From: Phycisphaerales bacterium
Lineage (GTDB): Bacteria; Planctomycetota; Phycisphaerae; Phycisphaerales; UBA1924
Length of the DNA: 41,360 bases
NCBI GenBank assembly: GCA_016742055.1
Contig: JACVCK010000002.1
Location: 1 to 41,360 of the forward strand
Direction: 5' to 3'
Positions 1-41,360 of the stretch are shown one piece after another (position 1 is the first letter of the stretch; every line of letters begins with the position of its first letter). The position numbers and the translations under genes were made by a program. The notes under the pieces were generated by a model. The model saw nothing but the letters and a program-made list of their open reading frames with translations, was not told where the DNA came from and ran no database searches.

Positions 1-270
1 CGTCTCCCCCTTGATGAGGCAGCCCAGCGCGACGACGGCGTCGAACCGCCCCGACTTCGCGGCGCCGCCGGCCAGCGTCGCCAGTTCGAACGACCCCGGC
101 GCGGGCAGGACGGTCAGCGACGCTGGGTCGCCGCCGCGACGCGCGAACTCCTCCACCGCGCCCGCGAGCAGGCGGTCGGTGATGGGCGCGTTGTAGCGGG
201 CCACCACCACCGCCACGCGGAGGCGGGAAGCGTCGAGCGAGGCGTCGAAAACGGCGGGGCGGCCGGACAT
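1..270 (-). CDS. ribH: 6,7-dimethyl-8-ribityllumazine synthase (3' part cut off by window edge)
   Basis: Minus-strand reading from ATG at 270: MSGRPAVFDASLDASRLRVAVVVARYNAPITDRLLAGAVEEFARRGGDPASLTVLPAPGSFELA...FDAVVALGCLIKGET; PGSFELA and ALGCxIKGET are lumazine synthase signatures. Confidence 0.9.
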   Translation of the reverse strand, partial: MSGRPAVFDASLDASRLRVAVVVARYNAPITDRLLAGAVEEFARRGGDPASLTVLPAPGSFELATLAGGAAKSGRFDAVVALGCLIKGET

Positions 271-320
271 GGGGGCGGGATGGTAGGTCGGCGGAGCCGA
301 TGCGGCCCCACCCGCCCGGA

Positions 321-501
321 ACAGTGGAGCGGCCGTCCCGGCCGCTGGCGTTAGGGCGCGTCCCTCATGTGGTGAGGGGCGGTCCAGAGAACCTGCCCCT
401 CGCGCCGGACGGCAGCAGGCGGCGCTGAGGCGCCGCACCCTGAGTTGGCGTCTGCGCGCGATGAGCGCTGGAGATAGCGGCCGAGACGGCCGCTCCACTG
501 T
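321..501. repeat. Small element bounded by 26-bp terminal inverted repeats (REPIN/MITE-like)
   Basis: 321-346 acagtggagcggccgtcccggccgct is the reverse complement of 476-501 agcggccgagacggccgctccactgt with one mismatch; each arm also contains its own palindrome (agcggccg/cggccgct). Confidence 0.7.
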
Positions 502-543
502 CGTATACGGACGCAATCGACCTAACCGCTACCATAACGCCCC

Positions 544-1515
544 GTGCGCACCGTTCTCGTCCGACTCGCGCCGCTGCTGCACCTGACGCGGATCACCACG
601 GCCTTCGCGGCCGTGGGGAACGTCTGGTTCGTCATCCTGTGGACGCGCGCCTCGGGCCCCGACGAGCCCGGGCCGCACGCCGAGGGCCCGCTGGCGCCGC
701 TGCTGGGGGCGGGGGCGGTGATGGCGGTGGCGCTCTTCGCGTTCGCCAACGCCCTCAACGACACGCTGGACCTGCGGCGCGACCGGATCCTGCACCCGCG
801 CCGCCCGCTGCCCTCGGGCCGGCTGAACCTCGACGCCGCGATCGGCTTCCTGGTGCTGAGTCTGATGGTCGCCATCCTCGGCTCGCTCGCGCTGGGCACC
901 TCGGCGGCGGTGATGTGCCTGCTGACGGCGGGGGCGGTGTTCTTCTACAACGCCGCGGCGCGGTTCGTGCCGTCGGTGGGGCTCGTGGCGCTGTCGCTGA
1001 TCTACGGCGCCCACATGCTGATCCCGAACGTGGACCTGGTGTTTGTGTGGCCGGTGTGGGTGGTGATGACGCACGCGCTGCTGGTGGCCGCCGTCACGCA
1101 CCGGCTGAGCGAGCGCCGCCCGACGCTCTCGCCCGCCGCGATCGTCACCGCGACGCTCGGGTGGGTGTTCTGGTCGGGCCTGCTCCTGTACGTCGGCACG
1201 AAGCGGGCCGGCTCGGTCTGGCCGGACTTCGTGCGCCCGTCGGCGGCGCTGGGGCCGATCGTCCTCGCGGCGCTGTACGGCGTCCTGTCCTGGAGGCGCG
1301 TCCGCCAGATCGGGGGCGGGCCCCGGGCCGCGGACAAACTCTCCCGCTACGGCGCCCTCTGGCTGACGCTCTACCAGACGGCCTGGCTGCTGGGCCAGGG
1401 GCACATGCACGAAGGGGCGATCCTCGGCGGGCTTGCGGCGGCGGGCTTCCTGGGGATGACGGCGCTGCGGGAGATGTACGCGTCCATCGAGCAGCCGCTG
1501 GTCTACCGGCGATGA
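544..1515 (+). CDS. UbiA-family prenyltransferase-like integral membrane protein
   Basis: 323 aa, multi-TM, NDTLDLRRDRILHPRRPLPSG motif typical of the UbiA superfamily (NDxxDxxxD); GTG start. Confidence 0.8.
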   Translation: MRTVLVRLAPLLHLTRITTAFAAVGNVWFVILWTRASGPDEPGPHAEGPLAPLLGAGAVMAVALFAFANALNDTLDLRRDRILHPRRPLPSGRLNLDAAIGFLVLSLMVAILGSLALGTSAAVMCLLTAGAVFFYNAAARFVPSVGLVALSLIYGAHMLIPNVDLVFVWPVWVVMTHALLVAAVTHRLSERRPTLSPAAIVTATLGWVFWSGLLLYVGTKRAGSVWPDFVRPSAALGPIVLAALYGVLSWRRVRQIGGGPRAADKLSRYGALWLTLYQTAWLLGQGHMHEGAILGGLAAAGFLGMTALREMYASIEQPLVYRR

Positions 1516-1522
1516 GCGGCGC

Positions 1523-2359
1523 TCACGTCCAGCCCAGGGCGTAGAACACGGCCGTGAAGATCAGGTCCGCGAAGATGATCGCCACGATCGACTCGACGAC
1601 GGTGTTGGTGGTCGCCCGTCCGACGCCCGCGGCGCCGCCGGTGACCTTCAGCCCGTTGGCGCACGCGATGAGCCCGATGAGCATCCCGAATACGCCCGCT
1701 TTGATGAGCCCGGTCAGGAAGTCCCTCGGGCCCACCTGATCGATCGTGCTCTGGATGTACGCATGGGGCGGGATGTCCAGGACCGAGGCGGACATCAGCA
1801 TGCCCGCGCCGATGGCCATGATGTCGGCGATCACCGCCAGCGCGGTCAGACTCACCGTCGTGGCCAGCAGCCGGGGCACCACCAGGAACCGCACCGGGTT
1901 GAGCGCGTGCGCCTCGAGCGCCTCGATCTCCTCCCCCACCACCATGGTGCCGATCTCGGCGGCGATCGCGGCGCCGGCGAAGCCCGTGAGCACGATGCTC
2001 GCGATCAGCGGGCCCAGTTCGCGCAGCACCGCGACGGCGACGATGTTGGGCACCAGGCGCACCTGCCCCAGATTGTCCAGCGGCGGCGCCATCTGCAGGC
2101 CGAGGATGAACCCCACGGCGCCCGAAACGAGCGAGACGATGAAGATCGACCCCACGCCCACGCGGACGATCTGCGCGACGATCGCCGGCCGCCCGAGGCG
2201 GATGCGCCGGTTGAACGACGCCTTGAAGAGCCAGTGCGTCGCCTGCGTCAGCAGGAACCAGATACCCCCGATGTGCGCCAGGAGCGTGATGAACCGCGCG
2301 CCGACGGCGTCGCAGAACTGGATGAGGGCGCTGGGTGGGGCCGGGGCGTCCGTGCTCAT
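1523..2359 (-). CDS. MlaE/YrbE-type ABC transporter permease
   Basis: 278 aa; GFILGLQMAPPLDNLGQVRLVPNIVAVAVLRELGPLIASIVLTGFAGAAIAAEIGTMVVGEEIEALEAHALNPVRFLVVPRLLA is the MlaE family core. Confidence 0.93.
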   Translation of the reverse strand: MSTDAPAPPSALIQFCDAVGARFITLLAHIGGIWFLLTQATHWLFKASFNRRIRLGRPAIVAQIVRVGVGSIFIVSLVSGAVGFILGLQMAPPLDNLGQVRLVPNIVAVAVLRELGPLIASIVLTGFAGAAIAAEIGTMVVGEEIEALEAHALNPVRFLVVPRLLATTVSLTALAVIADIMAIGAGMLMSASVLDIPPHAYIQSTIDQVGPRDFLTGLIKAGVFGMLIGLIACANGLKVTGGAAGVGRATTNTVVESIVAIIFADLIFTAVFYALGWT

Positions 2360-2373
2360 AGGGCCCGATCAGA

Positions 2374-2715
2374 TTACAGCGTCTTCGCCGCGGCCGCGTT
2401 GTCGGCGATCTTGAACAACTGGTCCAGCCGTGCGATCTCAAGGATCGAGCGGACGCGGGTCTGCACGCCGCAGAGCACGAGGGTCATGGACTGACGCCGG
2501 GCGATCTGCATGGCCTCGACGAGGGTGGCGACGCCGGAGGAGTCCATGTAGGGGACGCCCTCAAGGTTGACGATGAGCCGCTTGGGTTTCTCGTCGGCGG
2601 CCTTCTTGAGCCGCTCGCGGAAGGACGGCGAGCGGTGGAGGTCCACATCGCCCGCCGGCGAAACGATGACGGCGTCGCCGTCGCGTTCGATCTTGACTTC
2701 CATGGCGTCGCTCAT
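2374..2715 (-). CDS. STAS-domain protein (anti-anti-sigma factor or MlaB-like)
   Basis: MSDAMEVKIERDGDAVIVSPAGDVDLHRSPSFRERLKK...LEGVPYMDSSGVATLVEAMQ; DSSGVA phosphoacceptor-type motif. Confidence 0.9.
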   Translation of the reverse strand: MSDAMEVKIERDGDAVIVSPAGDVDLHRSPSFRERLKKAADEKPKRLIVNLEGVPYMDSSGVATLVEAMQIARRQSMTLVLCGVQTRVRSILEIARLDQLFKIADNAAAAKTL

Positions 2716-2717
2716 GC

Positions 2718-3254
2718 TTAGCGGTCTCCACGACTGGGCTGGGCGGCCGCGGAGGCCGGCTTCGGTTGGTCCTGTTCCTCGGGGAGGGCGGAGATGCCCC
2801 TTCCGCCGCCGGCGCTGGGCAGGCGCCTGCTCATCTTGAGGCGCATGCCCCCGCAGGGGCGCGCTTCGTACACCACGTTCTCCATGACCTCGCGGATGAT
2901 GTGGACGCCGAGCCCGCCGGGTCGGATGTCTTCGAGGTTGCGCCCCTTGATGGCCGTGGGGTCCACCTGGCGCGCCTCGTCCTCGATGATGATGCGCACG
3001 CCCTCGACCTGGCCGGACTGCTCCAGCGCGGTCATGCCGATCCAGATCGGCCGATCGGGGGCGTTGGAGTAGCCGTGCCGGATGATGTTGCAGATCGCCT
3101 CGTCCACGGCGAGGGCGATGTGCGAGCAGCAGGCGTCGTCGAAGCCCAACTGCTTGGAGAACGACATCACGGCGGAGCGCGCGGTGCTGAGGAACCGCGG
3201 CTGGCTCAGCAGCCGGACGTGCACGTCGGAGGGGCTTGGCTCGGATGGGCTCAT
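2718..3254 (-). CDS. RsbW/SpoIIAB-like anti-sigma ATP-binding protein (HATPase)
   Basis: 178 aa; N-box ALAVDEAICNIIRHGY and GGLGVHIIREVME. Confidence 0.88.
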   Translation of the reverse strand: MSPSEPSPSDVHVRLLSQPRFLSTARSAVMSFSKQLGFDDACCSHIALAVDEAICNIIRHGYSNAPDRPIWIGMTALEQSGQVEGVRIIIEDEARQVDPTAIKGRNLEDIRPGGLGVHIIREVMENVVYEARPCGGMRLKMSRRLPSAGGGRGISALPEEQDQPKPASAAAQPSRGDR

Positions 3255-3727
3255 CGTTCCTGGTCCGCGGCGGGCGGCGCCGCGGAACGTTCCGCCCTGG
3301 CGCCGGCGCCTTCATGATCGGCCATCCCGCCCGTCCGGACCACTGAGGAGCCGGTCGAGGGGCCGTCGGGCGCCCCCGCCTGCCACCAGGCGACCCAAGC
3401 GCCGATGGCCCGCTCCCGGTCGGCCTCTGGGGCGTCGTGGGCGTAGCCAAGGGTCTGGCCGGTCATCCGGTGCAGGGCCCGGATGGCCAGCATGCGGTGC
3501 CCGGGGTCGTCGCTGCCGAGCATGTTGATGAGGTCGGGGATGGCCTCGCGGTCGTCCGCCGCGACCGCGACGCCCACCGCCCTGGCCCGGGCGCCCGGGC
3601 TGGGCGACGAAAAACCCTGCTCTTCGGGGGGTATGGAGCAGCCGGCGGCGACGAGCAGCGCCGCCAGGGCGCCGACGGAGAACTTCTGCGCGCCGGCGCG
3701 TGTTGGAAAGGCGGGACGCATGGGCAT
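3251..3727 (-). CDS. Putative lipoprotein with HEAT-repeat-like segment
   Basis: N-terminal hydrophobic stretch then AAGCS lipobox; [28 protein letters not shown] resembles a HEAT repeat; overlaps the downstream gene by 4 nt. Confidence 0.7.
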
Positions 3728-3747
3728 CGGGATATCCTAGAGCCCTC

Positions 3748-5352
3748 ATGGCAAAGCCCGCCAGCCCGCTCCCGCACGACGAGGTCGTCCCGATCCTCGA
3801 TTTCGGCTCCCAGACGGCCCAACTCATCGCGCGCCGCGTGCGCGAGGCGGGGGCCTACAGCGTGCTGGTGAGGCCGGACATCCCCGCCGGCGAACTGGCG
3901 GCCATGAAGCCCAAGGGGATCATCCTCTCAGGGGGACCCTCGAGCGTCTACGACGCCGGCGCCCCGACTTGCGATCCGAAGATCCTCGAACTGGGCGTGC
4001 CCGTGCTGGGGATCTGCTACGGCATGCAGTTGGCCTGCCGGTTCATGGGCTGCGCCGTGGAGCCCGCCCGCCACCGCGAGTTCGGGCGCGCCAACCTCGA
4101 CATCGCCAAGTCCCGCTCCACAAAGGGAGACCTCTTCGCGGCCATCCCCCAACGGACCGCCGTCTGGATGTCCCACGGCGATCAGGTCAAGGACGTGCAC
4201 GACGACCTGGTCACGCTGGCGAGCACGCCGACCTGCCCGCAGGCGGCGGTGCGCCACAAGAGCCGGCCGTTCTACGGCGTGCAGTTCCACCCCGAGGTCA
4301 CGCACACGCCGCACGGCGTGGACATCATCCGCAACTTCCTCTTCGAGGTCTGCGGCTGCAGCGGAACGTGGAAGATGTCGGAGTACGTGGAGACGCTGAC
4401 CGAGCGCCTGCGGGGGCAGATCGGCAAGGACCGGGTGCTGTGCGGGTTGTCGGGCGGCGTGGACTCGGCCGTGTGCGCCGCGCTGATCCATCGCGCGGTG
4501 GGCGACCAGTTGTCGTGCGTGTTCGTGGACAACGGCCTGCTGCGTAAGAATGAGCGCGCGCTGGTGGAGACGACGTTCCGCGACCATTTCCACATCGACC
4601 TGCACGTGGTGGACGCGTCGGAGGAGTTCCTGTCGGACCTCAAGGGCGTGACGGACCCGCAGGAAAAGCGCAAGCGGATCGGCGCGCGGTTCGTGAAGGT
4701 GTTTCAGGACGCCGCGGCGCGGATCCGCCCCCTGCCTGCGCCGGGCTCGCCGGGCGCCTTCCGGTTCCTGGCGCAGGGCACGCTATACCCGGACGTGATC
4801 GAATCGGGGCACGGGCACGCGGGCCAGGCGGCGAACATCAAACTGCACCACAACGTGGGCGGGCTCCCGGAGAAACTGGGCTTTGACCTGGTCGAGCCCC
4901 TGCGGGAACTGTTCAAGGACGAGGTGCGCAAGATGGGCGAGGTGCTGGGCCTGCCCGACGCGATGATCTGGCGGCACCCGTTCCCGGGGCCGGGGCTCTC
5001 CGTCCGCTCGCTGGGCGAGGTGACGCGCGAGCGCTTGGAAGTGCTGCGCGACGCGGACGAGATTCTTCTCGAGGAAATCGTCGCGGCCAACCTGTACCGC
5101 TCGACCAGCCAGGTTTTCGCCGTGCTGCTGCCGGTGCAGAGCGTGGGCGTGATGGGCGACGGGCGGACGTACGAGAACGTGCTGGCGGTGCGGGCGGTCG
5201 AGACGCACGACTTCATGACGGCCGACTGGTGCCGCATCCCGTACGACGTCCTGGCGACGATCTCGAACCGCATCATCAACGAGGTCCGGGGCGTGAACCG
5301 GGTGGTCTACGACATCTCCAGCAAGCCGCCCGCGACGATCGAGTGGGAGTGA
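3748..5352 (+). CDS. guaA: GMP synthase (glutamine-hydrolysing)
   Basis: GATase [18 protein letters not shown]-PPase [10 protein letters not shown]-terminal [15 protein letters not shown]. Confidence 0.98.
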
Positions 5353-5368
5353 GAAGAGAGGAATCGCC

Positions 5369-6559
5369 GTGTTGTCGAACGCGTCCATCGCATCGATCGC
5401 TGTCACCGTCCCCGGCGGCTCCTACGAGGTCCTCGTCGGGCCCCGGCTGCTCGACGCCTTCGGCGAGCGCCTCGCCGAGCGCTTCGGCGCTCCGGGCAAG
5501 CGGGCGTTCCTCGTGTACGACGCGGGACTGCCCGACGAGCACGTCGTGGCGGCGTCGCGCTCGCTCGCGCACGCGGGCTTCATGGTCTCCTCCGCCAGCG
5601 TCCAGCCCACCGAGACCGCCAAAACCCTCGGCACGGCGGCGCGCATCCTCGTCGACCTCGCCGAGACGCGCCATGAGCGCGGCGAGCCGGTGGTCGCGCT
5701 CGGCGGGGGCGTGACGTGCGATCTGGCGGGGTACGTCGCGGCCGTCTATCGGCGGGGCGTGCCCGTGGTGCACTGCCCCACGACGCTGCTGGCGATGGTG
5801 GACGCGAGCGTCGGCGGCAAGACCGGCGTCAACCTGCTCACCCCGGCGGGGCTCGAGAAGAACATGGTCGGCGTGTTCTGGCAGCCGGCGATGGTCGTCG
5901 CCGACGTGCAGGCCCTGCTGACCCTCTCCGAGCGCGACTTCCGCGCCGGGCTGGCCGAGTGCGTGAAGCACGGCATGATCGGAGGCGAGGCCGACGCCGA
6001 AGGGCCGCTGGACCCGGGGCTCCTCGACTGGATCGAGGCCAACGCCGAGCGCATTCTCGAGCGCGAGCCCGCCACGCTGGCGGAACTGGTCGCTCGGAAC
6101 GTGGCGCTCAAGGCCCGAGTCGTCGGGGCGGACGAGCGCGAGGACGCGCCCGCGGGCCTCAGTCGCATGCTCCTGAACCTGGGGCACACCTTCGCCCACG
6201 CCATCGAGACCATCCCCGCCGCCTCGCCAAGCCCGAAGCCCGAGGATGCGCCGCTCCGCCACGGCGAAGCGGTGGCGCTGGGCTTGTTGGCGGCGTGCGC
6301 CGCGAGCGAGGCGCTCGGGCTGGCGCAACCTTCGCTCCGTCAGCGAGTTGAGGCGCTTCTTCGCCGACTCGGCCTGCCGACGCAGGTCTACGGCCTGCCG
6401 GCGCCGGCGGGCGTGGCCGACCGCATGAGGTCGGACAAGAAGGTGTCGGCCGGGCGGCTGCGCATCGTCGCTCCCAGGGAGGGCTCCCGGGCGGGGGTGG
6501 TCGCGCTCGGCGACGACCGCGCGGCCATCGCGGGCTTGGAAGCGATCGGCGCCCCCTAG
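5369..6559 (+). CDS. aroB: 3-dehydroquinate synthase
   Basis: VALGGGVTCDLAGYVAAVYRRGVPVVHCPTTLLAMVDASVGGKTGVNL; NLGHTFAHAIE; LRHGEAVALG. Confidence 0.96.
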   Translation: MLSNASIASIAVTVPGGSYEVLVGPRLLDAFGERLAERFGAPGKRAFLVYDAGLPDEHVVAASRSLAHAGFMVSSASVQPTETAKTLGTAARILVDLAETRHERGEPVVALGGGVTCDLAGYVAAVYRRGVPVVHCPTTLLAMVDASVGGKTGVNLLTPAGLEKNMVGVFWQPAMVVADVQALLTLSERDFRAGLAECVKHGMIGGEADAEGPLDPGLLDWIEANAERILEREPATLAELVARNVALKARVVGADEREDAPAGLSRMLLNLGHTFAHAIETIPAASPSPKPEDAPLRHGEAVALGLLAACAASEALGLAQPSLRQRVEALLRRLGLPTQVYGLPAPAGVADRMRSDKKVSAGRLRIVAPREGSRAGVVALGDDRAAIAGLEAIGAP

Positions 6560-6689
6560 GCGTAGGGGTCGGGGTCCGTCCGGGCGGATTATGCAGGTGT
6601 TCACCTCAGCCATCCGATAGCGGAACGTCGTCGGCGGGCGGCGCCTGTGTGGCCGTCCGCGCCGGGGCTCGATTCCTCCAGGCCGAGGG

Positions 6690-8111
6690 ATGGCTTTGCG
6701 AACGATCGCGATCATCAATCAGAAGGGCGGGTGTGGGAAGACCACAACCGCCATCAACCTGGCGGGTGTGTTCGCCTCGCTCGGTCAGCGCGTGCTGCTT
6801 GTGGACCTGGACCCGCAGTCGCACTGCGCTGCGGGCCTGGCGATCCCGGAGCATCGGATCGACCTGCACATCGGCGACGCGATGCTGACGCCGGACGATG
6901 CGCCGCTGGACCTTTCGCGCCTGGTCTGGCGCGTCAGCCGCGGGCTGGACCTGGCGCCCAGCACGATGCGCCTGGCGGGCCTCGAGGCCGCACGCGGTGG
7001 GCTGGCGACGCTGGCGGACCGCGACGAGCGGCTGCAGCGGGCGGTCGCGCGCATCGCGACGGACGAAATCACAGGGGAGCGCCGGTACGACTGGTGCATC
7101 GTGGACTGCCCCCCCACCATCGGGCTCCTGACGTTCAATGCGTTGCGGGCGGCCAGCGAGGCGCTGATCCCGGTGGAGACCTCCTTCTTCTCCCTCAAGG
7201 GCGCGAGCAAGCAGGTGGGCACGATCCGCACCCTGGCGCGCCGGCTGGGTGGATCGACGCCCCATCGCCTGCTCGCCACGATGCACGACCCTGACAGCCC
7301 GCTCGCGCGCACCCTGCTCACCGAACTCGGAGAGCGCTTCGCCGATCGCCTGGTCCCCGTCGTCATCCGGCTCGACCCCAAACTGCGGGAAGCGACCTCG
7401 CTCGGTCAGCCCATCGTCGAACACGCCCCCGACGCCCGCGGCGCCGAGGACTACGGCCGTCTCGCGTCCTGGCTGCTCGACAACCCGCCCGGGCGCACCC
7501 TGGCCGCGGGGCTCCTCGACTCCATCGCGTCCGACGAGCCGCTCGACGGCGAACCGGCGCCCGCGCTTCCGCATGCGCTGCAGCCGGTGGGCGCCCTCGC
7601 CCCGTCGATCCGGCCCGACGACACCGACGCCCCGCCAACCGCCGACGCCGTGGTGACCCGCGCCGCGGAGATGGCCGCACGGGTCCGCCATCTGCTGCAG
7701 CGGAGCGAGAAACTCCAGTCGCGTCTGACGGACGATGAGCAGGTGATCTCTGCGTCGTCGCGGTTCGACGCGCAGGCGACGAGCGAAGACGGCTGGCGTC
7801 CCGGTCCGAACGTGATCGAGGGCGGCGTGCGGTTCGTGATGCCCGGCGCGCCGGGGCTGCACGTCTTCGTCGCCGGTGATTTCAACGGCTGGTCGGCCTC
7901 CGCGACGCCCCTGCGGTACGACCCCATTCGGCGCGTTTACTCCGCGTACCTGCCCATGACGCCTGGGCGCCGCCTCTACCGCGTGGTGGTGAACGGCGTG
8001 TGGCGGGCCGATCCGAACAACCCGGATGTTGAAGAGAACCCGTTCGGCGACCGCAACAGCGTGCTGGTGGTGCGGCCCGTCGCGCCCGGCTCGCTGGCGA
8101 CGCCGGCCTGA
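6690..8111 (+). CDS. ParA/Soj-family ATPase fused to C-terminal glycogen-binding (AMPK-beta/CBM48-like) domain
   Basis: Deviant Walker A INQKGGCGKTTTAINLAG, LLVDLDPQSH, IVDCPPTIG; C-terminus GVRFVMPGAPGLHVFVAGDFNGWSASATPLRYDPIRRVYSAYLPMTPGRRLYRVVVNGVWRADPNNPDVEENPFGDRNSVLVV. Confidence 0.9.
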   Translation: MALRTIAIINQKGGCGKTTTAINLAGVFASLGQRVLLVDLDPQSHCAAGLAIPEHRIDLHIGDAMLTPDDAPLDLSRLVWRVSRGLDLAPSTMRLAGLEAARGGLATLADRDERLQRAVARIATDEITGERRYDWCIVDCPPTIGLLTFNALRAASEALIPVETSFFSLKGASKQVGTIRTLARRLGGSTPHRLLATMHDPDSPLARTLLTELGERFADRLVPVVIRLDPKLREATSLGQPIVEHAPDARGAEDYGRLASWLLDNPPGRTLAAGLLDSIASDEPLDGEPAPALPHALQPVGALAPSIRPDDTDAPPTADAVVTRAAEMAARVRHLLQRSEKLQSRLTDDEQVISASSRFDAQATSEDGWRPGPNVIEGGVRFVMPGAPGLHVFVAGDFNGWSASATPLRYDPIRRVYSAYLPMTPGRRLYRVVVNGVWRADPNNPDVEENPFGDRNSVLVVRPVAPGSLATPA

Positions 8112-8172
8112 CGCAGACCCACGGCGCGCGGAGCGCGCCCCTCCATGCTGACAGCGCTTCGGGAGCGAAGCC

Positions 8173-9471
8173 ATGCGAACCAAGGCGGAAGTGCAGGATG
8201 CCCGGCCCGACCTTCTCGACGACCTCCCCCACGAGGCCGAGTTCGACGCGCTGACCGACTTGTTCCTCGACGATCAGCCCATCGACGCGCCGCCCGCGCG
8301 AACCCACGCGCCGCCCGCCGCCTCTGCGTCCCGATCCGCCGTCAGCGCGGCGCCGCCCGCCGTCGCGGTGGAGGCGCTCATCATGGGCCATCTGCCGACG
8401 CTCGCGGGCGCGTGGGCGGCGGAATACGCGCGCCACGCGTTCCGCGCCTCGGGGCGGCCGGTCGCGCTGCTCCGCGACGCCGCGGAAGGGCGGACGCTGG
8501 AGACCCTGCCCCGCGAGCCGGCGCGCACCGGCCCCGACTCGGGCGCCCCGATGGACCGCGCCCTGGCGCAGTGCGCCGGCCTCTGCCGCGTGATCGTCCG
8601 CGCCGATGAGACGGACGAGCCGGACCTGATCGCCGCGTCCGGCGAGCACGATGTGACGATCCTGACGGGCGCGGACGACGCGGCCATCGTCAGCGCGTAC
8701 CGCACGATCAAGCGGCTGTTCGTGGGGGCCGGAGAGAGGGAGCGTCCCATCGGCGTGGCGGTGATGGGCGCCGACGAGCCCCGGGCGCGCGAGGCGTTCG
8801 AGCGTCTCCGGCGCGCCGCCGAGGCGTTCCTGGGCCTGCGGCTCACGCTCGGCGCCGTTTGCCCACGCCTGAGCCCGGAGCCCTTCACGCTGCGATGGAG
8901 CGGGCCGCGATCGGGACGCGACTACCCCGCGCTCCTCGGCTCGCTGCGTGCGGTGCGGCCGGAACCCGCGCCGAGCCCAATCGGGAAGCAAGGAGCGCCC
9001 CAGTCCCCCCATCGCTCTCCGGCGCCAAGCGCGGAGTCGTGGGAATTCGACGACCTGTTGGCGATGGACGATGGGCCGCTCGCCGCTCCGGCTGCGGACG
9101 TTCAAGCGGCGCGCACTCTGGTGCGGGGCGTCCATGCCGCGGACCTGCGTTGCCCGGTGGCGTCGGACGTGGAGTTGGGGGTGGACGACGCGGGACGGCT
9201 GCACCTGGTGGCGGACGACCGATCCGAGCGACCGATGGAGGGGCTGAGCGCGGCGTGCGAGTGGGCGAGGGAAAACTTCGAGACGCTCGCGCTGGCCGTC
9301 CGCGCCCGCGGGCTTCCCACGCCCCGCGACGCCCACAGGCCCCTGCTTCACGCGCTCACACGCTCGTCGGACCGCGCCAAGCGCATGCTGCGCTGCGGCG
9401 TCCGGGTCCACCTCATCGCCGAGGTGATGGTGGACGGGCGCGTCACGACGGCGTGCGTGGACCTGGACTGA
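8173..9471 (+). CDS. Hypothetical protein, possible Walker-A-less ParA/MinD-like fold
   Basis: 432 aa directly downstream of the ParA fusion; LIMGHLPTLAGAWAAEYARHAFRASGRPVALL sits where a P-loop segment would be; ADDAAIVSAYRTIKRLFVGAG...EAFLGLRLTLGAVCP resembles MinD/FlhG C-terminal segments. Confidence 0.5.
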   Translation: MRTKAEVQDARPDLLDDLPHEAEFDALTDLFLDDQPIDAPPARTHAPPAASASRSAVSAAPPAVAVEALIMGHLPTLAGAWAAEYARHAFRASGRPVALLRDAAEGRTLETLPREPARTGPDSGAPMDRALAQCAGLCRVIVRADETDEPDLIAASGEHDVTILTGADDAAIVSAYRTIKRLFVGAGERERPIGVAVMGADEPRAREAFERLRRAAEAFLGLRLTLGAVCPRLSPEPFTLRWSGPRSGRDYPALLGSLRAVRPEPAPSPIGKQGAPQSPHRSPAPSAESWEFDDLLAMDDGPLAAPAADVQAARTLVRGVHAADLRCPVASDVELGVDDAGRLHLVADDRSERPMEGLSAACEWARENFETLALAVRARGLPTPRDAHRPLLHALTRSSDRAKRMLRCGVRVHLIAEVMVDGRVTTACVDLD

Positions 9472-9480
9472 GGCCGACCT

Positions 9481-12400
9481 TCAGGAAACCCCCGCTCGCT
9501 CGCGTTGACGGCGACCATCGGCGGGGACGGAGGCCGCCACGGGCTTGGGGCCGCTGCGGTCCGCTTCCTTCGCGGCGTCGGTGATGCGCTCGAACGCGCC
9601 GGGGTCCCAGTCCTGACGGAGGATCTTGGCGATCAGCAGCCGGAAGTCGATCGCCATGCTCATGAGCATCGGGCAGAGCACGAGCGTGAAGACGGTCGAG
9701 AAGATGAGCCCCGAGAGCACGACCGATCCCAGGCCCCGATAGAGTTCCGAGCCGGCGCCGGGCGCCACCACGAGCGGCGCCATGCCCAGGACGGAGGTCA
9801 TGGTGGTCATGAGGATGGGCCGGAGGCGGGTTCGGGCGGACTCGACGATGGCTTTGCGGGGCGGCATGCGCTCGACGATGTCCTGCTCGGACTCGCCAAA
9901 GCCGCGCATGAAGTTCAGCGCCTGCGCCACCAGCAGGATCGCGTTGTTCACCACCACGCCGATGAGGATCACGAACCCGAGCATCGTCAGAGTGTCCAAC
10001 TGCTGCGTGGGGTCGAACCAGTGGACGATGCGCAGCCCCGCCATGCCCCCCACCATCGCCAGCGGCACGCTGATCAGGATCACCAGGGGGTAGATGAAAC
10101 TCTCGAACAGCGCGCACATCAGGAGGTAACAGCACAGCAGCGCCAGGAACAGGCGGCTGGTGAGCAGCGCCTTGACTGTGCCGACGAATCCGCCCGACCA
10201 GTCGCCGAGCATCGCGCGTCGGACCTGCGTGAGTTTGTCCGCGGCGCCGGCGAGGTTGGTCTGGATGTCCGGCGCGATGACCCCCGCGGCGCGGAAGGGC
10301 TCGATCATGTCGTTCCGCACCGCGTTCATGGCGGATTCCAGCGGGACGCCCACCGGCGCAGCGATCGTCAGCGTCACGCTGCGCCGGCCCTCGATGCGGT
10401 TGATCTGCTGGGGCGAATCGACGCGCCGGACCTCCGCGATGGAGCCGACGTTGACGGCGCCGGAGGCGGGCGTAGGGATCGGAACGGCCTCGAGTTGGCC
10501 CAGGCCCAGTTCCGGCGCCTGGTAGTCGGCCTGGCGCCGATCGATGACGCGGATGTCGATGTTCTCGCCGCCGAAGCGGTAGTCGTCGATGATCGCGCCG
10601 TCGCCCATGACGCGGATGGCGGTGGCGATGTCCGCGACGGTGACCCCGGCCATGGCGGCGCGGAACGGATCCACCTTGAGTTGGACCTCCTGCGCCGCGA
10701 TGTTGAAGTTGCCCGGGTCGGGGCGCACCGAGTCGAACACGCCCTGGCCGGCGAGTTCGAAGCCCTTGCCCATGAGCGCGCCCGCGGCGCTGCGCACGGC
10801 GGCAAGGTCGTCGCCGGAGATCTCGAGGTCGATCGAGTTGCTGCTGCCGAAGCCGCCGGTCTGAAAGAGGGGCGTCTGGAAAGGGATGGCCCACACGCCC
10901 GGAAGCGCCGCGGGGGATGCGGCGGTCTGCAGGAGCGGGACGAGCGGTCGGACGACGGTCTCGATCTGGCTTGTGGCGCCCATGAACATGCCGCCGCCGA
11001 AGGAGACGAAGAAGAAGTTCTCGATGGGCGGCGGGCGGACCTGCGTGACGGCGCCGGTGGCGTAGTCGAAGGAGTTGACCATGGGGAGCGCGTCGGCCTC
11101 GGGCGTGCCGGCGCGTGCCTCCCAGTAGGGCTGGAGGGTGGACTCGATGCGCTTGCCCAGGTCGATCTGCGTGTCGAGGTTGTAGCCGGGCGGCGGGATG
11201 AGGAACCCGAAGACCAGGTTGCGGTTGCCCGCGGGGAGGTAGGTGGCCGGTGGAGCGAGGACGGCGATGCCCACGAGCGCCGCGATCCCCACGACGCCGA
11301 CCACCGCGAGGCGGATGGCCCATGAGCCCAGGGCGAAGTGCAGCGCGGATGCGAAGAGGTCGCGGAGCCGCGAGAAGAAGGCCACGAGGCGCGTCGCCGG
11401 GCCGCGCCGCGTCCGGCGCGCCGGCGCTTCAAAGCCCTTTCGGAACAGCCGCGCCGCGAAGGGGGGGATGATGATGACGGCGGCGCCGAGCGAGAGCAGC
11501 ACGGCGGCGCAGATCGCCAGGGCGATGTCGCGGAAGAGTTGGCCGACTTCCTCCTGGATGGTGAGGATCGGGATGAAGACGACGACCGTGGTGAGCGTGG
11601 AGACGGCGATGGCGACCCAGACCTCGCCCGCGCCGTTGAGCGCCGCGCGGAGCGCGGGCTCGCCCAGTTGCCGCCGCCGGTAGATGTTCTCAAGGACGAC
11701 GATGGCGTTGTCCACCACCATGCCCACGGCGAACGCCATGCCGGCCAGCGAGATGACGTTGATGTTGCGCCCGAAGGCGGGCAGGACGATGAAGGAGCCG
11801 ATGATGGAGACGGGGATGGTCGCGGCGACGATGAACGTCGCGCGGACCGACCTTAAGAACACCAGGAGGCACGCGATGGCAAGCGCGCCGCCGACGAAGA
11901 TGTTGGACGTGACCAGGTCCAGGGCGTTGTAAATGTAGATGGTCTGGTCGTAGACCATGTCCAGGTGCATCGGCGCGGAGTGGCCGAGCCGGCGAGACTC
12001 CTGATCGAGCATGCCGCCGGGGGCGTTGAGTTCGGCGATCTGGGCCTTGAGGCCCTGCATGACCTGCAGGACGTTGGAGCCGACCTCGCGCTGGGCGTTG
12101 ATCGCGAGCACGGTGGCGCCCTTGGAGCGGACCACGCTCTGGGCCTCGGCGAAGGTCAGTTCGACCTCGGCGATGTCGCGCACGCGGACGGGCGCGCCCT
12201 GGGCGTCGACCGTGACGACGGTGTCGCCGACCAGTCGCGGGTCGTCGAACTTGCCGACCACGCGCAGGCGGATGTCGCGCTTGCCCTCGGGCACCTGGCC
12301 GCCGGAGGCGTCCACGTTCTCGGCCCGCAGGGCGCCGATGAGTTGCCCGTAGGTCACCCCGCGGGCGCTCATCGCGCCCGAGTCCACGCGGACCTGCACC

Positions 12401-12954
12401 TCGCGCTCGCGTCCGCCCAGGATGTTGACGCGGCTGACGCCGGGCACACGCTCGAGGAAGGGCTGGACGCGGTCCTTGTAGAAGTCGTAGGAGTCGCGGA
12501 CGTCGTAGGAGTCGTCCGGGCAGCGGACGATGATCCATGCGATGTAGTCGCGGCTGGCGAAGTCGCCGGCCTCCACGACGGGCTCGTCCACGTTCTCGGG
12601 ATAGTCGGGCACCTCGCGGAGTTTGTCGGAGACCTCGCGGAGGGCCTCGTTCTTGTCGGCGCCGACCTTGAACTCCAGGCGGATCACGCCCTCGTTCTGG
12701 CGCGCGATCGAACTCATCTTGACGAGGTTCGCCACGCCCCGGAGTTTCTCCTCCTGTTCGATGAGGATCTCCGACTCGACCTCGGCGGGGCTGGCCCCGT
12801 CCCAGAACGTGGTGACGGAGACGAACGTCGGCTCGATCTCGGGCGTGAGTTGCACGGGGGCCGATGCGAGCGACATCAGGCCCGCCAGCACGAGCAGCAC
12901 GGCGATCACGACCACGGCGACGGGGCGCTCGACGGCGAAGCGGACGGGGTTCAC
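9481..12954 (-). CDS. RND (HAE1/AcrB-like) efflux transporter permease
   Basis: 1157 aa; MNPVRFAVERPVAVVVIAVLLVLAGLMSL, GMAFAVGMVVDNAIVVLENIYRR, MLGFVILIGVVVNNAILLV. Confidence 0.96.
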   Translation of the reverse strand: MNPVRFAVERPVAVVVIAVLLVLAGLMSLASAPVQLTPEIEPTFVSVTTFWDGASPAEVESEILIEQEEKLRGVANLVKMSSIARQNEGVIRLEFKVGADKNEALREVSDKLREVPDYPENVDEPVVEAGDFASRDYIAWIIVRCPDDSYDVRDSYDFYKDRVQPFLERVPGVSRVNILGGREREVQVRVDSGAMSARGVTYGQLIGALRAENVDASGGQVPEGKRDIRLRVVGKFDDPRLVGDTVVTVDAQGAPVRVRDIAEVELTFAEAQSVVRSKGATVLAINAQREVGSNVLQVMQGLKAQIAELNAPGGMLDQESRRLGHSAPMHLDMVYDQTIYIYNALDLVTSNIFVGGALAIACLLVFLRSVRATFIVAATIPVSIIGSFIVLPAFGRNINVISLAGMAFAVGMVVDNAIVVLENIYRRRQLGEPALRAALNGAGEVWVAIAVSTLTTVVVFIPILTIQEEVGQLFRDIALAICAAVLLSLGAAVIIIPPFAARLFRKGFEAPARRTRRGPATRLVAFFSRLRDLFASALHFALGSWAIRLAVVGVVGIAALVGIAVLAPPATYLPAGNRNLVFGFLIPPPGYNLDTQIDLGKRIESTLQPYWEARAGTPEADALPMVNSFDYATGAVTQVRPPPIENFFFVSFGGGMFMGATSQIETVVRPLVPLLQTAASPAALPGVWAIPFQTPLFQTGGFGSSNSIDLEISGDDLAAVRSAAGALMGKGFELAGQGVFDSVRPDPGNFNIAAQEVQLKVDPFRAAMAGVTVADIATAIRVMGDGAIIDDYRFGGENIDIRVIDRRQADYQAPELGLGQLEAVPIPTPASGAVNVGSIAEVRRVDSPQQINRIEGRRSVTLTIAAPVGVPLESAMNAVRNDMIEPFRAAGVIAPDIQTNLAGAADKLTQVRRAMLGDWSGGFVGTVKALLTSRLFLALLCCYLLMCALFESFIYPLVILISVPLAMVGGMAGLRIVHWFDPTQQLDTLTMLGFVILIGVVVNNAILLVAQALNFMRGFGESEQDIVERMPPRKAIVESARTRLRPILMTTMTSVLGMAPLVVAPGAGSELYRGLGSVVLSGLIFSTVFTLVLCPMLMSMAIDFRLLIAKILRQDWDPGAFERITDAAKEADRSGPKPVAASVPADGRRQRERAGVS

Positions 12955-14180
12955 GGGCGCGCGCCCCCTGCGCGCGGCTCGTCGGCGCCACCGGCCCCTT
13001 CAGCCGGCGGCGAGGCCAGTTCGCTCGCGTTGCTCACCAGCAGCGGCTGGCCGGGGAAGAGGATCCGCTCGTTGCCCTCGACGGCCACGATCGCGCCCGG
13101 AAACAGCGGCCCGCTGATCACGCGGACCGCCGTCTGGGCGTTGAGGATGGTGAACGGCTGCACGCGCGCGGGGATGGCCGCCTCCTTGCCGGGCTCGCCG
13201 GTGACGGTGTAGACGAACCAGCCGGCGTCGTCGCGGAGCATGGCGTCGGAGGGCACCATGAGCGCGGGGGCGGATTCACCCGTGGGCACGCTGGCGTCCA
13301 CGCTCATGCCCGGCAGCAGGCGACGCTGGGGGTTTTCAAGTCGCAGGCGCACGGGGAAGGTCCGCGACGTTTCGCTCCCCAAGGGCACGATGTCCACGTC
13401 GGAGGAGCGGAACAGTTCATTCAGGGCCCGCGCCGTCACCAGCACCGAGGCGCCCGGGGCGCGCAGCGGGTGGATGAAGCGCTCGGGCACGTCGATCCAG
13501 ACCTCGATGGGGTCGATCTGCGAGAGTTCGACGATCGAATCGCCCCGGTCGGCCCACTGGCCGGCCTCGAGCCCGCGCGAGAGCACGAGGCCGTCGAACG
13601 GCGCCTCGATCGTCATGTCTTCGAGGCGCTGGCGCAGGAGCGCCAGGCCCGCCTCGGCGCGCTGGACCTCGGCGGCGGCCTGATCGCGCCGCGCGCGGGC
13701 GGCGTTGGCCGCGGTGCGGGCGTCCAGCAGTTCGTTCTCCGACGCGCTCTGACGCTCGCGGAGGTCCGAGAGCCGCACGAGGTCGCGCTCGGCGCGTTCG
13801 ATGAGCGCGTCGCGCTCGGCGAGCAGCGCGCGGGCGGCGCCGAGCGCCGCCTCGCCCGCCTGCACCTCGGCCCGGAGGATGGCGTCGTCCAGACGCGCGA
13901 CGACCTGGCCCTCGATGACGGCGTCGCCCTCGCGGACGTCGATGCTGACGACGCGTCCGGGCTCACGGGCGGCGAGGGCCGATGTGCGCCACGCGCGGAC
14001 GCGCCCGGTGGTCTCGGCGCGCGGATCGATCGTCTGCATGACCGCCCGCGCCGCGCGCACGTTGGCCGGCGGCGGGCCGCCGCCCTGACGCGCGAGGGCG
14101 TGCGAGCAGAGGATCGCGCCGGCGATCGCGGGGAGGATGCGGGCGGCGCGGCACGTCTGGAGGGAAGGTGTCCCGAGCAT
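12951..14180 (-). CDS. RND efflux periplasmic adaptor (membrane fusion protein)
   Basis: 409 aa; GRVVSIDVREGDAVIEGQVVARLDD lipoyl half-motif, long coiled coil, IEAPFDGLVLSRGLEAGQWADRGDSIVELSQI; 4-nt overlap with the pump gene. Confidence 0.93.
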   Translation of the reverse strand: MLGTPSLQTCRAARILPAIAGAILCSHALARQGGGPPPANVRAARAVMQTIDPRAETTGRVRAWRTSALAAREPGRVVSIDVREGDAVIEGQVVARLDDAILRAEVQAGEAALGAARALLAERDALIERAERDLVRLSDLRERQSASENELLDARTAANAARARRDQAAAEVQRAEAGLALLRQRLEDMTIEAPFDGLVLSRGLEAGQWADRGDSIVELSQIDPIEVWIDVPERFIHPLRAPGASVLVTARALNELFRSSDVDIVPLGSETSRTFPVRLRLENPQRRLLPGMSVDASVPTGESAPALMVPSDAMLRDDAGWFVYTVTGEPGKEAAIPARVQPFTILNAQTAVRVISGPLFPGAIVAVEGNERILFPGQPLLVSNASELASPPAEGAGGADEPRAGGARP

Positions 14181-14197
14181 GGAGCCCGAACGATAGG

Positions 14198-14232
14198 CGA
14201 CCGCCCCGGCCGGTCAATGGTCGGGGCGGTCG
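14198..14232. other. 11-bp stem hairpin between clpX and the RND adaptor gene, no T-run
   Basis: cgaccgccccg (14198-14208) pairs with cggggcggtcg (14222-14232), 13-nt loop. Confidence 0.6.
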
Positions 14233-14256
14233 TTGAACATCTGGATGTCGGTGTCG

Positions 14257-15588
<1,332 letters not shown>

Positions 15589-15647
15589 GAGGTCCTCTAA
15601 GACGCCGAAACACAAGCGCACGCGTGAGGGTCACGCAGCCATGGAGT

Positions 15648-16106
15648 CTATCGGTCGGGTCCGCCGCTTTCCTCACCCCCAGGCGGGGCGGGGCGCGGTT
15701 TTCTCTCCGGTAGCCGGTTCGCGGGCGGAGCGCGGCCGGTTCCTCCTCGATCATCTTCGGACAATCCGCCGGGCCGACTGAAGGGAGTGTGCGAACCGCG
15801 CGCGCCGGAATCCAGCGTCCCGCCACGGGTTACACGATTTTCCAGCGACGCCTGCGCCGCGCGGATCGCCACCTCCCGCGCCCGCTCGAACTCCTCGGGC
15901 GAGATGACCCCCCTTTGGGCCAGGTCGCGCAGTTCGGCCAGCGTCAGGCCCCCCGACGACATCCCCCCACCTGAGCCCACCATCCAACGGCGCAGCGCCA
16001 TCAGCCCCAGAACCAAGCCGGCGCTCATCGCGATCAGGACCGCCGCCCAGAACGCGGCCTGCAGCACGGGGCTCACGGCGAGCATGGGCGCGGGGAATCC
16101 CTTCAC
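15648..16106 (-). CDS. Small membrane protein with SHOCT-like motif
   Basis: N-terminal TM helix; LTLAELRDLAQRGVISPEEFERAREVAIRAA resembles short C-terminal oligomerisation motifs. Confidence 0.6.
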   Translation of the reverse strand: MKGFPAPMLAVSPVLQAAFWAAVLIAMSAGLVLGLMALRRWMVGSGGGMSSGGLTLAELRDLAQRGVISPEEFERAREVAIRAAQASLENRVTRGGTLDSGARGSHTPFSRPGGLSEDDRGGTGRAPPANRLPERKPRPAPPGGEESGGPDR

Positions 16107-16155
16107 GCCGAACGTTAGGCCGCTGTGCGAGGCCGTCCGGGCGCCTCCAACACGA

Positions 16156-17532
16156 TTAGAACTTCTCGGCCTCCGCGCCCGTGACTTCGGTCACGGAGGC
16201 CTTGGAGATCAGCGCGTCGACCGCCTTGTGCTCGCGGATCTGCTGCACGAGCGAGCCGACCTGCCCGCGGCGGATCAACTCCGTCCGCAGGTTCTCGGGC
16301 TTCTCGCCCCGCTCGAACGCCAACTGCGCGATCCGCTGGTTGACCTCCGCCTCGCTGACCTTCACATCCAGGTCGTCGGCGACCTTGTTGAGAATGAAGA
16401 ACAGTTTCAGTTCGCGCCGGCCGACCTCGGCGGACGCCGAACGGAGTTCGGCCATCTGCTCCTCGACCTGGATCGGGTTCACGCCGCGGTACATCAGTTC
16501 CATCCGCCGGCGCTCGAGCGCCCGGGCCGCCTGGCGCTCGCTGAGGCGCTCGGGCAGGGGCATCTCGGTCTTTTCCAGGAGGTGCTCGGCCAACTGGCGG
16601 CGCATGGCCGACTGCTGCTGCACGACGAGCCGCTGGCCCAGGCGAGTCTTGAGGGCGTCGCGCAGGCGCTGCTCGTCGGGGATGCCCAGGCGCTGGACGA
16701 TGGACTCGATCGGCGCGGGTTTGATGCGGTCCACGCGGTGGACCTTGAAGGAGATGGTGATGGGCTCGCCGCGGATCCGCGCCGTTTCGTGCTGCTCGGG
16801 GCCCTTGGCCTTGACGACCAGTTCGTCGTCGGGCTTTGGCAGGCCGATCTGCTTGGCGAAATCGTCCACCATGACGCCGAGGACCGCGCCCTTGCCGCCC
16901 TTGTCCTTGGGCGGGATCTGGATCACGGCGCCGTCGATGTCGAGGACCACGCCCCCGTCCTTGTCCCTGATGACGCCGTGCCCGGTGCAGTAATCGCCGG
17001 GCTCGGCCTTCTCGCGGGGCTCCAGTTCGCCCTCCATGAGGCCGAGGCGGTCGATCTCCTCCTGCACCATGTCGTCGCTGACCTCGCGGACGGGCTTCTT
17101 CACCGGGATGCCATCGATCGAGGGGAGTTTGAAGTCAGGCGCGACTTCGACCTCCAAAGAGAAAGCGATGGGCTTGTTGGGCTCGATCTCCGCATTGGCC
17201 AGGTCCTCGCCGCCCTCGGGATCGCCGAGCACGCGGAGTTTGTGCTGCTCCACCGCTTTTGTGTAAGCCATAGAGACGAGGCGGTTTCGGACTTCCTCCC
17301 GCGCCGCCTTGCCGTAGGCGCGCTCCACCAGTTTGCGGGGCGCCTTGCCCGGGCGGAAACCCGGAAGCGCCGCCGATGTGACGACCGAGTCGAACGCCGT
17401 GGACAGTTCGGACGCGACCGCCGCGGCCGGAACCTCGATCGTGAGTTTCTTGCGGCAGGGTCCGATATCCGAGACCTGCACGGAGGGTTCGGCGACGGTC
17501 TTGGAGGCGGGCGCTTTGGTGGAAGTGGCCAT
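16156..17532 (-). CDS. tig: Trigger factor
   Basis: FDSVVTSAALPGFRPGKAPRKLVERAYGKAAREEVRNRLV ribosome-binding region, PPIase-like middle, C-terminal chaperone region; start ATG at 17532 (MATSTKAPASK). Confidence 0.93.
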   Translation of the reverse strand: MATSTKAPASKTVAEPSVQVSDIGPCRKKLTIEVPAAAVASELSTAFDSVVTSAALPGFRPGKAPRKLVERAYGKAAREEVRNRLVSMAYTKAVEQHKLRVLGDPEGGEDLANAEIEPNKPIAFSLEVEVAPDFKLPSIDGIPVKKPVREVSDDMVQEEIDRLGLMEGELEPREKAEPGDYCTGHGVIRDKDGGVVLDIDGAVIQIPPKDKGGKGAVLGVMVDDFAKQIGLPKPDDELVVKAKGPEQHETARIRGEPITISFKVHRVDRIKPAPIESIVQRLGIPDEQRLRDALKTRLGQRLVVQQQSAMRRQLAEHLLEKTEMPLPERLSERQAARALERRRMELMYRGVNPIQVEEQMAELRSASAEVGRRELKLFFILNKVADDLDVKVSEAEVNQRIAQLAFERGEKPENLRTELIRRGQVGSLVQQIREHKAVDALISKASVTEVTGAEAEKF

Positions 17533-17833
17533 GGTGTGGTTTTCGGTCCGGGAGGTTGGAGTGATCGGGGGAGATCGTCCGGCGACCCGATGGGCCGCCG
17601 AAAGGGTCCAGAGAATACCGCCGTCATACGGGGGGCGTCCATCGCCCTGAACGAGGAAGCGGGGCCCTCTTTCGGTCGATGGAGCCAACAAATCCTCCAA
17701 ATTCACCCTTCCCACCCCGAGGATTTAGGGTTAGTCTGAAAAGTGGAACATTCTGTCGGACGCCGCAGACGAGGGTCATGGAGCCCCCGGGCCTGTTCGT
17801 CCGTACACCCTCTGGAAAGGGAGATCCCGCTTC

Positions 17834-20203
17834 ATGCACCAGCCCCGCCCCCTGTCCGTCGCCCCCTCCGCCCTGCGGCTCCTGGCTCTCGCCGGAGTCG
17901 CCTGCTCGGCATTGGCAGCCCCTGTTGACCTGACCCCCAACCTCAACGCCCTGCGCGCGTTCGAGGACGTCGCCGGCCCGGCCGGCCCGGCCGACGCCAC
18001 GGCGCTGTTCCTCCGCGCCGGCGTCGTGCAGACCGACATCAGCCCGGCGCGCCTGAGCAGCCTGCTGATGCTTGAGCCCGAGCGCGACCAGAGCGCCGGA
18101 CGCATGGTGATCCAGTTGGACGGGCCGATGACGGCCGAGCGGCGCGCCGCGCTGGAGAACGCGGGCGTGAGCATCGGCGACTACCTGCCGGTGAACGCGT
18201 TCATCGTGACGCTCAACCCCCGCGCCGGCGCCGGCGCGCTCGACGCGCTGCACTTCGTCCGCTTCGCGTCGCCGTTCCAGGCGTCGTGGAAGATCGACCC
18301 CGAGATCGGCACGTTCCCGATGCACAAGCCCGAGCGGGTGGCGATCGCGGCCGAGGGCAAGGTCCTGGTGACGGCGTACCTCTTCAATGGCGAGGCCGCG
18401 GGCCCCGCGCTGGACGCCATCCGCGCCATCGACGGCGTGCAGGCCGAGGCGATCGGCGAACTGGGCGGCAACGAGACGATCAGCGTGGTGGCGCCGATGG
18501 GCGCAATCCAGCAGATCGCCGAGATCGGCGCCGTGCAGTTCATCGAGGAGGCGCCCGAGGTGTTCGAGCGCAACAACACGGTGCGCGCGATCGTGCAGAG
18601 CGGCACGACGACCCTCACCCCCCTCTACAACAACGGCCTGACCGGCGTGGGCCAGATCGTCGGCCACATCGACAGCGCCATCCAGCGCCTGCACTGCTCC
18701 TTCGCCGACGCGACCGTGGGCAACGTGCCCGGCCCCGCCCACCGCAAGATTCTGGCGTACAACCAGGCCTTCGGCGCCGCGAGCCACGGCAGCCACACCG
18801 CCGGCACCATCGCCGGCGACGGCGGTTCGTTCAGCGACACGCGGGGCGTGGCGTACGACGCGAAGATCGTGCACCACGGCATCCCGAGCGACTCGTCCAC
18901 GGGCACGACGTTCAAGTCTCGCCTGGACCTGCATCACAGCCAGGGCGCCCGCGTCCACACCAACTCCTGGGGCGCGGACGGCACGACGCAGTACAACGGC
19001 TGGACGCGCGCGACGGACCTGTTCTCCCGTGAGAAGGAGGACTCGATGGTCGCCTTCGCGATTACGAACCAGTCGCAACTCTTCACCCCCGAGAACGCCA
19101 AGAACGGCCTGGCCGTCGGCGCGTCGCAGGACAACGCCAACATCAACTCCTTCTGCTCCGGCGGCACCGGCCCGACCTCGGACGGGCGCTTCAAGCCCGA
19201 GATCTACAGCCCCGGCTGCTCCATCACCTCCGCCACCACCAGCACCTCGTGCACGGTGACCTCGAGCACCGGCACCTCGATGGCGTGCCCGTCCGTCACC
19301 GGCACGGCTTCCCTCGTGCGGCAGTACTACACCGACGGCTACTACCCCACCGGCGTCGCGGGCGCCAACCCCTCGATCAATCCCTCCGGCGCGCTGATCC
19401 GCGCGACGATCCTCAACGCCGGTCAGGACATGACCGCCGTCTCCGCCGCGTCCACCATCGGCGGCGCGGGCACGGTCGCCTATCCCAACAACCGCGAGGG
19501 ATGGGGCCGCCTGGTCGCCGACGCCTCGCTGGCCTTCCCCAGCGACGCCCGACGCATGGTCGTCCGCGACTTCTGGAGCGGCCAGGCCGGCAGCCCGGCC
19601 GCCGGCTCGCTGACCACCGGACAGGTCTACGAACTGGAGTTCGATGTGAACTCCTCCGCGCAGCAACTCCGCGTCACGATGACCTTCACGGACTTGGCGG
19701 CGTCGATCGGCGCCTCCTTCGCCCCCATCAACAACATCGACCTTGAGGTCGTCACCCCCTCCGGCGCCGTCTATCTCGGCAACCGCTTCACCGGCGGCGT
19801 GTCGATCACCGGCGGGCCGGCGGACGCCATCAACTCCACCGAGCAGGTGCACCTCAACAACCCCGAGGTCGGCACGTGGAAAGCCCGCGTCAAGGGCACG
19901 GCCGTGAACCAGCAGACGCAGGGCTTCGCCCTCGTCATCACCGGCGACGTGGACGACCAGATCACCGTCCCCTGCCCCGGCGACTTTGACGGCGACCTCG
20001 CCGTCGGCTTCTCCGACCTCAACATCCTCCTGGGCAACTACAACCAGACCGGCGCCAACCTCCCCGGCGACCTCGACATGGACGGCGACGTGGACTTCGC
20101 CGACCTCAACGCCTTCCTCGCCCTCTACAACCTGCCCTGCGGCGGCGCCGCCCGAGCGGCCCGCGTCAGCACGGTCAACGGCCTGGATCGCCTCGGCCAC
20201 TGA
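17834..20203 (+). CDS. Secreted subtilisin-like (S8) serine protease with C-terminal dockerin-like domain
   Basis: Signal peptide MHQPRPLSVAPSALRLLALAGVACSALA; triad contexts VGHIDSAI, SHGSHTAGTIAG, GTSMACPSVTG; C-terminus PCPGDFDGDLAVGFSDLNILL...PGDLDMDGDVDFADLNAFLALYN. Confidence 0.93.
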   Translation: MHQPRPLSVAPSALRLLALAGVACSALAAPVDLTPNLNALRAFEDVAGPAGPADATALFLRAGVVQTDISPARLSSLLMLEPERDQSAGRMVIQLDGPMTAERRAALENAGVSIGDYLPVNAFIVTLNPRAGAGALDALHFVRFASPFQASWKIDPEIGTFPMHKPERVAIAAEGKVLVTAYLFNGEAAGPALDAIRAIDGVQAEAIGELGGNETISVVAPMGAIQQIAEIGAVQFIEEAPEVFERNNTVRAIVQSGTTTLTPLYNNGLTGVGQIVGHIDSAIQRLHCSFADATVGNVPGPAHRKILAYNQAFGAASHGSHTAGTIAGDGGSFSDTRGVAYDAKIVHHGIPSDSSTGTTFKSRLDLHHSQGARVHTNSWGADGTTQYNGWTRATDLFSREKEDSMVAFAITNQSQLFTPENAKNGLAVGASQDNANINSFCSGGTGPTSDGRFKPEIYSPGCSITSATTSTSCTVTSSTGTSMACPSVTGTASLVRQYYTDGYYPTGVAGANPSINPSGALIRATILNAGQDMTAVSAASTIGGAGTVAYPNNREGWGRLVADASLAFPSDARRMVVRDFWSGQAGSPAAGSLTTGQVYELEFDVNSSAQQLRVTMTFTDLAASIGASFAPINNIDLEVVTPSGAVYLGNRFTGGVSITGGPADAINSTEQVHLNNPEVGTWKARVKGTAVNQQTQGFALVITGDVDDQITVPCPGDFDGDLAVGFSDLNILLGNYNQTGANLPGDLDMDGDVDFADLNAFLALYNLPCGGAARAARVSTVNGLDRLGH

Positions 20204-20232
20204 TCACGCGACGACCTGACCCCCAACAGCAC

Positions 20233-20268
20233 AGCGCCCCGGCGGTTCGCCGGGGCGCTTTTCTTTTT
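20233..20268 (+). terminator. Rho-independent terminator after the subtilase gene
   Basis: Perfect 12-bp stem agcgccccggcg/cgccggggcgct, GTT loop, then ttttcttttt. Confidence 0.92.
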
Positions 20269-20311
20269 GATCGTGTTGGCCCGCTTCTGATGGGCCGTAC
20301 GCTCGAGCCGC

Positions 20312-22369
20312 TCACGGGCAAGCCGTGTTGAACACGCTGATCACCGCGTTCAGGTCGGCAAAGTCCACGTCGCCGTCGCCGTCCACGTCGCCGGGCAGGC
20401 CCGGGCCGCTGGTGTTGAAGTTGCTGATGACGATGTTCAGGTCGGAGAAGCCGACGAAGCGGTCGCCGTCGAGGTCGGCCGGGCACGGCGCGAGGCCGGC
20501 GCTGACCGTCAGCCGCACCTTCGTGGGCGTGTAGGACACCAGCAGCGTTCGTCCACCGGGCAGTTCGGGGACCTGGACGTTGGCGAACGTGCCCGTGATG
20601 GACGAGGCGCTGAGCACCTCGTAGACCTGCCCGTTGGGAGGATTCACCGTGCCGATGGTCGTGACGGTGAGGTCGCCCGCAAGAGCCGCGGCGCCCGACA
20701 CGCTGAGCACGTCGTGCGAGGACGAGCCGATCTGGATGGCCAGTTCACCGGTTCCGGTCTGGGTGTACGCGCCCTGAATCTGCAGCGTGCCCGTCGGGGT
20801 GGAGTCGTTGCCGGGGGAGGCCACGCCCGCGTTGGTGGTGGCCGCTTCGAACGTGCCGGTGCCCGCGATCGAGCCGCTGGCGCCGATGTTGAGGACCGGC
20901 GCGAAGAGCCGGCCCTGGCCGTTGACCGTCACCAGGCCCACGCCGCCGGGGGCGTTGCTCGGGCCCAGACCGACGTTCACGCCGCCCGAACTGTTCCAGA
21001 TCGAGGTGTTGCCGCCGATCGTGACGCTGCCGGAGGAGCCGGGGTTGCGTCCGACGAAACCGCCCACGCTGTTCAGGCGCCCCGCGGAGGTGATGGTGAG
21101 CGACCCGGATCCGCCGAAGCCGATGACCGCGGCGCCATTGTTGGCGTTCCAGCGCGCATTGGGGCCGGTGATGGTCATCATGCCCGTCGAGCCCGCGAGC
21201 CCGCCGAGGTAGCCCGCCGTGAACGTGGGCGAACCTTGTCCGGAAGACGTGACGGTGGACTGCGCCAGGACGTCGAGACTGCCGAAGCCCTCCCGCCCGA
21301 CTTGGAGTTGGCTGCCTGCGGTGATCGTGCCGCCCGTGCGGACATACGTTTCGCCGCTGCCGGTGGCGTCCAGGCCGATCACGACGCTGGCGGCGGCCTG
21401 GAGCAGGCCCCCGTCCTCAATGGTCATCAGCCCTTCGCCCGCACGTGCGGGGTAGAAGGAGCCGGAGGAGGTCCATCGCGACCCTGTGCCGGAGATGCGG
21501 CACTCGGAGAAACTGGCGGGGTTGGAGGCGAGTTGCGCGGTGGCGCTGGAGACGACGGCGCCGCCGGTGATGGTCATGAGCGCGTCGCCGGAGTTGCCGA
21601 TGTTCCACTGGGAGGTTCCGCCCGAGAGGGTGGACCCGGCGCCGGCGACGTGGACCTCGCCCATCGAGCCGTTGATGCTGCCCACGACGAACTGGGGCGT
21701 GATGACGTCGGCGCCGCCGGTGATGTTGAGTTTTCCGCTTCCGAAATAGCCCACGACGATGTCGCCCGAGGCCGTGAAGCGGGAATCGTCGCCGTCGATG
21801 TTCATCGTGCCCACGCCGGTGGTGCCGGTGCCGACGGTGATCCCGAACGCGGAGGCGATGGCGCCGGGCTGCATGTTGTACGTGCCCTCGCCGAACTCGG
21901 CGACGGACAGGTCGTTGGTCATGACCCAGATCATGCTGGCGGTCTGGTGGAGCGTCGCCACGGTGGCGAAGTTGGCGCCGACGAAACCGCCGTCGGAGTT
22001 GATGCGCCCGTTGGTCAGCGTGAACTGCGACTGACCTCCGTCGATGTCCGCGACCCACACGTTGTTGGTCGTCAGCGTGAACCCGCCGAGGTTGAATGTC
22101 ACGACGCCGATGCGCCCCATCAACTGGTTGACCGAGCGGTTGGCGGTGAGATTGACCGTGTACGTCGCGCCCAGCCCGAAGATCGCGTACTGGCCGCTCC
22201 CGGGCGTGGGGTCGCCGGGGTCGGGGCTCGTCCAGTTCGATGAGTTCAGGAAGTTGCCGCCGAACACGTTGTTCCAGTAACGCTCCGGCGCGGCGACCGC
22301 TCCGGCACCCAGGGCGCAGCCCGCGAGCGCTGCGAGGATTCGTGCGGCGTTGGGTCGGCTCTCTGGCAT
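20312..22369 (-). CDS. Secreted beta-helix (autotransporter-passenger-like) repeat protein with C-terminal dockerin-like domain
   Basis: Signal peptide; ERYWNN...FLNSSNW; many GxGxLxI / GxMTITG repeats; C-terminus PCPADLDGDRFVGFSDLNIVISNFNTSGPGLPGDVDGDGDVDFADLNAVISVFNTACP. Confidence 0.88.
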   Translation of the reverse strand: MPESRPNAARILAALAGCALGAGAVAAPERYWNNVFGGNFLNSSNWTSPDPGDPTPGSGQYAIFGLGATYTVNLTANRSVNQLMGRIGVVTFNLGGFTLTTNNVWVADIDGGQSQFTLTNGRINSDGGFVGANFATVATLHQTASMIWVMTNDLSVAEFGEGTYNMQPGAIASAFGITVGTGTTGVGTMNIDGDDSRFTASGDIVVGYFGSGKLNITGGADVITPQFVVGSINGSMGEVHVAGAGSTLSGGTSQWNIGNSGDALMTITGGAVVSSATAQLASNPASFSECRISGTGSRWTSSGSFYPARAGEGLMTIEDGGLLQAAASVVIGLDATGSGETYVRTGGTITAGSQLQVGREGFGSLDVLAQSTVTSSGQGSPTFTAGYLGGLAGSTGMMTITGPNARWNANNGAAVIGFGGSGSLTITSAGRLNSVGGFVGRNPGSSGSVTIGGNTSIWNSSGGVNVGLGPSNAPGGVGLVTVNGQGRLFAPVLNIGASGSIAGTGTFEAATTNAGVASPGNDSTPTGTLQIQGAYTQTGTGELAIQIGSSSHDVLSVSGAAALAGDLTVTTIGTVNPPNGQVYEVLSASSITGTFANVQVPELPGGRTLLVSYTPTKVRLTVSAGLAPCPADLDGDRFVGFSDLNIVISNFNTSGPGLPGDVDGDGDVDFADLNAVISVFNTACP

Positions 22370-22555
22370 CTCGTCTCCTCGAAGCGGGGCGGCTCGTTCG
22401 GGGATCAGTCGGGAAGGACCAACCGACCTACCAGCATCGACCGGGAAAGTCCCGGCCCGGAGCGGCGGTCACGAACGATACGAGCGGCGATGCCCACCGG
22501 ATGCCCCGGACCCCGCCAGGCCCGAGAACTGGGGGCCCCGGGCGTCGCTGAAAAG

Positions 22556-22629
22556 TGGGCGATACAGGGCTCGAACCTGTGACCTCATGCGTGTCATGCA
22601 TGCGCGCTAGCCAACTGCGCCAATCGCCC
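22556..22629 (-). tRNA. tRNA-Val (anticodon GAC)
   Basis: Minus strand GGGCGAT-TG-GCGC-AGTTGGCTA-GCGC-G-CATGC-ATGACAC-GCATG-AGGTC-ACAGG-TTCGAGC-CCTGT-ATCGCCC-A folds as a full cloverleaf; CCA not encoded. Confidence 0.95.
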
Positions 22630-22673
22630 AGATTGTCCTGTCCGCGGCCCTGAGGGCGCCGGGACGGGGGGAG

Positions 22674-22679
22674 AGTATA
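22674..22679 (-). promoter_or_regulatory. Candidate -10 box of tRNA-Val
   Basis: Minus-strand gtcgcTATACTc ~45 nt upstream of the mature tRNA 5' end; same context as upstream of tRNA-Ile. Confidence 0.55.
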
Positions 22680-22703
22680 GCGACATCCACGCCCGGCGTG
22701 GGG

Positions 22704-24434
22704 TCAGCGACGAACTTCGACCACCGTGGCGTCGTCCTCCAGTCGAGGCCCCCCCGAAAAACTCTCCAACGCCGTGAACAGGCCCGTCACGATGTCGTCC
22801 TGCAGCCCCAGCGCCGCCAGGCAGCCCCGAACCCCCGCTTCCCCAAACCGCCGGACCGGGCCGCGAGTCCCCGACCCCGAACGCTCCGGCGCGGCTGGCT
22901 GCTCGTACACGCCGTCGCTGTACACGATCAGCCGGTCGCCCGGGCTGAACACAGTGGTCACCGGCGTGTACCGGAGGTCGGCGACGATGCCCACGGGCGG
23001 ACCGCCCTCCTCGGCCGCGGCCTCGATGACGCCGTCGCTACGACGCACGAGCGCGTAGCCGTGCCCGGCGTTGACATAGGTCAGTCGGCCCGACTCCGCG
23101 TCGATGACGCCGACCCAGACGGTGACAAACTTGTCCTCGGGCCGGCGCGGGTTGACGTAGGCGTTGAGGGCGTTGGCGGCCTGCGCCGGATCGCCGGACT
23201 CCAGCAGCGCCGCGTGCAGGAAGCCCTGCGTGGCCGTCACCAGCACCGACGCGGGCACGCCCTTGCCCGACACGTCGCCGAGCGCGACCGCGAGGCGCCC
23301 GTCGCGCAGCGGGATCACGTCGAAGAAGTCGCCGCCGATGCGCTGGCCGGGCCGGCTCTCGCCCACGTACCAGAACGCGCCGAAACGCCCGCTGCGCCGC
23401 GGAAGGATGTACCGCTGCGCCTCGGCCGCGGCGTCGAGGTCCGCTTCCACGCGCGCCAGGCGCCGGTCCAGTTCCATGCGCATCTGGTTCGCCATCGCCA
23501 TCGCCGCCAGGCGGCCGAGGCCGATCGCGAACTCGGAGGAATCGTCGGTCGAACGGCGCGTCGCTTCGCTGGCGCCGCGGTTGTCGAAGTAGAGGTACCC
23601 GGCCACCGCGGCGCCCACCTGCAAGGGCACGCAGAGCGCCTCTTCGATGGCGAACTGCATGATGCTCACGGCCTCCATGTCCATCGACGGCGCCGCCACA
23701 AGCCGCGCGGGCAGGCCCAGCCCGGCCTCGCGGATCAGCGAACGGCTCAGGCGGGGCGAGGCCCCGTCGATCACGATGTCCCCGCGCTGGCCCAGCCCCT
23801 CCACGAGACTCTCATCGCCGGTGGCGCGGAGCAGCGCGACGTTGGCGAAGCCGGTGCCCTTCATCGCGGCGTCGAGAACCGCTTCGGCGAGCGCGTCGGC
23901 GTCGGTGGTGGCGTGGATCGCCGCGGCGCAGTCGAGCAGCAGCCCCAGCCGCCGGTGCTCCAGCGCGCCGGGCAGGTCGTCGTCGATGCGCTGGATGGCG
24001 GCCCCTACCGCCGCGAGGTCGTCGACGGTGGCGACGGTGGTGCGGTGGGTGGCGCGCGTCTCGTCCTTGACCCCGACGCGGAACGTCCAGGGCGAGATAG
24101 CGACGATGTCGCCAAGCCGGATCGGATAATCGCGCGCCGGCTCCAGGCGCACGCCGTTGAGCCAGGTGCCGTGCCGGCTGCCCGCGTCGCGGATGGCCCA
24201 TTGCGCGGCGCCGCTGCGCGTGGGCTCGAACACCAGCGTCGCGTGGTCGCGCGAGACGTGGTCGTCGCCCTGCAGCACGATGCTGTGGTGCGCCCGGCGC
24301 CCGATCGTGAACGGCCCCGGCGGGATCAGCGCCAGATCGACCGGCTCGGGGCCGGCGATCGAAACGAAGTTCAGGTCCGACGAGATGGGCTTGCGGGCTT
24401 CGGGCAACTGGGCGGGCTCCGGCGGACGCCCCAC
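22704..24434 (-). CDS. FHA-GAF-PP2C (SpoIIE/RsbU-type) serine phosphatase
   Basis: FHA: FTIGRRAHHSIVLQGDDHVSRDHATL...GSRHGTWLNG; GAF-like middle; PP2C: IGGDFFDVIPLRDGRLAVALGDVSGKGVPASVLV, PGDRLIVYSDGVYE; GTG start. Confidence 0.92.
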   Translation of the reverse strand: MGRPPEPAQLPEARKPISSDLNFVSIAGPEPVDLALIPPGPFTIGRRAHHSIVLQGDDHVSRDHATLVFEPTRSGAAQWAIRDAGSRHGTWLNGVRLEPARDYPIRLGDIVAISPWTFRVGVKDETRATHRTTVATVDDLAAVGAAIQRIDDDLPGALEHRRLGLLLDCAAAIHATTDADALAEAVLDAAMKGTGFANVALLRATGDESLVEGLGQRGDIVIDGASPRLSRSLIREAGLGLPARLVAAPSMDMEAVSIMQFAIEEALCVPLQVGAAVAGYLYFDNRGASEATRRSTDDSSEFAIGLGRLAAMAMANQMRMELDRRLARVEADLDAAAEAQRYILPRRSGRFGAFWYVGESRPGQRIGGDFFDVIPLRDGRLAVALGDVSGKGVPASVLVTATQGFLHAALLESGDPAQAANALNAYVNPRRPEDKFVTVWVGVIDAESGRLTYVNAGHGYALVRRSDGVIEAAAEEGGPPVGIVADLRYTPVTTVFSPGDRLIVYSDGVYEQPAAPERSGSGTRGPVRRFGEAGVRGCLAALGLQDDIVTGLFTALESFSGGPRLEDDATVVEVRR

Positions 24435-24533
24435 GCGAACGCAGACGCGCAGGGGAGGATCATGCTAGTCGATGCCCCCGACGGAGGGGGGGCACGGCCC
24501 GCCGGGCTCGCCGGTGCGGCTATCGTGATCGCC

Positions 24534-25043
24534 ATGCAGGGCGCCACCTCAGGAATCCATCGCGATTACTCGCTCGTGCGGTCCCGCCTCGGCCGCTTGG
24601 CCGGCCTGAGCCGCGAGGCGAAGATGGCGGCGTTCGTGGACGCCGTCTGGGACGCGTTCCGCGATCGCGGGGTGTCGTGGGTCGGGTTCTATCTCGCAGG
24701 CGAGGATCGCGCCTCCATGGTCCTGGGGCCGCGCCGGGACAAGCCCGCGTGCTCGCCGATCGGTCTGCACGGCGCGTGCGGGCAGTGCTTCCGCAGCGGG
24801 GCGCCGTTGGTGGTGCGCGACGTTGCGGAACTGGGCGAGGGCTACATCGCGTGCGATCCGCGGGACCGCTCCGAGGTCGTTCTGCCGCTGTTCGACGCGG
24901 AACGGCCCCATCTCGACGCGGGCGGCTCGCGGGGCTGCTGGGGCGTGCTCGACGTCGACAGCCACGAGGTCGGCGCGTTCACGCGGCGGGACGCGGACGA
25001 ACTCGCGGCGCTGCTGCGCGATGTCGGGCTCTCCGCTCGCTGA
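24534..25043 (+). CDS. GAF-domain protein, probable free methionine-(R)-sulfoxide reductase
   Basis: VSWVGFYLAGEDRASMVLGP; ACSPIGLHGACGQC; EGYIACDPRDRSEVVLPLFD; WGVLDVDSHEVGAFTRRD. Three cysteines correspond approximately to those of fRMsr enzymes. Confidence 0.75.
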   Translation: MQGATSGIHRDYSLVRSRLGRLAGLSREAKMAAFVDAVWDAFRDRGVSWVGFYLAGEDRASMVLGPRRDKPACSPIGLHGACGQCFRSGAPLVVRDVAELGEGYIACDPRDRSEVVLPLFDAERPHLDAGGSRGCWGVLDVDSHEVGAFTRRDADELAALLRDVGLSAR

Positions 25044-25069
25044 GCCGGAAGCGCAGCAACACTCGAACG

Positions 25070-25106
25070 AAAAAAAGCGGCGCCCCGACATGGCCGGGGC
25101 GCCGCT
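25070..25106 (-). terminator. Rho-independent terminator for the minus-strand low-complexity gene
   Basis: Minus strand agcggcgccccg-gccatgt-cggggcgccgct followed by 7 T. Confidence 0.88.
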
Positions 25107-25169
25107 GCACAGGGTCTGGTGCAAGCCGACGGGGCCGTCGGCTCGCGCTTGATCGTGCTTATCGGTCGT

Positions 25170-25973
25170 TCAGGCCGCCTCGCGGCAGAGATTCGAGTTG
25201 GCGTTGCCGGGGAAGGGGTTGCCGACGCCGGCGGGGTTGTAGCCCGGGGTGAAGCCGGGGTTGTAGCCGGGGGTCATGCCGGGGGGGATTCCGGGAGTGA
25301 AGCCGGGGGGGACGCCGGGGGTGTTGATGCCCTGGGAGGGCTGGTTCATGCCGGGGATGAAGCCGGGCACGAAGCCGGGGAAGAAGCCGCTCGAGAGCCC
25401 GGGGACGTTGAAGCCGAACGGCACGCCGCCGAAGTTCCAGGGGTTGATCGTCGAGAACGCGCCGGTGTTCAGGCCGGGGACGAATCCGGGCGTGAAGCCG
25501 TTGACGTTCCAGGGCGTGACGTTCCAAGGGGTCACGTTCCACGGGGTGTTCACGCCGCCGAAGGCGGGGGTGTTCCAGCCGAGAGAGTTCTGGAAACCGG
25601 GAGTGAAGCCGCCGGAAGTGATGCCGGGGGTGGGGGTGAAGCCGGGGGTGAAGCCGGGGATGTTGCTCTTGCCGAAGGCGTTGAGGCCGACGTTGTTCCA
25701 GATCGGGTTGAAGCCGAAGCCGTTGAAGAGGTTGGAGTTGAAGCCCCAGGGCGTGGGGATGTTGAAGCCGAAGGGGACGTTGTTCTGGAAGCCGTTGATC
25801 CCGGTGTTCCAGCCATTGCCGGCGTTGTAACCGGAGAAGGGCAGGTTCCAGCCCTGGCCGTTGATCGGCGCGCTGGTGCAGGAGTTCCAGAGGTTGTTGA
25901 TAGGCGAGAAGCCGGGGACGTTGTTGAACCAGGGCGTGGTGTTGAAGCCGAACGGGTTGACGAAGGTGTTCAT
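25170..25973 (-). CDS. Low-complexity W/F/N/G/P-rich repeat protein of unknown function
   Basis: 267 aa from ATG at 25973 (MNTFVNPFGFNTTPWFNNVPGF...); PGFxPG repeats and WNVTPWNVTPWNV; SD-like ttggag upstream and strong terminator downstream. Confidence 0.75.
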   Translation of the reverse strand: MNTFVNPFGFNTTPWFNNVPGFSPINNLWNSCTSAPINGQGWNLPFSGYNAGNGWNTGINGFQNNVPFGFNIPTPWGFNSNLFNGFGFNPIWNNVGLNAFGKSNIPGFTPGFTPTPGITSGGFTPGFQNSLGWNTPAFGGVNTPWNVTPWNVTPWNVNGFTPGFVPGLNTGAFSTINPWNFGGVPFGFNVPGLSSGFFPGFVPGFIPGMNQPSQGINTPGVPPGFTPGIPPGMTPGYNPGFTPGYNPAGVGNPFPGNANSNLCREAA

Positions 25974-26263
25974 CTGCGGATGCTCCAATTCGCTGTGCAC
26001 AGGGAACTGACGATGCGATGCCGCGTCGGCCGGCTCTCCCTTTGAGGCCGGGTGCGGCGTGTATTCCGGGGTGAGTCGAAGCGGCGGGAGTGGATCGCCC
26101 ATGGGGGGTCTCTGTTCTCCGGTGGCATGGCGGGGCGCCGCCCCCGAGTGAGGCGGGCCGCGGCGTGGCCGGGAGGAACATCGACGGCCGGGGGGTCCGA
26201 CTTTGGTGGGGGTCGCCACTTTTGGGCGGTCGGCGGTGTTGCCCCGTGGGGCGGAGGGGTCGC

Positions 26264-26269
26264 TATACT
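26264..26269 (+). promoter_or_regulatory. Candidate -10 box of tRNA-Ile
   Basis: gtcgcTATACTcg ~43 nt upstream of the mature tRNA 5' end. Confidence 0.55.
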
Positions 26270-26311
26270 CGTCGCCCCGCGTCCGGGAGCGCGGCGTCAA
26301 CCCGGAGAGCC

Positions 26312-26385
26312 GGGCCTGTAGCTCAGCTGGCTAGAGCGCACCCCTGATAAGGGTGAGGTCGGAGGTTCGAGTCCTCTCAGGCCCA
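26312..26385 (+). tRNA. tRNA-Ile (anticodon GAT)
   Basis: GGGCCTG-TA-GCTC-AGCTGGCTA-GAGC-G-CACCC-CTGATAA-GGGTG-AGGTC-GGAGG-TTCGAGT-CCTCT-CAGGCCC-A full cloverleaf; CCA not encoded. Confidence 0.97.
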
Positions 26386-26393
26386 TTCCGTCC

Positions 26394-26422
26394 GGCTCCG
26401 AGGCGTACCTCGGGGCCTTTTT
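26394..26422 (+). terminator. Rho-independent terminator after tRNA-Ile
   Basis: ggctccgagg-cgta-cctcggggcc followed by ttttt. Confidence 0.85.
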
Positions 26423-26454
26423 CGTGGCCATCGCCGCCTCCGGAGGGCTCGCCC

Positions 26455-27513
26455 GTGCCCGAATCGACGCCGCAGTCCGGTCCGCGCAGCGCGGACGAAG
26501 CCCGCGCCGCCGCCGAGGCGTTCCGCGCCGATTACCAGTCGGTCCGCGACGAGATCGGGCGCGTGATCGTCGGGCACGGCGAGATCGTGGACGGCGTGCT
26601 GACGTGCCTCTTCGCCGGAGGGCACGCGCTGCTCGAGGGCGTGCCGGGGCTCGGCAAGACGCTGCTGGTGCGATCCCTGGCGGGCGCGCTGCACCTGCGG
26701 TTCAGCCGCATTCAGTTCACGCCGGACCTCATGCCCTCGGACGTGACCGGCACGACGATCGTGTCGGAGACGTCGGAGGGCCGGCGGTTCGTGTTCCAGC
26801 GGGGGCCGATCTTCGCGCAGATCGTGCTGGCGGACGAGATCAACCGCGCCACGCCCAAGACGCAGTCGGCGCTGCTGGAGGCGATGCAGGAGCGGAGCGT
26901 CACCGTCGGCGGCACGACGCACGCGCTCGACAAGCCCTTCTTCGTCATGGCGACGCAGAACCCCATCGAGCAGGAGGGCACGTACCCCTTGCCCGAGGCG
27001 CAACTCGACCGCTTCTTCTTCAAACTCGTCGTGGGCTATTCGGGGCGCGCCGACCTGGCCGAGATCCTGCGCCGGACCACCTCCGAAGCGGCCTCGGACG
27101 TGCGTCCGGTCCTCGACGCCGAGCGGCTCCTCGCCCACCAGACGCTGGTCCGGCGCGTGGCGATGGCGGCGCACGTGCAGGACTACGCGGTGCGGCTCAC
27201 GCTCGCCACGCACCCGAGCAAGTCGGCGTTCACCGCCAAGGGCGGGGAGGCGTTCGCGACCCCCATGGTGGACCGGTTCCTCCGCATCGGCGCCAGCCCT
27301 CGCGCGGCGCAGGCGCTGGCGCTGGGCGCCAAGGTGCGCGCGCTGCTCGACGGCCGGGGCGCGGCGTCGATCGACGACATCCGCGCCGTCGCCCTTCCGG
27401 CGCTCCGCCACCGCGTCCTGCTGAACTTCGAGGGCGAGGCCGAGGGCGTGACGACCGACGCGGTGATCGAGAACATCGTCGCGACGCTGCCGACGCAGTC
27501 GCCGACGGCGTGA
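26455..27513 (+). CDS. MoxR-family AAA+ ATPase
   Basis: LLEGVPGLGKTLLVRSLAGAL, RIQFTPDLMPSDVTGT, LADEINRATPKTQSALLEAMQERSVTV, FFVMATQNPIEQEGTYPLPEAQLDRF; GTG start. Confidence 0.95.
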   Translation: MPESTPQSGPRSADEARAAAEAFRADYQSVRDEIGRVIVGHGEIVDGVLTCLFAGGHALLEGVPGLGKTLLVRSLAGALHLRFSRIQFTPDLMPSDVTGTTIVSETSEGRRFVFQRGPIFAQIVLADEINRATPKTQSALLEAMQERSVTVGGTTHALDKPFFVMATQNPIEQEGTYPLPEAQLDRFFFKLVVGYSGRADLAEILRRTTSEAASDVRPVLDAERLLAHQTLVRRVAMAAHVQDYAVRLTLATHPSKSAFTAKGGEAFATPMVDRFLRIGASPRAAQALALGAKVRALLDGRGAASIDDIRAVALPALRHRVLLNFEGEAEGVTTDAVIENIVATLPTQSPTA

Positions 27514-27545
27514 CGGCGAAGCCGCCGTTCCGACTCTTCGCGGAT

Positions 27546-28310
27546 TCAGAGTTGGCTTCGGGGAGCGCTCGCTTCGCGGGCGGCCCAGCGCCGCACGAAG
27601 GCCTCGTACTGCTCGGGCGTGTCGATGCCGGCGTGGGAGGACTCGCGCACGGCGACGGCGATCGTCCGCCCGTGCTCCAGGGCGCGGAGTTGCTCGAGTT
27701 TCTCCGCCTGCTCCAGCGGCGTTGGAGCGAGCGAGGCGTAGAGGCGCAGGAACGCGCGCCGGTAGACGTACAGACCGACGTGGCGCAGCGGGCGCGCCGA
27801 GGCCGGCGCGTCGCCGTCGCGGTCGAGGGGGATGGGGGCGCGGGAAAAGTACAGCGCGCCGCCGTCGGTCCGCAGGACGACCTTGACCACGTTGGGGTCG
27901 TGGAACTCGGCGGACCCGGCGGGGATCGGGCTGGCGACGGTGGCCATGTCGTGGGCGCCGAGCGCGTGCACGGCGGCGTCGATGATCGCCGGGTCGATCT
28001 CGGGCTCGTCGCCCTGAACGTTGACGATGACGGCGTCGTCGGGAAGGTTCAGGCGCTGCGCCGCCTCGTTGAGCCGCGACGTGCCGTTGGGGTGCTCGCC
28101 GGTCAGCACGGCTTCGACGCCGCTCCGCTGCGCCGCGGCGAGAATCTCCTGGCCGTCGGTGGCGACGACCACACGCGCGACGCTGCCGGCCCGAGCCGCG
28201 GCGTCGGCGACGTGGAGCACAAGCGCCCGCCCGGTACGGTCGGCGAGGGCCTTGCGCGGGAAGCGGGTGGATCCGAGCCGCGCGGGGATGATGGCGACGG
28301 CGCGGTGCAT
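27546..28310 (-). CDS. kdsB: 3-deoxy-manno-octulosonate cytidylyltransferase
   Basis: IIPARLGSTRFPRKAL, VVVATDGQEI, NVQGDEPEIDPAIID, PIPLDRDG, HVGLYVYRRAFL. Confidence 0.95.
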   Translation of the reverse strand: MHRAVAIIPARLGSTRFPRKALADRTGRALVLHVADAAARAGSVARVVVATDGQEILAAAQRSGVEAVLTGEHPNGTSRLNEAAQRLNLPDDAVIVNVQGDEPEIDPAIIDAAVHALGAHDMATVASPIPAGSAEFHDPNVVKVVLRTDGGALYFSRAPIPLDRDGDAPASARPLRHVGLYVYRRAFLRLYASLAPTPLEQAEKLEQLRALEHGRTIAVAVRESSHAGIDTPEQYEAFVRRWAAREASAPRSQL

Positions 28311-28318
28311 GGCGGCGC

Positions 28319-29818
28319 TCAGGCGGACTTGAGTTCGCGGACGAGCGACTGAAGGGCGTCGCGCCGCGCGCGGATGTCGCGGTAGTTGATCTGCTGCATC
28401 GCGATGCCGGAGGCGACTTTGTAGGCCTCCTCCGCCACGGCGGCCTCTCCGTGCGCGCGGGCCTTGGCCTCCATCGCCTGCATCAGCCAGTATCGGACGT
28501 CCAGGCCCAACTCGTCGTTGGAGACTTCGAGCGAATCCAAGGCCCGGCGCAGGGTGTCCACCGCCTCGTCCGACCAGCCCATCTTGAGGAAGGACTGGCC
28601 GAGGTAGTTGAGCGCGCGCCCGCGGGACTTCGGGTCGTTCTGCGCCTCCTGAAAGAGCGCGATGGCCTGCTCCGATTCGCCGAGTTGGAAGTGGCGCACG
28701 CCCAGTTCGTACTTGAACGTGAGGTCCGTCGGGTTGTTCTCGACGCGCAGCGCCAGTTCCTGCATCTCCAGCCGTATGAACGCCTCCTTGGCCGAATTGA
28801 ACTTCTCGAGGGCGGCGGCGTCGTCGGGGTTCTTCTCGGCGGCCTCGCGGAGCGCCGAGAGCCGGCGCCGGGCCACGCGCACGCGGATGTCCCCGGCGGT
28901 CTGGCGGAACCGGAACTCCTTGAACTCGTTCCAGGCCTTCATCAGCAGTTCGTACGCGGCCTTCTCGTCCTCGGGACGGCCGCGTTCCTGCAGCGTGCGG
29001 GCGTAGCGGGCGACGGCGTTGCGGTCGCTCGGGCGGGATTCGTAGTCGGCCTTCGCGGCGTTGACGACGCGGTCGGCGGCGTCCTCGGTCTTGGTGAGGC
29101 GGGATTCCTCTTCGAGCAGTCGCTGCTGCTTGGCGTCGCGGATGTTCGCGCGGAAGCCGCCTTCCTGCGTGTTCTCGTACCCGCCCCGCGACATGGTCAT
29201 CTGGGCGGCGAGGTTGCGGACCTCGGCCTGGAGGTTGGCGTCGGAGGGGTCCACCTGGAGCGCGAACTCGCCGGAGCGGACCGCGAGGTCGAACGCCTGG
29301 AGTTTCTTGAAGGCCTCCATCATCTTGAGGAAGGTCTCCTTCTTGGGTTTGTCGCGCATCGCCATCGGCAGGGCACGCTCGCCGATCCAGTAGCCCGGCT
29401 CCTGCAGGTCGGCCTTGGCCGCGGCCTCGAGCGCCTTGAGCGCGAGCGAGGCGTCGGCCGGCTTCACGCCCCAGAACAGAAGGGCCTCGAGGTAGCGCTC
29501 GACCGGCTCGCGCCCGCCAAAGTTCTTCGCCTGCTCCTTGCTCGGCTTGTCGCGCTTCTCAGCGGTGGCGTACGCCTGCGCGGACTGGAAGAACGACTCC
29601 AGACCCGACATGCTCTGCGGGTCCATGCGAAGGCCCTGCAGCCACAGAGTGGCGGCGTACTCGTAGTTGGACGCCTCGTGCACGGTGCGGGCGTGGTTGA
29701 AGAACCTCGCGGCCTTGGCGGGATCGCCCCCGCCCCCGGCTCCGTTCGGCGTGGATTCGCCGGACTGGTCTTCCGCGGCGCCGCCCTCTTCAGACTTCTT
29801 CCGGCCAAAGATCGCCAA
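28319..29818 (-). CDS. TPR-repeat protein
   Basis: 499 aa; FKYELGVRHFQLGESEQAIALFQEAQNDPKSRGRALNYLGQSFLKMGWSDEAVDTLRRAL; TTG start. Confidence 0.85.
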   Translation of the reverse strand: MAIFGRKKSEEGGAAEDQSGESTPNGAGGGGDPAKAARFFNHARTVHEASNYEYAATLWLQGLRMDPQSMSGLESFFQSAQAYATAEKRDKPSKEQAKNFGGREPVERYLEALLFWGVKPADASLALKALEAAAKADLQEPGYWIGERALPMAMRDKPKKETFLKMMEAFKKLQAFDLAVRSGEFALQVDPSDANLQAEVRNLAAQMTMSRGGYENTQEGGFRANIRDAKQQRLLEEESRLTKTEDAADRVVNAAKADYESRPSDRNAVARYARTLQERGRPEDEKAAYELLMKAWNEFKEFRFRQTAGDIRVRVARRRLSALREAAEKNPDDAAALEKFNSAKEAFIRLEMQELALRVENNPTDLTFKYELGVRHFQLGESEQAIALFQEAQNDPKSRGRALNYLGQSFLKMGWSDEAVDTLRRALDSLEVSNDELGLDVRYWLMQAMEAKARAHGEAAVAEEAYKVASGIAMQQINYRDIRARRDALQSLVRELKSA

Positions 29819-29874
29819 ACGCTGCTCCGTGGTGGTGACGAGGAACGATGAGGGGCCGCGACGGGCTTGGCCTG

Positions 29875-29906
29875 ATCCAGCCCATGCTACATCCGGCCCA
29901 TGCTAC
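29875..29906. repeat. Tandem 16-bp direct repeat in divergent intergenic region
   Basis: atccagcccatgctac (29875-29890) followed directly by atccggcccatgctac (29891-29906), 15/16 identical. Confidence 0.7.
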
Positions 29907-29971
29907 GGGCCGGTTCCGGAGACCGTCAAAGGCCCTGCGGGGCGGAATCCGGGCCCTACACTCTGGCCACC

Positions 29972-30532
29972 TTGAAGATTGACGCCCTCCGCATCGTGAA
30001 CTACCCCTCGCCCGTGCTGCTGCAGCGCGCGGCGGAGGTCGGCGCCGTCACCGACCAGATCAGGGCCGTCGCGGCGCGGATGGTGGAGTTGATGAGGGAA
30101 GCGGACGGGATCGGGCTCGCGGCGCCGCAGGTCGGCCTGTCGGTGCGCCTGTTCGTCGTGGACGTCCCCCCCACCGACGACGGGGAGCGGTCGCTGGGGA
30201 GCGACCCCGCGACGGCGACGCGCGGGCCGATGGTGTTCATTAACCCGACGCTGCACGCGCCCGAGGGGGCGCCGGAGCCGATGGAGGAGGGCTGCCTGTC
30301 GCTGCCGGACATCCGGGGCGACGTGCTGCGCCCGCCGGTGGTGACGGTGCGGGCGCTCAACGAGCGGGGCGAGCCGTTCGAGATGCGCTGCGGCGGGCTG
30401 CTGTCGCGCTGCGTGCAGCACGAGTTTGACCATTTGGAGGGCGTCCTGATCATCTTCCGGATGACGCAGATGTCGCGCCTGAAGTCGCGCTCTGCGGTGC
30501 GGGACCTCGAGAAGGCGGCGGGCGCGCGATGA
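29972..30532 (+). CDS. def: Peptide deformylase
   Basis: DGIGLAAPQVGLSVRLFVVD, EEGCLSLPDI, CVQHEFDHLEGVLI; TTG start at 29972 preferred. Confidence 0.95.
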   Translation: MKIDALRIVNYPSPVLLQRAAEVGAVTDQIRAVAARMVELMREADGIGLAAPQVGLSVRLFVVDVPPTDDGERSLGSDPATATRGPMVFINPTLHAPEGAPEPMEEGCLSLPDIRGDVLRPPVVTVRALNERGEPFEMRCGGLLSRCVQHEFDHLEGVLIIFRMTQMSRLKSRSAVRDLEKAAGAR

Positions 30533-31548
30533 ACGTCGTGTTCCTGGGTTCGGGCGCGTTCGGGCTGCCGACGCTGCGGGCGCTGGCGCAGGCGCACAGC
30601 GTGGTGGGGATTGTCACGCAGCCGGACAAGCCCGCGGGGCGCGCGATGGAGCCGACGGCCACGCCCGTCGGCGCTTGGGCGGCGGAGCATCTGCCGCAGG
30701 TCCCGCTCCTGAAGCCCGAGCGGATCAACGCGCCGGAGGCCGTCGCGCAGGTCCGCGGATTTCCGGCGTCGGCGTGGGTGGTGATCGCCTACGGGCAGAA
30801 ACTGGGCGCCGAACTGCTCCAAGACGCATTCGCCGTGAACCTGCACGCCTCGCTCCTGCCCCGCTGGCGGGGCGCGGCGCCGATTCATCACGCCGTGCTG
30901 GCGGGCGACGTGGAGACGGGCAACTCGGTGATCGCGCTGGCCGAGAAGATGGACGCGGGGCGCGTGTTCGCGCAGTCGCGCCGGCCGATCGGCGCGGCGC
31001 AGACGACCGGTGAACTGCACGACCTGCTGGCGGAGGACGGGGCGCCGCTCGTGCTGGGGGTCCTGGAGGAGCGCGAACAGGGCCGCGAATCGGGCCGCGA
31101 GCAGGACGGCGCGCTGGCCACGGCGGCGCCCAAACTCTCGCGGGCGGACGCGTGGGTGGACTTTGCCCGCTCGGCGGACCAGGTGCGCCGGCGGGTGAAC
31201 GGCCTGTCCCCCTGGCCGGGGGTCTCGGTGAAACTGGGGGAAACGACGCTGAAACTCCTGCGAGCGGAACTCGACGGCGCGCCCGCCGAACAAGCGGCGG
31301 GTGCGGCCGGCGGTTCGTCCGGGGATGCGAATCCCCACCGCCGGCCCTTTTCATCGGGAGCGCTCATGGACGCGGATCGGGGCGTGGTCGCGTGCGGCGA
31401 CGGCGCGGCGGTGCGATTGCTGGAGGTGCAGCCCTCGGGCAAGCGCGCGATGTCGTGGGCCGAGTTCGCGCGCGGGCGCAGGATGGAGCCCGGCGGTACG
31501 CTGGTCCCCGACGTCGCCCCGCCCTCGGCTCCCCCTGCACTCCCGTGA
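30529..31548 (+). CDS. fmt: Methionyl-tRNA formyltransferase
   Basis: VFLGSGAFGLPTLRAL, TQPDKPAGRAM, NLHASLLPRWRGAAPIHHAVLAGD; 4-nt overlap with def. Confidence 0.96.
   Translation: MNVVFLGSGAFGLPTLRALAQAHSVVGIVTQPDKPAGRAMEPTATPVGAWAAEHLPQVPLLKPERINAPEAVAQVRGFPASAWVVIAYGQKLGAELLQDAFAVNLHASLLPRWRGAAPIHHAVLAGDVETGNSVIALAEKMDAGRVFAQSRRPIGAAQTTGELHDLLAEDGAPLVLGVLEEREQGRESGREQDGALATAAPKLSRADAWVDFARSADQVRRRVNGLSPWPGVSVKLGETTLKLLRAELDGAPAEQAAGAAGGSSGDANPHRRPFSSGALMDADRGVVACGDGAAVRLLEVQPSGKRAMSWAEFARGRRMEPGGTLVPDVAPPSAPPALP
31305..31352 (+). other. Nested terminator-like hairpin inside fmt coding sequence
   Basis: ggccggcggt (31305-31314) pairs with accgccggcc (31337-31346); inside it ggggat-gcga-atcccc; followed by cttttc. 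Confidence 0.6.
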
Positions 31549-32168
31549 AGCAATGGACGCTCTGGGATCTGCTCACCGGCCAACGCGCCAAGTCGCGCCG
31601 CAAGCCGCCCCGCGCGAAGCCACCGGCGCCCAAACCGCACCGGCGCAAGCCGGGCCGCGTCACCGCGCTCGTTGAACCCGTCCCCGCCGCGCCATCCACC
31701 CGCAAGGGCGGCATGCAGGACCGCTACGACGCGATGACGCGCGAACTCCTCGCCACCTACGGCGTGCGCGTCCGCAAGTGGCGCTCGTCCATGTCCGGAG
31801 TCGCGTGGGAGGTCTACTACCAGGACGGCAAGACCGTCCGGCTGATCGAAGCCCCGCGCCCCAAAGGCCCCATGTCCGCCGCCGTCTTCCTCCACGAGAT
31901 CGGCCACCACGCCATCGGCTTCCACCGCTACAAGCCCCGCTGCCTCGAAGAGCACAAGGCCTGGGAATGGGCGCTGGAGGAAATGCGCCGCCGCAACCTG
32001 AACATCACGCCCGCTGTCGAGAAACGCGTGCAGGCGTCGATGCGCTACGCGATCGGCAAGGCGACACGGCGCGGGATCAAGGCGCTGCCGGCGGAGATGG
32101 CGCCGTATGTTGATCAGCCGACGGGAGTACGGACGAAAGACAGGAGCGTGCGCAATGGCGGACTTTGA
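31545..32168 (+). CDS. HExxH-motif putative zinc metallopeptidase-like protein
   Basis: GTG start overlapping the fmt stop; AAVFLHEIGHHAIGFHRYKPRCLEEHKAWEWALEEM (HExxH followed by EEHKAWEWA). Confidence 0.65.
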   Translation: MKQWTLWDLLTGQRAKSRRKPPRAKPPAPKPHRRKPGRVTALVEPVPAAPSTRKGGMQDRYDAMTRELLATYGVRVRKWRSSMSGVAWEVYYQDGKTVRLIEAPRPKGPMSAAVFLHEIGHHAIGFHRYKPRCLEEHKAWEWALEEMRRRNLNITPAVEKRVQASMRYAIGKATRRGIKALPAEMAPYVDQPTGVRTKDRSVRNGGL

Positions 32169-32823
32169 AAGCTGGATACTCGATTTTCCATCGCGAGTAG
32201 GCGACGTTTACGACAAATCGAGAGGGATCGCCGCGAAAGACTTGGATCGCCGTGTCACTCGCCTCATTATGGCGTTGTACCCTACAGTGCTGATCGCCTG
32301 CGAAAGACTTGATCTATTTGCAAAAGTCGACAAGCCGACACACAAGCGCCACAAATCCGGCGATGCGGTCGAGTTCTCCGATCTACGCGAAAAGTTTCTG
32401 AGCCTGAAACAAACGCGCCTCGCGGAATGGCTTGAAGTGCCAGAGACTTGTGATCAGATCAAATGGTTGTCGGAGCAGCCAGCCTCCGATCATGTCCGGC
32501 CTTGGGAATCTTGGGAGCATAAGGCGACCTGCGGCGGCAGCTGTTTCGTTCCCGAATTCGTCGAGACGGTTCGCCATGCACTTGCCCACGGCAACTTGTG
32601 GACAGTTCCAGATGACAATCAACAGATCAGAGGGCTCTTGGCTGGCAATTTCACGGTATGCAGCAAGCCCGAGGAGCAAAAATGCTCGCTGGTCTTCATG
32701 ACGCTTGACCGTTGGGAACAAGTGTTTTGCAAGTGGCGCCAGTTCCTATCGCACTACAAGACCGAAGTAACTAAGGACCAGAGACTTCGACCGGCATTCG
32801 GTATCGATGGCGAAGCTGCATGA
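32155..32823 (+). CDS. HEPN-like hypothetical protein in a low-GC island
   Basis: 222 aa from ATG at 32155; FVETVRHALAHGNLWTV contains an Rx4H motif; local GC ~47% (28/60 at 32161-32220) against a GC-rich background. Confidence 0.6.
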   Translation: MADFESWILDFPSRVGDVYDKSRGIAAKDLDRRVTRLIMALYPTVLIACERLDLFAKVDKPTHKRHKSGDAVEFSDLREKFLSLKQTRLAEWLEVPETCDQIKWLSEQPASDHVRPWESWEHKATCGGSCFVPEFVETVRHALAHGNLWTVPDDNQQIRGLLAGNFTVCSKPEEQKCSLVFMTLDRWEQVFCKWRQFLSHYKTEVTKDQRLRPAFGIDGEAA

Positions 32824-32882
32824 TCGAGGCAGAAAATGAACGCTTCGCCCGCAATCCGGTCAAGTAGGCGAACCCCCCGAAA

Positions 32883-34748
32883 TTACGCCTCCGCCAGCGC
32901 CCGCGTCTGCCGCTCCGCCTTGCGCCGGTCCGCCTCGTTCAGCATCCGCTTCCGCAGCCGCACGCTCTTGGGCGTGATCTCCACCAACTCATCGTCCTCG
33001 ATGTACTCCAGCGCCGCCTCGAGCGACATCTTCCGCGCGCCCTTGAGCGTCACGGTCGCCTCCTTGCTCGCCACGCGCATGTTCGTGAGTTGCTTGAGCC
33101 GCACCGCGTTGACCGTCAGGTCGTTGTCGCGGTTGTGTTCGCCGACGATCTGGCCCGTGTAGACCTTCTCGCCGGGCTCCACGAACATGAAGCCGCGATC
33201 GGCCAGCCCTTCCACGGCGTGCGCCGTGACCTGGCCGCTCTCATTCGCGATCAACACGCCCGCCTGGCGGTGAGGCGTCTCGCCGCTCGCCGGCGCGTAG
33301 CGCTCGAACGTGTGGTGCATGACCGCCTCGCCCTGCGTCGCGGTCATCAGTCGCGAGCGCAGGCCGATCAGCCCGCGCGCCGGCGCCTCGAAGACCAGAT
33401 GGCTCGACGACGACCCGCGGTTCTCCATGTGCTTGAGTTCGCCCTTGCGCTGGCCGACCAACTCCATGACCGAGCCCACCACCGCCGTCGGGCAATCGAC
33501 GACGAGCCGCTCAATCGGCTCGCAGAGCACGCCGTCGATCTCTTTCTTGATGACCACCGGCTTGCCGACGCTCAGTTCGTAGCCCTCGCGGCGCATCGTC
33601 TCGAGCAGGATGCCCAGGTGCAGCAGTCCTCGCCCGGACACCGCGAACTCTTCGCCCGTGCGCCCCGGCTCGACCTTCAGCGCGACGTTGTGCTCAAGTT
33701 CGCGCATCAGCCGATCGCGGATCTGCCGGCTCGTGACGTACTCGCCCTCGAGGCCCGCGAACGGCGAGTCGTTGATGCGGAACGTCATGCGGATTGTCGG
33801 CTCATCGACGCGCACCACGGGCAACTGCTCCGGGCGCTCCAAGTCCGCGATCGTCTCGCCGATCTCGACGTTCTCGATGCCCACGACGGCGCAGAGGTCG
33901 CCCGCCTCGACCTTGTCCGTCTCGACGCGCCCAAGGCCCGCGAACCGCAGCAGTTTCACGACTTTCACGTTCCGCTGCTCGCCGTCGTGATTCAGCACGG
34001 CCACCGTCTGGCCCGAGCGGATCACGCCGCGGAACACGCGCCCGATCGCGATCCGTCCGACGTACTCGCTGTAGTCCAGCGTGTTCACCAGCATCTGCAG
34101 CGGCTGGTCCGGGTCGCCGTCCGCCGGCGGCACCGCCTCGACGATCGCCTCGAACACCGCCCGCATATCCGTGGAAGGTTCCTTCAGGTCGCGCGTCGCC
34201 CAGCCGTTGCGCCCGGACGCGTACACCACCGGAAAGTCCAGCGCCAGATCATCGGCGCCCAACTCCACCAGCAGGTCGAACACCTCGTTGACCACCGCGT
34301 CCGGACGCGCCCCGTCGCGGTCGCACTTGTTCACCACCACCACCGGCTTGAGGTTCGCCTCCAGCGCTTTCCGCAGCACAAACTTCGTCTGCGGCATCGG
34401 CCCGTCAAACGCGTCCACCAACAGCAGACACCCGTCCGCCATCCGCAGCACCCGCTCGACCTCGCCGCCGAAGTCGGCGTGGCCCGGCGTGTCGATGATG
34501 TTGATCCGGAAGTGCGTCCCGTCCGGGCGGGTGTAGGTCACGGCGCAGTTCTTGGACAGGATCGTGATCCCGCGCTCCCGCTCCAGCGGGTTCGAGTCCA
34601 TGATCAGCCCGTGCTGACCACCGGCGAGTTTGTCCAGTTCCCCGACACGGAACATCCCCGACTGCTTCAGCAGTTGATCGACGAGCGTGGTCTTGCCGTG
34701 GTCGACGTGCGCAATGATGGCGACGTTGCGAAGCGAAAGGTCGGACAT
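32883..34748 (-). CDS. typA: Translational GTPase TypA/BipA
   Basis: IIAHVDHGKTTLVDQLLKQSG, DSNPLERERGITI, IDTPGHADFGGEVERVL, NKCDRDGARP, C-terminal ALEYIEDDELVEITPKSVRLRKR. Confidence 0.97.
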   Translation of the reverse strand: MSDLSLRNVAIIAHVDHGKTTLVDQLLKQSGMFRVGELDKLAGGQHGLIMDSNPLERERGITILSKNCAVTYTRPDGTHFRINIIDTPGHADFGGEVERVLRMADGCLLLVDAFDGPMPQTKFVLRKALEANLKPVVVVNKCDRDGARPDAVVNEVFDLLVELGADDLALDFPVVYASGRNGWATRDLKEPSTDMRAVFEAIVEAVPPADGDPDQPLQMLVNTLDYSEYVGRIAIGRVFRGVIRSGQTVAVLNHDGEQRNVKVVKLLRFAGLGRVETDKVEAGDLCAVVGIENVEIGETIADLERPEQLPVVRVDEPTIRMTFRINDSPFAGLEGEYVTSRQIRDRLMRELEHNVALKVEPGRTGEEFAVSGRGLLHLGILLETMRREGYELSVGKPVVIKKEIDGVLCEPIERLVVDCPTAVVGSVMELVGQRKGELKHMENRGSSSSHLVFEAPARGLIGLRSRLMTATQGEAVMHHTFERYAPASGETPHRQAGVLIANESGQVTAHAVEGLADRGFMFVEPGEKVYTGQIVGEHNRDNDLTVNAVRLKQLTNMRVASKEATVTLKGARKMSLEAALEYIEDDELVEITPKSVRLRKRMLNEADRRKAERQTRALAEA

Positions 34749-34820
34749 GGATGGCTCATGACGGCCGCCGTGCGGCCGAGGAAGGGTTGACCCCGGAGCG
34801 GGACGCGGAAGCCGGGGGCG

Positions 34821-34826
34821 AGTATA
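34821..34826 (-). promoter_or_regulatory. Candidate -10 box upstream of typA
   Basis: Minus-strand gggcTATACTcgcc, 72 nt upstream of the start; similar context to the tRNA promoters. Confidence 0.45.
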
Positions 34827-34857
34827 GCCCGGCCATCCGCCGAACTCCCGCGGGTGG

Positions 34858-36411
34858 TCAATCCTTCACGCCTCGCTCGCGTTCGCCGGGCCCCGGCGCG
34901 CCGTGGGGGTCGTCAATCGACGCCTCCATCCAGCCCCGCAGGCGGGGGCGCTTGTCCAGGCCCGGGACCACCTCGATCGACCAGCGCACCTCGCGGACGA
35001 GCGACGCCGCGAGCAGCGGGCCGCCGGCGTCGATGCCCGCCCGCTTCAGCGCGCCGAGCGCCTCCGCCGGGCGCGCTCCGCCAACGCCGACCCAGGCGCG
35101 ACGGGCGCCGGGCGGCGCGATGTCCGGAGCGCCCAGGGAGCGCTCAGCGAGGTCGAACGCCTCGGCGCCCAGGGCCATGATCCACCAGCCCTTCGCGGGT
35201 GCGCCCTCTCCGGTCTTGGCAAAGCGCCAGCGGGCGACGGGCCCCTCCTCCCAAAGACCGCTGTCCCGGATCACCGCGGAGGCGTTCAGGTCCACCGTCC
35301 GCGTGGCGCGCGGCTCCACGCCCGCGAAATCCAGCCCATCCAGGCCGACGGTGGACAGCAGTTCGCTCATGAGCCCGTCGGCGCGGGCGGGGGCGTCGTG
35401 CAGATCCTGGATCTCCAGCGCCGCGGCGACGCCGGGAAGGCCCTCCGCCGACGGCGCGACCCAGAGCCCGAGGTAGTCGCCGAGCGTGTCGGCGGCCCGT
35501 TCTCGAAGACGCAGGACGGGCAGGCCGGACACGACGGTCGACAGGCCTGACGCGCCGAACGCGGCGGGCAATGAGCGCTCGATGGTCCAGAAGAGGGCGT
35601 TCCTTCCGGCCGCCTGCGCCGCGGAGGCGTCCCAGGGTTCGATCGCGCCGATTTCTTGGTCGGTGTCCCGCGGCGCCGCGACGAGGTTGGTGACCAGCCG
35701 CATGCCCTCTCGCCGCGCCACCGCGCCGGCCCACGCGCCGCCTCCTTCGGGAGATCGAGCGAAGACGAGGATGTCCCCGCCGCCGAGCGCCGCGATTTCG
35801 GCGAACTCCGGCGCGTTCAGCAGCGCCTGCGCCGGCCCTTTGGCCAGGAGGGGCACGAGTTCATCGAAGAGGGCGTTGCGGGCGGCGGGCGCGAGGATGA
35901 GCGTGGCGTGGCGTGCGCGCCGCTCGGCGCTGAGTTCGTAGGCGCCCCGTTCGACCGAAAGGACGGTGTGCCCGGCGACGATCGCGCGCGGCGCGACGTC
36001 CAGACGTTCGCGCAGACGCTTCTCGGTGTCGAGCGAGACCTCGCTGACCAGGGCCCAGGCCGGCGCGTCGCCCGCGGTTCCCCGCACGATGAGCGCGACG
36101 CGCGAGCCGAGCAGGCGGTCGAACGCCTCCTCGCGCGACCAGCCCAGCCGTGCGGCCAGCGCGCTCCAGGCTCGGGCGGTGTCGCCCTCGCCCAGCGCGC
36201 GCTCGATCATCGCCGTTGCAGCGGGGCCCATTTCGCCGCGACGGATCGCCGCGGCGTCCTGCACGGCGATGAGGGCGTCGACGTCGGCGGGGGCCAGCCG
36301 CGCGGCCTCGAAGACGCGGGCGCGCCCGTCGCCGCCGGCCAGCACCGCGGCGGCCGAAAGACACCACAGCAGAACGTGCCGCAGCCGACGGATCATGGTG
36401 GTCATCGTCAC
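34858..36411 (-). CDS. Exported hypothetical protein (DUF3352-like)
   Basis: 517 aa; N-terminal signal-like MIRRLRHVLLWCLSAAAVLAGG; LAPADVDALIAVQDAAAI and paired repeats; directly follows the anti-sigma-like gene. Confidence 0.6.
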   Translation of the reverse strand: MTMTTMIRRLRHVLLWCLSAAAVLAGGDGRARVFEAARLAPADVDALIAVQDAAAIRRGEMGPAATAMIERALGEGDTARAWSALAARLGWSREEAFDRLLGSRVALIVRGTAGDAPAWALVSEVSLDTEKRLRERLDVAPRAIVAGHTVLSVERGAYELSAERRARHATLILAPAARNALFDELVPLLAKGPAQALLNAPEFAEIAALGGGDILVFARSPEGGGAWAGAVARREGMRLVTNLVAAPRDTDQEIGAIEPWDASAAQAAGRNALFWTIERSLPAAFGASGLSTVVSGLPVLRLRERAADTLGDYLGLWVAPSAEGLPGVAAALEIQDLHDAPARADGLMSELLSTVGLDGLDFAGVEPRATRTVDLNASAVIRDSGLWEEGPVARWRFAKTGEGAPAKGWWIMALGAEAFDLAERSLGAPDIAPPGARRAWVGVGGARPAEALGALKRAGIDAGGPLLAASLVREVRWSIEVVPGLDKRPRLRGWMEASIDDPHGAPGPGERERGVKD

Positions 36412-37191
36412 TCAGCCGCCCGGGATCAGGATCACGCGGACCGTCTCGGGTCCGGTGGTCGTTGTCACGGTGGCGCGGATCCAGGCGGCGCCCGAGGCGT
36501 GGACAGGCGGGCGGGCGCTGGTCCATGAGACGGGCGTGGCCTCGGCGCGATGGAACCGCGAGCGCCATGGGGTCTCGGCGGGCAGTTCCGTCGGGGCGAC
36601 AAACTGCGCGACCGCGACGTCGCCGGCGCAGCGAGCGGGATCGGACGGAGCCTCGCAACGCGGGCCGGTGGAGGCGAAGGTCGCGACGGCCCCGCGGATC
36701 GGCTCGAGGGCGGACGCCATGCCCCGGAAGGACTGCGTCGCCTCGAGGCGGCTGACTTCCATGACGTGGGTGAGGGGCGCCGGGCGCTCGGCGAGCATCA
36801 CGGCGTCCGGGTTGGCGCGCCGGACGACGAAGGCGCCCCCCAAGATGAGCAGCAGCGAAGCGGCGGCGGCGAAGCGGCCGAAAGCGACGAACCGCCGCGC
36901 CCGGGCGGGCATCCAGCGCCGGCGGCGGTCGATCTCCGCGAGGACCGAGCCGGTGAAGTCCGGCGCCGGCAGTTCGCAGGAAGTCTCGACGGGCCGGCGC
37001 ATCGACTCGACCACGAACATCGTGCGGGCGAAGCGCTCCGCGGCGACGGGGTCGTTCCGCAGGCCGTCAAAGAGCGAGCGTTTGCCGGAATCGTCGAGGT
37101 CGCCGTCGAAGAAGGCGTCGATCAGTTCGTCCGGCACACGCTCCGAACGCCCGCCCGCGGAACTCAGCGGATCGAGATGGTCGGCGCTCAT
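36412..37191 (-). CDS. Putative anti-sigma factor, single TM
   Basis: VPDELIDAFFDGDLDDSGKRSLFDGLRNDPVAAERFAR cytoplasmic part, TM FAAAASLLLILGGAFVV; 4-nt overlap with the upstream ECF sigma gene. Confidence 0.75.
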   Translation of the reverse strand: MSADHLDPLSSAGGRSERVPDELIDAFFDGDLDDSGKRSLFDGLRNDPVAAERFARTMFVVESMRRPVETSCELPAPDFTGSVLAEIDRRRRWMPARARRFVAFGRFAAAASLLLILGGAFVVRRANPDAVMLAERPAPLTHVMEVSRLEATQSFRGMASALEPIRGAVATFASTGPRCEAPSDPARCAGDVAVAQFVAPTELPAETPWRSRFHRAEATPVSWTSARPPVHASGAAWIRATVTTTTGPETVRVILIPGG

Positions 37192-37778
37192 GACCAGACC
37201 TCCTCGACACTCGACTGGCTCTTGGGAGCCGCCTCGAGCGCCAGGCGCATCTTGCGCCGGGAGCGGTGCAGGTGGCTCTTGACCGTGCCCTCGGGCATGC
37301 CCATGTGCTCGGCGATGAGCGAGATGGGCCAGTTGTGCTGGTGGAACAGGATGAGCGCCTCGCGCTGCTCGTCGGTCAGTTCCGCGAGCGCCGCGGAGAG
37401 CGCCTCCCGCGCGTTGGCCCGAACCTCGACGTCCATCGCGTCGGCGCCGACGACGGCGCCGGAGCGGTCGTTGCTGGCGCGGCCAACGGCGTCCGAGTCG
37501 TAAACGGGCCGGTGCTTCTGGCAGGCGTTGACGTACAGCCGGCGGGCGATCGTGAACAGCCAGGTCGAAAAGCGGAACCGGGGGTCGAAGCGGTCCAGGT
37601 GCGTGAACACCCGGACGAACGCCTCCTGCACCACGTCTTCAGCGATGTCGGCCCGCCCGGAAAGCCGCAGGATGTACGCGTAGACCGAGTCCTGATGGGC
37701 GCGGACGAGCCGCTCGGCCGCGTCGCGGTCGCCCGCGGCAGCCCGCTCGATCAGGATCCGTTCGTCCGACCGTAGCAT
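37188..37778 (-). CDS. ECF-type RNA polymerase sigma factor
   Basis: ERLVRAHQDSVYAYILRLSGRADIAEDVVQEAFVRVFTHLDRFDPRFRFSTWLFTIARRLYVN; region 4 LTDEQREALILFHQHNWPISLIAEHMGMPEGTVKSHLHRSRRKMR. Confidence 0.94.
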   Translation of the reverse strand: MLRSDERILIERAAAGDRDAAERLVRAHQDSVYAYILRLSGRADIAEDVVQEAFVRVFTHLDRFDPRFRFSTWLFTIARRLYVNACQKHRPVYDSDAVGRASNDRSGAVVGADAMDVEVRANAREALSAALAELTDEQREALILFHQHNWPISLIAEHMGMPEGTVKSHLHRSRRKMRLALEAAPKSQSSVEEVWS

Positions 37779-37872
37779 TCGCAAGAGTGTACCTGTCCCG
37801 GCGTGCCGAGGTTGCCTGAACCTGCGAACATCGCCCTGCTTGGCCGCCCGATAATCCGTAAACCCCCCCATC

Positions 37873-38244
37873 ATGGACTCACCCCCCCTACCCCTGCCCG
37901 ACCTGACCTGGGCGGCCCTGTTGGCCCGATGGGTGGATTTCGCGCGGGCGTCGGTCGGCCTGCCGGCGACGGAGGAGGGCGACCGGTGGCGCCAGTCGGT
38001 GGCGCCGATCGTCTCGCTGCAGGCCGTGACGTTCGCGCTCTCGGAAATCGGTGAACTGACGCGCGTGGAGGCGGCGCTGGGTCTGGCGCGGGCGGATGTG
38101 CTGATCGAGGGCGCCCGGAGCGACCTCGCTCGAATCTGGGCCGGTGAACCGACGCACCCGGAACTGGCGGCCCTGGTGGCCGACGCGGACGCGGCGCTCC
38201 GCGGAGCCCGTGCGGCGTTCGATCAGGCGAACAGGGCGCTCTGA
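37873..38244 (+). CDS. Hypothetical helical protein
   Basis: 123 aa open frame, two similar Ala-rich helical halves; 3' end overlaps the convergent MBL-fold gene by 22 nt. Confidence 0.5.
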   Translation: MDSPPLPLPDLTWAALLARWVDFARASVGLPATEEGDRWRQSVAPIVSLQAVTFALSEIGELTRVEAALGLARADVLIEGARSDLARIWAGEPTHPELAALVADADAALRGARAAFDQANRAL

Positions 38245-39131
38245 ACGGCGCGCGTGTGGACAACCGGGCGCGCCGCGGCGTGGATCCAACCGGAGGGCTC
38301 GTCCTGCGCCGTGACGGCCAGGTCGCGCCCGTGGTCCGCGTGGGCGTCGCGGGCGCGCTGAGGAGTGTTGCACTCCTGCGAAAGGTGCAAGAGCGCGACG
38401 GCGCCCCGGGGCGCGATGAGCGCGACCGCCTCGGCCGACTCGCCGTTGCTGAGGTGGCCGGAGCCGCCCATGATCCTGTTCTTGAGGTAGGCGGGGCGAG
38501 CGCTGGCTCGCTGGAGTTGCGGGCAGTAATTGGACTCGATCGCGAGCAGGCCTACGCCCTCGAGCGCGCCGATCAGCCGGTCCGACACCCGCCCCAGATC
38601 CGTCGCCCAGCCGAGAGAGGCGTTCATGCCCGCGCGTTCAACGTCGAAACGGAACGCGGCGACGCCCAGGTCGTCGTGGCTCAGCAGGCACGGGGTGACG
38701 ACGACGGAGCAGGGCGGCAGCGCGCGGGCGCCTTCCCGCGCGGGAAGACAATCCAGGAGGTCGAAGGGCTCATCCATGAGCGTGGTGCGCCGACGAAGGG
38801 CGCCGCAGCGCTCGGCCCGCCCGCGATGCCGGCGGTGGAAGAGAAACGGCGCATGGGGCGGGAGTTTGCTGGTCCAGCCGGCGTTGAAGTGGTCGGCGTC
38901 GAGGTGGGTGAATATCGCCGCGTCGATGTCGGTGAGGGCGAGGCCGAAGTCGGCGAGCAGCCGCGACGTGCGCCGGGGGGACAGGCCGCCGTCGATCATG
39001 ACGGTCAGTTCCTCTTCGCCGGCGCCGATTCGGAGGATGGAGCAGTTGCCCCGGGAGCCGCTGGCCAGGACGAGCGCGCGGACGCGGAGGGGCGCATCCC
39101 CCGAGCCGTCCGTGGTCGCCGCGTGGAGCAT
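38223..39131 (-). CDS. MBL-fold metallo-hydrolase (YycJ/WalJ-like)
   Basis: VLASGSRGNCSILRIG, MIDGGLSPRRTSRLL, IFTHLDADHFNAG, LAIESNYC, GGSGHLSNGESAEAV, ALLHLSQECNTPQRA. Confidence 0.85.
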   Translation of the reverse strand: MLHAATTDGSGDAPLRVRALVLASGSRGNCSILRIGAGEEELTVMIDGGLSPRRTSRLLADFGLALTDIDAAIFTHLDADHFNAGWTSKLPPHAPFLFHRRHRGRAERCGALRRRTTLMDEPFDLLDCLPAREGARALPPCSVVVTPCLLSHDDLGVAAFRFDVERAGMNASLGWATDLGRVSDRLIGALEGVGLLAIESNYCPQLQRASARPAYLKNRIMGGSGHLSNGESAEAVALIAPRGAVALLHLSQECNTPQRARDAHADHGRDLAVTAQDEPSGWIHAAARPVVHTRAVQSALFA

Positions 39132-39178
39132 GGCCTGAACGTATCGCAAGCCGGGCGCCGAGTCACGCGGGGCGCGCG

Positions 39179-39213
39179 AAAAAGGGGCGCCCCCGTGCCG
39201 GAGGGCGCCCCTT
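39179..39213 (-). terminator. Rho-independent terminator after the B12-fold gene
   Basis: Minus strand aaggggcgccc...gggcgcccctttttc; arms 39182-39192 and 39203-39213. Confidence 0.82.
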
Positions 39214-39254
39214 GATTCGTTCCCTGCCGCCCGCTTCGCTGCGTCGACGGGGGT

Positions 39255-39956
39255 TCAGGCGGCTTCGCGACGGCGCTTGCGCCCGACGGTGCGCTGATCG
39301 GCGCGCGCCCGCTGGTGGACCTTGTTCGCGAGAACGGCGACGAGTTCGGTCGGGCTGGTGGCCCACACGTCGGCGCCGATCTCTTCGGCCAGCCCCTCGG
39401 CGCGGTTGAAGACGCCGCCGCCCACGGCGATCTGCGTCTCGCGGCAGGCGCCGATCTCGTGCATGGTGTCCACGAGAGTTCGGATGTTGGGCAGATCGTT
39501 GGGGGCGGAGGCGAAGAGCAGCAGGATGTCGGGACGACGCTCCTGCACCTGCTCGAGGATCTCGTCGCGGGCGATGCCGCCCCCGGCGAAGGCGACGGAG
39601 AAGCCCTGCGCTTCGAGGAGGTCCACGGCCATCTGCGCGGCCAGTTCGTCGGCGTCCGTCGGGCCGCAAACCGCGAAGATCGTGCGGGCGTTGGTCGGCT
39701 GCGCCGTGAAGTTGGCGGCGGCCTGGTCCACGAGGACGCGGAGGAGCCGCGTCGCGAGGTGGTGGGCGAGGGTCGTCATCCGGTCCTCGCGGTGGGATCT
39801 CTGAATGATCTCGTAGGTCGGCCAGAAGATGTCCGAGACCAGTTGCTCGGGCGTGGCTCCTCGCCCGCAGGCGTCCTCCACCACCCGCCTCGACGCCGGA
39901 CGGTCGCCGGCGATGAGGGCTTCGAACAGACGTTCCACAAAGAATTCGTTGGTCAC
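39255..39956 (-). CDS. B12-binding-domain-like protein (CarH/methyltransferase-type fold), cobalt-ligand motif degenerate
   Basis: GTG start (VTNEFFVERLFEALIAGDRPASRRVVEDACGRG); four-helix segment SDIFWPTYEIIQRSHREDRMTTLAHHLATRLLR; Rossmann-like GPTDADELAAQMAVDLLEAQGFSVAFAGGGIARDEILEQVQERRPDILLL...VGGGVF. Confidence 0.8.
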   Translation of the reverse strand: MTNEFFVERLFEALIAGDRPASRRVVEDACGRGATPEQLVSDIFWPTYEIIQRSHREDRMTTLAHHLATRLLRVLVDQAAANFTAQPTNARTIFAVCGPTDADELAAQMAVDLLEAQGFSVAFAGGGIARDEILEQVQERRPDILLLFASAPNDLPNIRTLVDTMHEIGACRETQIAVGGGVFNRAEGLAEEIGADVWATSPTELVAVLANKVHQRARADQRTVGRKRRREAA

Positions 39957-40267
39957 TGCAGGCTCCGAGTTTGATGCTCGGAACAGCGCCTTGGCTCCGC
40001 CCGGCCCCGTCCCTGGGTGCACGGTCCAAATCTCTCCGACGCCGCTGCGACCCCCCGGTCCTTTCGCGGCCCACCACGTCGGGCAGACGCCCACTCTTGT
40101 CTGCGGCGTTGCTATCGATTCCTGCCCGAAACACCCGTGAAACTTGCACCCCTCCGCGCAGGATCTTGAATGAACCCCGCTTTATGCGTCCGATAACGCG
40201 CCAAGCACCCCCCGGGCAGGGGTGGGGTTTACCCTGGCTTATCTCCCGCATCCGCCTCCGACGCCCG

Positions 40268-41047
40268 TTATCTGGTGTCAGCGGCATAGCAGACGCACAC
40301 GCCCATGGTCATCGCCTTTGCCAGGACATTTTGAAACCCGGCCCCCTGGATCAGGCGGGACATCGCATCCCGTGAGACGAAACTGTTCACGGAGCGCGGC
40401 AGGTAGCGGTAGGCGCCGGAGCGGTCGCGGGAGATCAGCGTCGCGGTTCTGGGCATCACCTGGCCGCAGTAGAAGTCGTTCACCCACGCCGCGGGAGGGA
40501 ACGATGGCCGGCTGAACTCGAGGATGACGAGCCGTCCGCCGGGGCGGAGGACGCGCCGGAACTCGGCGAGAGCACGGGCGGGCTCGGCGACGTTGCGGAT
40601 GCCGAAGGCGATCGAGACGACGTCGAACGAGCCGTCCCCGAAGGGCAGGGCCATGGCGTCGCCCTGCACATAAGAGACGGGCGGAGCGTCGGGCCCGTGA
40701 ATGGCGGGCTTGGCGCGGGCGAGGTCGAGCATCTCGGGGGTGTAGTCGAGCCCGACGACGCGGGCGGGCCGGCCAAGGCCGAGCCGCGGCGCTCGGGCGA
40801 AGGTCCGGGTGAGTTCGCCCGTGCCGCAGGCCGCATCGAGGACCTCGTCGCCGTCGCGGACGCGGGCCATGCGGACGGCGGCGCGACGCCACGCGGCGTC
40901 GCGGCCGAAGGAATGGAGCGTGTTGTTGAGGTCGTAGGACCGGGCGATGGAGGCGAACATCGCGCGGACCTTTTCGGCCTTGGCGCCGCTCTCGTGGGGA
41001 TTCGCGGCGAGTTCTTCGCGGGTCCAACCTGCGGTGGTGGTCGGCAT
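40268..41047 (-). CDS. ubiE: Demethylmenaquinone/ubiquinone C-methyltransferase family
   Basis: KVRAMFASIARSYDLNNTLHSFGRDAAWRRAAV, VLDAACGTGELT, GDAMALPFGDGSFDVVSIAFGIRNV, RPGGRLVILEFSRP. Confidence 0.94.
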   Translation of the reverse strand: MPTTTAGWTREELAANPHESGAKAEKVRAMFASIARSYDLNNTLHSFGRDAAWRRAAVRMARVRDGDEVLDAACGTGELTRTFARAPRLGLGRPARVVGLDYTPEMLDLARAKPAIHGPDAPPVSYVQGDAMALPFGDGSFDVVSIAFGIRNVAEPARALAEFRRVLRPGGRLVILEFSRPSFPPAAWVNDFYCGQVMPRTATLISRDRSGAYRYLPRSVNSFVSRDAMSRLIQGAGFQNVLAKAMTMGVCVCYAADTR

Positions 41048-41176
41048 CGGCGGATCGTATTCGGGGCGGCAGGGCGCGGGCGGGGTTGGGCACATTCGGC
41101 GGGGCCGACTGGAACCGGCGAAGGGTTCCCGCGACGATACGGGGGTGGATGGATCGATGGACCCCGGAGACCCCCG

Positions 41177-41360
41177 ATGCGTCATGCCGCCCGATTCGTC
41201 GCCCTGCTGGGTATCGCCGCTGTCAGTCTGCCTTTGCACGGCTGCGTGACCAACGCCGCGACGGGCCGGACGCAACTCAACGCGCTGAGCCGGGACGAGG
41301 AGATCGCGCTGGGGACCGAGGCGGGGCCTCAACTGGCGGTGGAGTACGGCGGGGTGTACG
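41177..41360 (+). CDS. M48-like metallopeptidase lipoprotein (5' part only)
   Basis: MRHAARFVALLGIAAVSLPLHGCVTNAATGRTQLNALSRDEEIALGTEAGPQLAVEYGGVY; lipobox and the TGRxQL...S.dEE..LG segment seen in M48 lipoproteins. Confidence 0.65.
   Translation, partial: MRHAARFVALLGIAAVSLPLHGCVTNAATGRTQLNALSRDEEIALGTEAGPQLAVEYGGVY

Follow-up and report, generated by a model that had tools for sequence, protein, structure and literature searches.

Which cargo is served by an ATPase of the ParA family that carries its own carbohydrate-binding module (CBM)? Bacteria can have several ParA/MinD ATPases that are each dedicated to one cargo, and a 2023 study describes numerous orphan ATPases for which no partner is known (PMC10241942). 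Organelle positioning was reviewed in 2025 for carboxysomes, magnetosomes, PHB and polyphosphate, with no mention of glycogen (PMC13052382). Glycogen breakdown is predicted in a genomic survey of Phycisphaerae whose text lacks the words storage and MinD, and ParA as a protein name (PMC11266412); GT3 synthase sequences of PVC bacteria are already known (PMC11046441). We found no description of a ParA–CBM fusion in the open-licence PMC literature, an absence that is not in itself proof of novelty. We analysed such a fusion in a 41,360-nucleotide stretch of a Phycisphaerales genome (the window), and propose, with a probability of roughly 40%, that it belongs to a Phycisphaerae ParA-type organiser of α-glucan (glycogen) particles that has its own CBM and a pseudo-ATPase cofactor.

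A ParA–CBM fusion is widespread in Phycisphaerae

The fusion is encoded at 6690–8111 (plus strand) by a single open frame of 473 residues without internal stops, its extent being backed by Pfam, an AlphaFold model and full-length relatives. On the same strand, this frame comprises a ParA/Soj-type ATPase domain (6699–7481; residues 4–264) with the deviant Walker A motif KGGCGKTT, a variable linker (7482–7853; residues 265–388) delimited by alignment and the AlphaFold model, and an AMPK1_CBM domain (7854–8075; residues 389–462) defined by Pfam, PDB alignment and relatives. An earlier note, made by reading the DNA, had described this layout, and the AlphaFold model (mean pLDDT 86.6) agrees with it, predicting two good domains (ATPase and CBM mostly >90) joined by a poorly predicted, helix-bearing linker. 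Within the linker, residues 287–321 have pLDDT values below 50, helices are predicted at residues 324–348 and 350–363 (7659–7778), and residues 372–388 are modelled as the start of the CBM β-structure.

Scanning bacterial and archaeal genomes yielded at least 80 relatives, nearly all from Phycisphaerae, from Planctomycetota or from uncultured organisms, and most of those listed share the architecture. Among the matches listed, five relatives have no CBM (L036, L038, L065, L071 and L077) and two are short or reach a contig end (L031 and L055). AMPK1_CBM was matched in 277 of 297 Phycisphaerae genomes, some of these matches lying in other proteins. We conclude that full-length fusion relatives are widespread in Phycisphaerae. 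The repeated occurrence of the fusion in the class is not explained by chance or by an assembly error, and it rules out the assembly or frameshift artefact that the earlier note had named as a possible refutation. Two relatives carry labels from outside the group, L038 (Cyanobacteria) and L057 (Limnohabitans), and possibly come from misbinned metagenome-assembled genomes.

The ATPase is distinct from the canonical ParA

Pfam AAA_31 matched residues 4–185 with 127.5 bits (cut-off 27), and the N-terminal part retrieved ParA/Soj chains from PDB sequences with a best E value of 2e-36. Foldseek comparison of the fusion model with the PDB likewise returned Soj/ParA, and also matched McdA. These matches uphold the earlier assignment of a ParA ATPase with a canonical deviant Walker A motif. 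All aligned rows but one, which is gapped there, have K12, K17 and T18 (137/138), and the Walker A′ and Walker B aspartates (D39, D41 and D139) are invariant (138/138). Of the positions in the presumed DNA-binding loop, 233 carries Lys or Arg in all 138 rows; 231, aligned with a Soj Arg, carries Lys in 67. With its catalytic residues intact, the ATPase would be expected to dimerise on ATP and to cycle like other ParAs.

Since Soj is closest in both sequence and fold, the fusion might simply be a chromosomal or plasmid partition ParA. We regard this as highly improbable: the protein scores 94.1 bits against the equivalog model of partition ParA, for which the cut-off is 180; ParB was not found among the conserved neighbours of the fusion loci; and the same genome holds a separate canonical ParA on another contig (C83), with a stronger match (177 bits versus 130 for the fusion). 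The genome also encodes FlhG beside FlhF on contig C8, an identification made by reading the frames, and contig C171 holds one further weak match. The presence of a separate ParA and FlhG indicates that the fusion is a distinct additional paralogue.

Conserved neighbours of the fusion include aroB, upstream in 40 loci (named from a representative sequence and Pfam), and clpX, nearby in 19 loci (named from reading a representative sequence). Elsewhere in the window, the region 9481–14180 holds a minus-strand gene for an AcrB-type efflux pump (Pfam ACR_tran) and, upstream of that gene, a frame whose sequence, on reading, resembles a membrane-fusion protein. From reading alone, the frame at 17834–20203 resembles a secreted subtilisin-type protease with a dockerin-like repeat at its C-terminus.

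A conserved pseudo-ATPase partner lies downstream of the fusion

The earlier note reported that no ParB adjoins the ATPase. This is correct as far as ParB goes, but a conserved partner of another kind, which the note had missed, lies directly downstream. Clustering of neighbours placed one family directly 3′ of the fusion in 53 loci, the window's member being a 432-residue frame at 8173–9471 (plus strand) with a MinD/FlhG-like fold and a degenerate P-loop. Across 142 loci with the fusion or its CBM-less form, some genomes being represented twice, the partner is directly downstream on the same strand in 114 and was not found in 26, some of which end at a contig or stretch boundary. The partner-distance screen set two loci apart (L054 and L105), likely only because open frames reach far upstream, and in L148 and L150 the partner lies beyond the examined stretch. 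Four further loci have divergent partner copies that start 6–11 bp downstream. Counted by genome, the partner is present in 71 of 73 members of the order. In genome G219 (loci L146 and L148), fusion and partner are about 8 kb apart on opposite strands.

The partner begins with a conserved helix motif of the [FY]DALxDLFLG type (8233–8277, plus strand; residues 21–35), followed on the same strand by a MinD/FlhG-like domain (8356–8958; residues 62–262) and a C-terminal α/β domain (9109–9468; residues 313–432). Pfam gave no match to the protein, and profile and Pfam searches found no known relative of the C-terminal domain. The partner profile matched FlhG and FleN over the region that follows the P-loop (FlhG 4rz2, E = 4.6e-4), and Foldseek with the AlphaFold model (pLDDT 82.3) returned FlhG (E = 2.9e-6). 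A Walker A motif was not found in the partner family, and GHLPxxxxxW occupies its position. Judged by profile and predicted fold, the central domain is a MinD/FlhG-like pseudo-ATPase with a degenerate P-loop. The first 30 residues are acidic, with a median net charge of −3 across 53 partners, some of which are positive; the known partners of ParA proteins present a basic N-terminal peptide (PMC10241942; PMC12204374).

The proteins structurally closest to the partner, FlhG and FleN (the latter also in FleN–FleQ complexes), raise the possibility of a glucan-state sensor. The CBM would then inform the ATPase of how much glycogen there is, and the partner would relay this to transcription, division or motility, as FleN acts on FleQ, without any movement of glycogen. 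A CBM of the same type sits within a regulatory kinase in AMPK β. Sensing would also fit the retention of the partner in lineages whose ATPase has no CBM, and the finding that glycogen genes are not among the recognised conserved neighbours of the fusion and its partner. However, no regulator gene was seen among the conserved neighbours either, and the ATPase retains all of its catalytic residues, as do the ParAs that position cargo. We consider a sensor possible but rather unlikely.

The C-terminal domain resembles the AMPK β CBM

AMPK1_CBM matched residues 389–462 with 32.6 bits, above the curated Pfam cut-off of 26.8; CBM_48 scored 19.6 bits, under its cut-off of 22.4. The C-terminal part alone retrieved AMPK β CBM chains from PDB sequences with an E value of about 1e-5. 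A few kelch-type PDB entries also matched it, and in the two such alignments inspected the score came from adding up several weak matches to repeats rather than from one alignment. The Pfam match and the aligned AMPK β chains confirm the AMPK-β-type module that had been read from the DNA. In animals, a domain of this kind holds onto glycogen. W401, R431, W438 and N456 align with residues that we take to be W100, K126, W133 and N150 of AMPK-β1, with the corresponding roles. They are held in 116, 111, 100 and 96 of 138 aligned rows, respectively, so that the carbohydrate-binding residues, whose absence the earlier note had named as a possible refutation, are mostly kept, with Arg in place of the AMPK β Lys in nearly all members. 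From the fold and these retained residues, the CBM would be predicted to tie the ATPase to glycogen.

The same residues admit another explanation, namely that the CBM has given up glucan binding and become a protein–protein interaction module, so that the ATPase positions a protein cargo. The near-universal change from Lys to Arg would suit such a module, as would the loss of W438 or of the entire CBM in several lineages that keep both ATPase and partner. Against this, both binding-site Trp residues are retained in most members class-wide. The distribution of glycogen synthases also bears on the question, in both directions.

Intact CBMs are associated with glycogen synthase

Within the order, 40 of 76 genomes have a detected GT3 glycogen synthase; for the class Phycisphaerae the count is 117 of 297. 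The enzyme is absent from the searched genomes of families f4 and f5. The GT5 synthase is hardly present in the order, with one strong match, and the GlgE route was found in 3 of 76 genomes. α-Glucan phosphorylase is encoded by 62 of 76; GlgB was matched in 42 of 76 and exceeded the cut-off in 12, which is not informative. GT3, GT5 and GlgE were not found in the window's own genome, which is 70% complete. The GT3 enzyme, the eukaryote-type synthase, is thus common in the class while the window's order has almost no GT5 enzyme (GlgA), and we rejected a link to classical GlgA for that reason. Frames of about 1,840–1,920 residues with GT5-profile matches occur in G090, G072, G172, G027, G217 and others, mostly of family f19, and are possibly large glycosyltransferase fusions.

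We fetched 58 fusion regions from the order and scored 57, counting GT3, a strong GT5 match or GlgE as a synthase route. Genomes that keep both CBM Trp residues had a detected route in 30 cases and none in 6, whereas those that have lost the CBM or its Trp had a route in 0 cases and none in 21. After addition of G219, G038 and G063, the counts became 31 and 6 for kept, and 2 and 21 for lost; of the 23 losses in the order, 21 thus concern genomes in which no glycogen synthase was detected. A plain Fisher test of CBM against synthase gives P = 1.4e-10, treating as unrelated genomes that are related. On the tree, three changes in CBM state and four in GT3 are required, and the two to three independent CBM/synthase pairs all run in the same direction or are neutral, a number with which significance is out of reach.

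Individual genomes fall on both sides. G219 combines GT3 with an intact CBM. In family f4, both Trp residues are kept in two genomes only, one of which, G122, is also the sole member with a strong GT5 match. The exceptions are the six genomes that keep both Trp yet have no GT3, strong GT5 or GlgE, and conversely G038 and G063, in which GT3 is present and the CBM is degraded or missing; no partner was detected in either. Glucan phosphorylase is retained by most f4 genomes in which the CBM has been lost. Most searched f8 genomes have GT3 and match the fusion profile only at the level of canonical ParA, which indicates that the fusion is not needed for glycogen synthesis.

Within the order, then, an intact CBM is associated with glycogen synthase, an association that is suggestive and not proof. 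Intact CBMs in genomes without a detected synthase would be accommodated by a protein-binding module, but the concentration of losses in synthase-negative genomes speaks against it, and we consider that module quite improbable. The earlier proposal that the ATPase positions glycogen or senses its state is compatible with the data and draws limited support from this co-distribution, given two to three independent changes and exceptions on both sides.

A proposed model for glycogen positioning

The organiser of glycogen particles that we favour builds on the observed domain architecture, its conservation, the gene pairing and the degenerate P-loop of the partner, from which we infer ATPase cycling, glucan binding, an interaction between the two proteins and localisation. 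The fusion would be a dedicated spatial-organisation ATPase of the ParA/MinD family whose cargo is α-glucan (glycogen) particles. ATP would drive it to form a dimer, followed by ParA-type cycling, while its C-terminal CBM holds glycogen. In most lineages, the FlhG-like pseudo-ATPase would serve as cofactor or adaptor, perhaps through a mixed dimer or through control of ATP turnover, and the system would thereby govern where glycogen bodies lie, how they are spaced or how they are inherited. Several observations weigh against this model: the small number of independent changes behind the co-distribution and its exceptions, conserved neighbours that include no recognised glycogen gene, the failure to detect a synthase in the window's own genome, the phosphorylase kept by most f4 genomes that lost the CBM, and the acidic N-terminus of the partner. 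A more specific version is that glycogen replaces the nucleoid or membrane, by way of the ATPase's own cargo- or matrix-binding domain, and that the dead FlhG-like protein replaces the basic-peptide adaptor; we find this doubtful.

If correct, the model would provide a concrete gene pair with which to ask whether bacteria place glycogen and share it at division, and the known ParA-type systems would be joined by one whose cargo binder sits inside the ATPase and whose partner is a pseudo-ATPase. The fusion and its partner suggest a possible way for bacteria to position or monitor stored sugar.

Comparison with known systems

The fusion shares with ParA/Soj of ParABS systems the fold, the deviant Walker A motif with its signature Lys and the catalytic Asp; it differs in having a C-terminal CBM and no ParB neighbour, and in being separate from the canonical ParA. 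Its CBM resembles that of AMPK β (CBM48-type), the domain scoring above the Pfam cut-off with Trp, a basic residue, Trp and Asn aligned, but the basic residue is Arg instead of Lys and the module is fused to a ParA ATPase rather than placed in a kinase subunit. The central domain of the partner has the fold of FlhG/FleN, whereas the protein has no Walker A motif, bears an extra N-terminal motif and C-terminal domain, and occurs in a genome with a real FlhG elsewhere. The general plan, a ParA-type ATPase and a partner for a non-DNA cargo, is that of McdA/McdB (PMC12204374; PMC13052382). In the fusion, however, the putative cargo binder is part of the ATPase itself, and its partner resembles FlhG, is folded and has an acidic N-terminus, whereas the McdB-type adaptor is mostly disordered and has a basic one.
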